In this document: piece by piece, positions 1-64,000 of the stretch
How positions within the stretch are numbered: position 1 is the first letter of the stretch
Layout: every line of letters begins with the position of its first letter
Source of the DNA: Metallosphaera hakonensis JCM 8857 = DSM 7519
GTDB taxonomy: Archaea > Thermoproteota > Thermoprotei_A > Sulfolobales > Sulfolobaceae
Length of the DNA: 64,000 nucleotides
Reading direction: 5' to 3'
NCBI RefSeq assembly: GCF_003201675.2
Contig: NZ_CP029287.2
Span: 310,001 to 374,000, forward strand
Position numbers and translations under genes: made by a program
The notes under the pieces: generated by a model
What the model was told of the DNA's origin: nothing
What the model saw: the letters and a program-made list of their open reading frames with translations, nothing else
The model's database searches: none

Positions 1-1
1 G

Positions 2-640
2 TTCAAGGAGGCCTTCAAGGAACATGTAAAGGAGTTGGAGGGGAAGTTGAGCGCGCTAACTGACTACCTGCCCAGCAGCGCGTTATATGGGAAGGTCTGG
101 AAACTTTGGGCTGTGGACTCCTTCATAATCGAGGTCCCCTTCGGGAAGAGGAACAGGGAGACCTTGAAGAAGAAGTTCGAGCTCGAACTGAGGCAGGGGA
201 AGTTGAGGGACGCAGCTGACCGGCTCTACCAATTCATGAAGTGCAAGATAAGGAGGAGGTTTAAGGGACAGTTCACCAAGAAGAGGAATCGAAGTTACTT
301 CGGCTTCAAGGTATTCATAGCCATATCGCCCACAATGTTGATCCACGAGATTCAGGTTGAATTGGCCAACTTCCCTGACAACGAGGTCGACTTCTTCCTA
401 AGCGGTTACAAGGTAGTGGACAGAGGATTCGTGGGGAAGTCCTCGACCTGGTTGATCGGCTTCCCCAGTTTCAGGAGGCACGTGGAGTTCTTCGGGACCT
501 TCTTGAAGAACTACTGGAGACCCTACGCGGTTGACAGGGAGATGACCGAACTCTTCGTCTACGTCATCGCGTTGATCTACAACTCCTCGATGTACACCTC
601 GGTCCTGTCTCGGGTCCCCGAGACTCAGCTCGCCCATTGA
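2..640 (+). CDS. DDE transposase, C-terminal part, cut by window edge
   Basis: The frame is open to the first bases of the window, so the true start lies upstream; the first internal start is a TTG at 35. The visible part has features of an IS5-like DDE transposase: AVDSF (first Asp) near the start, a basic segment with RSYFGFK, then VVDRGFVG (second Asp). A hydrophobic C-terminal helix follows the usual end of such enzymes. It would catalyse cut-and-paste movement of its own element. The family assignment is from motif spacing only. No terminal inverted repeat was recognised after the stop. It is intact as far as seen. Confidence 0.65.
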   Translation, partial: FKEAFKEHVKELEGKLSALTDYLPSSALYGKVWKLWAVDSFIIEVPFGKRNRETLKKKFELELRQGKLRDAADRLYQFMKCKIRRRFKGQFTKKRNRSYFGFKVFIAISPTMLIHEIQVELANFPDNEVDFFLSGYKVVDRGFVGKSSTWLIGFPSFRRHVEFFGTFLKNYWRPYAVDREMTELFVYVIALIYNSSMYTSVLSRVPETQLAH

Positions 641-789
641 CTTCTCGAGCGAGCAAGTCGAGTGGGGTAGTGAGGGGTATGTTGAAAATTCTGTTTTTCT
701 CCACAATTGGTTAATTTGTCTTACAGTATAAGATCGATCTTCAGTTACACTGAAAGATATAACTGTATTTCATCCTTGAAATCTTATAA

Positions 790-839
790 TATTATATTTC
801 TCTCTTGATATTTTTATTCAATTATTTGCGTTCGGGACA
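790..839. repeat. Solo end of the 202-bp TGTCCGGAATG element, truncating tnpB
   Basis: Read on the minus strand, the sequence from 839 downwards (TGTCCCGAACGCAAATAATT) closely follows one end of the elements at 29322-29523 and 58979-59180, for about 45 bases. The match begins exactly where the tnpB reading frame loses its family sequence. The same GGACA(T/C)TCTC junction occurs at three of the ends. The rest of the element towards 641 was not recognisable. Confidence 0.5.
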
Positions 840-1659
840 CTCTCTCGAGCTTGATTACTTTTGCACCCATCCTCTCAGCCTCTTCAACTACCCACTTCCC
901 GACCTTTCTGGCGAAGTCCTCCATAATACGCCTAGCCTTTTGATGGAGGGAGTGGATCCTATTCACTATCCTCCTATTCTCTCTCCACCTTCTTGAGTAT
1001 TTCATCTGAAGATTTTCAGCTAAAGACTTCCAGTGGTGGACTTCCTCAATGCGGGTCGGGATCCTGACGTAGTGTTTATCGTCCTTCCCTACTACGACCT
1101 CGCTCATGTTAATATCAACAGCGACGCTGGACTTAGCTTCGACTTTCTCCAACGGTCTCTCAAAAACGACCTTGAGGAAAGCCTTCCCATCCTTGATCAA
1201 TAACCTAGCCTCCTTCATCTTCCAGCTCATGTAGTCCTTCAAGTTTCTAGGATAACCTAGAATTGGTAGTTCGCCAACCCCAGCAATCCTAACAGTCATG
1301 TTATCTAAGTCCACATTATAACTTGCTTTAGGAGTTAGCCAAACTGTTGGCTTGTATACCCTAGGGAAACGGCCCCTCTTGGGATTATTGTACCAACCCT
1401 TGTACGTCGCGAGGGCATCCCTATAACAATCCTCAGCAATTCTTGGTGGTAGATTATATTCCTCCCTTAACCTCGTGTATAATTCCTCGTGTATTCTTCC
1501 CAATACTCCCTTTTCATTGGGATTTGGAACATTCTCTTTCAACCAGAATAGGGTGAAATGCAGTGCTTTAACATGGTTATTTACGAGGGTTAGGAGGGAA
1601 TCGGATAGGGCGATCTTCATAGAAACGGTAGCTCTGATCGCTTTAACCCTCCTAGCCAT
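814..1659 (-). pseudogene. tnpB: TnpB (IS200/IS605 type), C-terminally truncated
   Basis: TnpB is an RNA-guided nuclease carried by IS200/IS605 elements. The 281 residues contain the N-terminal basic region ([12 protein letters not shown]), the OrfB-like core and the first RuvC segment with its Asp ([12 protein letters not shown]). The frame then stops just after the second RuvC glutamate region (AKVIKLE). The zinc ribbon and third RuvC motif are missing; family members are usually about 400 residues. The last residues (RVSRTQIIE) are encoded by the end of an unrelated repeat, so an insertion cut the gene. A TATA-like box (TTTAAAT, about 1684-1690, read in reverse) lies about 28 bp before the ATG, which suggests a leaderless transcript. 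No tnpA is present. Confidence 0.8.
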
Positions 1660-1696
1660 CAGAGAAATCTCGAAAAAGACGTATTTAAATTTCCAT

Positions 1697-1714
1697 CCCC
1701 GCCCCTAGGCGAGG
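1697..1714. repeat. Subterminal hairpin upstream of tnpB
   Basis: CCCCGCC and GGCGAGG (1697-1703 and 1708-1714) can form a 7-bp stem with one G-T pair and a 4-base loop. IS200/IS605 elements carry such imperfect hairpins near their ends, so this may be the left-end structure of the element that brought tnpB. The exact end was not defined. Confidence 0.4.
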
Positions 1715-1767
1715 CTTTCATCCTTTTGTAAAATAACTGCTCTACATTATCGGCTAGACCACTTCAG

Positions 1768-3294
1768 TCACCTTAAGTTCTCTTCCAAAGCTCCATATCC
1801 TCCTCCACCCGGAGTCTCCACAATGACTTCCTCTCCTGGACTCACTTTCACTGTGAACTTACTGGGCATTTCCTTTCCTCCTACGATAACCCTCCCCGGT
1901 TTACCGTTCTCTCCTCCCCTCAATCCCCAAGGCCCCATCAGGAACCTATCAGCCAGCACTGAGAGAGTTCCCCCCTGAACTAAAATGAAGGACCTGATGA
2001 CTCCGTCTCCTCCCCTAAATTTCCCTCTCCCTCCGCTTCCCTCCCTTATCCTGTATCCCGTGAATAATATCGGGAACTGTCTCTCGGCCACCTCTATGGG
2101 CGTATTAAGTGTATTACTCATCCTGGAATGGACTCCACTAACGCCGTCTCCGTTGGGTCTAGCCCCGGATCCTCCGCCCACAGTCTCGTAATAGGACCAA
2201 GGCTTTCCGTCAAAGCCTCCCATCATGACGTTCATCATGGTCCCACTGGACCCTGCAGGGACCCTGCCCGGAAGGGCTTGGGAAAGGGCCTTAAACATTG
2301 CGTCCACTATCCTTTCGGAGGTCTCAACGTTACCCCCGCCCACTGCGGCTGGCTTCCTTGGATTTACCAGAGACCCCTCCTCTGCCCTTACCTCCAACAG
2401 CGAATAGAAGCCCTCATTGGTGGGTAAGTCCTGCAACATCGACCTTATGGAGAAAGCAACAGAGGAGAAGGTGACCCCGAGGACCGCGTTAAGCGGACCC
2501 TGAATTTGCGGGGAAGTGCCAGAGAAGTTCACCTCTATCCCATCCCCTATTCTCAGGTAAACCTTGACGGGTAGGAAGTCTTGTCCCCATTCCAAGTAGT
2601 CTACCCCGAGAAACTCCCCCCTGGGCCATTTCCCTATCTCCTTCCCCACTATATTTGAGGTATACCTCAAGGACCTCTCCCACCCTTCCACGACTCTCTC
2701 CCTACCGTATTTGGTTACGAGCTCACTTATCCTAGAGATCCCGAGCCTGTTCGCAGCCACTTGGGCCTGAAGATCTCCCAACGAGTACTCCGGTACCTTG
2801 AAGTTCTCCTCCACTATCCTCAAGACGTCCTTAACAATTTCTCCTCTCCTCATGAACTTTACGGGTGGAATCACTACTCCCTCCTCGAAGAGCGTGGTGG
2901 CGTTGGGGTTAATGCTCCCTGGAACTGGACCACCCACGTCTACGTGGTGGGCCTTATTGATCACGTACCCTATCCCCGTGGCCATGATCACCCCAACGTC
3001 ATTGAGGTGAGTACCAGATATGTAGGGATCATTAAAGACCACAGCGTCTCCTGGTCCCAGCTCCATCCCTTCCCGTTCCAGGTAGTTCAGGACGTTCCTC
3101 ACTCCTATCTTGAACGACCCAAGGTGGACAGGTATGTGCTCAGCCTGGGCCACTATTCTTCCGTTCTCGTCCACCACAGCACAACTGTGGTCCATTCTCT
3201 CCCTTATGTTGGGAGAAAGGGCGCTCCTCTTCAGAGTAGCCCCCATTTCCTCTGCAATGAAGATCGTTGCCTTGTTAATTATTTCCCAGCTCAT
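1768..3294 (-). CDS. hyuB: Hydantoinase/oxoprolinase B subunit
   Basis: This is the partner subunit of ATP-dependent N-methylhydantoinase/5-oxoprolinase-type enzymes, which open cyclic amides at the cost of ATP. The 508-residue length fits HyuB. The N-terminal region has MDHSCAVVD and the HVGSF/FNDPY-like stretch ([21 protein letters not shown]). The middle has the [13 protein letters not shown] and [12 protein letters not shown] segments, and the C terminus has the glycine-rich GGGGYG. The start overlaps the stop of hyuA by 4 bases (ATGA), so the two are translationally coupled. The substrate (hydantoin, oxoproline or another cyclic amide, or a ketone in the related acetone carboxylases) cannot be told from sequence. 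Confidence 0.88.
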
Positions 3295-5228
3295 TCTCTC
3301 ACCATGACTAAAGACCCAGACTCGTCAACCTTGGCTCTCCAGCCCTCTCCAACTAACGTCGTTGAACTGTACTCCTCCACGATGGACGGTCCCTCCACCT
3401 CGAATCCCAGGGGGAGCTCCTCCCTCCTGTATACCTTGGCCTTCACCCAATGGTCCATTAACACCTCCCTCTCCCCTGGATGTGGCGTCCCTGAGGGGAA
3501 ATGGGTTAGTTTGACCCTCATGCCTTCCACGACGCCGAAGACTCTGATTGTCACCACTTCGACCTCCCTGTCCAATTTGAAACCGTAGGTCCTCTGGTGA
3601 AGTTCCTCGAACGCCTCCCTGACCTTCTTTACATCTCCCACCGGTACAGTTAACTCCCATCCCTGTCCCTCATATCTAACGTCGGCTTGCCTCACGAACG
3701 AAGCTCCGGGAAGTCTCCTCCTCACCCTATCCTCAAGTTCTAGAAAGGCTTGGTCCAAGTCCCTTGGATATGACATTGACTCCTCAACCTTGATGTCGGC
3801 GAGCATCATTCCAAGGGCACTGAATAGTCCCGGATGGGGCGGAACTACGACCCTAGAGATCCCTATCTCCTCAGCTAACTTGAAGGCGTATTGAGGACCT
3901 GCTCCTCCAAAGGAGAACAGGGCGAACTCGCTGGGGTCCAATCCTCTCTCCACAGTGACTAGCCTAATGGCCCTGGCCATCTCCAAGGTGGCTAGGGATG
4001 TCGCCTTCAATGCAACTTCATGCTTATTGCCCAGGGAAGAGAGACCCATCTCCGCCAGATCCTTCCTTAACTTCAATCCTCCCGCTAGGACATCGTTGAT
4101 CCAACCCAGGACCAGGGAGGCGTCAGTTAGGGTAGGGGAACTTCCTCCCTTCCCGTAACACATGGGTCCGGGGTCAGCCCCTGCACTTAGTGGGCCCACC
4201 CTCAAAGCCCCGCCCTGATCCTCCCAGATTATGGATCCTCCTCCCGCAGACACCTCCACTAGGTCCAGGAACGGAAACCTGATCGGGTATCCGGTGCCCT
4301 TAACTAGTCTACCGTAATGGGTTCTCCCTCCCACCTCATACTCCAGGGTTATTGAGACCTCTCCGTTAACGATGGAGCTCGCCTTGGCCGTGGTTCCTCC
4401 CATATCGAAGGCAATCACGTTTGTCTTTAGTGTCCTTGAGAAAAGGGAAGCACCCACGGCTCCCGCTGCCGGACCCGACTCAATGACCTGAACTGGTCTC
4501 TCGCTGGCCTCCCTCACGTCCACTAACCCCCCTGAACTTGACATGACCAGGAGGGATGGGTTTCCCCTCTCATTGATTTTCTCCCTCAATGTGGAGAGGT
4601 AATTAGTCACAACGGGCATTAGCATGGAGTTGATCACGGTAGTTGAAGTTCTCTCATATTCCCTTGGAGTGGGGGAAACCTCGTGGGAGACTGAGACGTA
4701 CTTGAAATGCTCTTTCACTATCTCCTTGGCTCTCCTCTCGTGGGCCGGGTTTAGATAGGAGTGAAGAAAAGAGATAGCCAGGGAGGTAGCACCCAGTTTC
4801 TTAGCCTCCCTCACCGCGCTCTCAACTTCGGCCTCATTTAATGCCCTTAACTCCTCTCCTCTGGGACCGACTCTCTCTGTGACTTCAAACCTCAACTCCC
4901 TTGGCACTAGAGGGTTGGGTTTAGTGAAGAAAGGGTTGTAAAGCTCCGGTCTGTTCTGCCTTCCGATCTCTATGACGTCCCTGAAGCCCTTGGTGGTAAT
5001 TAGGGCCACCTTAGGGAGCTCCAGGTTTACTTGTCCAAGTAAAGAATTAGTGGCAATCGTGGTCGCGTGGACTACGAGGTCAGGTGGATCGAATCTCTTG
5101 AGGCCCTCCATCACCCCGATCTCTGGGTTCCTTGGGGTAGTTGGCCCCTTATACACTTTGATCTCGCCTGAGTCAAGGTATACAACGTCTGTGAAAGTAC
5201 CTCCAACGTCTACAGAAGCGATCCTCAT
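3291..5228 (-). CDS. hyuA: Hydantoinase/oxoprolinase A subunit
   Basis: HyuA is the ATP-binding subunit of the hydantoinase/oxoprolinase family, with an actin/Hsp70-like fold. The phosphate-binding loop [11 protein letters not shown] lies at residues 6-16, and a second [11 protein letters not shown] loop at about 274-284. [14 protein letters not shown]-like segment marks the C-terminal half. The length of 645 residues is normal. The gene is first in an operon with hyuB. A TATA-like GTTTTAAAGG (5249-5258, minus strand) is about 25 bp from the ATG, so the transcript is probably leaderless. The neighbouring MFS permease at 5667 points away and may or may not transport the substrate. Confidence 0.9.
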
Positions 5229-5636
5229 GGGACTGGATAGCGATCAGAGTTTTAAAGGATTTAGTCTTAGTCGAATAGTCAACATTCCACTCGTTGAGAG
5301 GTAACGAAACCCTTGAGGTCAATGTAATTTTGTGGAGATTGTGGAAGTGTATGTCCAGAGACTTCGCTTGTCCAGAGAACCTGATTCCTCTTTTAGGAAC
5401 ACACTACCTCTTTACCTACTAACAGACCTTAGTTCGCTGTCCCTTACATACTGTCATGAGAAGCACTTCACACTTAACCTCGGGTAGGCTGTGACTTACT
5501 TTTCCACCATGATAAGAGTCCTAGCTTAGACTTCCTTACTGCGTATCCACCAGATCCCATCTAGATCGATGCCATGGACTTAGGAGGAGTTACTTAAAGA
5601 GACCGCGCTATGAATATGCTCTCTTCCTACCTTAGG
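5229..5636. other. Intergenic region between divergent hyuA and an MFS gene
   Basis: About 400 bases with no supported gene. The hyuA promoter occupies the left edge. I see no repeat family member here. Confidence 0.5.
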
Positions 5637-5666
5637 TTTAAATCTACTCTGACAGATCATAACACC

Positions 5667-6800
5667 ATGAGATACGTCAACAAATTAGCGATAGTCGGAG
5701 GGAGTAGGTCGCTAGCTGGCTCACTTATCTGGCCTTTCACGGCGTTCGCATTGTTCAAAGTGTATCACCTTAGCCTCGATTTCATTTCAATTTACTTCAT
5801 AATTCAAGGGATCGTGGGTATTGTGGCCTACCTCCTGGGAGGGTACTTGACTGACCTCCTAGGTAGGGTTAGGGTCTTAGTTCTTTCCGCTCTGTTTTCT
5901 TCGGTCTCCCTCTTTCTGGCTTACTTAACCAATACACAGTGGTCCGTGGTTACCTTCATCCTAATACAAACGTTCTTTAATAGCTTATACAACGTGGCTA
6001 ATACTTCTCTTGTAGGGGACCTGAACAGGAACTTCTCTGGTCTAGTTAAGGACTACAGTAGGATCAGGGTAGGGATTAACGCAGGTTGGGCAGTGGGACC
6101 TGCAATAGGGGGCTTACTGTTTTACAGCTTGGGGTTCAGGGTTCTCCTCCTCATCTCCTCCCTAATTCTTCTCCCTCTGGTGCCACTTCTCCTTTCCCTT
6201 CCGGAGGTTAAGGGAAACGTGAGGATCTCCCTCCAAGTTGACAGGACCTTTCTGAAGTTCCTAATTCCAACGTTCCTCACGTTCATGGTCATGGGACAAC
6301 TTGGGTTCAGCTTATTAACCTTTTACAACACTATTTTCAAATTGACGACCTTCCAGGTAGGTCTACTATTCCTGGAGAACGGGCTCATTATCGTGGCCCT
6401 TCAAGAGATTGTTGGGAGAAAATTGAGTTTCAACATGATCTCCATGGGAATGCTGATCTACTCAATCGCATATTTCGCAGTCGCGTTCTCCTCTAACTTC
6501 ATTCTGGCAATCTTGGATATGGGCTTCATAACCCTGGCGGAGATGATCGTATCTCCCCTCTCTCAGGCTTTAGCTTCCTACCTCTCGGAGAAGAACACAA
6601 GGGGGAGGAAAATGGGGGTTTATAACATGGTAACCGCTTTGGGTAGAACCTCAGGGTCTTCATACGTCTCCTATCTCATGAACTATTACCTGAGTTCACC
6701 GGCCATTCTATGGTCTAACGTTGCGATCATTGGAGTAATATCAGCTGTTCTATATTACTTCCTTGTCCCCGTTAGAGTTACGGTGGAGAGGAGGGATTAG
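5667..6800 (+). CDS. MFS transporter
   Basis: A major facilitator permease with about 12 hydrophobic segments. The loop between helices 2 and 3 has the family signature (GGYLTDLLGRVRV). The frame is open from an ATG at 5610, but TTTAAAT at 5637-5643 lies 27 bp before the ATG at 5667. That favours a leaderless start at 5667 (MRYVNKLAIVGG), giving 377 residues. The alternative start adds 19 hydrophilic residues. Substrate is unknown. It is divergent from hyuA. Confidence 0.8.
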   Translation: MRYVNKLAIVGGSRSLAGSLIWPFTAFALFKVYHLSLDFISIYFIIQGIVGIVAYLLGGYLTDLLGRVRVLVLSALFSSVSLFLAYLTNTQWSVVTFILIQTFFNSLYNVANTSLVGDLNRNFSGLVKDYSRIRVGINAGWAVGPAIGGLLFYSLGFRVLLLISSLILLPLVPLLLSLPEVKGNVRISLQVDRTFLKFLIPTFLTFMVMGQLGFSLLTFYNTIFKLTTFQVGLLFLENGLIIVALQEIVGRKLSFNMISMGMLIYSIAYFAVAFSSNFILAILDMGFITLAEMIVSPLSQALASYLSEKNTRGRKMGVYNMVTALGRTSGSSYVSYLMNYYLSSPAILWSNVAIIGVISAVLYYFLVPVRVTVERRD

Positions 6801-6941
6801 AACTTGCAACGAGAATCATAGTTCACCTCCCCCATACGTTATACTTTGGTGCCTTCAATAATAGATATAGATTGAAAGTAAATCATAACCTGAGTTAATA
6901 TTCTTTTCACTACCTCCCTAGAACGGAAGCGTAAATCAATA

Positions 6942-7166
6942 TTAAACCTTGAATTCCCCGTGCATCTCCCCATGACTTTCCTCAATTCTCCTTAATTCCT
7001 CCTCAGAGATGATCTCTCTCAATCTCATTAACCCGTTCCTGCACCTACTTCTACTATACTCGTCCGCAAGTATTAACAGGAATTCGTCCCAACTTCTCCC
7101 ACCCTTCATCCTTTTCAATTTCTCTTTAACTTCCTTCGACACGGTGATAGTGGTGATCCTCTGCAT
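6942..7166 (-). CDS. VapB-type antitoxin-like protein, no toxin partner
   Basis: A 74-residue protein beginning MQRITTITVSKEVKEKL, the N-terminal beta strand plus helix pattern of small archaeal antitoxins (ribbon-helix-helix-like). SWDEFLLILADEY follows. The frame is open 30 codons further upstream, but a TATA-like TTTTTAG about 25-30 bp before 7166 supports this start. The expected PIN-domain toxin is absent downstream: the next 140 bases hold no gene. It may be an orphan or act with a distant toxin. Confidence 0.6.
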   Translation of the reverse strand: MQRITTITVSKEVKEKLKRMKGGRSWDEFLLILADEYSRSRCRNGLMRLREIISEEELRRIEESHGEMHGEFKV

Positions 7167-7404
7167 AATTAATAATTCGTGACTATGATCTAAAAACATG
7201 ATATCATAACGAGACCAGGAGATTATGAATTGATGGATAGCATGAGCACATACCAATAACCTCTAACGTGTATTTTGGTAAATTCTAATTTTATAAATCT
7301 CAATTTTCTCATTTTGGAATCAAGGTCGATCGTTCTTAAAAATCCAATGATTGTACTCTCATTCTTTTTAATTTAACTACAACAATAAGGTGATTGAATC
7401 TAAA

Positions 7405-7932
7405 ATGTCTACCATCGAGAAGCATAAGGAGGGTTATGTAAAAATCAGAGTAATAGAAAGCTTGCAAGAGTTATCTTTAGCACTAAAATTTTTAAAAGAA
7501 GATTTAAGTAAAAATTCGGCCAGCAAGGCGTTTATGTCATGGAAGGCCCTCTTGAGTGCCCTCGTTGTCATTAACCTAGAAAAGATGCCTCGATATGAAA
7601 AGGAGAGAAAATGGTACTACAGGACTGGATTCCTCGCTCCTGCCACAAGCTTGAAGCGGATTTCGCAGAGGTTAGATGAATTGGGATATAAGGTAATTTA
7701 CCCGACTGCTATTGCATTGCAACTCCGTAGATACGCCCTTAATGGACTTTACAAGGAGGCTAGCGACTATGCCAATCGAAATGAGGCAATGAAGGATGTA
7801 ATACATCTATCTAAGGAGATTTTTAACTTGGTGAAAACCCTCTTCAAGGAGTACTGGGATAACGAAATTGAGGAACATTACAGGTTAGCAAGAAAGGAGT
7901 TGCCGAACTTACAGGGGACAGGACCTTGTTAA
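7405..7932 (+). CDS. PaREP1-family (HEPN-like) protein
   Basis: An all-helical protein of the PaREP1/PaREP8 family, which is distantly related to HEPN domains. It shares the arrangement of the proteins at 30876 and 38546: ALKFLKEDLSKNSASKAFMSWKA (split: a leading helix, then NSASKAF), a WYYRTGF-LAPATSLKRIS loop, and a C-terminal LRRYALNG segment. The ATG at 7405 is preferred over the GTG at 7390, because GGTGAT (7389-7394) would serve as ribosome site. TTTTTAAT lies about 35 bp upstream. Function is not established; some relatives sit beside nucleotidyltransferases as toxin-antitoxin pairs, but none is adjacent here. Confidence 0.65.
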   Translation: MSTIEKHKEGYVKIRVIESLQELSLALKFLKEDLSKNSASKAFMSWKALLSALVVINLEKMPRYEKERKWYYRTGFLAPATSLKRISQRLDELGYKVIYPTAIALQLRRYALNGLYKEASDYANRNEAMKDVIHLSKEIFNLVKTLFKEYWDNEIEEHYRLARKELPNLQGTGPC

Positions 7933-8126
7933 GATCTCCCTCTAATCTTCGCTTCATGGTCTCCACCATTGAAGATAGCTTCATTCGCCACATAGTCTCC
8001 AGCAGGACTTTCAGCGTCGCTTTCGGCACGTGATCGACTCTTTAGTCTTGTTCTAAAAAAAGAAATTAATAGAAATCCTTATATTTCAGTCACCAGAAAT
8101 CCCATCTCCAGCAAACTAGGAACCTC

Positions 8127-9365
8127 TTAAGTTAGCTCCACCGTCCTGGTCTCCTTCATCCTAAGGATCAGAATGATAGTAACCGCAGAGACAACCACCA
8201 AGTAGACTGGGTACAGGAGATAATCCACAGACCCAAGATACGTTGACGCGTAACTTGCAGGTCCACCTATGAACGAGTTCCCAAATTGATAGGCTGACGA
8301 TGATCCCGTATATCTTATGTTGGTTGGAAATATTTCTGAGAGCAGAGCTGCCAAGGGTGAGTAACTAAGTCCGTGAAACGCCCCATAAAGAAATAACGCT
8401 AGATAGAAAACCAAGATCGATTTGAACATGAAAACTGGATATATCAGAGCTATTGATAATAAGTTTGAAAGAAGAAGCACTGGTTTCCTTCCCAATGAGT
8501 CTGAAAAGATTCCTCCCAGGAACACGAACAAGATATCCATAACTGCGAATAGAGTGATTCCGAGGAAAGACAGAGACGACGTTACTGTCCCTGACAGTTG
8601 ATAAACTAAGGGAAGTAATATTGCTCCCACATAAAAGATAGTTCCCAAGGACCCCGCAAACACTGTTCCAAGAAGGAGCTCCTTCCAGTACCTCTTGAAC
8701 ATCTTCGATGATGGAAAAGCCAAGATATCACCTCTCTCCTTGACCTCCTTGAAAAGCCTTGTTTCATCTACTTTTAATCTTACTGCTAATCCTATTATGA
8801 CTAGGACGAAGGATACCAGAAAAGGAATCCTCCAGCCGAAACTGAACATGGCTGAACGCGGAAGAAGTAGAGATAAGACCAAGAAGAGTAAGCTACCAAG
8901 GAGTAGACCTATCCCTACGGTAGATTGCACAAAGGAACTATAGAAGGCTCTCCTTTTGTCAGTATTCTCCACAACGAGAAGAATTGCTCCTCCCCACTCT
9001 CCTCCTAGCCCGAACCCCAGAATTAATCTCAGCGCAGTGAGCCCCATAATCGTGAGAATACCGGCCTGAGAGTAGGTGGGGAGTAGTCCTATAAATCCAG
9101 ACGCTGTTCCTGAGAGAATTAAAGTGTAAATAAGGGTGCGTTTCCTCCCTGATTTGTCGCCGAAATGTCCAAAGAATAGGGCACCTACAGGTCTAGTCAC
9201 GAAACCCAAAGCGAAGACTAAAAGAACCCCTAGGATCGCGGCGACCGGGTTTTTAGAGGGGAAAAGCTCGGTCCCAATATAGATGGCCCCCGAACTGAAA
9301 ATGAATACGTCATACCACTCAACTATTGTACCTACCATTGAGGCGAATATGGTTAATTTATTCAT
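8127..9365 (-). CDS. MFS transporter, metabolite:H+ symporter type
   Basis: A 412-residue permease with 12 predicted spans. The N terminus (GTIVEWYDVFIFSS) and the loop motif FGHFGDKSGRKR are typical of the metabolite:H+ symporter family, which includes dicarboxylate, shikimate and betaine carriers. The GFGLGGEWGGA segment in the fifth span is also characteristic. A TATA-like TTTATTATA (about 9388-9397, minus strand) is about 28 bp from the ATG. Monocistronic. The substrate is probably an organic acid or zwitterion, which is inference. Confidence 0.85.
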   Translation of the reverse strand: MNKLTIFASMVGTIVEWYDVFIFSSGAIYIGTELFPSKNPVAAILGVLLVFALGFVTRPVGALFFGHFGDKSGRKRTLIYTLILSGTASGFIGLLPTYSQAGILTIMGLTALRLILGFGLGGEWGGAILLVVENTDKRRAFYSSFVQSTVGIGLLLGSLLFLVLSLLLPRSAMFSFGWRIPFLVSFVLVIIGLAVRLKVDETRLFKEVKERGDILAFPSSKMFKRYWKELLLGTVFAGSLGTIFYVGAILLPLVYQLSGTVTSSLSFLGITLFAVMDILFVFLGGIFSDSLGRKPVLLLSNLLSIALIYPVFMFKSILVFYLALFLYGAFHGLSYSPLAALLSEIFPTNIRYTGSSSAYQFGNSFIGGPASYASTYLGSVDYLLYPVYLVVVSAVTIILILRMKETRTVELT

Positions 9366-9523
9366 ATGTTAAGTTTTCGAACAATATATAATAAACTTTC
9401 GGATAAATCTGACAAGTAACCATACTGAGTCCAGATATATCAAAGCTCAATACTGAACAATAAAAATTATTCCAGTAAATGTTTTCAACTCGTCTTGAAA
9501 AGCGCGGTTTCTCCTCACTATCA

Positions 9524-10519
9524 TTAATTTTGCCACACCACCAAGGGGACCTCCATCTCCTCCTTACTCATCCCACCGTGGGATCCCACGTACTTCATTT
9601 CCTCCTCGTCCTCCCAGTATGAGTAGAGCCTGTTATCCATTGGAATCCCGGCGTAGTCTGGGACGTTATCCCCTCCAGTTATCTCCCTAAGCTTATCCCT
9701 GTTTAAGGTAATCAGACCATACTTGGATAGATATTCGCTGGGGTTACGCCTAGATACGAACATGAGGTTTCTATGATCTCCAAAGGGAGGCAAATCAACG
9801 TGCTCGAGTATGTCCTTACTCAAGATTACGTTTCCATCGATTTGGACGTGACCGTGATCTGAGGTCATTACAACCGAGTACTCACGGGATATATCCTGAG
9901 CGAACATCTCCACCATCCTGGTAACCTCCCTCGCTGTGACCAAGGTATGCTCCGAGTTAGGTCCGAAGTGATGGCTAACGGAGTCAACGTAGGGTAAATA
10001 AACGAACATGAAACTGGGCCTCTTGTTCTTAGCTATCTCTAGGGCCTGAGTTAGTGCGTCCCAAGGCGAGTAATAGGGAACTACTCTCCCCAGGAGAGAC
10101 TTGAAGAGCGTGGAAGAGGGACGAGAGCTTGGGGCCAACACAACTGCGTCGTTGGGTATATATGGCTCGACCTTAATGAGTTCCCTTACGTTCACTTCCT
10201 CGTTACCCAGGAGATTATCTATCTTTCCCTTCTCCCTATTGAGTACCCTCCATCCCATAATACCGTGAACCCCAGGCGGAGAGGCAGTAAGTAACGTAGT
10301 GAGAACTGTGATGGTGATTGTGGGGAAAACTGAATGGATCCTCTCTGCCTTGATTCCGACCTTTTCAGCAAGGGAGAAACCCAGTCCGTCAACGAGAACC
10401 AGGATGACCTTATCCCTCTCTATTTCAGTTAAACCTACTGGTGACTTCCCCTGAAGGCTGTTCCTTACCTCAAGGGATAGGGTATATAGACTCCTATTTA
10501 AGTTGGGTTCCACGATCAT
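9524..10519 (-). CDS. Type I phosphodiesterase / nucleotide pyrophosphatase-like protein
   Basis: Alkaline-phosphatase-superfamily fold. Metal ligands are visible: VILVLVDGLG near the N terminus (Asp), the TITVLTT nucleophile region (Thr/Ser), YVDSVSHHFG, TSDHGHV and GSHGGM near the C terminus. It has 331 residues and no signal peptide, so it is probably cytoplasmic. It would hydrolyse phosphodiester or pyrophosphate bonds of an unknown nucleotide or sugar compound. It stands alone between intergenic regions. Confidence 0.82.
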   Translation of the reverse strand: MIVEPNLNRSLYTLSLEVRNSLQGKSPVGLTEIERDKVILVLVDGLGFSLAEKVGIKAERIHSVFPTITITVLTTLLTASPPGVHGIMGWRVLNREKGKIDNLLGNEEVNVRELIKVEPYIPNDAVVLAPSSRPSSTLFKSLLGRVVPYYSPWDALTQALEIAKNKRPSFMFVYLPYVDSVSHHFGPNSEHTLVTAREVTRMVEMFAQDISREYSVVMTSDHGHVQIDGNVILSKDILEHVDLPPFGDHRNLMFVSRRNPSEYLSKYGLITLNRDKLREITGGDNVPDYAGIPMDNRLYSYWEDEEEMKYVGSHGGMSKEEMEVPLVVWQN

Positions 10520-10984
10520 AACCTATGAAGTAGCCTAAATTTATTAAGAATTATCTACATAGATATTGAGAACTAATTAGACTATATAGAAGATAGGCAT
10601 ATTGCAAGTAAATTGTCACGGAGACCAGGATCCCTCTGTGAGCAACTCGTAGTATTATCACGATTGAGGGTTGAGCCCCTCATTTGAACGTATTAGAGGG
10701 TTTGAAAGTTTCCTTAATCCACACTATTACCATCCATCCCAGATATCCTCAGTCCAAGACAAGTGAAAAATTTTAGACGCCTCGGTCCTTGCCTTTAACG
10801 AAGTGAAGGTTGCCTTTTCCTCACGTTCCCATCATCGTAGGGAGAAGGTTCTCCTCCTTGAATCGGCTTACCGTCAACGTCCTTGAAACCCGTTTCTAAA
10901 TAGATTTGGTGAACTCTATAGCCAAAAAAGATCTAAATAATATATGTAGAGAATTCTTTTTTACAGTTTTCCCGAGGAGTCTTT
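10520..10984. other. Intergenic region with divergent promoters
   Basis: About 465 bases without a supported gene. TTCTTTTTTAC near 10955-10965 lies about 25 bp before the next gene and is its likely TATA box. No repeat copy was recognised. Confidence 0.5.
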
Positions 10985-12313
10985 ATGAATAATCCTCTAA
11001 AAGATTACGAGGAGAAAAAGCTAAACCTTTTTCACCTGAAGACTACCCTCCTGGCGGGAGCAGGGCAGATAGTTGACGGATACGATCTTACCGCTGCCGC
11101 CCTGATTCTCTCGATCGTGGAGGCGTCCTTCAAAGGATACGACCTGGTTCAGCTCTCCCTGATCTTCTTTCTAAGCATAGTATTGGGGAACATAGTAGGC
11201 GGAACCCTGTTCGGGTATCTCGCCAGGCATGGTAGGAAAAAGTTTTACGGAATAGATGCGTCCTTGATGGTCTTCGGGGCACTCCTTCAAGCATTCGTTA
11301 CCGATCCATACCAGTTAGCCGTGTTGAGATTCCTTCTAGGAGTTGGTATAGGAGCAGACTACGTTCTCTCCCCTCTCATTAACGCAGAGTATGCGAATAG
11401 AAAGGACAGGGGTAAGTTGTTGGCCATATCGGGAGGATTCATGTGGAACGTTGGAGCCCTTCTATCTGTTCTAGTTACCATATCCCTCTCAAACGTCTTG
11501 GCGAGCGACGTTCTGTGGAGAGTTGTTCTGGCATCTGGGGCCATACCGGCCATTGCCGTGATTTACGGAAGGAGGAAGTTCCCCGAGACCCCTCAGTACT
11601 TGGCATTCGTGAAGGGTCAGAAGGAGGAGCTAAAGGAGAAATACGACCTCAAGGTCGGGGACTTGCCCAGCCTTAAGAAAGTAGCGTGGGGAGCTATCCT
11701 CCCAACTCTCCTCCTCGCCTCAGTGACTTGGTACCTATTCGACGTTTCAGCGTATTCTGGAGTGTTCTTCGGACCCAGCGTGATCGCCAAGGACATAGGG
11801 ATGAACGGGTTAACCTTTGAACTCGTGATCCTGGGAGCTTTCGCAGTTCCCTGGAACATGGTTAGCGCTCTCTTGAACGATAAGCTAGGCAGGAGAACTC
11901 TTCAGGCTGTGGGATTCGCGGGAATGGGGTTGTTCACCCTCATATTCGCCTTACTCTTCGGAAAGACTGGCGCAATTGTGTCCCTACTCTTATATGGACT
12001 CAACACGGTCTTCTCTCAACTAGGGCCTGGCACGGTCGTGGGATTCTGGGGAGTCGAGCTCTTCCCTTCGGAGGTAAGGGGTTTGACTCAAGGGATAACG
12101 GTCATGGCGGGAAGATTAGGGGTAATGACGACGACTTTCCTGTTCCCGTACATAATTTCGACTCAGGGTATAGTGACCACAATGATCTTGTTAGCAGCTT
12201 TAGCCTTCGTAGCGTCTCTCGTAACGACCCGACTACCAGAGCCCAATCAAGTAAGCTTAGCCGAGAAGGAGTTGGAGATGAGGGGAACCCCCGACGTGTT
12301 AGAGGAAAAGTGA
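10985..12313 (+). CDS. MFS transporter, sugar/phosphate porter type
   Basis: A 442-residue permease. It has the QIVDGYDLTA first span, the GYLARHGRKKFYG loop, and the LGVGIGADYVLSP fifth-span motif seen in phosphate:H+ and sugar porters, plus PETPQYLAF before the central loop. It resembles the permease at 18309 (about the same layout: DGYDL, GVGIG.DY, WYLFD), so the two are paralogues. The start has a TATA box about 25 bp upstream. The C-terminal tail is charged and cytoplasmic. Substrate unknown. Confidence 0.85.
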   Translation: MNNPLKDYEEKKLNLFHLKTTLLAGAGQIVDGYDLTAAALILSIVEASFKGYDLVQLSLIFFLSIVLGNIVGGTLFGYLARHGRKKFYGIDASLMVFGALLQAFVTDPYQLAVLRFLLGVGIGADYVLSPLINAEYANRKDRGKLLAISGGFMWNVGALLSVLVTISLSNVLASDVLWRVVLASGAIPAIAVIYGRRKFPETPQYLAFVKGQKEELKEKYDLKVGDLPSLKKVAWGAILPTLLLASVTWYLFDVSAYSGVFFGPSVIAKDIGMNGLTFELVILGAFAVPWNMVSALLNDKLGRRTLQAVGFAGMGLFTLIFALLFGKTGAIVSLLLYGLNTVFSQLGPGTVVGFWGVELFPSEVRGLTQGITVMAGRLGVMTTTFLFPYIISTQGIVTTMILLAALAFVASLVTTRLPEPNQVSLAEKELEMRGTPDVLEEK

Positions 12314-12478
12314 GGATGGTCAGCAACTAAGGATCTTCGTAACAAGGGAGAGTTCAAGGTTCATAAGCCAGATAAAAGACCTGAAGACTTTTTCCCCCTC
12401 TTTCATCTCAATTATCTCATTCTATAATGATGTGAAATTATCTCTTGCGCTGAAGGCATCAATGATGCTCACTGACGA

Positions 12479-13822
12479 TTAGCTTGCCTTAACTCTTACA
12501 GCCCTCCTCATGAGAGAGGTGACTTGCTCAAGTTGTGTTGGATGGGGTTGACTCAACCTCGCCAAATCGTAACTTGTTAGTCTCTCTCCAACTGCCAGGG
12601 CAAGCTCGCCTATGAGCATATCAGCGTCCTCCCCCACAACCTGAGCTCCAAGTATCCTTTGGCTCCCCCTCTCCAGTACCACTTCCATCCAGCCCTCAGC
12701 GAAACCGTCTATCTGGGCCCTAGAATCTAGGGAAAGGTCATATCTCCTGGACTCTACGTCAAATCCCCTGGCCACGGCTTGTTCCTTCCACATCCCGACC
12801 CACGCCACTTGAGGAAGGGAGTAGACCGCGAAGGGAACAGCATTGTAGTCCATCTCCACCACCTCCCTGTTACCCTCCAAGATGTTTTGGGCTGTTACCC
12901 ATCCCTCCAGGACCGCCACGTGGAACAGCATGAATTTGCCGTTAACGTCTCCCGGAGCGTAAACATTTTCCACGGCTGTCTTCATTCCCGGAGTGGTCTC
13001 TATCTCTCCCCTCTTTCCTAGCGGTATTCCGATCGTAGAAGATGTGTTGGGTTTCCTTCCAATTGCTACCAAGACCTCATCAAAAGGTCCGTATTTCCCC
13101 TTCTCTGTGACCACTGCCTTACCTTCTGTTCCAACCTCGATCCCGGAACTCCTCTCCTTGACTATTTTAACATTCTGAGCAGTAAGTTCCTTCTCCAGTA
13201 GGTTTTGCACTTCCTGGGACACCTCCTTTAGAAGGTGGGTCGCGAAGAGCGTAACCTCAGAACCTAACCTGGAGAAGATCGAGGCCATCTCGACCCCTAT
13301 GTAACCTCCCCCAACTATGGCAAATTTCCTTGGAACTTCTCTAATCCTCGTGTCGGGCATGAGTAACTCGTGGGTCGTGATTCCTCCCTCATAGCCCTTG
13401 GGCCTCACGGGGTCAGCTCCAGTTGCGATCACTACGTACTTGGAGCTGAACACCTTTTCCCCGACTTTCACGTGATTTGGGTCCGTCATCACCCCCTGCT
13501 CTGGAATAAACGTGAGGTTCTCATGTTCCTTGATCTCTTGATCATGTTGGGCGAATCTCCTTCTCTGAACTTGATCCTTCCATTCCACAAGTTTTGGGAA
13601 AGAGATCTCACCCTTAAGGAAAGGGACTCTTCTGTGCAACTCCACGGAGTGGGCTCCATACCAGTAGGTCTTAGAGGGAACGCAACCCTCATATAGGCAG
13701 TTTCCTCCCAAGACCCCCTTGGGTTCTAACATCAGAACCTTCATCCCTCCCTTGGAGAGCTCGAAGGCAGTGGTATACCCTGCCCCTCCTCCACCTAACA
13801 CAATGACATCATAGTCAAACAT
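12479..13822 (-). CDS. FAD-dependent pyridine nucleotide-disulfide oxidoreductase, dihydrolipoamide dehydrogenase-like
   Basis: The protein has an N-terminal FAD-binding GGGGAG motif, a redox-active CLYEGC disulfide (GGNCLYEGCVPSKT), a central NAD(P)-binding GGGYIGVE, and a C-terminal dimerisation domain ending in HPTQLEQ. This is the layout of dihydrolipoamide dehydrogenase and mercuric reductase. The frame is open to 13867, but TTTTATA (about 13846-13852, minus strand) lies 27 bp before the ATG at 13822, which gives MFDYDVIVLGGG as start (447 residues). No lipoyl-dependent enzyme is nearby, so the electron acceptor is unknown. It may recycle a thiol or coenzyme A-type disulfide. Confidence 0.85.
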   Translation of the reverse strand: MFDYDVIVLGGGGAGYTTAFELSKGGMKVLMLEPKGVLGGNCLYEGCVPSKTYWYGAHSVELHRRVPFLKGEISFPKLVEWKDQVQRRRFAQHDQEIKEHENLTFIPEQGVMTDPNHVKVGEKVFSSKYVVIATGADPVRPKGYEGGITTHELLMPDTRIREVPRKFAIVGGGYIGVEMASIFSRLGSEVTLFATHLLKEVSQEVQNLLEKELTAQNVKIVKERSSGIEVGTEGKAVVTEKGKYGPFDEVLVAIGRKPNTSSTIGIPLGKRGEIETTPGMKTAVENVYAPGDVNGKFMLFHVAVLEGWVTAQNILEGNREVVEMDYNAVPFAVYSLPQVAWVGMWKEQAVARGFDVESRRYDLSLDSRAQIDGFAEGWMEVVLERGSQRILGAQVVGEDADMLIGELALAVGERLTSYDLARLSQPHPTQLEQVTSLMRRAVRVKAS

Positions 13823-13983
13823 GGACGTTAAATAAACTGAAACGTATAAAATCTTTTGTTTCCCCACTTCCTGATAAGTTCTCTAGGGATCGGGGGTGTT
13901 CTAGATGTTTATAGGGAATGCGAGCGCTTCGCTGATATCTTGTTTCAAAAACTCTTCATCTTGTTATTTCTCACTGCGTCAAC

Positions 13984-14868
13984 TCATTGGGATATTGGGA
14001 CCTTCTTCACAAACGTTCCCCTTCTCAAGTCCAGGAGAGCCTGGGTCAACTCTTCCTCAGTGTTCATTACTATGGGGCCATACCACGCTATGGGCTCGTT
14101 TATTGGTCTCCCTGAGAGGACTATAACGTGTGTTCCCTCTCCCGTGGATATCCTCACCTCGTCCCCGTCCTCGTAGATGGCCAGGCTTCCTTCCCTGAGA
14201 GTGACGTTATCCATTTTCGCGCTCCCCTCCAGAACGAAAGCTAGAACTGTGTATCCTCTCTTCGTCTTGGCCCTGAACTCCTTCTCTGGTTCCAACTTAA
14301 CTTCATAATAGGTTGGATCCACCGGACTGGTAACCTTCACTGGACCCTCGACCCCATCATATTCCCCAGTGATGATCTTCACCCTTCCACCGTCAATCTT
14401 CACTTCGGGTATGTCCCCCCTTCTAGCGTCCCTATATACTGGGTCGGTCATTTTCATACTCCTGGGGAGGTTTATCCAGAGCTGTAACCCCTTGTTCATG
14501 GTATTTAACACGGTCGCGTGGAGTACGTCCTCCTCGCCCAGAGGCTTGGGCATTTCCTGATGAAATATACCGCTCCCGCTTGTCATCCATTGGGCATCAC
14601 CTGGGTATAGTACTCCCTTTCCTCCCGTGCTGTCCTCATGCTCCACCTTCCCTTGTATTAGGTAGGTCAAGGTCTCTATTCCCCTGTGCGGATGCCAAGG
14701 AAATCCGGCGATGTAGTCCTCTACGTTATCTGATCCGAAGAAGTCAAGAAGGAGAAAGGGATCCGTCAAGGAGTACGTGTGAGGTCCCCCAAATACCCTA
14801 TAGAGCTTCACTCCAGCCCCGTCTCTCGTCTCCTTTCCCTCTAATATATAGGAAACTTTTCTCAACAT
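13984..14868 (-). CDS. Pirin family protein
   Basis: A bicupin of 294 residues. The N-terminal cupin shows the pirin metal ligands in FPWHPHRGIETLTY and GSGIFHQEMP. The C-terminal pirin domain includes REGSLAIYEDGDEV and ends with the conserved NEPIAWYGPIVMNTEEE segment. Pirins bind iron, and some act as quercetinases or redox sensors; the role here is not known. An AT-rich TATA-like CTTATTATC lies about 25 bp upstream. It is divergent from the DUF72 gene. Confidence 0.9.
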   Translation of the reverse strand: MLRKVSYILEGKETRDGAGVKLYRVFGGPHTYSLTDPFLLLDFFGSDNVEDYIAGFPWHPHRGIETLTYLIQGKVEHEDSTGGKGVLYPGDAQWMTSGSGIFHQEMPKPLGEEDVLHATVLNTMNKGLQLWINLPRSMKMTDPVYRDARRGDIPEVKIDGGRVKIITGEYDGVEGPVKVTSPVDPTYYEVKLEPEKEFRAKTKRGYTVLAFVLEGSAKMDNVTLREGSLAIYEDGDEVRISTGEGTHVIVLSGRPINEPIAWYGPIVMNTEEELTQALLDLRRGTFVKKVPISQ

Positions 14869-14949
14869 AGATTTACTTAGATAAGTAAAGATAATAAGCT
14901 TGTTTCAACTTGATCAAGTCTATTTTAGTGAGGGAGTTAAGTGAAACAC

Positions 14950-15612
14950 ATGGAAGTGTTTGTGGGTACTTCGGGGTGGACCTACCAGTGGAACCCTAAA
15001 AGGAGCTTGAGGTGGTACGTGGAGAACTCAGGTTTCAATGCCGTGGAACTCAACGCCAGTTTCTATCGCTTTCCCACGGAAAAGCAGGTTCAGAATTGGA
15101 GCAAGGTCAAGTTGAGATGGGCGGTGAAGGTTCACAGGATGATTACCCATGTGAAGAGATTGACTGACCTAGGGGTGTGGGAGAGGTTCAGGGAACTCTT
15201 TGAACCCTTGAACCCCGACTTCTTCCTCTTTCAAATGCCGCCGTCGTTCAAGTTCAGTGAGGATAACCTGAGAAGAGTTAAGGAGTTTGCCTCAAACGTG
15301 GGAGAGAGGATGGCCATAGAGTTCAGAGATCCCCAATGGTACACCGAAGACCTGGGTTTGGATGTGACCGTGGTCTCCATAGATTCCCCTATCGGGGTAT
15401 ACATGGTGAACACCTCTGGGACGGTTTACATGAGGTTCCACGGAAGAAATCAATGGTATTTCTATAGGTATGAATCCAAGGAATTACAGGAGGTCGCGGA
15501 GAGGATATTGAACTTGTCCCCTAAACCTGAAAGGGTATACATGTTCTTCAATAACGACTTGTGGATGTTGGACAACGGGAGGGAGATGATGTCTCTCCTG
15601 ACCAAAGCTTGA
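14950..15612 (+). CDS. DUF72 (YecE-like) protein
   Basis: The N terminus (VFVGTSGWTYQWN) and the internal NASFYRFPTEKQ, FLFQMPPSFK, AIEFRDPQWY and YMRFHGRN segments are diagnostic of the DUF72 family, a TIM-barrel-like protein of unknown function. GTG at 14941 is a possible start. The ATG at 14950 lies about 27 bp from TATTTTAG (14919-14926) and is preferred. It has 220 residues, slightly short of the typical length, but the C-terminal FNNDLWMLDNG stretch is present. Confidence 0.88.
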   Translation: MEVFVGTSGWTYQWNPKRSLRWYVENSGFNAVELNASFYRFPTEKQVQNWSKVKLRWAVKVHRMITHVKRLTDLGVWERFRELFEPLNPDFFLFQMPPSFKFSEDNLRRVKEFASNVGERMAIEFRDPQWYTEDLGLDVTVVSIDSPIGVYMVNTSGTVYMRFHGRNQWYFYRYESKELQEVAERILNLSPKPERVYMFFNNDLWMLDNGREMMSLLTKA

Positions 15613-15906
15613 CTTCTGAGATGGTATTGAGACGGCACGAAAGCGATGAGATTCCTTGTGTCGATGTCATGAATCGATGTTCGTTGAGCATCATGTCAAC
15701 TAGCCCCCAAGGATTCCGATAGCAATGGTTTCGTTGATGTCACCCTGAATATCCTTGTCCCTATCCTGAGCTTGTCAAGAATACCTAAGAACATGGCTAG
15801 GACTTTCATATCTTAGTGTATAAGAGATCGTTTTCAGGTTACCATCATGGCTCGTGGCCCGTTATCTTTGTAGTCCATTAATTCATGTTAATGGAGATGG
15901 AAATCC
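15613..15906. other. Intergenic region
   Basis: No supported gene. Near 15816-15845 a stretch (GTGTATAAGAGATCG then TTTTCAGGTTACC) resembles half of the adjacent 72-bp hairpin element and could be a decayed fifth copy. Confidence 0.35.
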
Positions 15907-15978
15907 GAGGCTTCCATGTATAGATGTGTAAGAAACGTCATTTCCAGGTAAAACACACAACTATACCCGGTAGCCCCT
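15907..15978 (+). mobile_element. 72-bp hairpin MITE, copy A
   Basis: Matches the copies at 42011-42082 (inverted), 58563-58633 (inverted) and 63160-63231. Ends GAGGCTTCC and GGTAGCCCC are near-inverted repeats, and an inner pair TATAGATGTGT/ACACAACTATA extends the stem. Flanking GGAAATCC (15899-15906) and GGGAATCC (15979-15986) match at 7 of 8 bases, an ageing target duplication. It carries no coding capacity. Confidence 0.7.
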
Positions 15979-16193
15979 GGGAATCCTACGTCTAAACCTT
16001 AACATTGAAGAATAGACGTTGGAGTGGAAATAATCTTAGGAATATGCTAAGAACATAGAGTTCATCGACTACGCCTTCCTTTGGTTACTCGAGACCTGAT
16101 CTCAAGCCCTCCTGATGTTAACTAAGTCGTAAAAGGTAGCCAGATGTATTTGGAGTGTACCGGCTATAATCAAAACTCTCTCATAATCATTTT

Positions 16194-16288
16194 TATACTT
16201 TCTGAGACCTTAAAGGGCAACATGGCCTTCTCTGGTACATTGAGTAGCTTTGGACGCCACATTGCGCTTTAGACTATGATTAAGTATA
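16194..16288 (+). mobile_element. 95-bp inverted-repeat element, copy A
   Basis: Begins TATACTT and ends AAGTATA, with inner similarity (GACCTTAAAG / CTTTAGACTATG) that forms imperfect terminal repeats. The core GAGTAGCTTTGGACGCCAC is shared with 35051-35145 (inverted) and 58819-58913. All three copies are 95 bp. It lies 7 bases from the end of a PaREP1 gene fragment. Confidence 0.65.
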
Positions 16289-16295
16289 ACCTGAT

Positions 16296-16511
16296 TTAAA
16301 CCCCTTTTTCCTTGTTTACGACAAACTTCTCAATGGCTCTAAGGAGTCTTTCCAAGTCAATTTTCATGAACTCTATTGAGGAATAGCGACTTAATTCGCC
16401 TGTTTTGTCTAAACCGTTATACTGGAACTCATGTAGCTTGACCGCGATATCGGTGAAAGCCTCTATGTCGTTTCCCAACAGGCCATCCAATATTTGGGAT
16501 ACGCTACTCAC
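16296..16511 (-). pseudogene. PaREP1/HEPN-like gene fragment
   Basis: The 71 codons match only the C-terminal part of the PaREP1 protein at 30876: DIAVKLHEFQYNGLDK here against EIALDLHDFQYNGFDR there, followed by a similar SRYSSIEF helix. The N-terminal helices that make up half the family are missing. The GTG start at 16511 lies about 22 bp from ATATTTATC (16529-16537), read in reverse, so the fragment could still be expressed. It is probably a remnant. Confidence 0.6.
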
Positions 16512-16560
16512 CCTATCTATCTAGACAAGATATTTATCTAACTATTCATTGAATATACAT

Positions 16561-17271
16561 ATGAATGAAGAGACAGTAATTAAGTTCTTAGACCTGGACG
16601 TTGACGATAGAATGACAAAGACTAACCTAGAGTTAGCTTTGAGTAAACACAGTAACTTAAAGTTTCGAATTGCTCATATAAACTATGTAGTGGATAGGTT
16701 CCATTTACTTACCGCGACCCAACAATTAAGAGCTCTGGATTACCTAATATACGTGGCACAGAAGATTGATACGGAACCTTACAAACTTTACAACAAATTA
16801 AAAGTTAAAGGTGATGACTCAGTAATTTACTCTATCACCCTTGTCTCCATATATTTTTGGGATTTAGTCCTTAGTATAGATTATTTTAATCCACGAAAAT
16901 ATAATCTACTTTATAGGATTTTTAGAAAATTAGGACACAAATTACCAGGGATTGATCCCATTGAAAGGTTTTTGAAGATGGAGATAGAAGAGGTGGGGTT
17001 CAATAATGCCCATTTGGAGCTCTTATTACTACTAGATTTCATAGCAAGGTTGAGAACCAAGGGCTACAGTGCAGATTTGAAAGCAACATATATGGGTTTA
17101 ATCATTGATAGTAATGCGCCTCCCGATATTCAGAGGGAAATTAAAGTCGAGATGATTGAAGATTATGAAAGACTATATAAAACTGACATAAGGAGTTTTG
17201 TTGAGCCGATATATGGTATGATTATGTCTCTGAAAGATTTTGAGAGTTACACCCACAAAATATTAGGGTAA
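16561..17271 (+). CDS. Hypothetical protein, helical
   Basis: Not recognised. It has 236 residues, mostly helical, with no clear signal peptide or metal motif and with hydrophobic but not membrane-like stretches (IARLRTKGY, LLLLLDFI). The frame opens at TTG 16549, but ATG 16561 lies 28 bp from ATATTTATC at 16529-16537, so it is preferred. It is A+T-richer than the surrounding metabolic genes, suggesting acquired DNA. A decayed copy of its promoter and first codons lies at about 18000-18095. The gene runs convergently into the next gene and overlaps it by 9 bases. Confidence 0.6.
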   Translation: MNEETVIKFLDLDVDDRMTKTNLELALSKHSNLKFRIAHINYVVDRFHLLTATQQLRALDYLIYVAQKIDTEPYKLYNKLKVKGDDSVIYSITLVSIYFWDLVLSIDYFNPRKYNLLYRIFRKLGHKLPGIDPIERFLKMEIEEVGFNNAHLELLLLLDFIARLRTKGYSADLKATYMGLIIDSNAPPDIQREIKVEMIEDYERLYKTDIRSFVEPIYGMIMSLKDFESYTHKILG

Positions 17272-17742
17272 TAGTCTCCATAAGAACTCCAACCACCTCT
17301 CAGCCTCAGCAAGTACTTTTACAAGCTCCTCTCTAGATAATTCATGAGGTATACTTGCGCCACTAACAACCATTTCCCCTTCAAAAACTCTTATTCTATG
17401 AAAATTATGAGCCATCAATTCCTCCTTAAACCCTCCAAAATGGTCTGATAGCGTTCTATATAACAATAGAAGTCGCATGAACTTAACGAAATCATTGGCC
17501 TCATACGAAGAAACTTTCCCATTATTCTCTAGCATCGATCTTAACATATTGATGAATCTAGTTTCGCTAAGTCCATTATAAACCCCGTTTTGATTCCTGA
17601 ATACTTGGTCTTTGTGATCAGGAAATTTACGTGTAATAAAAAGGGCGATCTCAAAGAATAGTGAGCTCATATATCGCCTGATGGTAACGGGATCCTGAGC
17701 CCTATCATAGCAAAGGTTTACCAATCTCCATATAAGCTCCAT
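17263..17742 (-). CDS. Hypothetical protein, helical
   Basis: Not recognised. It has 159 residues, rich in helix-forming and charged residues (FFEIALFITRKFPDHKD, AEAERWLEFLWRLLP). There is no signal peptide, membrane span or Cys cluster. It overlaps the 3' end of the gene at 16561 on the opposite strand by 9 bases. Both are A+T-rich and may have arrived together. Confidence 0.5.
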   Translation of the reverse strand: MELIWRLVNLCYDRAQDPVTIRRYMSSLFFEIALFITRKFPDHKDQVFRNQNGVYNGLSETRFINMLRSMLENNGKVSSYEANDFVKFMRLLLLYRTLSDHFGGFKEELMAHNFHRIRVFEGEMVVSGASIPHELSREELVKVLAEAERWLEFLWRLLP

Positions 17743-18308
17743 GTGCAGCCAAGAATATCATCCCCTAAAAAGTTAAGGGCCTAGGTTATATTGATAAAAA
17801 CGTCACAATTTAGAGTTAATCTAGTATCGTCATGAGTTATAACAGTCTAGGACATTACTCCACTCTCTTGCTTTTTCCGCCGTCCTAAACCTAGTGTATT
17901 TCCTCAATCTGGTTTTGAGTAAACAATTTGAGGTAGCGAGAGGTCTAAATTATCTAGATAGAGGGTTAATTCGTGACTTTTTATCGATTGTGATTATAGA
18001 CAAGTTAATATACTCGTAGTCTTGCATAATGAATTAAGAGACTCCATTGACGTTCCTGGACCTGCGTGTTGACGATAGAATGATAAAGGTGGACCATATC
18101 GGCGTCATAGATGATAAAGAAGTAATTTCTATGTTATACTAATATTCTCAGATATTACCTTGTAGGCTATTTCAAAGAACTCCACCAAATGAGTTCAGAT
18201 TTTTAGAGTAATCTATTAAAAATTGCGAATACAATGAAAATATTAAAGTTAGATTTAAGTCGCCTTTCCCCTGAAAAGAATTTAAGGTTGGTCCCCTAAC
18301 TTCATTCC
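17743..18308. other. Intergenic region with decayed gene copy
   Basis: Bases about 18000-18095 repeat the promoter and 5' end of the gene at 16561. AGACAAG, an ATGAA start and GTTGACGATAGAATGA are all retained in order, but the second to third codon is a TAA and similarity fades after 18095. TTTAAGG near 18279-18287 is the likely TATA box of the next gene. Nothing else is seen. Confidence 0.5.
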
Positions 18309-19577
18309 ATGGTCTACGATCCTCCGGGAAAAGTTAAGTCGTTTCTCGTGTCCTCGGCCGGATTTCTTCTAGATGGTTACGATCTCTCGGTGATATCCTT
18401 CGCCATATTGTTTATCCCACGGGAACTGGGATTGAACTCGATTCAGGTGGGTCTCGTGAGTTCGGCCTCCCTCATGGGCATGATATTGGGCTCAGTTGTA
18501 TTGGGCCTCCTCTCAGATAGGATGGGAAGGAGGAAACTCATGGGATTGGACCTGATGATATTTACCGTTTTCGCTGTAACTTCTGCCTTGTCTCAGAACT
18601 TCCTGGAACTCTTCCTATCAAGGCTTCTCCTTGGAGTTGGAATCGGGGGTGACTATCCCCTCAGTAGCTCCCTGATGTCGGAGTATTCCCCCGCCAAGTC
18701 TAGGGGAAGGTATCTCGTTGGTGCTGTGTCCATGTACTGGATTGGCACGCTCCTATCAGCAGTAGTTAACCTCTTCCTTCTCCCCCTAGGTGGGGACTTC
18801 TGGAGGTTCTCCTTTGCCCTAGGTGCAATCCTGTCGGTGCCCGTGATTGTTGCGAGGCTCACCTTACCAGAATCCCCTAGATGGCTAATAAGTAAAGGCA
18901 GACTCAGAGGGGACGGAATTCCAGCTCAGGAGGACGAGAACAAGGGAGTTAAGGGGCTTTCGGACCTCTTCGGAAGGAGATTGCTCCCCTTTTTACTCTG
19001 GGTATCAGCGGTCTGGTTCCTGTTCGACGTGGCCTCTTACGGAATTGGACTGTATTACCCCGCTATCTTCAAGGAGTTCGCCCTCCCCTCAAACTACGAG
19101 GTAATATACGCTACCATGGTGATAGCGCTGGGCGCGATAGCCGGTTACATAATAGCTGAGTTCGCTGTGGACTCGCTGGGGAGGAGAGCTGTACTACTCT
19201 CCGGTCTGGGGGCAATGAGCCTCCTCCTGGGAATAGGGGGAGTCCTGAAGCTCACCGGGATACTCCTGGTCCCCTACTTCGCGGTCTTCGTTGCCATGGA
19301 ACAGTGGGCAGGGGCTGTAACCCTCTTCTATCCTACGGAAATATTTCCGACCCCCGTGAGGTCCTCAGCCCAGGGATTCGCCACTGCAGTAAGTAGGATT
19401 GGAGCAGTACTTGGAGTAGTTGCTTTCCCAAGTATGGTCAAGGCCCTTGGGTTTTCTCACTCCCTGATCCTGTTCGCTGTGACCTCTGCAATAGCGTTCC
19501 TCATGTCCCTCTTCCTAAGGGAGACCAAGAGGAGAGAACTCGAGGAGATCTCGCTTGGCCTGAGGGAGAGGAGCTGA
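18309..19577 (+). CDS. MFS transporter, sugar/phosphate porter type
   Basis: A 422-residue permease with 12 spans, [10 protein letters not shown] in span 1, the loop [23 protein letters not shown] in span 5 and [11 protein letters not shown] before the central loop. It is a paralogue of the permease at 10985. AATTTAAGG lies 26 bp before the ATG, so it is leaderless. The next gene follows after 16 bases on the same strand, so the two are probably co-transcribed. Substrate unknown. Confidence 0.87.
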
Positions 19578-19593
19578 TCCTTAGGGTGTCACC

Positions 19594-20304
19594 ATGGAGA
19601 AGCAGGAGATAAGGGAGCTGATCTGGAAAAAACTGGAGGATGAGGGAATAGCTTCCTTTCCAAGGCCTGTTCACGGTAGAATTCCCAACTTCAAGGGTTC
19701 GGAAAGGGCCGCAGTGGTCCTATCGGGATTGAAGGAATTTAAGGTGGCGAAGCTGATCAAGGTTAACCCTGACGCTCCCCAAAGGAAGGTCAGGGAACTG
19801 GCCCTGAGGTCAGGGAAGACGGTGTTAGTTCCTACCCCCAGGTTGAGGGGAGAGTTCTTCCTGCTTGATCCGTCGAGAGTGGATCCTGCCGAGGCCTCCT
19901 CGATATCCGGGTTCACAAGGCTAGGGGAGAGGGTGGATATATACAACGTGGAGAGGGTGGACCTGATTGTCGTTGGCTCAGTTGCCGTAACCAGGAGAGG
20001 AGAGAGGGTGGGGAAGGGTGAGGGTTACAGCGAACTGGAGTACGCAATGCTTAGGGAACTGGGTAAGATAGATGCCTCGACTCCGGTGATCACCACGGTT
20101 CACCCGGTTCAGATCGTGGAAGAAATACCAACCATGCCCTACGACGTTTCCGTTGACGTGATAGTTTCTCCCGAGGAAGTGATCAGGACCGGAGGGGGAC
20201 ATAAGCCCGAGGGACTCCTTCTGGAGTTCTTGACTCGGGAGAAGATTGAAGAAACCCCTTTCCTGAAGGAGTTTCTAATAAGGTTTCACCGGAAACAACA
20301 GTGA
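19594..20304 (+). CDS. 5-formyltetrahydrofolate cyclo-ligase family protein
   Basis: The family converts 5-formyl-THF to methenyl-THF with ATP. Visible features: the N-terminal helix [10 protein letters not shown]-like start, [29 protein letters not shown], and the [16 protein letters not shown] metal/ATP-binding segment. These fit the archaeal branch, whose members may act on modified folates; Sulfolobales use sulfopterin-type carriers. It has 236 residues and is second in an apparent operon with the MFS gene at 18309. GGTGT before the ATG may serve as weak ribosome site. Confidence 0.85.
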
Positions 20305-20628
20305 TGAGAGATTTTTAGGCAGAGATATATGATCCCTTCACTTTTCTTTAGTTACCCTGGATGAATTTCATATCTGAGGGAATGTCTCTACACCCTTCGG
20401 TGTAAGTGGAGTGAGAGTTACCCTAGTGTTTCTGATAAGTTCTTAGCTAATGACCAGAGGTGCTTATGGTAAATATTTGTTGGAAATACTACCTTAGGAG
20501 GCGGGGAAGCTCATCCTGACTCCTCAGGAAAGTCTAAGCCATTTGACTACAGTCATGAACCGCGAGGGCTCTAGTGGGACTTCCCCCTAAACTTAATATG
20601 GGATTTTTTACTTTTTCTATGGATTACG
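20305..20628. other. Intergenic region with short dispersed repeat
   Basis: No gene. TTTCTGATAAGTTCTTAGC begins a 28-base stretch (20429-20456) that recurs inverted at 58689-58716 with 25 matches. The TATA-like TTTTTTAC near 20600 belongs to the next gene. Confidence 0.4.
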
Positions 20629-21384
20629 ATGGATTTGATATTGGCCCTGATCGTCATCGGGATCGCAGTGGGTGCACTCACAGGAATTACGGGTTCCAGC
20701 GGTGTCCTGATCGTCGTTCCTGCCCTCTCTTACTTGGGGCTCAGCTTCGTGGATTCGGTGGGCACTAGTTTGTGGGTGGACATAATTACAACCATCTCCG
20801 TTATCCTGGTCTACTTCAGACACGGGAACGTAGACCTCAAGGTCTCACTGATACTTGGTGTTGGGGCTATACTGGGTGCGCAAATAGGGTCAAGGATAGC
20901 CTTCGTAACTCCTGATAGGGTCCTGGAGGTCATCTTCACTCTATTCACAACATATATGGCCTACGTCTCCTTCAGAAGGTCAAGGAATCCCAAACTCAAC
21001 ATCCGAAAAGTCAATATTGGAACGTTAAGTTACGCCTTTGCCCCACTCCTCAGTATATTGATAGGGGTGGTTACGGGTACCCTGGGAGCCAGCGGTGGGA
21101 TAATGTTCATCGCCGTTATGATGCTACTGTTCTCCATGGACGTTAAGAGGATGATAGGGACGGCAACTCTTGCCATGTTGCTCTCAGCCTTGAGCGGTGG
21201 GGTAGCCTACTCCATGGCGGGGAGGGTGGATGTTTTAGGTTCGGTTGTGATCGGGGTATCGGCCCTTATCTCTGGATTCTTCTTCGCGAGGTTAGCCAAC
21301 ACCATGAGGCCTTCCATCATATATGCGTTCTTGGGGAGCGTTTTCGTAATTACCTCGCTAAGTGAGGCAATTAAAGTGATCTAG
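20629..21384 (+). CDS. TauE/SafE family permease
   Basis: An integral membrane protein of 251 residues with about 8 spans in two related halves. Each half starts with the family glycine-rich loop (GALTGITGSSGVL and GVVTGTLGASGGI). Members export sulfite, sulfoacetate or related organic anions, or import taurine-linked compounds; the direction is not readable here. In a sulfur-metabolising organism a sulfur oxyanion is a reasonable but unproven substrate. The ATG lies 27 bp from a TTTTTTAC box. Confidence 0.82.
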   Translation: MDLILALIVIGIAVGALTGITGSSGVLIVVPALSYLGLSFVDSVGTSLWVDIITTISVILVYFRHGNVDLKVSLILGVGAILGAQIGSRIAFVTPDRVLEVIFTLFTTYMAYVSFRRSRNPKLNIRKVNIGTLSYAFAPLLSILIGVVTGTLGASGGIMFIAVMMLLFSMDVKRMIGTATLAMLLSALSGGVAYSMAGRVDVLGSVVIGVSALISGFFFARLANTMRPSIIYAFLGSVFVITSLSEAIKVI

Positions 21385-21750
21385 GCCTTAAGAGGATTAT
21401 TCAGAGGAACGGAGAGATCTTAATTCATAACCAGGTTCCACATCGTAGAGTTCATACAAAGGTCTCTTCTTTAGTTACGGATCAAAGGCGAGTTATTATT
21501 ACGCTTATCCCATTTGTATCGGATATTCCCCGATTTTGTAATGTAATTCACGAGAGAGTAATAGTAGTTTCATTGGATATTTACCCTAAACTCTCCAGCC
21601 CATAAGTCAAGATCCTACCAGAAATATGGACATAATAGCGACTGTGGGGTCCAATCTGCATGGCATGAACACAATTACATCACATCCGAAACTCTTTAGT
21701 CTATATATATCTCTATATCTATTCATAGTTATTTAATTCTATAAAGATCA
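21385..21750. other. Intergenic region
   Basis: No gene or recognised repeat. It is A+T-rich towards the right (21700-21740), before the promoter of the ECF operon. Confidence 0.4.
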
Positions 21751-21772
21751 TCCTTTTTTATTTCAAAAAGGA
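21751..21772 (+). promoter_or_regulatory. Inverted repeat over the TATA box of the ECF operon
   Basis: TCCTTTTT and AAAAAGGA form an 8-bp perfect inverted repeat with a 6-base spacer. The TTTTTTATT within it is the best TATA candidate, about 31 bp before the ATG at 21789. A regulator bound here would block transcription factor access, so it may be an operator of this transporter operon. The arms could also be chance in A+T-rich DNA. Confidence 0.4.
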
Positions 21773-21788
21773 CGGCTTCACGATTAAT

Positions 21789-22517
21789 ATGGGTTTTAAT
21801 GGAATTGAAGGTGCAATAAACGAACCGGGGCAGATACCCTGGGAGATAGTTGTTTCTTACTTTGTGATAGCTCTATTTTTAGCCTTTTATTTGGGAAAGA
21901 GAATGGGCGGTCTTAAGAAGTTCACTACAGTGGACCTAATCTACATTGGTATTGGAGGAGCTTTCTCAGTGGTCTGGGAGTTCTATGTTGGAAGTTTCCT
22001 GGGGAGATTCCTCCCAAGTACCTCGTTCGTGGACATTGGGTTCTGGGGAAGGTTAGTCATAATTTTCATCATAGCAGCTCTAGTCAGAAAAGTTGGAGTG
22101 GGGATGTCAACTCTATTCGTGTTTAACCTCTTGTCGGATATGTTTCACTACGGTTTCGGTGGTGAGCCCATGTATTTCATATATGAGAGTCTTACCTACG
22201 GCCTCTTCGTGGACCTCATGATAGCAGTGACTGGAGGACATCTCTTTGGTATAGGGAGGGAGACCGCATCAGGTGGAGCCTCAACAATACGGAACGTAGC
22301 CATTTTGGCAGGAATTCAAGGAGGACTCCTTGGCTTCCTATGGGCTATCCCAGATCCCATCTTTTATAGTGCATTCATATCTCCGTTCCTTTACGGAGGT
22401 TACGTTAACTGGGCCCACGTTATGTTTCACCTGGTCGCCTTTATTCCAGGTGACGTGATCGTAGGAATCCTAGGTGCGATCTTAGCCTTGAGAGTAGTGA
22501 AGGCAGTGGGACAATGA
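21789..22517 (+). CDS. ECF transporter substrate-binding (S) component, YkoE-like
   Basis: A membrane protein of 242 residues with about 6 spans, placed directly before ATPase and T-component genes, which is the usual position of the substrate-specific S component. The pattern GGAFSVVWEFYVG, then LVRKVGVGMSTLFVFNLLSDM resembles the YkoE group, which serves thiamine or its pyrimidine precursor. The group assignment is tentative. Its stop overlaps the next start by 4 bases (ATGA). Confidence 0.7.
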   Translation: MGFNGIEGAINEPGQIPWEIVVSYFVIALFLAFYLGKRMGGLKKFTTVDLIYIGIGGAFSVVWEFYVGSFLGRFLPSTSFVDIGFWGRLVIIFIIAALVRKVGVGMSTLFVFNLLSDMFHYGFGGEPMYFIYESLTYGLFVDLMIAVTGGHLFGIGRETASGGASTIRNVAILAGIQGGLLGFLWAIPDPIFYSAFISPFLYGGYVNWAHVMFHLVAFIPGDVIVGILGAILALRVVKAVGQ

Positions 22518-23953
22518 GTTTCGTGGACGTGAAGAACCTAACTGTGACCTACCTAGGGAGAGCTACTCCGTTCTTAACCATTGATAGGCTCCAACTGAGA
22601 AGAGGCGAGTCCGTTCTCGTTGTAGGTAAATCGGGTTCGGGAAAGTCCACCCTAGTCAACGTTATCAACGGCGTCATACCCCACATGATCTCAGCCAAAG
22701 TTGAAGGGGACATATCTGTGATGGGATTCGATCCTAGAGTGACACCAATTTACGAGATGTCCAAGAGGGTGGGAACTCTACTTCAAGACCCGGAATCCCA
22801 GGTCTTCCATCACCTAGTGAAGGACGAAGTGGCCTTTGGTCCAGAGAACTATGCCCTTCCCAGGACAGAGATCCTGGAGAGGATTGAAGAGGCCTCAAGG
22901 GTAACAGGGATTTATGACCTCCTAGAGAGGGAGACTTCGACTCTCTCGGGAGGTGAACTCCAGCGAACGGTCCTAGCTTCAGTCCTTGCCCTTAGGCCGG
23001 AGGCGCTGATAATGGATGAGCCCACGTCAAGTATTGACCCTCAGGGTACGGCGGAGATCTTGGGTTTAATCAGGAGTCTCAGGGAGAAGGGGACCAGCAT
23101 GATCATTGTGGAGCACAAGGTAGAGATGATACTTCAATTCGTGGATAGAATAATCCTCGTGGATCATGGGAGAATAGCCCTCGATCTACCCAAGGAGGAA
23201 ATTAGGCATCATGCCCACACCTTGCTCAAGGCTGGAGTGGAGGTTCCCTATGATCTAGTGGGTAGACCCAGCCCAATACCCAGGAAGACTGTAGGTGAGA
23301 CCCTGTTGAGAGCCAAGGTTAACGTAAGAACTAAGGAGGGGAGAACCATAGTGAACACTGAGATAGACCTGAGGAAGGGAGAAGTGGTTGCGCTCATGGG
23401 TAGGAACGGTTCAGGAAAGACAACGTTGTTGAAGGCCATCATGGGACTCCTGGATAGACTGGAGAGTAGGACTGAGGTCTTCGTAGACGGAGTCGATCTG
23501 TCCAAAAAACCCTACTGGATCAGGGGTAAGTACATTGCCTATCTCCCTCAAAACTTTGACGTTATGTTCGTTAAGAGAACGGTTGAGGACGAAGTTAAGT
23601 TCTCCTCCAAAGATCCTGACTATTACCTGAAGGCGTTCTCCCTAGCACACTTGAGGAAGGAGGATCCCCTAACCTTATCCTTCGGACAGAGGAGGAGGGT
23701 GGCCATGGCCTCTCTTCTAGGCAAGGGTCAAAGGATCGCCATGTTGGACGAACCCACGAGTGGTCAGGATTGGTATCACAGAGAAGTGTTGGGGAGGGAG
23801 ATAAACGATCTTAAGGAGAGAGGGATCTCGTTTCTGGTTGTAACCCACGATTCGAGGTTCGTGGAGATGTTCTGCGATAGGGTAATACTAATGGATCAAG
23901 GTAAGATCACGGCCCGCGGAACTCCAGAGCAGGTCCTCCACTTGACTAGGTGA
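22514..23953 (+). CDS. ECF transporter ATPase, two fused ABC domains
   Basis: Two ATPase domains lie in one chain of 479 residues, replacing the usual EcfA-EcfA' pair. Domain 1 has Walker A GKSGSGKST (about 38-46), the Q-loop LLQDPESQVF, signature LSGGELQRT (144-152) and Walker B ALIMDEPTSS. Domain 2 has Walker A GRNGSGKTT, signature LSFGQRRRV and IAMLDEPTSG. The LSFGQ form of the signature is normal for ECF ATPases. It energises uptake through the T component. Confidence 0.93.
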   Translation: MSFVDVKNLTVTYLGRATPFLTIDRLQLRRGESVLVVGKSGSGKSTLVNVINGVIPHMISAKVEGDISVMGFDPRVTPIYEMSKRVGTLLQDPESQVFHHLVKDEVAFGPENYALPRTEILERIEEASRVTGIYDLLERETSTLSGGELQRTVLASVLALRPEALIMDEPTSSIDPQGTAEILGLIRSLREKGTSMIIVEHKVEMILQFVDRIILVDHGRIALDLPKEEIRHHAHTLLKAGVEVPYDLVGRPSPIPRKTVGETLLRAKVNVRTKEGRTIVNTEIDLRKGEVVALMGRNGSGKTTLLKAIMGLLDRLESRTEVFVDGVDLSKKPYWIRGKYIAYLPQNFDVMFVKRTVEDEVKFSSKDPDYYLKAFSLAHLRKEDPLTLSFGQRRRVAMASLLGKGQRIAMLDEPTSGQDWYHREVLGREINDLKERGISFLVVTHDSRFVEMFCDRVILMDQGKITARGTPEQVLHLTR

Positions 23954-23957
23954 TCCC

Positions 23958-24920
23958 ATGAACACCGTTATAGTTAACCTGATAAGTTGGTTCATAGTTT
24001 TCTATGGAGTTGCCCTTCCCGTCATGATAATCTTCGGGGTTATAAGGATAGCCGGGTTCAAGGAGATAACTAGGTTCGAAAAAGGTGAGGGTCTACTCTA
24101 CAGACTTAATCCCCTCACCAAGGTTGCCCTTGGAGTAGGGGTCATGGTCGTTGCCTCCGTTACCATCTGGTGGATAGGAGCGCTCTTGACTCTGGGGATT
24201 TCCCTACTCTACTTGACCCTGAGAGATGGACTAAGGAAGTTCGTCTACTTGATGGCCCTAGTCTTCAGTAGCTTAATCATATCCACGTGGAGCGTTGCCC
24301 CCTACGTGCCGACGTCCATTCTCTCCTTGGTTTTCCCTAACCCCTCCAGTTACCACGTAATTTGGACCTGGCCCTCCTACTTCTCAGTGATGGGCTATCA
24401 AAGTAACCTGACCGAGGAGGCCCTGATTTACGGGATTCAGATAGGCTTCAGGGTCACCGCAGTCTTAGCTTCGAGCCTTCTCCTTGCGCTGACCACAACC
24501 ACATCGGACATCTTCAGGATGTTCACCAAGCTCAAGGTACCCTTGTCCCTAACGTTCACTCTCCTGGTAGGGGTAAAGACTGTGCCAAGAATATTTGAGC
24601 TCTTGGACTCGTCGGTTAAGATGCAGTTCATTCGACGCTTCGGCGAGAAACCTGCGCCACTTAGACCCATATTCTTTATCTACGGGGGAATTCTAGGCAT
24701 TGTACCCACCATGATTTACCTCTTGAGAGGTGCTAAAACCATGGCCATCTCAGCTGACACCAGGGGGTTCAGGGCTAGTCCCAAGAGAACGGAGATCAGG
24801 GAGTTGAGCTTCGGGAGAGAGGACTACGTGATTCTCCTCGTTGTGGTGGGGTTGTTGATCTTGGGAGTTCTAGCAAACCTTTTGGGCTTCGGGAGGTTCA
24901 TCCCCTATGTCGGTTCGTAG
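23958..24920 (+). CDS. ecfT: ECF transporter transmembrane (T) component
   Basis: A 320-residue CbiQ/EcfT-family membrane protein. It begins with a hydrophobic span, then the RLNPLTKVALG motif that opens EcfT proteins. The coupling helix region carries SADTRGFRASPKR, matching the conserved A-R-G motif that contacts the ATPases. The gene follows the ATPase gene by 4 bases and overlaps the phosphatase gene by 14 bases, so the four genes form a tight operon. Confidence 0.9.
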   Translation: MNTVIVNLISWFIVFYGVALPVMIIFGVIRIAGFKEITRFEKGEGLLYRLNPLTKVALGVGVMVVASVTIWWIGALLTLGISLLYLTLRDGLRKFVYLMALVFSSLIISTWSVAPYVPTSILSLVFPNPSSYHVIWTWPSYFSVMGYQSNLTEEALIYGIQIGFRVTAVLASSLLLALTTTTSDIFRMFTKLKVPLSLTFTLLVGVKTVPRIFELLDSSVKMQFIRRFGEKPAPLRPIFFIYGGILGIVPTMIYLLRGAKTMAISADTRGFRASPKRTEIRELSFGREDYVILLVVVGLLILGVLANLLGFGRFIPYVGS

Positions 24921-26250
24921 CTTGGTGTTCCTTCTCCTCTTGGCTATTCTCCCCCACTTGACCAACTCAGGAACCGTGACCCCAATTCAACACGTCATAA
25001 TAGTAGTGGACGAGAACCACTCTTTCGACAACATCTTCGGGATATACCCATTTGGTTACCCACCCGTGAGAGACAACGTCACCTTGAGCGTAATGAGACC
25101 AGAAAATTACCTCAGTCAGGGCTTCCCTTCAATCCCTTGGATACCAGGAGTGCCTATCTACACCGGTCCCTATCTCCTGAACTCCAGTACTCCCCCAGAC
25201 CCACAGGAGGGATACACCGCGTATCACCTGGATTACTGGTACGGAACTACCCAAGGTTTCCCTCTCTTCTCGGGGAGTCAATCCCTGGGTTACTTCTCCT
25301 ATGAACAAGTGGGAGTTCTATGGGACTACGCTGAGGAGTACGTCCTCTTTGACAACTTTTACTCTCCAGTTCTAGACGTGACTGAACCCAACAGGATAGC
25401 TGATCTGGTGGGTTTACCTCCAACTTTTCATAACGACGAGGCGTCTGGGATCTATGCGTTTAACCAAACCATTATGTATCAGCTCTCTTTGCATAACGTC
25501 TCCTGGGATTACTTCGTCTATGATCTTGAGGGAACTCCATGGCCCATCTCAACGTTGAGGGGAGTCTCGGGATTTGAGAACCATTTCCAAAACCTTAGTA
25601 ACTTCTTCATGGACTTGAGAAACGGGTCACTTCCCAGCGTTAGCTGGGTTATGTTCCTGGGAGGTGGAAGCGACAAGTACGATATGCATCCTCCCAATAA
25701 CGTAACGTTGGGGGCAGAGGAGTTCGCTAACGTGGTCAACGCGGTGATGGAGAGCAGTGTCTGGAACAGCACCGTAATCTTCTTCACATTTGACGAGGGT
25801 GGAGGTTATTATGATCAGATTGTCCCGCCTGCGATCAATGGAACAAGTTTCGGTCAGAGGATTCCCCTCCTCCTCATTTCCCCTTACGCTAAGGAAGGCT
25901 TCGTGGACAACTACACCACTTCAGGATACACTTTGCTAGGATTCGTGGACTATAACTGGAGATTACCCTGGCTCACCCAGTGGGTAGAGCAGAGTGACGT
26001 AAACGGTCTCCTGATGGGTTTCAACTTCTCCCACCCCAGGCCTCCCCTTGTACTTACCGCCAAGAACTGGAGCTGTCCCGTTCCTCTTCAATACTCCATA
26101 CATTACGGATACGTGGCGATTATTAGTCATCCCATAGATCCAGGGCTGTACTCACTCCAACTGAACGACGTCAGACTCATGATTCTTTCTTTGATCATGA
26201 TTCTAGCCCTACTTCTCTTGAGAAGGCGTAAGGGGTTTCGCCGAAGATAG
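24907..26250 (+). CDS. Secreted acid phosphatase / phosphoesterase (PF04185-like)
   Basis: The protein starts with a signal peptide (SLVFLLLLAILPHLTNSG) and ends with a membrane anchor and a basic tail (LMILALLLLRRRKGFRRR-like). Between them lies the phosphoesterase family core: QHVIIVVDENHSFDNIFG, DVTEPNRIADL, FTFDEGGGYYDQI and RIPLLLISPYA. Members include acid phosphatases and phospholipases C. It would act outside the cell, facing the acid medium. The 14-base overlap with ecfT suggests that it removes phosphate from an organic compound, so the product can be imported by the ECF system. The coupling is inference. Confidence 0.88.
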   Translation: MSVRSLVFLLLLAILPHLTNSGTVTPIQHVIIVVDENHSFDNIFGIYPFGYPPVRDNVTLSVMRPENYLSQGFPSIPWIPGVPIYTGPYLLNSSTPPDPQEGYTAYHLDYWYGTTQGFPLFSGSQSLGYFSYEQVGVLWDYAEEYVLFDNFYSPVLDVTEPNRIADLVGLPPTFHNDEASGIYAFNQTIMYQLSLHNVSWDYFVYDLEGTPWPISTLRGVSGFENHFQNLSNFFMDLRNGSLPSVSWVMFLGGGSDKYDMHPPNNVTLGAEEFANVVNAVMESSVWNSTVIFFTFDEGGGYYDQIVPPAINGTSFGQRIPLLLISPYAKEGFVDNYTTSGYTLLGFVDYNWRLPWLTQWVEQSDVNGLLMGFNFSHPRPPLVLTAKNWSCPVPLQYSIHYGYVAIISHPIDPGLYSLQLNDVRLMILSLIMILALLLLRRRKGFRRR

Positions 26251-26770
26251 AACCTCCCACAGATTGAAGGAGAGGAGACTTTCAAATGACAGTTTAATAT
26301 GACTTCAAGATTCTTTTATAACTAATTGATCGACCACCTATTACGAAAGAGAATTAGAAACTCAGTTAAGCATATGATGGGTATTGATATTACACGGCAT
26401 GAGACAAGTCCGATGAATTAGATGAACGTCCATTAATTACCTCATATATCGTAAGCATTGATTTAGATTCTCCATAACGAGTCACAGTTGAATATTCAGA
26501 ACACACATTTTTAGTTATTAATAATGTTTCAAGTAGATTAAAAACAGAAAAATACGAACGTAAATCTCTAGAAAAGTACAAAAGGATCTCGATGCACAAC
26601 TTTCTCCACAATCCTGATTTTACCAACTCAATAATGAAAATTCGTAACACAAGTTACTTTAGACATATATGGCGATCAATCCACTGACCACGCCAGTCAG
26701 GCTCCAATGACCTCCACTGGGAGTGGATAGAAAAGAACAGGATTTTAATCCACGGAGACACCTGAACTCC
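26251..26770. other. Intergenic region
   Basis: About 520 bases without a supported gene. An 86-codon reverse frame at 26390-26650 has no family features. TTTTAATCC near 26740-26750 is the likely TATA box for the gene at 26771. Confidence 0.45.
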
Positions 26771-28432
26771 ATGAACGGTTCAAGTCTCCTCGTGGAGTTA
26801 CTCAGGGACTATCAAGTGAACCATGTTTTTGGTTTACCGGGGGAAACGTCAATACCACTCTATTCGGAGTTATCCCAGGTAAATCACGTTATAACTAGAG
26901 ACGAGAGAAACGCGGTTTACATGGCTGATGCCTACGCCAAGGTGTCCTTTAAGCCCGGGATAGTTGAGGGTCCCAGCGTTGGATCTCCCTTCATGATCCC
27001 TGGAGTGATTGAGGCCTTAAAGTCATCCACTCCTCTGATTATCATCACCACTGACACCGATCTATACGGTGAAAAGCGAAATTTTTTGACCTCTTTTGAT
27101 CAGACTGCCCTATTTAGGTCAGTAACAAAGGAATCTATCACCGTGACCAGCGTCAGTGATTTGCCCCACGCCATTAGGAGAGCTTTCAGACTGTCCACAG
27201 GAGGAAAACCGGGACCAGTACATGTTAGGATACCCTCAACTGTCCTAGAGATGGAGGCAAATGAGCCGGAACTGGAACCCCAAATTGAGTTCTCCGGGTT
27301 CCCAGCACAGAGGCCCATAGCGGACAAGGAGGCCATAAGACTTGCGGTGTCAGCCCTCCAAGAGAGCTCCAGGTCCTTAATAATATGCGGTCAGGGAGCT
27401 CTGTATTCACGAGCGTGGGACGAAGTCAGGGAGCTTGCGGAAATGTTGGGAGCCCCAGTCGGGACTACCATAACCGGAAAGGGTTGCATCTCTGAGACCC
27501 ATCCCCTTTCGATAGGTGTAGTGGGCGGGAGAGGGTGAACTAGCTTCACAAACGGGATAGTGGAAACCTCTGATCTGATATTCTTTATAGGAAGTAACAC
27601 CGACTCGGCAAACACCGACAGATGGAGGATCCCCTCAAGGAATAAGACCCTGATCCATCTGGATATCAGTGAGGCCGAGGTAGGTAACAACTACAATAGC
27701 GTAAACCTAATAGGAGACGCCAAAGCTACCTTGAGGGTAATAATTGACGAATTAAGGGGAAAGATAGTTACGAAAAAGGTTAGCGTTTCGAGGGAGGAGT
27801 TTGAGGCAAAGATTAGCGAATTGGAGAGGATCGGCGGGAGAGCGGTGAACCCATTGAAGTTCATCAGGGAACTCTGGAGGGCTTCCCCTGAGGACGCGAT
27901 CGTAGTTGCAGACCCCGGAACCGGGGCGATCTACGCATCCTCTTTCTTTAAGGCAAAAGTTCCAGGAAGACACTTCATCTTCAACTACGGCTTGGGAGGG
28001 CTAGGATACGCAATTCCCGCATCGGTGGGAGCTTACTTGGCCAGTAATAGTCTGATCCTTACGTTAACCGGAGATGGGAGCTTTGGCTTCTCAGTTGGTG
28101 AGCTGGAGACGGTTAAAAGAATGAAGACCAACTCGGTCATCTTCGTCTTCAACAACTCGAGTTATGGATGGATAAGGGCGGAGATGAAGGTCTCAGGCAA
28201 AGAGATAAGAGGGACTGACTTCTCATCCGTCGATTACGTTAAGATTGCTGAGGGTTTTGGGCTAAAGGGGTACAGAATCGAAAGAGATGAGGAGATAGGG
28301 GCAGTAATAAGAGAGGTCATGAAGAATACCCCCAGTCTAGTTGAAGTGGTCGTTGAAGCTGAGGACAGGCTCTATCCCCCTGTGGCTCACTGGGCTAGGA
28401 GCCTCAAGGGAGACGTACCTCAAATCTATTAG
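26771..28432 (+). pseudogene. Thiamine-pyrophosphate enzyme (acetolactate synthase/benzoylformate decarboxylase-like), interrupted by one TGA
   Basis: One frame covers the full enzyme, about 553 codons, except for a TGA at 27536-27538. The N-terminal part has HVFGLPGET with the catalytic Glu. The middle domain continues across the stop (GVVGGRG, stop, TSFTNGIVETSD). The C-terminal part has the TPP motif GDGSFGFSVGELETV running to FNNSSYGWIR. The sequence on both sides is fully conserved in style, so a single base change (GGA Gly to TGA) is the simplest cause. The ATG at 26771 lies 25 bp from TTTTAATC; an upstream GTG at 26723 is less likely. It is downstream of a thiamine-type transporter operon, but the distance of 520 bases argues against co-transcription. 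Confidence 0.8.
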
Positions 28433-28451
28433 GGACATGATACCTGTTAAC

Positions 28452-28635
28452 AGGAGTAGCGGGATGGTGGACTAAGGCACGGCCCCGTTGAACGTCAAGT
28501 ATCAGAATGCCTTCTCGTGTGAAGAAACTCCATTGAACCTAGCCTATTTGAGCTGAGTATGATATATTAGAGATCATCTAAATATAATTTTACAAGTACT
28601 TATCGAATAAGATAACTGGATTGGAACGCCCCATT
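28452..28635 (+). mobile_element. Decayed 3' end of the IS1-family element
   Basis: About 180 bases align with the last part of the transposase gene and right end of the complete element at 52219-53392. Shared pieces include GGACTA, CCGTTGAACGTCA, CCTAGCCTATTTGAG, TATAATTTTACA and TATCGAATAAGAT. Stops and small deletions remove coding function. It ends at about GGAACGCCCC, 34 bases before the next gene. Confidence 0.8.
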
Positions 28636-28668
28636 AAGTAATATAATTACTTCACCGTTAATTCTCTC

Positions 28669-29250
28669 ATGAACGTGAAGGTAGGTGAAAACCAGTTTCG
28701 GCTCATTGAAGCCAATGAACGAGACGTTAACGATTACTTGGACTTCATGGGTATCCTCTCCACTGACCCTGAAAACTACACCCTAACCAGGTATAGTAAA
28801 CTGGATAGACGAAGGATAGAGGAGTGGTCAAGAAACTGGGGAAAAGCAACTACCTTGATCTTGGCCTATCACGGAATGAGGGTGGCAGGTATGATTCAAT
28901 CAAGTAAGGGTAGATATTTTGGTCTCGAGAGGCAAGCCCACGTGGCAGAGGTAGCATATGCGGTGGGGAAGGATTTCAGAGGGAGCGGGCTAATCTATGC
29001 TCTCTTCAATTACCTACTGGAGAGAGTTGACGTAAAGATATTTACCGCTTGGGTAGATGATAGGAACGCTAAGTCTCAAAGAGTATTGGAAAACTTGGGG
29101 TTCACCAGATGTTGTAAGATAGATGAATTCATGTACTCAGAGAACGAGAAGGAGTTCGTGAATTTGTGGTTCTATAAATCAAGAATAGACACAGTGAGAG
29201 AGAAAATGAGGAAGTACATTGAGAGATTCAAGATAGAGATGATATCGTGA
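28669..29250 (+). CDS. GNAT-family N-acetyltransferase
   Basis: A 193-residue acyltransferase. The acetyl-CoA-binding motif A is seen in VAYAVGKDFRGSGLIYALFN, followed by VDDRNAKSQRVLENLGF, the motif B helix typical of GNAT proteins. It is closest in layout to those acetylating small molecules or ribosomal N termini; the target is unknown. AATATAATTAC (about 28638-28648) gives a TATA box near the expected distance. The promoter lies just outside an old IS end. Confidence 0.85.
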   Translation: MNVKVGENQFRLIEANERDVNDYLDFMGILSTDPENYTLTRYSKLDRRRIEEWSRNWGKATTLILAYHGMRVAGMIQSSKGRYFGLERQAHVAEVAYAVGKDFRGSGLIYALFNYLLERVDVKIFTAWVDDRNAKSQRVLENLGFTRCCKIDEFMYSENEKEFVNLWFYKSRIDTVREKMRKYIERFKIEMIS

Positions 29251-29321
29251 TTGTATTGCGGGTTTTGAGATTCAATTAATTTTGGCAACATGTTAAATAC
29301 TTTTCCGTAAACTCGTGACGA

Positions 29322-29523
29322 TGTCCGGAATGCAAATATTTCGACGAAAATATTGATATAGAAACAAGAATTTTTCTAGGTATAAGGTTATATCTGGATA
29401 ACCTGTAAACCGTCTATCGTGAGACCCCATTCCCCGAGATAGATGATCCGAATTACCGGTAGAAAAATGATAAAAACATAAATATTTTCTACAATATAAA
29501 TTGAATTTTTTACATTCCGGACA
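29322..29523 (+). mobile_element. 202-bp TGTCCGGAATG inverted-repeat element, copy 1
   Basis: Perfect 11-bp terminal repeats TGTCCGGAATG and CATTCCGGACA. The inside matches 58979-59180 in opposite orientation along its whole length, including TAGGTATAAGGTT and CCCCGAGATAGATGA. The element has no transposase. No clear target duplication was found; CTCGT occurs on both sides at short distance. Confidence 0.75.
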
Positions 29524-29626
29524 TTCTCTCGTAGTCATCGCTATCTCCATCGATATCCAGTTTTACAGGTTGGATTCGTGATGCCCTTTAGTGTCAACCC
29601 TAGATGTCTGTCCGGTTATTTTCACT

Positions 29627-30049
29627 TTAGTCAGTTTTAATGAGCTTTTTCACAAGTTCGTAAACAATGTTGCACATTTTGGAAGCATTTTCAGCGTCAA
29701 ACTTTGAATATAGTTCTTCAGGTGTGGCTCCAGTCCCCTCTCCATACATTGCTGGTTCTCTTTCACTTCTTAAGACTTTAGAATAGTACGCCAACTCATC
29801 TATTCTCTTGAAACCATTGCGGAAATCTGTCTTTCTCCTTCCTAGGAGATATCCGACGTCGTGAAATTTAGGTGATTCTATGCCCACATATCTCAAGGAA
29901 GCTATAAGGAGTAGTTCCACGGCCTCTAGGCATTGTCTAACCACATAGGGATAACTACCTTCATTTAACGCTTCTTTAGAATGTTTGATCCTCTCTTCGG
30001 CTTGTCTAACGTAAGATTTCGCGAGATCATTGTTATTCGTATTCTTCAC
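29627..30049 (-). CDS. HEPN-domain protein, partner of an MNT nucleotidyltransferase
   Basis: A small helical protein of 140 residues with the HEPN pattern: a first helix KSYVRQAEERIKHSKEAL, then YPYVVRQCLEAVELLL and SPKFHDVGYLL. HEPN proteins paired with MNT nucleotidyltransferases form toxin-antitoxin modules in which HEPN is an RNase-type toxin. The frame is open to 30100, but the GTG at 30049 overlaps the stop of the upstream gene by 4 bases (GTGA) with an AAGTGAT ribosome-like site before it. This gives the usual coupled arrangement. Confidence 0.8.
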   Translation of the reverse strand: MKNTNNNDLAKSYVRQAEERIKHSKEALNEGSYPYVVRQCLEAVELLLIASLRYVGIESPKFHDVGYLLGRRKTDFRNGFKRIDELAYYSKVLRSEREPAMYGEGTGATPEELYSKFDAENASKMCNIVYELVKKLIKTD

Positions 30050-30537
30050 CCGAAGTCTATCACTTCTCCGAATTTGTAGTCCTTCTTCCTCCAATACCAC
30101 GCTTTTTCAGACAACCAGACTCTCTCGAAACCCAATCTCTGCAACTTTTCCCTAGTCTCGTTTAGTACTTTTTTAAAGAAGCTATCCCTGTCATATAGGA
30201 TTACGGCATCTTCCGTCATGTCCATGTATAGAGGGGAAAACCTTACTGCCTCCTCCGGCGTTTTCATCACGGGAGAAAAGGTTACGTAATACCCTTGATT
30301 CATGAGCTTTTCCATATCGTCTCGAATCTCCCTTTCAGCTTTCTCGAAAAGAACTATCCTCTCGGTCATCGTCTTAGGTAAATCCCTTATGACCAGTAAC
30401 AAATCTACGTCACTGTCCTTCCTGTTGTCTCCCCTTGCTACGCTTCCGTAAACTACCACAGAGATTAACCTATCACCGAAAGCATTCAACAAGGTTTTAA
30501 CCAGTTTCTCTAGGAGGCTCTTGTAAGGATCTATCAC
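30046..30537 (-). CDS. MNT-type minimal nucleotidyltransferase
   Basis: The motif VVYGSVARGDNRKDSDVDLL is the hallmark of minimal nucleotidyltransferases (GSxARG then DSDVDL). MNT partners can neutralise the HEPN toxin by AMP transfer. The frame is open to 30648, but the upstream part runs through a MITE at 30581-30710. TAAAAAC at 30561-30567 (minus-strand TATA) is 27 bp from a GTG at 30537, which gives a 163-residue leaderless protein starting MIDPYKSLLEKLV. It is the first gene of the MNT-HEPN operon. Confidence 0.82.
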   Translation of the reverse strand: MIDPYKSLLEKLVKTLLNAFGDRLISVVVYGSVARGDNRKDSDVDLLLVIRDLPKTMTERIVLFEKAEREIRDDMEKLMNQGYYVTFSPVMKTPEEAVRFSPLYMDMTEDAVILYDRDSFFKKVLNETREKLQRLGFERVWLSEKAWYWRKKDYKFGEVIDFG

Positions 30538-30580
30538 AGAGAAATTAAGGTTAGTGAGAATAAAAACTTCTCCATGATAC

Positions 30581-30710
30581 GTGCTCTGTGGATCGATTCG
30601 ACTCTTCTGGGTGTTAGGTATATGACGCCCTTCCAAACTCAAGATCAAAAGTTAATTTAAAAGTAAGTTCAGAGTTGGCCATTTAAAAGATGAATCGCTC
30701 CACAGAGCAC
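30581..30710. mobile_element. 130-bp GTGGAT MITE, copy 1
   Basis: Terminal repeats GTGCTCTGTGGATCGATTC and GAATCGCTCCACAGAGCAC agree at 18 of 19 positions. It sits between the MNT-HEPN operon and the PaREP1 gene at 30876, and both promoters lie outside it. Two longer upstream frames of these genes are artefacts of this insertion. No target duplication was seen. Confidence 0.75.
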
Positions 30711-30875
30711 AAGGTATTTGTTCTCATGCAATTATCATATCATAGACCCACTCATATCATGACGAATCAGGACAGATTCGGGACTCTTTCTCAATTACTC
30801 CCTCATCTAGTAAAGTTAGTCAACCTCACTCCCCACCAAGAAAGCGTTTATTTGACTATCATCCTATATTCTACT

Positions 30876-31361
30876 ATGACGGAATCGATTACTAAACCTT
30901 GGACTGACACCAAAAGGTATCAGATGGATAGATTCAAGGAGGCTTTATATGAGGCGGACTTGGCTGAGAGGTTTCTAAACGATGGTCTCATCAGGAATTC
31001 GGCAGGTAAGGCCTATCAGGCAGTAAAAGCTTACGTAGCAGGAATTTCCGTAAATCATAGAGATTCACTTTCAAAATATTACCCCGGAAAAAGAAGAATT
31101 TCTCCTACGAAGGTCGTAGACAGAGTGGACTGGATAATTGCAATAATGCCGAGCAGTAGGTTGAGGGAGATAGTATCAATTGTGGGTGATGAGAAACTTA
31201 GGTTGGTCACCGAGATAGCGTTAGATCTTCACGACTTTCAATATAACGGATTTGATAGGGATGTAGAGATCTCTAGATATACTGGGGAAGAGCTAGTTAA
31301 GAAGGATATACTCCTTACTGTGGAGTTCATAAAGAGTAGACTCTCAACTTTAGAGTACTAG
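30876..31361 (+). CDS. PaREP1-family (HEPN-like) protein
   Basis: A helical protein of 161 residues. DRFKEALYEADLAERFL and NSAGKAYQAVKAYVAG are the family N-terminal helices. The C-terminal ALDLHDFQYNGFDR segment is shared with the fragment at 16296. The start at 30876 is 27 bp from GTTTATTTG (about 30846-30853). The upstream frame from 30690 includes MITE sequence and is rejected. It is divergent from an MNT-HEPN pair, a placement that may reflect related function. Confidence 0.72.
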   Translation: MTESITKPWTDTKRYQMDRFKEALYEADLAERFLNDGLIRNSAGKAYQAVKAYVAGISVNHRDSLSKYYPGKRRISPTKVVDRVDWIIAIMPSSRLREIVSIVGDEKLRLVTEIALDLHDFQYNGFDRDVEISRYTGEELVKKDILLTVEFIKSRLSTLEY

Positions 31362-31420
31362 GGATTTTAGCTAATTCCAATTCGTGAATAAAATGATAGA
31401 GTAAGTTTACGAACTCGGGT

Positions 31421-31547
31421 GCTTTGTGGATATCTTCAATTTTCTTAGGTATTAAGCTCATAGATCACTCTTAAATTCGAAATCATATGTAGATTTAAAA
31501 GAGAATCTACCGTTGATTTTGATAAAAAAGTAATCCACAAAACAAAG
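31421..31547. mobile_element. 127-bp GTGGAT MITE, copy 2
   Basis: Starts GCTTTGTGGATATC and ends GTAATCCACAAAACAAAG. The inner TTAGGTATTAAGCTC and GATTTAAAAG stretches are shared with the copies at 47662 and 54868. A perfect 7-bp direct repeat CTCGGGT flanks it (31414-31420 and 31548-31554). Confidence 0.75.
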
Positions 31548-31797
31548 CTCGGGTAATTTCCGTGGTAATTACGGTTTAATTATGACTAAGACAGATCAAG
31601 TCAAGAAACCGAAAGTGTGAATTCTTAGTTAGAAATGACCGTGTTCAAAAATCTCATGTCTCCAGTTAAGCTGGATCCTCCACCGATATATGAAAGTTTC
31701 ACCTATTCATCATGTAGGCCCACATGAGGGATCTTGCATCAATAACGATAACTTCCTTAGGAGAATTGAATTAAATAGTCCTTGGCCAGCTGAGTGC
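31548..31797. other. Intergenic region
   Basis: About 250 bases between the MITE and the end of the next gene. No gene or repeat recognised. Confidence 0.4.
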
Positions 31798-32352
31798 TCA
31801 TCTCTCTCCAAATCTATACTTATATGTCTCAATCTTACTCCTCAAATTCTCCACTAGTATTTTAGTCTCGAAACTAGGGCTCTCCCCTCGCACGACCTCC
31901 TCAGCCAAGGATAGGAACTCCTTCGCTTTTAAATACCTATCCTTGTCGTCGTAGGCTACGGCGTTCTGTAAATACATCATACCTACCATAACCAAACGTC
32001 TAATGCGATCCTCGCCTTTAGCAAACTTAAGTGACGCCTCAAAACCCTTGATCATCTTTTCGTCAATCGGTTTCCCGCTCTCTGGCGAGATCGTAACGCT
32101 CGTTCTCCTCATGAACGGGGATTTAAGACCTTGGCTCTGAAGGTATTTATTAAAGTATGTCACAGAGATTACAAATATCATGAGTGGGACTATCGTGCCT
32201 AGATAGTTGGCCAAGCTCGGATTATGTAGTAGGAAGACGGGCATATAGTACGATATCGCAGTTGCCACACCGGTGGGCAACCCGATAAATAGGAGTGCTA
32301 GCCCAAGCCAACTGGGGAAGGATAGCCTGTCTCCTCCTGTCTCTTTACCCAT
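31798..32352 (-). CDS. Hypothetical membrane protein with two spans
   Basis: The 184 residues contain two hydrophobic spans (WLGLALLFIGLPTGVATAI and TIVPLMIFVISVTYF) followed by a cytoplasmic-type helical region of about 110 residues. The helical part looks like a pair of TPR-like hairpins (RIRRLVMVGMMYLQNAVAY, RYLKAKEFLSLAEEVV). Family not recognised. Monocistronic. Confidence 0.6.
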   Translation of the reverse strand: MGKETGGDRLSFPSWLGLALLFIGLPTGVATAISYYMPVFLLHNPSLANYLGTIVPLMIFVISVTYFNKYLQSQGLKSPFMRRTSVTISPESGKPIDEKMIKGFEASLKFAKGEDRIRRLVMVGMMYLQNAVAYDDKDRYLKAKEFLSLAEEVVRGESPSFETKILVENLRSKIETYKYRFGER

Positions 32353-32915
32353 GAAAACATTACCGACTTTTTCCTAAATAACTTTACCAATGCCTTCCTT
32401 GACTTAATCTAGGACATCGTTATCATTGAAATTCACGGAACCGTTATAACGGATCGCCTGAATCACCTTACATCAAGGCACTCGATTATGAGCTTTGGTT
32501 ACCGAGCTTTATTTATGTCAACATTCTGCCCACTTTTCAAGAGTCCTTCGTTCTTCCTCACTACTTGCTTTAACCGGGGAGTTAATTGACAGACAACTTC
32601 CCAAGGCCGTAAACTCCTTGTTGTAGAGTAGGGGAGTGTTGTCATACCATCTTATTCAATAATCAACAGTAAAATGTTAGGATATGGCCAAAGTTATTCT
32701 TATGATAATTACACTACCACATTTAGGAATATGGAGATACACAATTCAATAAACGTTCACTATCTAGGATGATGAGACTTGACAAGATGGGACTCACGGG
32801 ATCCCTAGATTGCTCCTCAACTCTCCGTATAGACATATTTTATCTATTAAATAATGAAAATTCTTAACCAACGATGTTCGACAATGATAAGGAGATCAAT
32901 TCAGTAACCAAAATG
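32353..32915. other. Intergenic region with solo left end of IS1-family element
   Basis: No gene. At 32632-32676, GGGAGTGTT, CAT, CATCTTATTC, ATAA and CAGTAAAA follow the left end of the complete element at 52219 in order. Transposase sequence is not recognised after it. Confidence 0.55.
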
Positions 32916-34229
32916 TCAGACCTCTGTAACCTCTACCGACTGAGGGAGATCCAGAAGGGCAAGGAACAGGGATATGGGCACCATGTTATCCTGTATCTCC
33001 TCCCTGGAAAGGAAAACTATATCTTTCACTTTTCCAATGAACTTCCTCACGTTTTTACCATATTTCACCTCAAAACCCTTGTACCTCTCTCCTTCCCTAA
33101 CCACGACGTCCACTTCCCCATTTCGCTTTATATAGAACGTAGGATAGATCCGGGAGAGATGGGATACTACCGCTGCCTCGGCCAGCCTCTTTTGGTCTGG
33201 GACTTGAGTCATCACCCAACTGGAGAAAGCCCTGTACACGAAGGGATCAATAAAGTAGAATTTCCTCTCCTTCCTGGGAACAGGTTCCCCGCTGTTAGGG
33301 TCCATGGCCATCACCGACTTAAGGAGGAAGAGCTTATCCATGAGCTCAAGGTAACTAATGGTTGTCCTCACGGTCCCTATCCCCTCCTTAGATAAGGTGT
33401 GGTAACTGAACTCGCTGGAGGTCCTGTTTATCACGCCCTTAACAGCTGCCTTGAAGAGGGTCTCGCTCCTCCTCAACTTGTTTAGATCTAAGGTTATGCT
33501 TGAGATGAAATCTTGAAAGGTGTTCATGTTTACCTTTCCTGTTCTCAGGTAATCCCTTACCGAATTGGGAAAACCGCCTGTGTCCAAGTAGATCTCAAAG
33601 AGGTTTTTCACCGTAGATCTGTACTCCACGAAATCCATCGCGTTACTAGCGTGATCCAAATCCCCTCTGGGAAGCTTAACGCCCATGACTTCCACGAAAC
33701 GGGAGAAGGATAACGGGTACATTATGAGAGTCCTCCCCTTTCCCCTCCTTCCTGGAAAGCTCTCCACCTCACCTTTTGCTCTCATCGACAATGAACCGGA
33801 GAGCACCAGGACGTCGTTCCTGAACTCTCCCCTATCTATTCTATACTTGATGGTCCTAAACCACTCTCTGGGGAAAGTGACCTCATCCAATATCACATAT
33901 GCAGACTTGATCCTGTTCCTCTCCCTGAGTTTCATGTATTCTCCCAGCACCTGATCTAATTCCTTATAGTCGGATAGCATATCACAGGAGAAGTAGAAGA
34001 TCGACTTGGGATCCTCCTTCTCCAACAATCTCTTCACCAAGAGAACGAGAGCTGTACTTTTCCCTACCTGCCTGGGACCGAAGATCAGGTTCAGCGAGAA
34101 GGGTTCCAAAGAGATCTTATCCAGGACGTCAGGGACCCACTTCACCTCTGCTTCATACCATCTTCTATAGATCTCGTTCTCCAAGATCAGTTCTTTGGAT
34201 ATCCACCATGGGTTCTGCTCTTCAATCAT
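32916..34229 (-). CDS. P-loop ATPase with DUF4143-like C-terminal domain
   Basis: A 437-residue ATPase of the AAA_14/DUF4143 type, common in archaea and often in accessory regions. Walker A is GPRQVGKST (about residue 50), Walker B is SAYVILDEVTF, and a sensor-like LVLSGSLS follows. The C-terminal domain has a winged-helix region (KEGIGTVRTTISYLELMDKL) and a PD-(D/E)xK-like trace: GEVDVVV followed by FEVKYG. The role is unknown; a DNA-related function is plausible from the nuclease-like motif. The ATG directly follows two tandem copies of a promoter-containing 34-bp repeat. Confidence 0.82.
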   Translation of the reverse strand: MIEEQNPWWISKELILENEIYRRWYEAEVKWVPDVLDKISLEPFSLNLIFGPRQVGKSTALVLLVKRLLEKEDPKSIFYFSCDMLSDYKELDQVLGEYMKLRERNRIKSAYVILDEVTFPREWFRTIKYRIDRGEFRNDVLVLSGSLSMRAKGEVESFPGRRGKGRTLIMYPLSFSRFVEVMGVKLPRGDLDHASNAMDFVEYRSTVKNLFEIYLDTGGFPNSVRDYLRTGKVNMNTFQDFISSITLDLNKLRRSETLFKAAVKGVINRTSSEFSYHTLSKEGIGTVRTTISYLELMDKLFLLKSVMAMDPNSGEPVPRKERKFYFIDPFVYRAFSSWVMTQVPDQKRLAEAAVVSHLSRIYPTFYIKRNGEVDVVVREGERYKGFEVKYGKNVRKFIGKVKDIVFLSREEIQDNMVPISLFLALLDLPQSVEVTEV

Positions 34230-34231
34230 AT

Positions 34232-34299
34232 TGTGTACTCTCAGTAAACAATGGTTTAAAAATTCTGTGTACTCTCAGTAAACAAGAGTTTAAAAAGTG
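34232..34299 (-). promoter_or_regulatory. Two tandem 34-bp promoter/operator repeats
   Basis: Units 34232-34265 and 34266-34299 both read TGTGTACTCTCAGTAAACAA then TTTAAAAA on the plus strand, with few differences. On the minus strand each unit supplies a TATA box (TTTTTAAAC), and the proximal one is about 29 bp from the ATPase start at 34229. The second half of each unit (TTGTTTACTGAGAGTACACA) lies downstream of the TATA box, where a repressor would bind. Confidence 0.65.
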
Positions 34300-34517
34300 A
34301 GAAGTTGACCTAGAAAGCTTCTTTACCCTATGATCCTACCCGAATGAGTTGACTGATTAGTGAAGGAGATGGTCAAAATAACCGCGTAACACTTGTTCTA
34401 TTATCCCTCGGTAATGCACAATCTCCAGTAATGCCAAGAAAGCTTTTCGGTTGGTATCTAAATGAGTAAGAGGTGTCATGAATTCCATAAGTTTATTGAA
34501 ATAAGTCTAAGAAAAAC
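34300..34517. other. Intergenic region
   Basis: No gene recognised between the repeated promoter and the truncated vapC. The missing vapC 3' part was searched for by eye in all frames here and not found. Confidence 0.4.
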
Positions 34518-34778
34518 CTAAGGGTGATGATGTCTAGCCTCGTAAATGTAGAACAACCGCTGTTTACTTAATAACCATTCAACAAATTCCTTAGCGTAAT
34601 CGTTAGCATTGTTTAACCCTGCCTCCCTATAAACCCTATAACTTACGTACAACGCTTCACTTAACGTAATGGGTGTGACGAAAAGCGAAGAACTGCTTTC
34701 AATTAACTTCCTAACCTTTTCATGATATTTCCCTGCCTCATTAATATACTCTATTAGAACTCCAGTGTCAACTATCAT
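34518..34778 (-). pseudogene. vapC: VapC-type PIN toxin, C-terminally truncated
   Basis: The first 86 residues follow the PIN-domain pattern: MIVDTGVLIEYIN with the first Asp, and PITLSEALYVSYR with the conserved Glu. The frame then ends after EARHHHP. PIN toxins run to about 130 residues and need later Asp residues for metal binding, which are absent. It is thus probably inactive as an RNase. It overlaps vapB by 11 bases. Confidence 0.72.
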
Positions 34779-35007
34779 TAAATATTTCCTCTTCTTTTCT
34801 TCTTTCAGCCTCCTCTTCTTCCTTAAGAGCTTCCTCCACCACTTTCGGATAAACTCTTACTATTTTGGGTTTCAAGGGACGTAGAATTAACTCTTCGCCT
34901 TTAATTTCACCTAGCAATATATCGTTTTCCTTTATGTCAAGCTTTTCTCTAACGTCTTTAGGTAAGATAATCACACCCTTTCTCCTTAACTTTATTTGAT
35001 AAACCAT
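34768..35007 (-). CDS. vapB: VapB antitoxin, AbrB/SpoVT type
   Basis: A 79-residue protein with an N-terminal swapped-hairpin AbrB domain (YQIKLRRKGVIILPKDVREKL, here split as strands before and after the turn). A charged helix, EEEEAERRKEEE, follows and would wrap the toxin. AbrB-type antitoxins bind their own promoter; the inverted repeat upstream fits this. It is retained although its toxin is truncated. Confidence 0.82.
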   Translation of the reverse strand: MVYQIKLRRKGVIILPKDVREKLDIKENDILLGEIKGEELILRPLKPKIVRVYPKVVEEALKEEEEAERRKEEEIFNDS

Positions 35008-35015
35008 ATGATTAA

Positions 35016-35042
35016 GTTAAACCAATGTTTTAAAGGTTTAAC
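35016..35042 (-). promoter_or_regulatory. vapB promoter with inverted repeat
   Basis: GTTAAACC (35016-35023) and GGTTTAAC (35035-35042) are a perfect 8-bp inverted repeat. They enclose the TATA-like TTTTAAA about 24 bp before the vapB start. This is the layout expected for autoregulation by the antitoxin. Confidence 0.55.
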
Positions 35043-35050
35043 CTAGTATT

Positions 35051-35145
35051 TACACTTAGTCATAGTCTAAAGCACAATATAGCATCCAAAGCCACTCGAC
35101 GCGTCAGAAAAGGCTACGTTTCCATTTAAAGTCTGACTAAGTATA
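35051..35145 (-). mobile_element. 95-bp inverted-repeat element, copy B
   Basis: Terminal repeats TACACTTAGTCA and TGACTAAGTATA are near-perfect and are the clearest of the three copies. The core (GCCACTCGACGCGTCAGAAA) is the reverse of the copy at 58819. It starts 8 bases from the vapB operator. Confidence 0.7.
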
Positions 35146-35432
35146 ATCTCGCTCTAACTACCCATGAACTCTGATGTTAATCTACCTCTCACTTAACGGA
35201 TCTTATAACTCTGAGGGCAACCCGGTTTTAAGTGGTGATCCATGTGAATCATGCCATGATCTCATGGTTAAGTGTAATGTGATTATGTTCCACTAGGATC
35301 CACTGAGACCTTAACCCCAGAGGGGTATAATTGGTTCCCAAGATAATTCCTGGTAATTCCTTTTTAATCACAATAAAGTTATCAATTTCAACCTAAAGGA
35401 GATCCTGCTTCCCCATTCGTGAAAAGCTTAAA

Positions 35433-35461
35433 ATTGCTGGTACCACCATATTGCTGGTACC
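35433..35461 (+). promoter_or_regulatory. Direct repeat operator-like site before an ATPase gene
   Basis: ATTGCTGGTACC occurs at 35433-35444 and 35450-35461, a 17-base period. Each copy contains the palindrome GGTACC. CTTAAAA (35427-35433) just upstream is the likely TATA box, so the repeats span the transcription start and early leader. They look like a binding site for an autoregulator. Confidence 0.5.
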
Positions 35462-35468
35462 CGCAAAA

Positions 35469-36614
35469 ATGTGGTTCATGTACGGACCCCCAACTCCGAA
35501 CCCCTTCGGCAGAGATCAGGAGATAGCCATCTTGACGCGATTCATGAGAGACGGACAACCGGTTAGCCTAATAGGTCCCAGGAGAATTGGAAAGACCTCA
35601 GTGTTATTGGCGTCTCTCAATAGATCCTCTTTACCACATGTTATGATTTCAGTGGAGGAATTTGTCAGGGGAGAGAAGGGTTTCAACTTAGCGGAGTTCA
35701 TTTCGGCTTACATAAACAACGTCACGGTTACGGCGTACTCCTATGCGGGCTATAAGTTTCAGTTCATGGAAAAGACCAAGAGTTACCTGAAACAAATTAG
35801 AGAATTGATTGGGGCCGTTAAGATAACTCTCAACATACCGGAATTAATTGCCTTAATAGACCTGGTACTTGATAAGGCGGAGAGGGGTAAGAACTTAAGC
35901 GAGGAGTTCTCCAGGGTACTGGACTTACCTCAAATGTTAGCTGAGAAGTTAGGCATTCAAAGGATGGTGATAGCGTTAGATGAATTTCAATATCTCAAGT
36001 TCGCCAAACAGACTACTCCTGAAATATTTCACGTAATGAGGAGCAAATGGCAATTCCAAAGGAACGTCACTTACGTTATTTCCGGTTCCTCCACAGGAAT
36101 GCTCAGGGAGATCATAAATACCAGGACTCAGCCTTTCTACCAGTACTTCTATTTAATGAGGGTAAACCCCATGGACGCGGATAAGTCCAAGGAGTTCCTC
36201 AAGAGGGGATTTGAAGCGGAGAGGGTTAACGTGACCGACAAGGAAGTGGAGGAAATCGTGTCATATGTCCACGGATTTCCGGCATGGCTTAACCTAGTGG
36301 GAATAAAAGTAGTTGTGGAGAGGAGGCCTATCAGTGTTATTTTGAGCGACTTACCCCATGACGATAACGTGATTAATGCGCTGGAGGCCGACCTAAGGAA
36401 ACTCTCTTCCTCAGCCAGGTCCGTTTTAACTAGGTTAGCGAATTTAGGTGGTGAAGGAAGTCCCAAGGATCTAGGAGATAACACATGGGTAGTAAATAGG
36501 GCCTTATCTCAACTCATGAGGTATGGGTACGTGGAAAAGGAAGAAAGGGGTATATACACGATATTGGACCCGATGATAGTACATTATCTAAATAAAGGAA
36601 ATCGGTCCTCTTAA
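35469..36614 (+). CDS. Archaeal P-loop ATPase (PF01637-like)
   Basis: A STAND-related archaeal ATPase of about 381 residues. Walker A is GPRRIGKTS, Walker B is MVIALDEFQYL, and a sensor-like TYVISGSSTGML follows. The C-terminal part is a winged helix (RSVLTRLANLGGEGSPKDLG, then LSQLMRYGYVEKEERG). Three starts are possible: TTG 35451, ATG 35469 and ATG 35478. The TTG lies inside the second operator repeat, so an ATG is preferred. The function is unknown. It is a different branch from the ATPase at 32916. Confidence 0.78.
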   Translation: MWFMYGPPTPNPFGRDQEIAILTRFMRDGQPVSLIGPRRIGKTSVLLASLNRSSLPHVMISVEEFVRGEKGFNLAEFISAYINNVTVTAYSYAGYKFQFMEKTKSYLKQIRELIGAVKITLNIPELIALIDLVLDKAERGKNLSEEFSRVLDLPQMLAEKLGIQRMVIALDEFQYLKFAKQTTPEIFHVMRSKWQFQRNVTYVISGSSTGMLREIINTRTQPFYQYFYLMRVNPMDADKSKEFLKRGFEAERVNVTDKEVEEIVSYVHGFPAWLNLVGIKVVVERRPISVILSDLPHDDNVINALEADLRKLSSSARSVLTRLANLGGEGSPKDLGDNTWVVNRALSQLMRYGYVEKEERGIYTILDPMIVHYLNKGNRSS

Positions 36615-36916
36615 GGGTTTTATGGTGAGATTTCCGTCATCGTATGATCTTTGTTCGATTTTGAGGGATCGTCTCCCCTAAATCGTTAGCAATTATGAAC
36701 TGTTTTCAACGCTAAATAGGATCAAAGGCCCTTTTGATCAACTTAGGTCAGATAACGAGACTTGCTGAGAGAAGGCAGTTTTCTTAATTTGACCAGTGAA
36801 TCTCCAAGTTTTGTCTTAGGGCTTATAGCTCCTCAAGGATCATTTCTTGAATCCCAGTACAATAACGTCATCTGAAATTGTATGGTCTCCACGAATTTAA
36901 AGGGAAACTTGTTTTC

Positions 36917-37045
36917 TGCTTTGTGGATTACTTCAATTTTTATCAAAGTCAACGTGAAACCTTCTTTTAAATTAACCTGTGATTTAGAATCTAAGAAAAA
37001 TCCATAAGCTTGACACCTGAGAAAATTGAAGCGATCCACAAAGCA
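36917..37045. mobile_element. 129-bp GTGGAT MITE, copy 3
   Basis: Terminal repeats TGCTTTGTGGATTACTTC and GAAGCGATCCACAAAGCA match at 16 of 18 bases. A perfect 9-bp direct repeat CTTGTTTTC flanks it (36908-36916 and 37046-37054), which defines both ends. This is the best-preserved insertion of the family. Confidence 0.85.
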
Positions 37046-37186
37046 CTTGTTTTCAGCTAATTAAACAACATAGTTCGTAGGGTCATCTTCAGGTCAGTGA
37101 CTGATTTATGGGAGAGATGCCTCTCGTCCGCACTTTTCTCGTGACCTCGACTGAGGAAAAAAATTTAACGTAGTCGTTCTAATATT

Positions 37187-38320
37187 GTGCTTAAGGACTT
37201 CGAAGAAATTGAGTGCTCTGAGGCTGAATACTACGATAACCTAGGTAGATTTCACGATATGCCTTATTACGTCCGGGCCAAATGCTACACGAAGGAGTAC
37301 GAGTGGGGTAGCGCAACGATTTCAGAGTGGGATTTGGACCTGTGGGATTCGGTAACCGTTTACTTGGACGTGGTTAACTTCCCTCCCACAATTGTGAAAC
37401 GAATATTAGAGGATGACGATCTTGATGGGATTGTTGACAAGGGCTACGACACCTTCATGGAGGCTACCGTCAATTACAGTAAGGCGAACATATTCTTCTA
37501 CTCGTACTCGAAACCTGTGGATCACAATCTAGAACTCGAGTGCGAAAAGGAGAAATTGGTGGAATGTGTTGACGGCGTCTCCTCGTGGATAAACGATTAC
37601 ATCGATTACCTAGTTAAGGTGGCCGAGGACTTCTTAAGAGCGAAAAAACCGGAGGAGCTAAGTGAGGTCAAATGCGAGAAATGCGGGGTAACGTTGAGGA
37701 GATACGAGTACACCTATCATCAAAGGGATCATGAGATCCAAGAGGCTAAGAGACAATTTAGGGAGATTCAAGGAAGGATATATGAGATTGATGAGAGGGA
37801 GTATCCCTTAGCATTTAAGTATTTTAGAGATGAAATTGATGAATTAATCGTAAGTAAAGTTCTCCCTATCTTCAAAGACTTTGCGGATAAGATCAACCTA
37901 GAGATCTCCAAGAGGGGAATAACTTATCTGAACTCCCCGCAATTACACATCATTAGTGACATACAGGAGGAGATAATAAGGAACGTACCCAGGACGGTAA
38001 GGGAGAAGTTCATCTCTAGAATGACCATACTACCCAGTGTATTGTCGAACGGAGGCTTAACTAAGTTTATTAATATGACGGTTAATGGACAAATAATTCA
38101 GGGACATCCCCATAACTTCAGTGTGGACGTTAAAAGAAAGCGGGAGAGATTTTACGTACATATCTACCTAAATGGGGATCAAATTGGTTACTTGAAGATT
38201 GATGATAAAATAAGGGATAAGATCAAGAGAATGATCTCGCAATACGTGGATCAAGAGGACGTAGAGAGGATTACAGAGGATCTGTATAATAAAGTTAAAG
38301 AGAAAACTGAGTTAGAGTAG
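37187..38320 (+). CDS. Hypothetical protein with C2H2-like zinc finger
   Basis: Not recognised. It has 377 residues. The N-terminal half is acidic (LDLWDSVTVYLDVVNFPP). At about residues 167-187 a C-x2-C-x11-H-x3-H motif occurs (CEKCGVTLRRYEYTYHQRDH), resembling a classical zinc finger, and a long charged helix follows (EIQEAKRQFREIQGRIYEID). The C-terminal domain looks beta-rich then helical (FYVHIYLNGDQIGYLKI). GTG start; ATTTAACG (37162-37169) is about 22 bp upstream. No partner gene is adjacent. Confidence 0.68.
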   Translation: MLKDFEEIECSEAEYYDNLGRFHDMPYYVRAKCYTKEYEWGSATISEWDLDLWDSVTVYLDVVNFPPTIVKRILEDDDLDGIVDKGYDTFMEATVNYSKANIFFYSYSKPVDHNLELECEKEKLVECVDGVSSWINDYIDYLVKVAEDFLRAKKPEELSEVKCEKCGVTLRRYEYTYHQRDHEIQEAKRQFREIQGRIYEIDEREYPLAFKYFRDEIDELIVSKVLPIFKDFADKINLEISKRGITYLNSPQLHIISDIQEEIIRNVPRTVREKFISRMTILPSVLSNGGLTKFINMTVNGQIIQGHPHNFSVDVKRKRERFYVHIYLNGDQIGYLKIDDKIRDKIKRMISQYVDQEDVERITEDLYNKVKEKTELE

Positions 38321-38545
38321 GCAGGGGAAGACTTGCAGATCAGGATTTCTTGAGGATAAAGGTTAAACTATTCTTAAGCTTCAATCTTGAATCCAGGGGA
38401 TCAATGGGGTTCAGATCTAGAGAATTGAGGTCGTCCGTATGGAAGCTATTCGTCCGAGTCACAATGAGGTGAGTTATTAGGCAATTTAGATGCCTTTCGT
38501 GGATTGTAATTTATCAGTTAAGATAGATAAAATAAATCATCGTCT

Positions 38546-39058
38546 CTAAACTCCATGGTCAAGCTCCTTCATTTTCTCTAATTTTTCGTCCCAGATATCC
38601 TCAAAGTATTTTTTAATATCACGCTTTATCACCTCCACTACACTGAGTATGTCTCTTTCCACTTCTTCTTTATCCTTGTAATTCACGAAATTGGGATCAA
38701 AACCGTTACGTGAGAAGGAATGAAGGATGAGTGAGGTCTTAACTATCAATTGCACGTCATAACCAAGCTTTTCCAAATCGTACGACACTCTCATCAAGCC
38801 CGTGGTCGGTGCGGTGTATCCCACTCTCTCATACCAGTCCCTCTCCTTCTCCGATTTCAATTGTAGAATTTTATCAAAGTTCTTTACCACCAATGCGCTG
38901 ACCATAGCCTTAACTGCAATAAAGGCCTTAGAGGAGGCGTTGGTTATCATCCCCTTTCTGAGCATCTCTAATGCTAACTTAGCTTCCATGAGGCTCTCCA
39001 TTACTTTCACGTAAACGTAAGATTTGGGATCGGCCTTGTAATCTAGAATCTCATACAT
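38546..39058 (-). CDS. PaREP1-family (HEPN-like) protein
   Basis: A 170-residue paralogue of the protein at 7405, with the same order of segments: VKVMESLMEAKLALEML, ASSKAFIAVKAMVSALVV, WYERVGYTAPTTGLMRVS and a C-terminal ILHSFSRNGFD. TATTAAAAGG (about 39084-39093, minus strand) is about 30 bp from the ATG. No nucleotidyltransferase neighbour. Confidence 0.7.
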   Translation of the reverse strand: MYEILDYKADPKSYVYVKVMESLMEAKLALEMLRKGMITNASSKAFIAVKAMVSALVVKNFDKILQLKSEKERDWYERVGYTAPTTGLMRVSYDLEKLGYDVQLIVKTSLILHSFSRNGFDPNFVNYKDKEEVERDILSVVEVIKRDIKKYFEDIWDEKLEKMKELDHGV

Positions 39059-39443
39059 TAGTTCTAGTAGAAGGACTCTCCTTTTAATACTTGCCTAAGC
39101 AAGGGATCTGAGAACGAGAATGTTCTCATGAGGTGATCTTATTTCGAAATAAATCTAAAATAATATTCCCCCTACTAGTGAACCCATATAGGACCGGAGA
39201 ATCGCTCGACTTTCACCTAAGATATCTTTCAAAGCATACAGAACGATGAAGTCCACTATGCGCCGTCCTAAGACCATGATTCTCTATCTCACTCCGACGT
39301 TTATTAAAAACTTTAAAGGCCTAGTTAAGCCACGGTCAAGGATACAAGGAGGTTCAAGGTAAAGACGTTCGATCTAGAGAGGCTTACTAGATCCTCGGAG
39401 AATTAATAAGGATTGAGTGAACCACACATCTGGATTCCTTCCG
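39059..39443. other. Intergenic region
   Basis: 385 bases without a supported gene. The promoter of the PaREP1 gene lies at the left edge. A 94-codon frame starting at 39417 on the plus strand is the shadow of the gene at 39444. Confidence 0.45.
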
Positions 39444-40025
39444 TTAATCCCTCCATACTCCTTGGAAGTACCCGTATGTTCCTGGAGGGACTCTACTCCA
39501 GGACGGAATTGCCTTCCCTATCTCTACCCTGTATCCCACGAGAGCGAAACACCTATGTGCGTCACGGAATGGTGTGACCATTTCCCCTCTTACGAGGAGT
39601 TTCACGCTCAAAGCGGGTTCACCTATCTCCAGACAGGTATAGATCATCTTAGACGTGGATCTCTGCCCCCTTATCAAGAAACTCGCCCTGTTCCCTTCTA
39701 GGTATAAGGTCAGTGTATCGCCTATCTTGCCATCTATCACGCCAGATACGGACGGTTCTGGGCCATCCCTTATCCTCACAAACTCGGTATCCACCAGCAG
39801 ATCTTTACCTCTCTTCCTCGCTCTCACACTAACGTGTATCAAGGGGAAATTCCCGGACAGATACAGATAACTTCCTCGACGTATTACTAGTCCAACTTCG
39901 CTCAGGAAATTCAGCAGGTCCAGAGACCTCCTCCCAAACTTCCTGGAAACTTCGAAATCCCTCCTGGGTTCCTCCAAGTAGGATATCATCTGGTTCAGGA
40001 GGTTCCCCTGTCCCTCTCCTATCAT
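39444..40025 (-). CDS. Hypothetical protein with winged-helix-like N terminus
   Basis: Not recognised. It has 193 residues. The first 55 residues (MISYLEEPRRDFEVSRKFG, LDLLNFLSEVGLVIRRGSYL) resemble a helix-turn-helix with wing. The remainder is beta-rich (VRARKRGKDLLVDTEFVRI, TLTLYLEGNRASFLI). It lies 138 bases after another unknown gene on the same strand, and both have beta-rich C-terminal halves. They may form a unit. Confidence 0.55.
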   Translation of the reverse strand: MIGEGQGNLLNQMISYLEEPRRDFEVSRKFGRRSLDLLNFLSEVGLVIRRGSYLYLSGNFPLIHVSVRARKRGKDLLVDTEFVRIRDGPEPSVSGVIDGKIGDTLTLYLEGNRASFLIRGQRSTSKMIYTCLEIGEPALSVKLLVRGEMVTPFRDAHRCFALVGYRVEIGKAIPSWSRVPPGTYGYFQGVWRD

Positions 40026-40163
40026 GACCTATTCACCTCATCGATTGTCTTCCTACGAACCTAGAAAGCTGGACCCTCCTTAGAGTTGAACTCGTGGGAT
40101 CTATACCTCCATACTAATTCCTCAGTCAACCTTAACAATGTAAGACACTTCGTCTCTGCTCAC

Positions 40164-40892
40164 CTACCCCAAGGAGTAATGTATTGCATATTCCAATCCG
40201 GCCTTAGGTAAGTAGACCTCAGCCGTCACCACACCTTTGTTGGTCTCAAGGTCCCTCAACTTTCTGTACTCCACCGGTCCCTTCTCGTCGGTCCTGCTCA
40301 TCTCTATTAGGGCTGGTTCAACTATCCTGTAACCTACGTACTCCGTCTTCAGCTTTAAGCGATAGATTGGGTTCAATGGATGTGTTCTATACCCGTCGTG
40401 GAGCTTCCGCTCCCTCTGCTCCTCTAGGATCTCCAGTACCCTCTCCTTATCCTTCACTAGATCGACGAACGCCTGTACCATCATCTCCATTGTCATCAGA
40501 GAGTGGGAGGGTACCTCTTCCTCCAGTTCCTTGGATAAGGAACAACCAATAGTGTACTTATCAGCGCTGAACTGACTTATGGACGTCATCCCCTTCACCT
40601 CCCTACCCCCTACCTTGATCTTGACGTCATAAAGCGTCACGGTCGCATTCGTGGCAGGGCCCAGGAGAACATAAACCTCAACCTTTCGCCTGGGGAAGAG
40701 AGGGAAGGCCTTCAGCTTCAGGGTTCTAGTCATGACTCCCTGGATCGAGTTGAAGAACGACGCCTCTGCCTCTAGAACAACTGCTCTCACTGTACTCGCG
40801 TCCGACCCTACAACCTTAAAGAACTCTGCTACCTCCTTCCTCTCCCTCCCCGAGAAGTGCTCCTTAAGGGCCCTGGACGTTATTCTTGGCAT
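40164..40892 (-). CDS. Hypothetical protein
   Basis: Not recognised. A beta-rich middle (KVEVYVLLGPATNATVTLYD) is followed by a helical stretch (MVQAFVDLVKDKERVLEILE) and another beta part. There is no signal peptide. The frame opens at 40934, but CTAAAAAG (40913-40920, minus-strand TATA) is about 24 bp from the ATG at 40892, giving 242 residues starting MPRITSRALKEHF. It is upstream of the gene at 39444 and may be co-transcribed. Confidence 0.55.
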   Translation of the reverse strand: MPRITSRALKEHFSGRERKEVAEFFKVVGSDASTVRAVVLEAEASFFNSIQGVMTRTLKLKAFPLFPRRKVEVYVLLGPATNATVTLYDVKIKVGGREVKGMTSISQFSADKYTIGCSLSKELEEEVPSHSLMTMEMMVQAFVDLVKDKERVLEILEEQRERKLHDGYRTHPLNPIYRLKLKTEYVGYRIVEPALIEMSRTDEKGPVEYRKLRDLETNKGVVTAEVYLPKAGLEYAIHYSLG

Positions 40893-42010
40893 AATTTGAT
40901 ATCGAATCATCACTAAAAAGCTTAAAGACATCATGACTGAAAAGTTCTCAATTCTACTCTCTAGTCCAAAAGAGATTTGTCATGTTCATACCAATAAAGC
41001 CTGACCACATCTCCTGTTGTTTCTAACTGTATTTAGTAGTGATTAGTTCGTTATTAGAACTATCAACTAGCTTATTAGAGACCTTTCTCTTACATGCCTA
41101 AAACTCTATAGTTCATGAAACAAGATACGGCTTTGACATTCTACCATAAAATTTATGTTGTAATCGTGACCGAAAAATACGAACTTAAAATTACTCTGAT
41201 TCTATAAGAGGCTCAAAATTTTACTACAACTTCTCATTTAGACCTGACTTCCATTATCCCAGACGCAGTTTGATGAGGTGAGAGTTGACCCAATTCTCTT
41301 AGCCTTATTTGCTTACGATTGTTTTTTATTTACAAACCAAAGTTATTCTCACTAAGGCAGTTTTATAGCAGGTTTACACCGTACTCACCCAATACAACAT
41401 ATGCTCGCCTTGGAGCACGATTTCTCTACCTCATGGAATGCCAACCTATCACCTGATTTGGGTTACAAATCCCATATACCTCAGTATACTGAATAGACAA
41501 CTTTATTAGGATCCGATTTAATCATGCAATCTTTTATTTTCTATTGTATAATAATAAATCTGTGATTTAGGGATCTATCAATCTACGTCACTCCCTCTAA
41601 AAAGATATATCGAGAACTGCAACTGATAAGCTTTTACCCGAATTTTCGCCAAAGGTAAAACTAAGTGCAGGGAGACGGTAAAACTCTGAGAGCTTTACCC
41701 TAGGTTTTCCTTTGATGGAGAGAAAGCATTCCTTCCACTCTTAATCGGCACAGACTTCGAGTATGTAACTTCGGGAGCGTTCTCATGCATTCGTCTTACA
41801 TGGTATTTATCTGAGGTATCATGTTGGATCATCTATAATATGCTATAATCCATAAGTAATGACTCATTTGAGGACGTCCTCCCACAGAAAAAGTAAGACT
41901 CAAGGTTTTTAAACTCCTTAAATGGAAAATGGCTTGCTACCATACATGTCAAGTTTCTCGGCTTTGGAAGTAAACATCCACAGGTTACATTCCTTTCATG
42001 ACGTTCCTAG
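40893..42010. other. Long gene-free region
   Basis: About 1.1 kb with no supported gene. At 41773-41812 a solo left end of the IS1-family element is recognisable (GGGAGCGTTCTCATGCATTC). Around 41632-41712 four GTAAAA/TTTTAC(C) motifs cluster (TTTTACC, GGTAAAACT twice, TTTACCC), looking like a binding site, but no gene follows within 500 bases. The rest looks like decayed sequence. Confidence 0.45.
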
Positions 42011-42082
42011 GAGGCTACCGGGTACAGTTGTGTATTTTACCTGAAAATGACGTTTCTTACACATCTATACATGATAGCCTCC
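42011..42082 (-). mobile_element. 72-bp hairpin MITE, copy B
   Basis: GAGGCTACC and GATAGCCTC(C) ends, with inner ACAGTTGTGTA/TACACATCTATA arms, fold into an almost continuous stem with a loop of about 23 bases. A perfect 8-bp direct repeat GTTCCTAG (42003-42010 and 42083-42090) flanks it. It is the best example of the family. Confidence 0.82.
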
Positions 42083-42295
42083 GTTCCTAGATCCTCTGTC
42101 GTGAACATAGTCGAGGAAGTGATTTTCGCTACACTCAATATGCTTAATGTTCGTTATTGAATGAGATTACCACATAATAACCACCCTTTGAATTACCGTT
42201 TGACCCAACATTCAAGGAAACCTCTAAGGGTCCCTTCACCTCAAGGAAGATTGTTACGGGCTCAAGTTTTTTAGTGATATCCCAGAATTTAATTC

Positions 42296-43708
42296 ATGAC
42301 CTTCGACACCTCCCATCGGTCCGATGTCATGAAAAGTTTGATAAATTACAAATTACGTCAAGTTGAAGCGGAAAGAGTCATGATGAACGCTAACTTAAGA
42401 TATTACAATTTTCGATCCTCAAGGTTATGTGAACCCTCCAACCGCATGCAGGGAACAATAAATAGGGCGGACTTGAAAGAGGCTGTAGGACTCCTAGGGA
42501 GTGCCTTGGAGAGTCTATTGAGATTGTGGGGAGAAAAGGATCTGAGCTTCTTTGTGCCATACGCCTATACCAAGACCCTTGACTATATGGCGTGGGTCCA
42601 GGAGTGCTCGGGCGACTCTGAGAACGTTCAAACAGAAATCTCGGAGTTGAGCAAGTGGTTGGAGAGTCTAGTGAGGCAAGCTGAGGCAGGAGGAACTACC
42701 CAGCCCTCCCTATTGGCCACTGGAGGTCAGGCCATCCTGGGACTCGCCTATCTCTCATTGCATAGACAGAATGACAAGATGAAGGCTGAAGAGACCTTGA
42801 ACAGGGGCATAAACCTCATAAAGGATAAGGTCGACAACTGGCTCAAGAAGGACGTGAAGTACATCGGAGAAGCCGTTGACCTCACCAAGAATCTACTTAC
42901 AATTTCCAGGCTGTACCTGGAGAAGGGAAAGCTACAGACCGAAGACAAGGTGAAGGCCGCATCTTATTTCAGGACGCTCCTGGAGTATTACGCCCACATT
43001 CCGTTGCTGACTGAGAAACTCGGGATGCTAGCACCTATGGAGTACGGTTTCGAACTAAGGCTAGGAATCAGCGTCCTGAAATATCATCAGGATATCTCCC
43101 CTCTGGGGAAGTTGAGGGCAGTGGACTATTGGCTGTTCTCTGCCCCAGACTCTTCTGCACTAGATGAGCTTGAGTTAATGAAGGGGACAAGGAAGCAGAC
43201 TCAGGTGTCATGGGATGTGGCGTTAATCAGTGCCCTAGGAGCTAGGGATAATGAACATGTGTTAAATGCCTTGAAGAATGGAGCGGACCCGAATAGGATT
43301 TTCATGGTAGACACCAATCCCTTAGTGGTCGCCATAGTAAAAGATTATAAGTGGGGTTTAGAGCAATTACTGGCTAATGGAGCGAACCCTTACGCTAAGT
43401 TGTCTACGGGACACAGTGCCATGGACGTGGCGAAAATGTATGGGAAAGGATACGCTGTGGAATTGATGATAAAGTACGCAGGTCGGGAAATCCTTTCAGA
43501 GGTTAATTTGACCCAACAATCCAAGGTCCAGCCCTCCGGCCAGGCCAGATGGTATAAGTGCCCACACTGCGGGGGAATTGTTAGGGACATTACGTTACCT
43601 TGTCCTGATTGTGGCTCGAGTCTGGCTGGATATAAGCCCTGTCCCTCCTGCGGAGGGCTGAATCCACCGGGTACCAAGTTCTGCGGTTTCTGCGGTAAAC
43701 CCACTTGA
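42296..43708 (+). CDS. Ankyrin-repeat and double zinc-ribbon protein
   Basis: A cytoplasmic-looking protein of 470 residues in three parts. Residues about 1-300 are helical, with TPR-like segments (KAEETLNRGINLIKDKV, KAASYFRTLLEYYAHI). Residues about 300-390 hold two ankyrin-type repeats (ALGARDNEHVLNALKNGADP; PLVVAIVKDYKWGLEQLLANG, then ANPYAKLSTGHSAMDVAK). The C terminus has two Cys4 zinc ribbons (CPHCGG...CPDCG and CPSCGG...CGFCG). Ankyrin repeats mediate protein binding and are uncommon in archaea. TTTTTTAG about 26 bp upstream supports the ATG. It is the first gene of the zinc-ribbon cluster. Confidence 0.78.
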   Translation: MTFDTSHRSDVMKSLINYKLRQVEAERVMMNANLRYYNFRSSRLCEPSNRMQGTINRADLKEAVGLLGSALESLLRLWGEKDLSFFVPYAYTKTLDYMAWVQECSGDSENVQTEISELSKWLESLVRQAEAGGTTQPSLLATGGQAILGLAYLSLHRQNDKMKAEETLNRGINLIKDKVDNWLKKDVKYIGEAVDLTKNLLTISRLYLEKGKLQTEDKVKAASYFRTLLEYYAHIPLLTEKLGMLAPMEYGFELRLGISVLKYHQDISPLGKLRAVDYWLFSAPDSSALDELELMKGTRKQTQVSWDVALISALGARDNEHVLNALKNGADPNRIFMVDTNPLVVAIVKDYKWGLEQLLANGANPYAKLSTGHSAMDVAKMYGKGYAVELMIKYAGREILSEVNLTQQSKVQPSGQARWYKCPHCGGIVRDITLPCPDCGSSLAGYKPCPSCGGLNPPGTKFCGFCGKPT

Positions 43709-43978
43709 GCTTCCAACGTGGTTCCTAAAAGAGCTTGGAGTCGAGATAAGCTCCAAGAATTAAGAGGTTATCCATGAGGATTTAATTAAGGAGTACTGCA
43801 GTGTCCTACAAATGAAGATAAGGATCTCTTTATCGGAACCTGAGAGAATGAACTTTACATCAGTGACTAGGTATTAACCCTTAGTTTAACGCTCTTACTC
43901 CCTTGCCAATGATCAGTAAGGAGGTATCTGGGGAGTTGTTGCATGAAAGTTTAATAATTTCCAACAAGGTGTAAACTC
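43709..43978. other. Intergenic region
   Basis: 270 bases; only the TATA box GTTTAATAAT (43949-43958) of the following small gene is recognised. Confidence 0.4.
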
Positions 43979-44110
43979 ATGGATAGTTTCACTCTTAGTT
44001 ATGGGAATAAAGATCTTGATATCTACCTCTTTTTGGTCCGGTCCAACTCTAAGCAGATCGGTTCACCCAATCAGGTCCCATTACTTGAGGACCTGAGATC
44101 CGGGAGGTGA
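43979..44110 (+). CDS. Small protein of 43 residues, leaderless, coupled to the next gene
   Basis: ATG at 43979 lies 26 bp from the centre of GTTTAATAAT (43949-43958), the spacing of a leaderless gene. The frame runs 43 codons (MDSFTLSYGNKDLDIYLFLV at the start, LLEDLRSGR at the end). Its TGA (44108-44110) lies inside the GGAGGTGA ribosome site of the next gene, 7 bases before that ATG. This arrangement suggests a true small gene, or a leader peptide that couples translation. No family is known to me. Confidence 0.5.
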   Translation: MDSFTLSYGNKDLDIYLFLVRSNSKQIGSPNQVPLLEDLRSGR

Positions 44111-44117
44111 GAAGTGA

Positions 44118-44816
44118 ATGTCTATTAAAGTATTGGTGGCATTGGTCATAGTAGTTGTCGTAGTGTTGGCGTCAGTTGTCCTGTTGCTTCCACATCTTTC
44201 TGGATCCCAGGGATCCGGTCAGGCTTCAGGGATGGCTTCGGTTCTAAACACTCAGATAGGTGGGCAGTGGAGCGTAATCAGGCAAGAGAGTTTCTACGTG
44301 AGTGTGAGCGACTTCTCGGCGACCCTAACCTATCTAAATGGGACCTCTTTGACCTTCCATACTCCCAGTGGTTTCCTGAGATACCTCTTTTATCACCTCA
44401 CCCCGATCCAGCGTAGGGCCTTGTCCCAGGGTGAGCTTGGATCGTTCCTAGATCAGTTCCTTACCAACATATCGTCACTCAGGGAATATACCTTCGTCAG
44501 CGAAGAGGGAGGGGCGAGAGGCTTGGCAGTTTACGTGCAAATAAACGTGAATCCGACCTCCATGTTGGGACAACAAATGAGTCAGAGCCCCTTACCCCAA
44601 GGGATGAACGAGACCAACGGTGTCTACTGGGAGGCTGAGACTTTCGACCTTATGACTAACCAATTCCCGGCCTTGGGTAGTCAGGGATACCTAACCGCCG
44701 TGATATTCATCAAACCCAACAATTACCTGTTCTCGGCTATGACAGTGATTACCCAGAGACCCTTATCTCAAGGTCAGCTGGACGGGTTAGTGAATCAGGA
44801 GTCTGGCCTGATCTAA
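44118..44816 (+). CDS. Exported protein with N-terminal membrane anchor (unit 1)
   Basis: The 232 residues start with one hydrophobic span (VLVALVIVVVVVLASVVLLL) and continue as an exported domain with several Asn-x-Ser/Thr sites (NGTS, NIS, NET). The IGGQWSV segment near residue 48 matches VGGSWSI in the protein at 46768. The two share the later layout as well and are distant paralogues. The GGAGGTGA (44103-44110) ribosome site shows that it has a leader, probably behind the 43-codon gene. Function unknown. Confidence 0.65.
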   Translation: MSIKVLVALVIVVVVVLASVVLLLPHLSGSQGSGQASGMASVLNTQIGGQWSVIRQESFYVSVSDFSATLTYLNGTSLTFHTPSGFLRYLFYHLTPIQRRALSQGELGSFLDQFLTNISSLREYTFVSEEGGARGLAVYVQINVNPTSMLGQQMSQSPLPQGMNETNGVYWEAETFDLMTNQFPALGSQGYLTAVIFIKPNNYLFSAMTVITQRPLSQGQLDGLVNQESGLI

Positions 44817-44988
44817 CGGAGACTTAATTGAGGACGTTAGCCTCATTATTTAGGAGCACTGGCGCTACCTATTCCCTCCAATATTACTAGGTCTCCTGGC
44901 ATATGATGATTCCGAGTACCTGATCTCTATCGTGTTTCTGTACCCAGCAAGGATGAAAGGTCTCTCAGAGTCTTATGGCCTCCAGCTA

Positions 44989-45322
44989 GGGCAATTGTTT
45001 TCTGAAGTTATCCCATTCAATAGTATACAGTAAAAATATCTGAATATAGCGAGAATTATTCCTGTAACACGATTAAACTAGAAGATCTAGGAATCTAAAA
45101 GGTTAAACACAATCCAATAAATGTTTACAGGCGAGGCGTAGGATATTTGGCACATTTACCGTCCTGCTTTGCTAATCTTATGGAGTTTGAAAGTATCGAG
45201 GATGGGCAGTTTTTGTAGAGGGGGACTCCCTTAAACGAGACTTGAGGGTTACAATATATTAAGAAAATCTGATATAATTTTACAGTTATATTCCAAATGA
45301 GATGACAGCATGAGAGCAGTCC
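44989..45322 (+). mobile_element. Internally deleted, decayed IS1-family element
   Basis: The left end near 44989 follows the complete element loosely (GGG, TGTT, ATTC, ATA, CAGTAAAAATAT). The right end is clear: ATCTGATATAATTTTACAG, GAGATGACAGCATGAGAGCA at 45269-45322. The space between is far too short for the transposase. It sits just before the promoter of the gene at 45370. Confidence 0.6.
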
Positions 45323-45369
45323 TCATCAACATTTAAATACTTGTTTTTAGATATATATTATGATCTAAA

Positions 45370-46038
45370 ATGGTATTAGTGTGCCCTGCGTGTGGTCAAT
45401 CGAACCCAGATGGATCCACCTTCTGTGGGTACTGCGGTAGGCAGTTGGTATCCTCCCCCCTTCAGGGAAGCTCGCCATCTCCCGCAGTACCCTACTCTCA
45501 GCCCTCAACGCAAAATCCTCTTCAATCACAGTCTGAGCCGAGTGGGGAAACAGTGCTCTACATGATCCAGATAGCTGGGCTATATCCGAATTTGAGTCCA
45601 GTTAGTGTTCTACTTACGGACAGGAGGGTTCTGTACTCCAAGAGTACCAACCTTACAGCAACCGCTATTAGAATTGCAGCCGGGATGGCATTCGGAAGTG
45701 CAGGAAGAGGCATAGCCACTCTCGCGATGCGTCACAGGAATTCTAAGATTATAAATGAGATGGCCTCCTCAATACCTCCCAACGAGCTAATAAAGGAGTT
45801 AAGGCAACCCCTGAGTTCAGTCCCGCAACTAGTGAATCCACGATATCTTCTCTATGACAAGATAAAGCAAGTAGAAATAGGAAGGGATTTCGATCGGAGT
45901 GCAACTAGGATCGCTTTTCGCCGGAATTCTGTCTTCGGGAGTAAAATAATCTTTAAGGTCCCTAAAGTAGACCCTCAGAACGTAGCAAACATGTTTTATT
46001 ATACTCCCCTGAGAAATATTATAAAGACAAAATTTTAA
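45370..46038 (+). CDS. Zinc-ribbon protein with PH-like domain (unit 1)
   Basis: A 222-residue protein. The N terminus is a Cys4 zinc ribbon (CPACGQSNPDGSTFCGYCG), and a Ser/Pro/Gln-rich linker follows to about residue 58. The C-terminal domain begins GETVLYMIQIAGL, has LLTDRRVLYSK, and ends with VDPQNVANMFYYTPLRNI. The DRR(V/I)LYS strand pattern resembles bacterial PH-like domains, which is tentative. No membrane span. The first 150 coding bases are identical to the gene at 47841. The TATA box (TTTTTAGA) is about 25 bp upstream. Confidence 0.7.
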   Translation: MVLVCPACGQSNPDGSTFCGYCGRQLVSSPLQGSSPSPAVPYSQPSTQNPLQSQSEPSGETVLYMIQIAGLYPNLSPVSVLLTDRRVLYSKSTNLTATAIRIAAGMAFGSAGRGIATLAMRHRNSKIINEMASSIPPNELIKELRQPLSSVPQLVNPRYLLYDKIKQVEIGRDFDRSATRIAFRRNSVFGSKIIFKVPKVDPQNVANMFYYTPLRNIIKTKF

Positions 46039-46213
46039 GATCCTACAAACTTAAATTTTGCCCTTCCAGGGTCTAAGCAAGCCCCGACGAAGTTTTTAAG
46101 TAACTCTTTTTTCCACATCTGTGTCTCGTAGTATCGAGATGAAGAAGGAGCACACGAAGTCCTTTCCTTACTTTATCTCCTCCCTTGGGATTTATCTGTC
46201 GATCCTGTAATGC
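46039..46213. other. Intergenic region
   Basis: Short spacer before the transposase remnant; nothing recognised. Confidence 0.3.
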
Positions 46214-46644
46214 CTACTCACTATGGGAGAGTAACCAGTTCCCTCTATGGCTGTTTAAACCCTTAGTCCACATCGCAGTCTTCGAGAGGAGGTTGTAAAG
46301 AACTACGAAGACGTCAGATTCCGTGTGGAGTCTCTCCACGGTTTTGTTTTTCCTTCTCCTTTAGGTTAATACTGTCGCCGGCTCTGGTTCCTCTTATTGG
46401 ACAGCCCCATAATTTCCCCGATAATCAGTACGCATGCCTTATTCTGTGGACTCAACTTGCTCCTCTCGTGCCTTCCCTAACACTCGCAAACTTCGATTCC
46501 TCTAAGTTTCGGCTTAACTCTTGATCGAACCTCTCCCAACATATCCATCCTATCCTCACCACGTCCAAGGCCCGTCTCCTCATTGGGCTTAGTCTCCTTA
46601 TACAGCCAGATCAGATCCTCTATGGACTCCTTGAAGGCGTCGAA
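46214..46644 (-). pseudogene. DDE transposase remnant
   Basis: The minus-strand translation has FDAFKESIEDLIWLYKETKP, a stop, ACVLIIGEIMGLSNKRNQS, another stop, and after a frame change TESDVFVVLYNLLSKTAMW followed by HRGNWLLSHSE and a stop. The start and end look like the N- and C-terminal parts of one transposase with the catalytic middle deleted. The final hydrophobic segment resembles that of the transposase at the left window edge (TELFVYVIALIYNSSMYTS). Confidence 0.5.
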
Positions 46645-46767
46645 GTTCCTCTAGGTTAACATCTTATTCAAGCTTAGTGATACAAAATAAGATAATGTCT
46701 AAGTTTTTGATCCCACTTCCCGAATCCTCAGAAAAGGTTTATTAACTAAACCCCGTATGATATTTAG

Positions 46768-47472
46768 GTGTTACAGTTGAAAGATCACGTTAGGGTAGGG
46801 TTATCCACGGTGCTGATAATCGTGATAGTGGTGGTGATAGCGGCAGCGTCGGTGGGGATCGCCTACATGACAATCCACGGTTCCAACACCACATATAAGA
46901 TATCCTCGACACAGACCTCTAAATCTAGCCAGTCACAGAGTGGGTCCTCTCAAGGAGGAACTAGTTCCCCGCCCCCAAACTTCCCGCTATTCCTCACAGT
47001 AGGCCAAGTGGAACAGGCAGTGGGAGGTTCGTGGAGCATAAACCCTAGCACCACCTTATACGCGTACATTACTAACAACGGCTGGTACGAAGTGTTCTAC
47101 AACGGTAATCAAGCGGAGGTAGGGTCCCTCTACGGCTTGGGGTTAACCACTAACGTAACAGGTGTGAATAAGTACTACTTCGAGGATTTAGTGGGCAACT
47201 TAAACGGAATGAAGGTTAAGATAAATGCATGGGTGGCCATTACCAACGGTACTGGACAAGGACCAAGCAAATTTAGTCCTATCGTGGGCAACGTGATGGG
47301 ATATAATTATAGTTTCTATGGATTTTCTAACAACGGTAATGCCAACACCATAATCTATGCCAGCAACGGGCCCAACATAATATACTTGAGAGTATCTGGA
47401 TCTCTGCTCAGTAAGACCGAGGCGGTTCAACTGTTAACGGACGCGATATCCAACATACAGTCCATGACCTAA
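46768..47472 (+). CDS. Exported protein with N-terminal membrane anchor (unit 2)
   Basis: A 234-residue protein with one N-terminal span (VLIIVIVVVIAAASVGIAYM), a Ser/Thr/Gln-rich linker and an Asn-rich extracellular domain with many glycosylation sequons. VGGSWSINPSTTLYAYITNN aligns with the paralogue at 44118. GTG start, with TTTATTAAC (46738-46746) 27 bp upstream, so leaderless. It is followed by a zinc-ribbon PH-like gene, as in unit 1. Confidence 0.68.
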   Translation: MLQLKDHVRVGLSTVLIIVIVVVIAAASVGIAYMTIHGSNTTYKISSTQTSKSSQSQSGSSQGGTSSPPPNFPLFLTVGQVEQAVGGSWSINPSTTLYAYITNNGWYEVFYNGNQAEVGSLYGLGLTTNVTGVNKYYFEDLVGNLNGMKVKINAWVAITNGTGQGPSKFSPIVGNVMGYNYSFYGFSNNGNANTIIYASNGPNIIYLRVSGSLLSKTEAVQLLTDAISNIQSMT

Positions 47473-47661
47473 CATCGAAACTAGGAAGCCGCGAGTCCAG
47501 AAGATGTTTTTCTTAGATTTCTCAAAAATTGAAATTCGTACGTCATGATTGTTTCCTATACAGGTTCCCATCCTCAGACAACTGGGAAACTAATCTCAGG
47601 CTCAAGTTCGTAAGTGATCAGTTATCGAACTCGTTTCCTAATACCGTTTAATGGGTTCATG

Positions 47662-47784
47662 GTTATGGATATCTTCAATTTTCTTAAGTGTTAATCTCAT
47701 GAATTCCTCCTTAATTCTAAGTTACACGTCGACTTAAAAGTAGGTTAGACGTTAACCTCTAGGAAATTTGAATTCATCCATAAC
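47662..47784. mobile_element. About 123-bp GTGGAT-type MITE, copy 4
   Basis: Ends GTTATGGATATCTTC and GAATTCATCCATAAC. The interior (CTTAAGTGTTAATCTCATGA, GACTTAAAAGTAGG) matches copies at 31421 and 54868. It lies between an exported-protein gene and its zinc-ribbon partner. Confidence 0.6.
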
Positions 47785-47840
47785 GCAATAGTTTCGTCAG
47801 CATTTAAATATTTATTTTTAGGTATATATTATGATCTAAA

Positions 47841-48509
47841 ATGGTATTAGTGTGCCCTGCGTGTGGTCAATCGAACCCAGATGGATCCACCTTCTGTGGG
47901 TACTGCGGTAGGCAGTTGGTATCCTCCCCCCTTCAGGGAAGCTCGCCATCTCCCGCAGTACCCTACTCTCAGCCCTCAACGCAAAATCCTACCCAATTGC
48001 AACCTCAACCGGGTGGGGAAACTGCCCTCTACATGATCCAGATAGCTGGGCTGGATCCAGAAATGAAGCCTGGGAGTGTTCTACTTACTGATAGGAGGAT
48101 TCTGTACTCCCACACTGTATACCTTAAGAATGAGTCTACTGGATCAACCGCCGGAATGAAAGTCCCAATGATAGCCACCGATATAGCAACTGCCGTGATA
48201 CGTCTCAGGAACATCATGAAGATAAGGGATATTGCCTCCTCCATACCGTCAAACGAGATAATAAAGGAACTGAGGATCCCCATGACCTCGGCCCCGCAAC
48301 TGATCAATCCACGCGAGTTACTCTATGGAGAGATAAGGGAAGTACAAATAGAAAGCGCTCCTTTTATGAACGGAACGAGAGTGGAGTTTCGCTCACATTC
48401 TTTTTTGAGGGTCAGGTTAGAGATTGAGGTCCCGAACGTAAACCCTCAAAACATGGTGTACATATTTCACGATACACCACTGAGGAATAACATAAGGACC
48501 AAGTTTTAA
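47841..48509 (+). CDS. Zinc-ribbon protein with PH-like domain (unit 2)
   Basis: A 222-residue paralogue of the gene at 45370. The zinc ribbon, linker and first 50 residues are identical at protein and, as read, at DNA level. After that the domains diverge strongly (GETALYMIQIAGLDPEMKPG, LLTDRRILYSHT, VNPQNMVYIFHDTPLRNN). The immediate upstream region with its TATA box is also nearly the same. Cytosolic by prediction. It probably works with the exported protein encoded just before it; that is inference from the repeated gene order. Confidence 0.7.
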   Translation: MVLVCPACGQSNPDGSTFCGYCGRQLVSSPLQGSSPSPAVPYSQPSTQNPTQLQPQPGGETALYMIQIAGLDPEMKPGSVLLTDRRILYSHTVYLKNESTGSTAGMKVPMIATDIATAVIRLRNIMKIRDIASSIPSNEIIKELRIPMTSAPQLINPRELLYGEIREVQIESAPFMNGTRVEFRSHSFLRVRLEIEVPNVNPQNMVYIFHDTPLRNNIRTKF

Positions 48510-48653
48510 CCCCTCAATCCAGGGGAGGGCTTGGGCTGACCGCGTAAGTTTACAGGACTCGCCTGCCCTGCGGAAGTCTTGTACCTCTAAACCTAAGATT
48601 TGGATGGCGGGAAAATAGTTAATCTTTTAAAGTGTAAAATTTCCCATAAATAG

Positions 48654-49442
48654 ATGATATCGCCCCAGGAGTTAGAAGGATTAAAGTTCATGTACGAATC
48701 AATGAAGCGACTGACCGCAGCTGTCCTGATCTACGCAGTGGTATTATTCATAGTCTTAACGTCTGGCTTGGCCCCTGGAATTGGGATTCCCGCCATAATC
48801 TCCTTTGTACTCTTCATTTCAGGCGCGTCGGAGTTCAACAAGGCATTCAGGATCCTGGAGCTCTACCACGGCATATTCAGGTTAGGTAAGGTGGTTGCGA
48901 TCCTCCTGTTCATTCCTTTGGTGAACATACTTGGGGTAATTCTGTTTGGAGTTCTCTTAACCTCCTTAGGGAGGAATTACAGGAACGGTCTCATGAGCTT
49001 GGGAGGGATACTTACCGCTGTTCCTTTCACCTTACCTCTAGGAGTAATCATCTCTCTCATAGCTTTAAAGAGGACCTGGGAAAACCCGAACCTTCACTTG
49101 GGTTCGGCTCAAGCCGTGAACTACAATTGGGGTGGCTCTGCGCCCGACACTTCCCCGCAAAACGGTCGGGTGGTTCAGGTGGGGGTGGGCAGGATTAAGG
49201 GGGGCCAAGCTAACTTCAGGCTCTACGCATATCAAGAGGTCTACATAAAGGACGTAATACTCGAGGGTTACCCCTCCCACACGACATCGGTTATGCCATC
49301 ACATTTGGTACCGGGATCTAACGAGGTTAGCGTTTACCTGAGTCCCGAGCCCATGCTCCCTGTTAACACTATGCATAAATTGGTAGTGATTCTCTCCGAC
49401 AATAGCGTTGTGAACGTGAAGGTGGAAAACAGGGTTCAGTGA
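48654..49442 (+). CDS. Membrane protein, DUF973-like
   Basis: The 262 residues begin with EGLKFMYESMKRLTAAVLI, then four hydrophobic spans to about residue 140 (IISFVLFISGASEF, VVAILLFIPLVNILGVILFG, AVPFTLPLGVIISLIAL). A soluble domain of about 100 beta-rich residues follows. This layout matches DUF973 proteins, which are common in Sulfolobales and of unknown function. CTTTTAAAG about 25 bp upstream supports the ATG. Confidence 0.65.
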   Translation: MISPQELEGLKFMYESMKRLTAAVLIYAVVLFIVLTSGLAPGIGIPAIISFVLFISGASEFNKAFRILELYHGIFRLGKVVAILLFIPLVNILGVILFGVLLTSLGRNYRNGLMSLGGILTAVPFTLPLGVIISLIALKRTWENPNLHLGSAQAVNYNWGGSAPDTSPQNGRVVQVGVGRIKGGQANFRLYAYQEVYIKDVILEGYPSHTTSVMPSHLVPGSNEVSVYLSPEPMLPVNTMHKLVVILSDNSVVNVKVENRVQ

Positions 49443-49870
49443 ATTCAACGGGAGGGTTCACTAGTAATTCCACAAAATTCTTAACCATTTGGATAGCATA
49501 AAATAAGAAATGATAAGACAAAAACTTGCTGGAAGTACTAACGTATAGTTTTTAGGTAGACGTTGCCAGAGAATAATACCTCACTCTAGGCACACGCTAA
49601 TGGGAATGACATCTTGGGAAGACAGGATAGGATACATCAAACACGAGGCTAAATTCTCCTTAAGTTAACCCATGGCTCCCTTCAGGAGAGTTCTCTCGCA
49701 ATGACTTGTGATTTAATTCAGGTTTTATCGTCGAAGTGTAAACCTAACCTTTAACTCAACGTAGGATTTAAACTTAGAGACTTAGGAGCTTTACGCTTAA
49801 TAAAATCGAAATAATCCGCGAAATACCCACTCAAGTAAAGTATTTATATTATTTCCTCGTAGTATTTGTC
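49443..49870. other. Intergenic region with weak MITE remnant
   Basis: 428 bases with no gene. About 49735-49845 resembles the GTGGAT MITE family in places (GGATTTAAACTTAG, AATAAAATCGAAATAATCCGC) but the left end is lost. ATTTATATT (49842-49850) is the TATA box of the following gene. Confidence 0.35.
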
Positions 49871-52150
49871 ATGAAACTGCATTTAGGTGTAGCCTTAGTA
49901 GTGTCCATGCTCTTTTTAATCTCGCTCTTATCACCTTATCTAGCTCAATCCAACGCTTCTGCGAACAACGAGGTTTTACAGAACTCCTACGGAGGCGTGA
50001 TCTTTAACATACCAACCATCGACGGTCCCATGTACCTTGCTATGGATCCTTCCAACCACATGCTATACGTGGCGAGTTACGGGGGTTTGTTCGAGCTTTA
50101 CCCGTCAACCTTCAGCGTTAAGGCCTATGCCAGTTCGTCCTACTCTACGGCTAAACTGATCTACGATCAGAAGTATCAGAAGCTTTTACTGGTGTCTAAG
50201 TATGGGGGCTTTAGCGCATATCCAGGGGTAGCAATAATTAACACTACTTCTTTTCTACAATCTTCTTTTTTCTCCCTCCCCGGTTGTCCTTTCTCTGCGG
50301 TCGTTGACCCACAGAACGGTTTCCTCTACGTCACGGGAAAGGAAATTTCCTCCAGTTCCCTGGACTACGTTGCTGCGTATAACCCCTCCAACGAATCCAT
50401 GTTATGGAGCATCAAACTTGTTTCCTCCGTCCTCTATGTCTCCTACGATCCCGTATCGAATCTCATGGTGGTTACTGGAGTTGGCCTAGGTAAGATAATT
50501 TTCCTCAACCCCCTTAACGGGGGGATAACGAGGGAGGTTCCCACGAATCAGAGCCTCTGCCAGGTTGCAGTGGATCCCAACACAGGGGAGATCTTCGCCG
50601 TGAATTCGGAGGGCAACCAAGTTCTGGTCCTCAACTCTGTTGGTAACTCCACCCTGAGTCAGGTGACCGTAGGTCCCTCACCGACCTGTATACTTTACGA
50701 TAACGTTACCGGTTACATGTACGTTCTAGATTCGGGATCAGATCAGGTGTCAGTGATAAGCCCAGGGAACCTGCAGGTAATAGCTACCTTAAACTTGGGG
50801 AGGCCCCTAGAGGGTCCCGGAGAGATCACTAGCTTAGCGATGGATCCTCTGAACGGCAACGTGTATGTGGGCGGTAAGTACTCAATAAGCTTAATCTCAG
50901 GAACTACCCTTCTGGCCCAATACTTCCCCTACAGGGGTGGAAATTACTTGGCCTACGATCCCCAGACAGGAGACGTTTTCGTACCCGACGGCTACAGGGG
51001 GGTGTTAGTCTTCAACCCTTCTAAGGGAATAGGAGTAAATTACGTGTTCGTAGGCCAAGTAAACTTAACCTACGGCCCCATAACTTACGACACGGAAGGC
51101 GCTGTATATGATCCGCATACTAACCTCATTTATGTATCCGAGCCTGCCACCGGAGTAGTAGCTGCCATTGACCCTAGTAACGGGGTCGTGGTGAAGAACA
51201 TATCGGTTCAGATAGGTTCCGCTAAATACTTCCCAACTTTCCTATTTTACGACCCTCAGAACGGCTACATATACACGCCAGCCGTGGATAGTAGTGCGGT
51301 GGTGGTCATAAATCCCGCAACGGGAGAGTCCATACAGTGCATAAACGCTATAGCGGGATTTAAGCAGATGATATACGACCCTCAGAACGGGTTCCTTTAC
51401 GCAACTTATCCGATAGGAAACTTAGTTTTTATTATAAATCCCAACAACGACTCAATGTTTAAGCACGTGGCGTCCTTCTGTGAACCATATTCTCTTACCT
51501 ACGACCCTCAGAACGGCTACATATACATACTGAATTTAGTAAACCCCAACACCAGTACGGGCTCCACGATCTCAGTGCTGAACCCGGAAACCAACGAGGT
51601 GGTCAAATGCGTTGCCTTAAACTACTCTGGGATGCCGTTCAATGGAACCTCCATAGTATACGATAACGCCAATGGATACCTATACGTAGCTGGGGTACAG
51701 AATGATGTAATCTACGTTTTAGTCCTTAACCCTTCGAACCTAAAGGTAGTGGACGAGATCTACGCCCAGCCTATTTTTGGCAAGAATGGCAAGGTTAACC
51801 CGGTTCTCGACTACGTCAATCAGGAAAATGACCTATACCTATTGACCTCCATGGGCATGGTGGTATTCAACACCCCTAACTCCACCTCGACCAGCGTGAG
51901 CTCCCAACCTCCAACTAACTCCACTTCCTCCCCTCCAACTAACTCCTCCAGTAAGGGGACCTCCAGCCCTCCTCCAACGAACACGACTAGCGAGAACGGC
52001 ACGTCCACGAAAATCGTATCATCAACGCAGTCCTCTCCTCCCCCTACCCAGAACAAAGGTTCCATCCCAATCTTACCATTGATCGCAATAGTGATAGTAG
52101 TCCTGGGTGTAGTCGTGTTCGTGGCATATGGAAGAAGAAGGAGTTCCTAA
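49871..52150 (+). CDS. Membrane-anchored extracellular beta-propeller protein (YVTN type)
   Basis: A 759-residue exported protein. It has a signal peptide (LGVALVVSMLFLISLLSPYL), then about 650 residues of repeated blades built on YDPQNGYIYT-like units (YDPQNGFLYA, YDPQTGDVFVP, DPLNGNVYVGG). A Thr/Ser/Pro linker follows, then one C-terminal span (LPLIAIVIVVLGVVVFVAYG) and basic tail GRRRSS. Such surface propellers bind proteins or sugars; the ligand is unknown. ATTTATATT about 25 bp upstream gives a leaderless ATG. It lies at the downstream end of the duplicated zinc-ribbon units. Confidence 0.85.
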   Translation: MKLHLGVALVVSMLFLISLLSPYLAQSNASANNEVLQNSYGGVIFNIPTIDGPMYLAMDPSNHMLYVASYGGLFELYPSTFSVKAYASSSYSTAKLIYDQKYQKLLLVSKYGGFSAYPGVAIINTTSFLQSSFFSLPGCPFSAVVDPQNGFLYVTGKEISSSSLDYVAAYNPSNESMLWSIKLVSSVLYVSYDPVSNLMVVTGVGLGKIIFLNPLNGGITREVPTNQSLCQVAVDPNTGEIFAVNSEGNQVLVLNSVGNSTLSQVTVGPSPTCILYDNVTGYMYVLDSGSDQVSVISPGNLQVIATLNLGRPLEGPGEITSLAMDPLNGNVYVGGKYSISLISGTTLLAQYFPYRGGNYLAYDPQTGDVFVPDGYRGVLVFNPSKGIGVNYVFVGQVNLTYGPITYDTEGAVYDPHTNLIYVSEPATGVVAAIDPSNGVVVKNISVQIGSAKYFPTFLFYDPQNGYIYTPAVDSSAVVVINPATGESIQCINAIAGFKQMIYDPQNGFLYATYPIGNLVFIINPNNDSMFKHVASFCEPYSLTYDPQNGYIYILNLVNPNTSTGSTISVLNPETNEVVKCVALNYSGMPFNGTSIVYDNANGYLYVAGVQNDVIYVLVLNPSNLKVVDEIYAQPIFGKNGKVNPVLDYVNQENDLYLLTSMGMVVFNTPNSTSTSVSSQPPTNSTSSPPTNSSSKGTSSPPPTNTTSENGTSTKIVSSTQSSPPPTQNKGSIPILPLIAIVIVVLGVVVFVAYGRRRSS

Positions 52151-52218
52151 TAGGGAAGAATTAATTTTTCGATTCGGTATACCTTGAAGCTTTTTCCTGG
52201 ATTTTACAACAGTTAGCC

Positions 52219-53392
52219 GGGAGTGTTCTCATGCAGTCATCTTATTCGATAAGTACCTGTAAAAATATTAATGCGAGGCAGAAATCTCTTCAAGGGCTTT
52301 TGTGGTCCTTACAACGAGTGGACTTGAATACTTGAGGACGCGTGGGATCGAAAAGACTTATGTGCGAGGACCTCGAGGTTCTTTAGGTGTATGCCATGAA
52401 CCTCGTAGCCCTCGCACAACTTATACTTCTCGTTCTAAGAAATTTAAACCTTAAGCCCCGAAAGCACAGACCAGAGGAAATCGCCTTCGCCCTCGCGGCT
52501 TACGTGATGGGAGTGCAGGTCACCAAGCTCAAGATACCGCCCTCCACTTTGTATTATTACATCAAGAAACTCGGGATCAAGAGGAGGAAGGACGCGAGGC
52601 CGAGATGTCCGTCCTGCAACTCGGACCGCGTGGTCAGGAACGGTTCGTCAAGAGGGAAGAGCAAGTACAGGTGTAAGGTCTGCGGGAGGACCTTTTACGG
52701 AACTGCGAGTCACAGGATGAGCAGGGAGCAGAGGGAGAGAATCTTGAAGGAGTACACCAACAGGATGAGCTTGAGGGGAATATCCAAGGTTGAGGGAAGG
52801 CCCTTGACCACGGTCTACAGCTTAGTGAAGAGGGCCGGCTTGAAGGCCTACGTTAACCTGTTGATCCTGCAAGCCCAATTGAAGGCCTTCAGGGCGAAGT
52901 TCGCGGTTCTAGACGAGAGCTGGACTTACGTACACGTGAGACGCGGTCCTAGACGACAGAACCTCTGGATCTGGAACGCCCTGGTCGACGGAGTTCCCTT
53001 CTTCGTCACCGGCGACAGGGACTACAACACCTTCCGCTTCCTCTGGAGTTCTCTTCCCAAGTGCGAGGTCCACTACACCGACGCCTACTCAATCTATCAA
53101 GTCCTAGATCACCACGTCGTGGGCAAGAAGTACACCCACACCGCGGAGAGTTACAACTCGTTCTGTAGGTCGCACTTAGCTCGGCTAGCCAGGGACACGA
53201 AGGCCGTCAACAGGAGCAGAGGGATGACGGACTACAGCCTGGCCCTGTTGAACGTCATGAACCCGCATGTTTTCTCGGACGAGGAGACTCCCTTGAACCT
53301 GGCCTATTTGAGGGGAGTACAGCATATTAGAGAACATCTGATATAATTTTACAGGTAGTTATCGAATAAGATGACTGCATGAGAACACTCCC
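52219..53392 (+). mobile_element. Complete IS1-family insertion sequence, 1174 bp (ISC1173-like size)
   Basis: Ends GGGAGTGTTCTCATGCAGTC and its inverse, with inverted repeats extending about 45 bp (one or two mismatches). A perfect 8-bp target duplication AGTTAGCC flanks it (52211-52218 and 53393-53400), typical of IS1-family movement. One intact transposase gene lies inside. The intact ends and duplication imply a recent insertion. The length equals that of the known Sulfolobus element ISC1173 to within a base, but identity was not tested. Confidence 0.93.
52387..53346 (+). CDS. IS1-family transposase
   Basis: A 319-residue single-frame transposase. The N-terminal part has a zinc finger (CPSCNSDRVV then CKVCGRTF) and helix-turn-helix (LRGISKVEGRPLTTVYSLVK). 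The catalytic part has VLDESWTYVHVRRGPRRQN, HYTDAYSIYQVL and GKKYTHTAESYNSFCRSHLA, which match the IS1 DDE layout (DExW, TDxxxxY, HxxExxNxxxR). The GTG at 52387 or ATG at 52396 may be used. There is no frameshift site, unlike bacterial IS1. Confidence 0.93.
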   Translation: MYAMNLVALAQLILLVLRNLNLKPRKHRPEEIAFALAAYVMGVQVTKLKIPPSTLYYYIKKLGIKRRKDARPRCPSCNSDRVVRNGSSRGKSKYRCKVCGRTFYGTASHRMSREQRERILKEYTNRMSLRGISKVEGRPLTTVYSLVKRAGLKAYVNLLILQAQLKAFRAKFAVLDESWTYVHVRRGPRRQNLWIWNALVDGVPFFVTGDRDYNTFRFLWSSLPKCEVHYTDAYSIYQVLDHHVVGKKYTHTAESYNSFCRSHLARLARDTKAVNRSRGMTDYSLALLNVMNPHVFSDEETPLNLAYLRGVQHIREHLI

Positions 53393-53400
53393 AGTTAGCC

Positions 53401-53942
53401 CAAAACTCGAATTTAGATTAACGTCTGGTTTTGAATTAAAGAGAAACCTAACACTTTGGAACATTGAAGAGTTTCACAAGGTGAATTTCTTTGTAATGTG
53501 CCATTGTGATTGAGAGCTCATATGCGAGTCTTATAGCTCGTAATACCGACGCAGTGGCTTTGCCTTACATAGTAATGATGATACCACCTTTTCCTTCATT
53601 AAATCTCCCTCACGACAAATAGTTACACAAACTCAGAGTTTCGTGCCAAGACTCCTGAGATGAGGGTCGATGTCAGACGAATCGCACTAGAGTTGATTCT
53701 CCTCGGCGACGCGATCTGAGAATCTCAAGAAAAGAGAGATGGGCCTTAATCCCTTAGGTAAATTAGATGAGGAGGAACTTTTCAATAGGTCTTTTTTACA
53801 ATTTTATGGAGAAGAAATTATTTTGGACTATCTGATGAGCGTATCGTCGTTAGTATTTCCAGTAAGTATTCGACCTAGACATCTCTTGTTCCAAGCTGAG
53901 AACTTGTCGGAAACACTAGTGTACCCCTAACTCCCATGGTTT
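53401..53942. other. Intergenic region
   Basis: About 540 bases after the IS element. A 63-codon frame at 53739-53930 has no supporting signal and is not called. No repeat recognised before 53943. Confidence 0.4.
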
Positions 53943-54058
53943 GTGGTTGGCTCCAATTTCCTAGATGTTAAGTTCATGGATTTCTCTAGTGCTGAAATCC
54001 AGTGCCAAGTTAAAAGTAGGTTCAACATAGTCTTGATAAAATTTTGGCGAGATTCACT
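53943..54058. mobile_element. GTGGAT-type MITE relative, copy 6
   Basis: The order CCAATTTCCTAGATGTTAAG, AAGTTAAAAGTAGGTTCAAC and CTTGATAAAATTTTGG matches the interior of the copies at 47662 and 54868. The ends are worn. It lies just upstream of the zinc-ribbon gene at 54126 and creates a false N-terminal extension of that frame. Confidence 0.45.
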
Positions 54059-54125
54059 AAGTATACGATCCAATGATATTAAAAGGGAAGATAGGTTTAT
54101 ATGTAATACGTTACTAAGATATATT

Positions 54126-54833
54126 ATGAGATGTCCCTATTGCGACCACGTGTTATCAAATGATCCAAGTAGTTACGGATCGAGCAGATGTGACTTTTGC
54201 GGGAACACGATTAATTTGGGTAACACTTTTCTTTATTTTAGAATAAGAAATCTAATACATGGATGTAATCAAACACATCATGCTAGGGGAGCCCATGGGC
54301 ACCACATTTGTTTGACGAGTACGTCATTGGATTTCACCGATATGGGAGTAATAAACTTCAAGCCTCAAATAAGTTCATTCTACGAGGTGTTAATCAGATG
54401 CAGTCGCACGGGTCTTTTAACCGTCAGATGGGAATGCGACCAACTCTTTAGGGAAGACATTTTCATCGAGAAACTTGGAGTTTTAGTGAATATACCAGTA
54501 CCACATAGAACATCCCATCACAACACTAGGGTGGCCCTTATTGATAAGTGGGGCGTAAATATATATGATGGGGACATATTGACCGTAGAAATGTTTAGGG
54601 GAGGAAAGAAAGAAGACGTCAAATACCTATACAGTGAGTTCGCAATAATTCCATATGATAAAATAAAGGAAATATCCATTAGACCTCATGATACCTACAC
54701 CTATATGGAGGTCGAGACGAAGTTCGGTGCTCATGTGAGAAGTATAGTTGGGCAGTTAGGTTATATTCCGGCCAACAGGGTTCTTGAAATGTTTAAGGGA
54801 ACGCCCGCAGAAAACCTAGTGAAAGTGAAATAA
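54126..54833 (+). CDS. Zinc-ribbon protein with PH-like C terminus (divergent member)
   Basis: Starting at 54126 gives a 235-residue protein with an N-terminal zinc ribbon (CPYCDHVLSND, then CDFCG). The middle has a His/Cys-rich stretch (HGCNQTHHARGAHGHHIC), which may bind a second metal. The C-terminal domain (YDKIKEISIRPHDTYTY, PANRVLEMFKGTPAENL) matches the end of the proteins at 45370 and 47841. GGTTTATATG (54094-54103) is 26-28 bp before the ATG; the longer frame from 53943 runs through a MITE. Its A+T content is higher than its neighbours. Confidence 0.68.
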   Translation: MRCPYCDHVLSNDPSSYGSSRCDFCGNTINLGNTFLYFRIRNLIHGCNQTHHARGAHGHHICLTSTSLDFTDMGVINFKPQISSFYEVLIRCSRTGLLTVRWECDQLFREDIFIEKLGVLVNIPVPHRTSHHNTRVALIDKWGVNIYDGDILTVEMFRGGKKEDVKYLYSEFAIIPYDKIKEISIRPHDTYTYMEVETKFGAHVRSIVGQLGYIPANRVLEMFKGTPAENLVKVK

Positions 54834-54867
54834 GCTCCCTTTCGCGAAATCCTTTTTGAATCAGGAG

Positions 54868-54990
54868 CCTTATGAATCTCTCCATTTTCCCAAGTGCTAA
54901 TCTCATGGGTCCCTCCTAAATTTGAAACTAGATCTAGATTTAAAACCGAGTTTGAAATTTGCCTTGATAAAATTTGAAGTGGTCCGAGAA
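54868..54990. mobile_element. GTGGAT-type MITE, copy 5
   Basis: Left part CTTATGAATCTCTCCATTTT, interior CAAGTGCTAATCTCATGGGT and right part GATAAAATTTGAAGTGGTCC are the family order. Ends are imperfect inverted repeats; no target duplication seen. Confidence 0.5.
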
Positions 54991-55159
54991 ACATTTTTCT
55001 AGTTAAGATTTTTAAGTTAAAGCATCATCTTAATTAGGGAAATGGTGAATATTAAAAATATATATGGAGTTAATAAAAGGATTTTAATTGTCCCGCCCGT
55101 TACTGTAAGCGAGATATCGTATCCCAAACTTATCGAGATTGGTTAAAAGAGGTGAAATG

Positions 55160-56778
55160 ATGGAAGAGAAGGAAAGTAAGGATAGATTGCAAGAAAAGGA
55201 AACAAGTTTTTTTGACCCAATTTTAGATAGATTGGGGGTAAAGGAAGCACCTTATTCAGGATACCGGATTATATGTACAACGTTTCCTATTGGCTTGGGG
55301 CGCTGGTAATCGCAAGCTTTACATACACGGCGATTACCGGGATGGTACTCCTCCTTCACTATGACCCCGGTAACGCACTTCCCCAGACTCTGGCCATAGT
55401 TAACAATGTACCATACGGTGCTGTTATCCTGTTTAGTCACCTCTACGGAGCCTACATTCTCATTGTACTCGCTTACATACACATGTTCAGAAACTTCTTC
55501 AAGGGAGCCTACAAAAGGCCTAGGGAGTTACAGTGGGTCACCGGGGTATTGCTCCTGTCCTTGACTTTGGCAGTGTCCTTCTTCGGTTATACCTTAATAG
55601 GGAGTAACTTGCAGATAGGAGTAGTGGACTCAGTATCCTCCTTCCTTTTAAGAACGGGTATCCCAGGGTTCAAAGCTCTGGTGGGGCTGTTGTTTGGTCC
55701 TGGAGCAAACGCTGCATCATCAAACAACCCTGTCCTCGAGACTAAGTTCTTCTTCAGGATATTGGGCTGGCACGTGATATTGGCAATAATGATCGGTCTG
55801 CTATCTCTCTTTCATTTGATCCTGGCTGAGAGGTACGGAATTACGCCATCCTAAAAGGAAAAGGCCAGAATACCGGCATACTACACTAAAGAGGAACAAA
55901 GTAAGTTCAGCCAGTGGTGGCCTAGGAGCTTCATATACATGGTTTCCTTGATATTGATGACCTGGGGTGTAATACTCATTGTACCTGACGCTTTGGTGAA
56001 TCTGATCCCTCATTTCATCCAGCCGTATCCTCCATGGTTCATGATGCCCGTCTACAAATTGAAGGACTTCTCGTTGCCAAACGGAGCGCCGATAACTCCA
56101 TAAGCAGTAGTGGCCACCCTAATTGTGGGTGCGGTCGTCTTAATTTTAGTTCCGTTCCTGGAGAGGAGCGACTCGCTATACCTGAGTGAAAGGAAGTTCT
56201 GGACGTGGATGATGTCCACATTGGCCTATTCGCTGCTTGCATTGTGGATCTGGGGCTACTTCTACCCGGAGACGCCTGTCGCGGTGGATAAGCAGGCCCT
56301 AGTCTTCGGAATCCCCACGTTGATCATAGCCGTCGTAATAGGACTATCCCACAAGTTGAAGAAAGGGGCATTGCGGACACGAGCCCAAACTCAAAAAATA
56401 ACACCTTACTCGGTATTGGGAACTGCCGTAGTGATACTGATGTTCTCAGGTGGTTTTGCTTATTTTGTAATGAGGCACGCTCTATTTTCCCTGTTCCTGA
56501 TAATTCCGCTGTTCACTCTGGTATATCATTCGGTTATCAGAATGGTAAGGGCGTTCAATAACACTAGCATTACGGTAGCATCCCCGATGACAAAGAGGAC
56601 CGCACGTCTGGAATTGGGAGTGATCACTGCAGTTTCAGTGATCCTATTTGCGCTTTTACCCACGTTACCCAGTGTCGGAATGCCCAGCACTTACGCAGGA
56701 CTCGACCTCGGCGTAGTCATGTTTTTGTGGGGCTATGCAATAAACCGGTACCACCGCATGATCTATGGGAAGGACTAG
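55160..56778 (+). pseudogene. Cytochrome b (SoxC/SoxN-like), one frameshift and two in-frame TAA
   Basis: The gene encodes a quinol-oxidising cytochrome b of a bc1-like complex, about 540 codons in all. The start is ATG 55160 (or 55157) behind GAGGTGA. Codons for MEEKESKDRLQEKE lead to GVKEAP. One base is then lost near 55250-55253, and the frame continues as LFRIPDYMYNVSYWLG. Haem ligands are present as two His pairs, each 14 residues apart (SHLYGAYILIVLAYIH and WHVILAIMIGLLSLFH). TAA codons interrupt at 55852-55854 (ITPS, stop, KEKARIP) and 56101-56103 (PITP, stop, AVVATL). The C-terminal spans run to 56778 unbroken. No Rieske protein gene is adjacent. Apart from the three lesions the sequence looks well kept. 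Confidence 0.85.
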
Positions 56779-57436
56779 AGTATGTATATGATGTTCATGG
56801 CGTCCTAGAAGATCTCCTCTAGGTTATGAATTTGGGCATGTGAGGATTCAGAAGTTGGGACTCCCTTGTGATCTGAGCCCACATGATAATTTGCGTATTT
56901 CGCAAGGCCACTGCTCACAACCTTGGTTGCTTGAGGTGAAAAACGATGGTAAAGTAAAAACAAAACCCGAAGGGGGCTATTCCATGAAGGTGATGGAGAC
57001 AGTCAAGGAATAAGTCAAGTTACTAAGAGATCGAGGAGATGATATTGCAGGAGGCCACGATATAAGGGATCGAGATCTACTCTGCGGTAGAGACAATGAG
57101 AACAAGACAAACTTCGGTTGAGAACTGAAGACGAAGTTCTGAGGCTTAGGGTCTAAGGACCAAGAGAGTAGGCCTCACACCCAAGATCTCTTGAGAGTGT
57201 CTTAAACACTAATGAATGAATAAACACTGGGTAATATATATGATCTGATATATTTTCAGACCCCTACTCTATAAGGTGACCGCATGTGAACGCTCCTCCT
57301 GGTCCTATGGGTTAACTTCGTCCTTCTCCCAACCAGAATCTAAATCGTTACAGAAATGGAAACAGAACGGATGTATTCTAGGAGTAACTGCAGAAAAAAT
57401 TTATAAATTAGTTATTTAATGTTGTTATAGAGCGAG
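56779..57436. other. Gene-free region with solo right end of IS1-family element
   Basis: At 57242-57298 the order GATCTGATATATTTT, CAG, ATAAGGTGACCGCATG, GAACGCTCC matches the right end of the complete element. The preceding 200 bases may be decayed transposase but could not be aligned. TTATTTAAT (57412-57420) is the nearest TATA candidate for the next gene. Confidence 0.5.
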
Positions 57437-58537
57437 ATGAGACCTAGGTCTAAGATTAAAGGATCCAGTAGTTCTCTGGCAGTTGGGATAATCGTTGCTA
57501 TAATATTGGCCATTGTTATGGTAGGGTTCTATCTCTACCCGTTTATATTTCACAACAGGACCGTGACGTTAACCAAGAATGGGATGACCCCCAATAACGT
57601 GGAGGTGTATAATGCCCTCTCCACTGCGTTGGGCAACTCCTACCGAGTAATAGCCTTGAACGGCACCGATGCCAACGGCCTACTCGTGTTCGGTAGCGTT
57701 AAAGACCCTATTTTATTCATTAATTACAGCTCCTTATATTACATACAGAAGAGTGCTCTAGTCAAGGTATATCCGCCTGGAAGTATGCAGTATTGGGGCA
57801 ATCTGTCCTATGATCTGGCTGTGTTAAGGCTGGTACCAGCTAAATACCACGTCGCATCGGCTGTACTAATGAACACGACGGGCCTCGATTATACCGGGGG
57901 AAACTATACGTTGACCCTTCTGGGTACCTTTTCCCACGGTAGTTCAGTATTTATTCCAAGTTATCCCGCTGATGGTTATACGGTAATGATGTTCGTAACG
58001 CCGCCTAGACCTCCCGTTAATAATACCGTGAACGATACACTTGAAGCGTTAAATGTAGGTATGGAAGGGTGGCCAGTTCAGTTAACCGGTGAGATCTATT
58101 ACCCGTATTCTACAACTCCCTATATAGTGGTCCAGTGGGAGCCCTATTGGCATGAGGTTAATGACACGTGGACTACCGGAGAGTTCAATGTTTGGGTAGT
58201 CCACCCGCTATCTAACGGTACCTTGACCGAGACCAGTATTAAGCTATTGGTCGGCGGTGGAGGTAACGGTTACATCAAAGACCTTAAGCCCGGTGACCTA
58301 ATTGAGATGGAAGTCACATATGACGGTAATGATAACACTGTTTACGCTAAGGTTGTAAACCTCAATTCATCAAGTACCGTAACGGTGGCGCTACCCTTAT
58401 ATTCAAACTTTACGGTCCCACATGCAGGTGGATATTGGACGGAAGTTAATGCCGGTACAGGAAACTCTTATTGGAACTGGGGTCTAGTATATTTAAGCGT
58501 ATTCAATAACGTCTATGTGGAGATAGAAAAAGGCTAA
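57437..58537 (+). CDS. Exported protein with N-terminal membrane anchor
   Basis: A 366-residue protein. After a short basic stretch (MRPRSKIKG) comes a span (LAVGIIVAIILAIVMVGFYL), and then a large extracellular domain that is beta-rich with more than ten Asn-x-Ser/Thr sites (NHT-, NGT-, NTT-, NDT-like). The N-terminal end resembles archaellin/pilin-type precursors only in position of the hydrophobic segment; no clear class III cleavage site is seen. The A+T-leaning codons differ from the metabolic genes. Family not recognised. Confidence 0.65.
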   Translation: MRPRSKIKGSSSSLAVGIIVAIILAIVMVGFYLYPFIFHNRTVTLTKNGMTPNNVEVYNALSTALGNSYRVIALNGTDANGLLVFGSVKDPILFINYSSLYYIQKSALVKVYPPGSMQYWGNLSYDLAVLRLVPAKYHVASAVLMNTTGLDYTGGNYTLTLLGTFSHGSSVFIPSYPADGYTVMMFVTPPRPPVNNTVNDTLEALNVGMEGWPVQLTGEIYYPYSTTPYIVVQWEPYWHEVNDTWTTGEFNVWVVHPLSNGTLTETSIKLLVGGGGNGYIKDLKPGDLIEMEVTYDGNDNTVYAKVVNLNSSSTVTVALPLYSNFTVPHAGGYWTEVNAGTGNSYWNWGLVYLSVFNNVYVEIEKG

Positions 58538-58562
58538 GATGAGGAAATATGCTTTCGACGGC

Positions 58563-58633
58563 GGGCCTACCGGGAATAGATGTGTATTTCGCCTGAAAAT
58601 CACGTTTCTTACACATCTATATAGGAAAGCTTC
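58563..58633 (-). mobile_element. 71-bp hairpin MITE, copy C
   Basis: Inner arms ATAGATGTGTA and TACACATCTAT are a perfect 11-bp inverted repeat. A perfect 9-bp direct repeat TTCGACGGC (58554-58562 and 58634-58642) flanks it. The loop (TTCGCCTGAAAATCACG) is close to that of the other copies. Confidence 0.8.
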
Positions 58634-58818
58634 TTCGACGGCAGGACGTTTATGCCAAGTTATCCTTTTTGGGAAATTGTTCTTGTGATGGTCACTCGCT
58701 AAGAACTTATTAGAAATGCTACCTCACTGGGTTTGAAGATCTCATATCCAGGCTCTTTTCGTTGAAGATAATCTCCATGAAGAGGCTTCGCTTGATGGAA
58801 TATAGTGTATTGGTGTAA

Positions 58819-58913
58819 TGTGCTTCCTGAGGCTTTAAAGGGCAAGGTAGCCTTTTCTGACACATCGAGTGGCTTTGGACGCTACATTGCACTTTACGCA
58901 ATGACTAAGTATG
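58819..58913 (+). mobile_element. 95-bp inverted-repeat element, copy C
   Basis: GGCTTTAAAGGGCAAG, TAGCCTTTTCTGACACATCG and AGTGGCTTTGGACGCTACAT follow the copies at 16194 and 35051 (inverted). It ends TGACTAAGTAT. The left end (TGTGCTTCCTGA) is worn. Confidence 0.65.
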
Positions 58914-58964
58914 ATATAATATTCTAGACATACTTCAATTAGATGAGTACATGAAATCACTTCC
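58914..58964 (+). repeat. Possible solo right end of IS1-family element
   Basis: GATATAAT, AGATGAGTACATGA and ATCACTTCC follow the right end of the element at 52219 in order, but with many changes. It lies between two other inserted elements. Tentative. Confidence 0.3.
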
Positions 58965-58978
58965 AATAAGCTTGAGAA

Positions 58979-59180
58979 TGTCCGGAATGTAAAAAATTCA
59001 ATTTATATTGTGGAGAATATTCGTGTTTTTATCATTTTTCTACCCATAGTTCGAATCATCTATCTCGGGGAACGGAGTCTAACGATAGACTGTTTACAGG
59101 TTGTCCAGATACAACCTTATACCTAGAATAATCCCTGTTTCCATTTCAATATTTTCGCCGAAATATTTGCATTCCGGACA
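58979..59180 (-). mobile_element. 202-bp TGTCCGGAATG inverted-repeat element, copy 2
   Basis: Perfect 11-bp terminal repeats, identical to those at 29322-29523, and the same length of 202 bp. It lies in the opposite orientation. Two nested insert families lie directly to its left, so 58563-59180 is an insertion hot spot. Confidence 0.78.
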
Positions 59181-59258
59181 CTGTAGCGTCATCTGGGATT
59201 TTCTCCCGCTCCTAGGAAAAGCTTTTAACTTATAAAACATTGATTATATACGATAAAG

Positions 59259-60344
59259 TTGAAGATATGCCCTAAATGTGGGTATAGTGTCCCAGACTAC
59301 CTCGGCGTATGCCCAAATTGCGGAACTTCACTCCAAGATATGAAGGCCTGCCCGAAGTGTGGATTCCTCAATCAGCAACAGATGAAATTCTGCACCAATT
59401 GCGGAGCTAACCTCGATCTTTCCCCTCCACCTCCACCTCCAAGTTTCTCGATCCCTCAATATCCTCCTTCTGGGCCTCAATATCCACCTTCTGGAATTAA
59501 TAAGACTAGATCAACTAAGCCCAGATTGTTCCCTAAGGCTCTCGTAATTTTGTTGGTGATAGGAATCCTGGTGGTAGTAGTAGGAGCGGGAGTGGCGATG
59601 GTTCTTATACCTTACTACCTCTTCCATCACACCACTTCCAACCCGTCTTCCGTTATTAACCCTCCCACTATCGTTAACCCTCCACCCTCCCCAATAAGCA
59701 CTCCTCCACCATCTTCAAATCCTCCACCCTCCTCTTCCCAGGGTACAGGATCCTCAGAGAATCCCCCCTCAGGTTTAATACACTATCCCTATATTAACAC
59801 TCCTTACATATACCTCTTCGCTAACAACTCCAACCTCATAGTTGTGTCAGACAAAGGGTTCTCCCCTCAGGGGGTAATCTTCCCTGTTGAAATCTCTGGA
59901 GACACTCTCGTGATAAGTATGGTTGCGTACGTCTACAACGGGAGCTCACTCTATAACTTCACGAGACCTGTGGCATACAACCCTGGAGTCGATATACTTA
60001 CTGGAAACTTGAGTGGATTAATTACCGTGAATCAAGTCTCACCTAGTGCGCTTGTTACAATGTGGGGTCAGGGCGGTGGAGCCAACGCCAGACTGTTCTT
60101 CAACGGAACAGGAAATTACGATGCCATGCCCTGGGTTTCAGGAGGAGGTAACTTCACTTACATCTTCGTCAATCACTGGGGTTACCTATACTTAAGCGAG
60201 GCCGTTGTGAACGGTCAAGTTTACAAGGTAGATATTAACACTTGGGTACCTTGGAGTGAAGTGGACGGTATAGCCATTGTGCCGGACAACGGAATCTTGA
60301 TAGTGAAAAGCTTCTCTGTGAACGGGAACACCTACGTAAGCTAA
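59259..60344 (+). CDS. Zinc-ribbon protein with membrane span and exported domain
   Basis: The 361 residues read, in order: two Cys4 zinc ribbons (CPKCGYSVPDYLGVCPNCG; CPKCGFLNQQQMKFCTNCG), a Pro-rich linker (PPPPPPSFSIPQYPPSG), one span (ALVILLVIGILVVVVGAGVA), a Pro/Ser-rich stalk and an extracellular beta-rich domain with sequons. It would place zinc ribbons in the cytoplasm and a sensor or adhesin-like domain outside. The start is TTG 59259, 25 bp from ACTTATAAAAC (59228-59238). It joins in one chain the features found in the two-gene units at 44118-48509. Confidence 0.78.
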   Translation: MKICPKCGYSVPDYLGVCPNCGTSLQDMKACPKCGFLNQQQMKFCTNCGANLDLSPPPPPPSFSIPQYPPSGPQYPPSGINKTRSTKPRLFPKALVILLVIGILVVVVGAGVAMVLIPYYLFHHTTSNPSSVINPPTIVNPPPSPISTPPPSSNPPPSSSQGTGSSENPPSGLIHYPYINTPYIYLFANNSNLIVVSDKGFSPQGVIFPVEISGDTLVISMVAYVYNGSSLYNFTRPVAYNPGVDILTGNLSGLITVNQVSPSALVTMWGQGGGANARLFFNGTGNYDAMPWVSGGGNFTYIFVNHWGYLYLSEAVVNGQVYKVDINTWVPWSEVDGIAIVPDNGILIVKSFSVNGNTYVS

Positions 60345-60349
60345 TTCGT

Positions 60350-60474
60350 TTTTATGGTCTATTTTTATTAAAACTGAGCAACGTTCTTTTAAATCAACGT
60401 CCGATTTCAATTGATGATAAGTCGAGGAGTGTGACACCTAATAGAATTGAAATTAGTCATAAAACGCTTTTTAG
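60350..60474. mobile_element. GTGGAT-type MITE relative, copy 7
   Basis: CGTTTTTATGGTC at the left and AGTCATAAAACG at the right form imperfect terminal repeats. The interior CTTTTAAATCAACGTCCGAT and ACACCTAATAGAATTGAA follow the family in inverted orientation. Tentative. Confidence 0.4.
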
Positions 60475-61663
60475 TTAGAACCCTGCTTAGGCCTCTCTGA
60501 CTAAATCCGCTCCTCTATTGGGGAGACACTCATTCTGAAGTTCTCGCCTCCAATTTTTCTCTCTGAATTACCGCGTAAAACCTGTGGTTCCGAGGCATTT
60601 TAGCCCGAGAGAGTTATTCCCTTAAGGGAAGGAATGATACCAAAGAAGCCTCCGGTAATGTGATGATTAAGGAAGTAGGGCAGATGAGAGGGACTTCAAG
60701 GTTTCAATCTTAGCTTGGTTTTACTCATAGTCCCACACCAGAATGAGCCAACTTTCCGCAGTATGGAGGTCTTTAGTAGGCGGACTTAGTTTACTCACCC
60801 CTACACCCGGGTTTACTGGGAAGTCGAAGCGTAGAGGTGATCGTCTAATATTAATATAGATATTATTCAATTATATAATTACTTTTGACGTGCTTATATT
60901 AAAACTTCATAAAAAGTACACCGAAGAAAAGAGGAAAATTAAAGTAATCAGGCCTCAATCTAAATTATTCAATCTTATTCTGACCTCCGGTGCCCACAGA
61001 GTCCTACTGAGTAACGTCCTCCCACCGGGATGTTACCATTGGCACCTATCTTAACTAACCTTAAGATCTAGATTCCACTCTGATCCTTACCATTCATTGA
61101 GGGACTTCCAAGGTCCTGGTATGAATGCGGAGTTCTCGAAGAATGACCTGGAGTTCTTAGAGAAGGTTAAGGATATGTTTCATATAATTTCGATATCTGG
61201 ATCTTTCGGTGGAAAATCCTTATTGAATAAGGCGACCGTATGGGAACGCCTCCCTTGCTTACAATCACCTTGGTCTACCTTACGAGGAGGGAATTTCCAA
61301 ATTCAAGCAACTTCTCTAGAAATGCGGGGTAAATGAAATCCAGAGAGCGTTTGCTTATCAAGGGGTTTCCCTTCACTTCCCACAGTTTAAAAGTCTCAAG
61401 CTCAAGTGGTTTACGTTCAGGAGAACTACCTTACACAAGGCCTTATTTATGGAATTAAAGGGTAGTGGAGATCATCTGATATTCCCTAATCTCCACCATG
61501 GTGAAGTCCCCTTGACCCAATTCATGTTAGATATGGAATGAGACGAGTATTGAGAACTCTTCCGATGTTGGAGCTCTGAAACTTTGACAAGACCTTTTCT
61601 TGATGGCTTAGGACATGGCATTTTTAGAATTTTATTTTCAATTGTCCAACAAATCAAGTAATC
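60475..61663. other. Long gene-free region with solo right end of IS1-family element
   Basis: About 1.2 kb. At 61178-61254 TATAATTTCGATATC, TTATTGAATAAGGCGACCGT and GGGAACGCCTCCC follow the right end of the complete element. A 79-codon frame over it (61097-61336) is therefore rejected as a gene. TTTTAGAATTTTAT (61621-61634) holds the TATA box of the next gene. Confidence 0.45.
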
Positions 61664-62851
61664 ATGAAAATTTTTAATTTAGTCATGGGAAATGTTCCGA
61701 TGTCCTCTCCCTTAGACTACCCGGGTTACAGGAGGTTCCTGATTAACAACGCCCTAACTTCAGCAGTCTACCCGTGGTCCGAGATGACGGTCATGTGGCT
61801 CTTTTACCAAAACCTCCACAGCCTACTCCTCTTCTCCCTGGTTGCTTCCTCTAGGGTCATCGTGAGGATAGTGGGCTCCCCGATCGCAGGATGGCTCGGA
61901 GATCGATACGATAGGGGTAAGATACTCTTCGTAACCAAGTCAACGTTCCCTTTCATCTTGACAACCCTGGCTCTCCTCATGGCCTTCCACCAATACCTGA
62001 TAGGGATAGCGGTGGTCTTCATTAGGGCTTTCATTTCCGAGATCTCGGCCCTCACGGGGTCAGTTTCCATTGTGACCCTTGTTCCCAGAGAGATGATGTC
62101 CAGGGCAATCTTCATCAACAGGATGATTAAGGAACCCTCGACCCTTGTAACCACGTTGACCTGGCCCCTCATGTTCAACCTCCTGGGCCCGTATCTCCTC
62201 CTGGTATCGGCCACCACTCTGGCCGTGGCGCTCCCCTTCGTCTACGGTCTCAAGGTTAGCGGTGGAAAGAAGAACGTGAGCCTCCTCACCGGTCTAAGGA
62301 TCTTTGCCTCAAAGCAGGAGGTGAGAGGGGCCATCCTGGGGATCGTGGTGGACCAAATGGCCTTCGCCTTCCTGCTGTATTACACCCCGCTTATGGTGAC
62401 GCTGGAGGGCGGATCGGAGATCTTCTACAGTTTGGCCAACGCTGCCTTCGCTCTGGGCGCGGTTCTGGGCTCCTACCTGGTTACAAAGATCAAGAGCTCA
62501 GCGATAGCGGACATCATAAACTTGGCAGTGAAGGTCTCGCTATTTCCTCCACTCCTCTTCCACAACCCCTGGTCCCTCGTTTACTCCATGTTTGCCATAA
62601 CCTTCGCTGACATGCACTTGGAAATAGTCTGGTTCAGGTCCTTGAGGACCGGGGCCACGGACGATTACCTGTCCAGCGTGATAGGGTTGGACGACACCCT
62701 AACCAATCTGGGTAGAACCGGGGCTCTCGAGATCTTCCCTTTCCTTCTCTCTGACGGTCTATATACGGCCGTGGGCTTGGGCCTAATCTTGATAGGTGTT
62801 GAGGGCATAATTCACCTGACCCATAAGTCCATGCTGGAGTTCGACTCTTGA
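61664..62851 (+). CDS. MFS transporter
   Basis: A 395-residue permease with about 12 spans. IAGWLGDRYDRGKILFV is the loop 2-3 signature. It is not close to the three other MFS types in this window. The ATG at 61664 is about 27-30 bp from a TTTTAT box; a second ATG at 61685 is possible. Substrate unknown; a drug or metabolite exporter is plausible. Confidence 0.8.
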   Translation: MKIFNLVMGNVPMSSPLDYPGYRRFLINNALTSAVYPWSEMTVMWLFYQNLHSLLLFSLVASSRVIVRIVGSPIAGWLGDRYDRGKILFVTKSTFPFILTTLALLMAFHQYLIGIAVVFIRAFISEISALTGSVSIVTLVPREMMSRAIFINRMIKEPSTLVTTLTWPLMFNLLGPYLLLVSATTLAVALPFVYGLKVSGGKKNVSLLTGLRIFASKQEVRGAILGIVVDQMAFAFLLYYTPLMVTLEGGSEIFYSLANAAFALGAVLGSYLVTKIKSSAIADIINLAVKVSLFPPLLFHNPWSLVYSMFAITFADMHLEIVWFRSLRTGATDDYLSSVIGLDDTLTNLGRTGALEIFPFLLSDGLYTAVGLGLILIGVEGIIHLTHKSMLEFDS

Positions 62852-63066
62852 TCATGGTCGATGAAGGAGCTCCGTGGTCTAACGGGAACTGGATTAGACC
62901 GGACGTTTTGATGAATTTTTACAATAAGTCGAGTATCTTCCAGGGACAAGATTATGGCAATATCAATCATGATTGGAAATCCTTGTATTTCAGGATCATT
63001 GAAACCGTGATGACCAGGCTTGGGTCTTACTCCCTGCCTAGAAGATGGAAGAGAAGCCGTTGTTAG
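62848..63066 (+). CDS. Possible small protein overlapping the MFS gene
   Basis: A 72-codon frame beginning at TTG 62848 or ATG 62854, 4 bases into or just after the MFS stop. The sequence has an ordinary composition (GAPWSNGNWIRPDVL, IIETVMTRLGSYSLP), but no motif and no ribosome site. It may be real and coupled, or a fragment of a decayed gene. Confidence 0.25.
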   Translation: MIMVDEGAPWSNGNWIRPDVLMNFYNKSSIFQGQDYGNINHDWKSLYFRIIETVMTRLGSYSLPRRWKRSRC

Positions 63067-63159
63067 CAGTTTCGGATAATCATAAAGTTTGTGTTATTTC
63101 ATCATAAACTTCTGTCAATGCTTAGACCAAAGGGGATGTGTTAAAGAGGGAGATTTCGT

Positions 63160-63231
63160 GGGGCTTCCCTATATAGATTGTGTAGATAACGTCATTTTCA
63201 GGTGAAATATACAACTGTACCTGATAACCCC
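63160..63231 (+). mobile_element. 72-bp hairpin MITE, copy D
   Basis: GGGGCTTCC at the left and GATAACCCC at the right, with inner TATAGATTGTGTA/TATACAACTGTA arms and the shared loop ACGTCATTTTCAGGTGA. The length is again 72 bp. No target duplication remains. Confidence 0.68.
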
Positions 63232-63360
63232 TGGCAAGTCCGACACCATTCGCAAGGAATGTGGACTTATGTAGCACATCGGACGTGACTAATTCCCATC
63301 TCCGAGTTCAGTATCTGAACCAAGATCTACCGTTAAAAACTCCCCTCATACATTTCATCA

Positions 63361-63960
63361 ATGATTCCAATATTTCAGACGCAGTTCAATGAAGATCTAT
63401 TTTACCTGGCCTATATCTTGGTCTTTACTCCCGACATCGCCGTTACTTACGGTATAGGATTGGTGAGAAGGAAGGCGGGAGTGAGGAGGAGGGAGTTCTC
63501 GACTTTTTTCCTCTTCATAGGGATGATATTTTTAGCCGTATTCTTCTCCTACTTCTTTGGCTATTACTCTTACTTCTCAGGAGTCGGGGAACTACCCTTA
63601 GGGTTCACATACGTGGGAATTTTCCTGATGATGGTGGGAGAGGCCTTCAGGATGTGGGGGATCATAACCCTTGGCAAGTTCTTTTCCCCAGTGGTCACGA
63701 TCTACTCTGACCAGAGAGTCGTGACCAAAGGACCCTATCGGCTTGTTAGACATCCTGCGTACGGTGGAGCCATCATCACGTTATTAGGAGTAGCCTTGTC
63801 CTTGAGGAGTGTCTTTTCACCGCTTATAATATTGGCCGTGATTGCATCGTATAACTATAGGGCAAACTTGGAGGAGAAGCTTTTGTTGGAGAGCGAGGGA
63901 GAGGAGTACGCTAACTACAGGAGAAAGGTGAGAAAGAAGTTCATTCCCTACCTGTTCTGA
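63361..63960 (+). CDS. Isoprenylcysteine carboxyl methyltransferase (ICMT/PEMT) family membrane protein
   Basis: A 199-residue membrane protein with about 5 spans. The C-terminal family motif is clear: VVTKGPYRLVRHPAYGG, followed by a span and NYRANLEEKLLLESEGEEYANY-type ending (shared EE-x-LL-x-x-F/GxEY pattern). These SAM-dependent enzymes methylate prenylcysteine or lipids; archaeal substrates are unknown. GTTAAAAAC (63333-63341) is about 24 bp before the ATG. Confidence 0.85.
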   Translation: MIPIFQTQFNEDLFYLAYILVFTPDIAVTYGIGLVRRKAGVRRREFSTFFLFIGMIFLAVFFSYFFGYYSYFSGVGELPLGFTYVGIFLMMVGEAFRMWGIITLGKFFSPVVTIYSDQRVVTKGPYRLVRHPAYGGAIITLLGVALSLRSVFSPLIILAVIASYNYRANLEEKLLLESEGEEYANYRRKVRKKFIPYLF

Positions 63961-64000
63961 ATTCCCTAAAAAGACAACAGGTTGTCTCTTCGCTCTTGGT

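Follow-up and report, generated by a model that had tools for sequence, protein, structure and literature searches.

MITEs are a well known phenomenon, and in one review they range in size from 50 to 500 bp (PMC10969869). Prokaryotic MITEs (PMC10969869), such as SM1-SM4, SM3A (164 bp) and SMN1 (320 bp) of Sulfolobus (PMC3718332), are non-autonomous and contain no ORF. Their terminal inverted repeats are those of an IS resident in the genome, and they are flanked by target duplications, occur between genes in tens of copies and depend on the IS transposase acting in trans; in Sulfolobus the partner is ISC1733 for SMN1 and ISC1058 for SM3A (PMC3718332). Another very short example is MITEPsy1 of Pseudomonas syringae (100 bp), which matches the ends of a larger IS, has a target duplication of 4 bp and for which transposition has been experimentally demonstrated (PMC3189936). 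Members of the IS256 family are characterized by 8-bp duplications and by terminal repeats of roughly 31 bp with TGTAAA as subterminal motif; their proposed mode of movement is a copy-out/paste-in pathway via double-stranded circles (PMC7780238).

The mini-element which we describe here, from Metallosphaera hakonensis, resembles these prokaryotic MITEs in the general features named for them, although in its case the action of an IS transposase in trans is inferred. Unlike the Sulfolobus examples, it has a partner of the IS256 family. With IS256-family members such as ISCth4 and IS256 (PMC7780238) it has in common the transposase family (that of its partner IS), the 8-bp type of duplication, a TGTAAA-like motif and terminal repeats of about 30 bp, but it is devoid of a transposase and its size is approximately that of two terminal repeats and a short spacer. 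Like MITEPsy1, it is very short and matches the ends of a larger IS, whereas the IS partner and the length of the target duplication are different. An earlier note on this DNA had placed its size far below that of typical MITEs. This is partly right: a length of 71 bp is small, and near the lower end of the prokaryotic range, while still falling inside it. It is therefore an unusually small but otherwise ordinary MITE. The reading that we favor, with a probability of about 0.94, is that it consists of hardly more than two IS256-family IS ends placed back to back and would be mobilized in trans by the IS256 transposase.

The window analysed is a stretch of 64,000 nucleotides (positions 310001-374000) of a 2,544,115-bp single-contig genome. 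All four copies previously claimed in it are present at re-measured bounds; the proposed unit length of 72 bp applies only to the fourth, the other three being 71 bp long. Copy 1 (window 15907..15977, + strand) lies between TGGAAATCC (15898..15906, +) and TGGGAATCC (15978..15986, +), which agree at 8 of 9 positions. Copy 2 (42011..42081, - strand), the locus on which the earlier note had focused, is flanked on both sides by the perfect 9-bp duplication CTAGGAACG (42082..42090 and 42002..42010, both -), of which 8 bp had been recognized. Copy 3 (58563..58633, -) is similarly bordered by the perfect 9-bp duplication GCCGTCGAA (58634..58642 and 58554..58562, both -), while copy 4 (63160..63231, +) is 72 bp long, older and without a recognisable target duplication. 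A 40-bp core pattern with at most 3 mismatches gives 3 matches in the window where 0.00 are expected and, since this excess is accompanied by 88 copies genome-wide, a chance origin of the fourfold repeat can be excluded.

In the complete genome, blastn scored 40 copies of the mini-element. A covariance-model search, proposed in the earlier note and carried out with a model derived from 23 copies, gave 97 matches with E<=0.001, some of which are second-strand duplicates of near-palindromic copies. Exclusion of these both-strand doubles left about 88 distinct copies for examination in the 2.54-Mb genome, and further copies occur in another genus. The young copies have the consensus GAGGCTTCCATGTATAGATGTGTAAGAAACGTCATTTTCAGGTAAAATACACAACTGTACCCGGTAGCCCC. 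It includes terminal inverted repeats, GRGGCT(A/T)CC ... GGTAGCCCC, and an inner inverted repeat, TGTGTA/TACACA. Exactly 71 bp is the length of 59 of the 88 copies. Identity to the consensus decreases continuously from 0.96 to about 0.66, as expected of a family with a long history of multiplication and decay, and four copies at four sites are mutually identical, each with its own duplication. Placement is mainly intergenic: of the 33 copies tested, those with long flanks, 31 are free of overlap with any ORF of at least 100 aa. The element therefore has the properties used to define MITEs, being multicopy, short (50-500 bp) and without a transposase gene. It was absent from the phage, plasmid and viral-contig collections searched, and in scans of a genome-contig collection the mini-element pattern gave no match and the transposase of the partner IS no confirmed relative.

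That this is a moving unit, as the earlier note had claimed, is strongly supported by target duplications and paralogous empty sites, as well as by the IS with the same ends and the copies in another genus described below. Recognisable target duplications flank 27 of the 88 copies, compared to a mean of 0.98 and a maximum of 3 when right flanks were shuffled among copies; perfect duplications of 8-9 bp occur at 17 copies (shuffled-flank mean 0.2). Empty sites were sought by joining the flanks of a copy, removing one duplication and matching the junction sequence elsewhere in the genome. Several copies were in this way found to lie within other repeats, whose uninterrupted copies represent paralogous empty sites. 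Thus, when the element and one 8-bp duplication are removed from the copy at 958269, the junction gives gap-free alignments of 70-76 bp to uninterrupted repeats at several places, including window 20419-20491 (89% identity). For the copy at 1961349, 140 columns align without a gap at the junction, whereas those at 481869 and 2087801 differ by an indel of 2 bp located at the junction or close to it. Comparison with sister strains had also been suggested. No orthologous empty site could be shown in the genus because the genes flanking two of the window copies are not conserved there: the gene adjoining copy 3 has no homologue in the genus and only a short C-terminal stretch of that adjoining copy 2 is common. 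A 20-kb stretch compared within the genus gave only few matches, located away from the mini-element copies.

Nine copies share their flanks. These were rejected as independent insertions since they represent a single insertion, one mini-element carried in a multiplied 226-bp MITE with the ends TAGTACTTCCG...CGGAAATACTA (G000:C1:469289-469514 and eight others, among L024, L027, L029, L010 and L117-L121). The 226-bp MITE derives, by internal deletion, from an IS of 1049 bp with matching ends, which we take from its size and ends to be of the IS630 type (like ISC1048). It yielded no empty site because the mini-element is located at its internal deletion breakpoint. The window also contains other repeated sequences. 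A 68-bp repeat (window 20424-20491), with a related copy at about 53848-53923 and several copies in the genome, has ends (TAGTGTTTC...GGAAATACTA) which resemble those of the IS630/ISC1048 type; its copy in the G000:958269 region is interrupted by a 71-bp element. An IS1-family IS (window 52219-53394; ORF 52387-53346, PF03400, E=1.1e-10) has inverted repeats of about 50 bp and recurs elsewhere in the genome in about nine complete or almost complete copies. Finally, a repeat of ~220 bp (window 58973-59192) with 21-bp inverted arms (TGTCCGGAATGTAAAAAATTC) and more than 20 genome copies is probably another MITE.

The earlier note had proposed a search for a full-length IS sharing the ends of the mini-element. 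When the genome was scanned for these two ends, inward-facing pairs were found 1308-1322 bp apart at five places (L059-L063), corresponding to five copies of a 1.3-kb element whose transposase belongs to the IS256 family (PF00872, E=5.7e-64; NF033543, E=3.5e-70). The ends of these copies have the form GGGGCTACC(GGG/AGT)TATAG(A/T)T; in full, the first reads GGGGCTACCGGGTATAG(A/T)TGTGTAAGAAA and the second GGGGCTACCAGTTATAGTTGTGG. Of 24 bases at the right end of the mini-element, 23 are the same as in the first IS end, and the left end agrees with the IS end at 25 of 29; an older subfamily (L028) has a right end with 22 bases identical to those of the second IS end. At the position of the subterminal motif of IS256-family terminal repeats, the mini-element shows TGTAAG. 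One of the IS copies (L063) has an 8-bp target duplication, GACCTGCT; none was seen at the other four. None of the five includes an intact transposase gene, small indels or frameshifts being present relative to open homologues of 416 aa in another genome, G012. The family may be stranded in this genome, or these may be assembly errors. As the five copies are damaged in the assembly, the present source of enzyme for the mini-element is in doubt. The indels, of 2-4 nt, occur at several sites shared by the five copies, in different combinations and often at GC-containing motifs, and reflect either a systematic assembly error or decay accompanied by recombination between the copies.

The survey covered 31 genomes from the family and 214 from the order. 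Among these, the mini-element was confidently identified only in the present genome and in G020, a member of another genus (g8). One G020 copy is 100% identical to the consensus and is flanked by a perfect 9-bp duplication, CCTGGGTTA, which indicates a transfer of the mini-element between genera; a second copy is older. Only a small fragment of the transposase, 53% identical, is found in G020, a point against the favored reading. A weak match in G008 (28-66, E=4.6e-4) was not counted as a copy. A third genus (G026, L082) also carries the IS256 element with the same ends. In G012 (loci L080, L091, L098 and L104) the transposase of this IS256 has 33 matches, the best with 88% aa identity and several with open frames of 414-416 aa, and the IS ends are nearly the same; no 71-bp element was detected in that genome. 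A separate 71-bp family, with about 29 matches, is found in the sister species G007. Of the 25 copies examined, 18 are exactly 71 bp long and 13 carry target duplications (null mean 0.77). G007 also possesses its own IS256, with a transposase about 66% identical to that of the present genome, and the right end of its mini-element matches the end of this IS at 23 of 24 bases, but only 20 of the 24 agree with the IS of the present genome. An inner stretch, GTGAAATACACAAC, is common to the two mini-element families and absent from the IS ends compared. Judged by eye, the two families may go back to one ancestral mini-element, the ends of which would since have followed those of each resident IS.

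Several other explanations were considered. The element might be a MITE moved by a different DDE transposase, for example that of a second IS256 group in this genome (L109-L113; 41% aa identity to the first), which includes several open frames of 407-409 aa while the five proposed partners are damaged. The ends of this group, GGGGGTACCCC / GGAGAGTACCCG, are however different, those of the mini-element match the first group, and the sister species pairs its mini-element with its own first-group IS. The second group was rejected as partner on the basis of its ends, and we regard mobilization by another DDE transposase as very improbable. Slightly less probable still is a gene for a structured small RNA, or a regulatory RNA hairpin, present in many copies and maintained by selection for base pairing. 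A single-strand hairpin is indeed predicted (DNA z-scores of -4.5 and -2.9 for two variants) and the loop, TTTTCAGGTGAAATACACA, is still recognisable in old copies. The earlier note had seen, in a stem that keeps pairing while its arms differ between copies, a hint of selection for structure or of hairpin-based mobility. With stem partners shuffled among copies as the null, the 69 distinct copies show no excess of pairing (79.1% of cells against 79.6% shuffled) or of covariation (a score of 0.142 against 0.146 shuffled, reached by 416 of 500 shuffles), so that this suggestion is not borne out. The stem pair of columns 7 and 68 is unpaired in 62 of the 69 copies. The arm differences cited as a structural sign (ACAACTGTA, ACATCTAT) correspond instead to natural IS-end variants, the right-arm variants ACAACTATA and ACATCTATA both being present at IS ends. 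No match was obtained in an Rfam scan of the window. An RNA function is also at odds with a stem made of IS terminal repeats, with the target duplications and with the decay of most copies. On these alignments the hairpin is accounted for by two terminal inverted repeats and selection at the RNA level need not be invoked.

Least probable of all, in our estimation, is a palindrome of the REP/REPIN type moved by an HUH (RAYT/Y1) transposase via single-stranded hairpins. The mini-element would fit such a description as a short, imperfect palindrome present in many copies, mainly between genes. Its clear 8-9 bp target duplications contradict it, as REP/REPIN elements are not known to produce any, and the partner that has been found is a DDE system, with ends and a transposase of the IS256 type.

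For the MITE composed of two IS256 ends, a simple pathway can be proposed. The transposase would bind both ends, through the terminal GRGGCTWCC box and the subterminal TGTGTA motif. The 71-bp unit would then be copied or cut out by the IS256 transposase and inserted through a staggered cut of 8-9 bp, the hairpin being a likely by-product of the mutually inverted ends. A circle of the IS256 type formed from the mini-element would measure only about 79 bp (71 bp and an 8-bp spacer) and would be mechanically demanding. It is conceivable, if rather unlikely, that a unit of two IS256 terminal repeats is moved efficiently, either because tiny circles are tolerated or because archaeal IS256 elements use another route. 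If so, the near-fixed length of 71 bp in the two sister families would reflect the minimum geometry of the transpososome.

These data provide, for an archaeal genus, a complete pair of MITE and IS256 partner, and a second pair in a sister species, where the mini-element and its own IS have diverged together. With two natural pairs, recognition of the ends by IS256 transposases becomes testable by partner swap. Since 71 bp is close to the smallest unit able to hold two IS256 ends, the mini-element also offers a natural test of the minimal substrate for copy-out/paste-in transposition, and the family, in addition, shows movement between genera.
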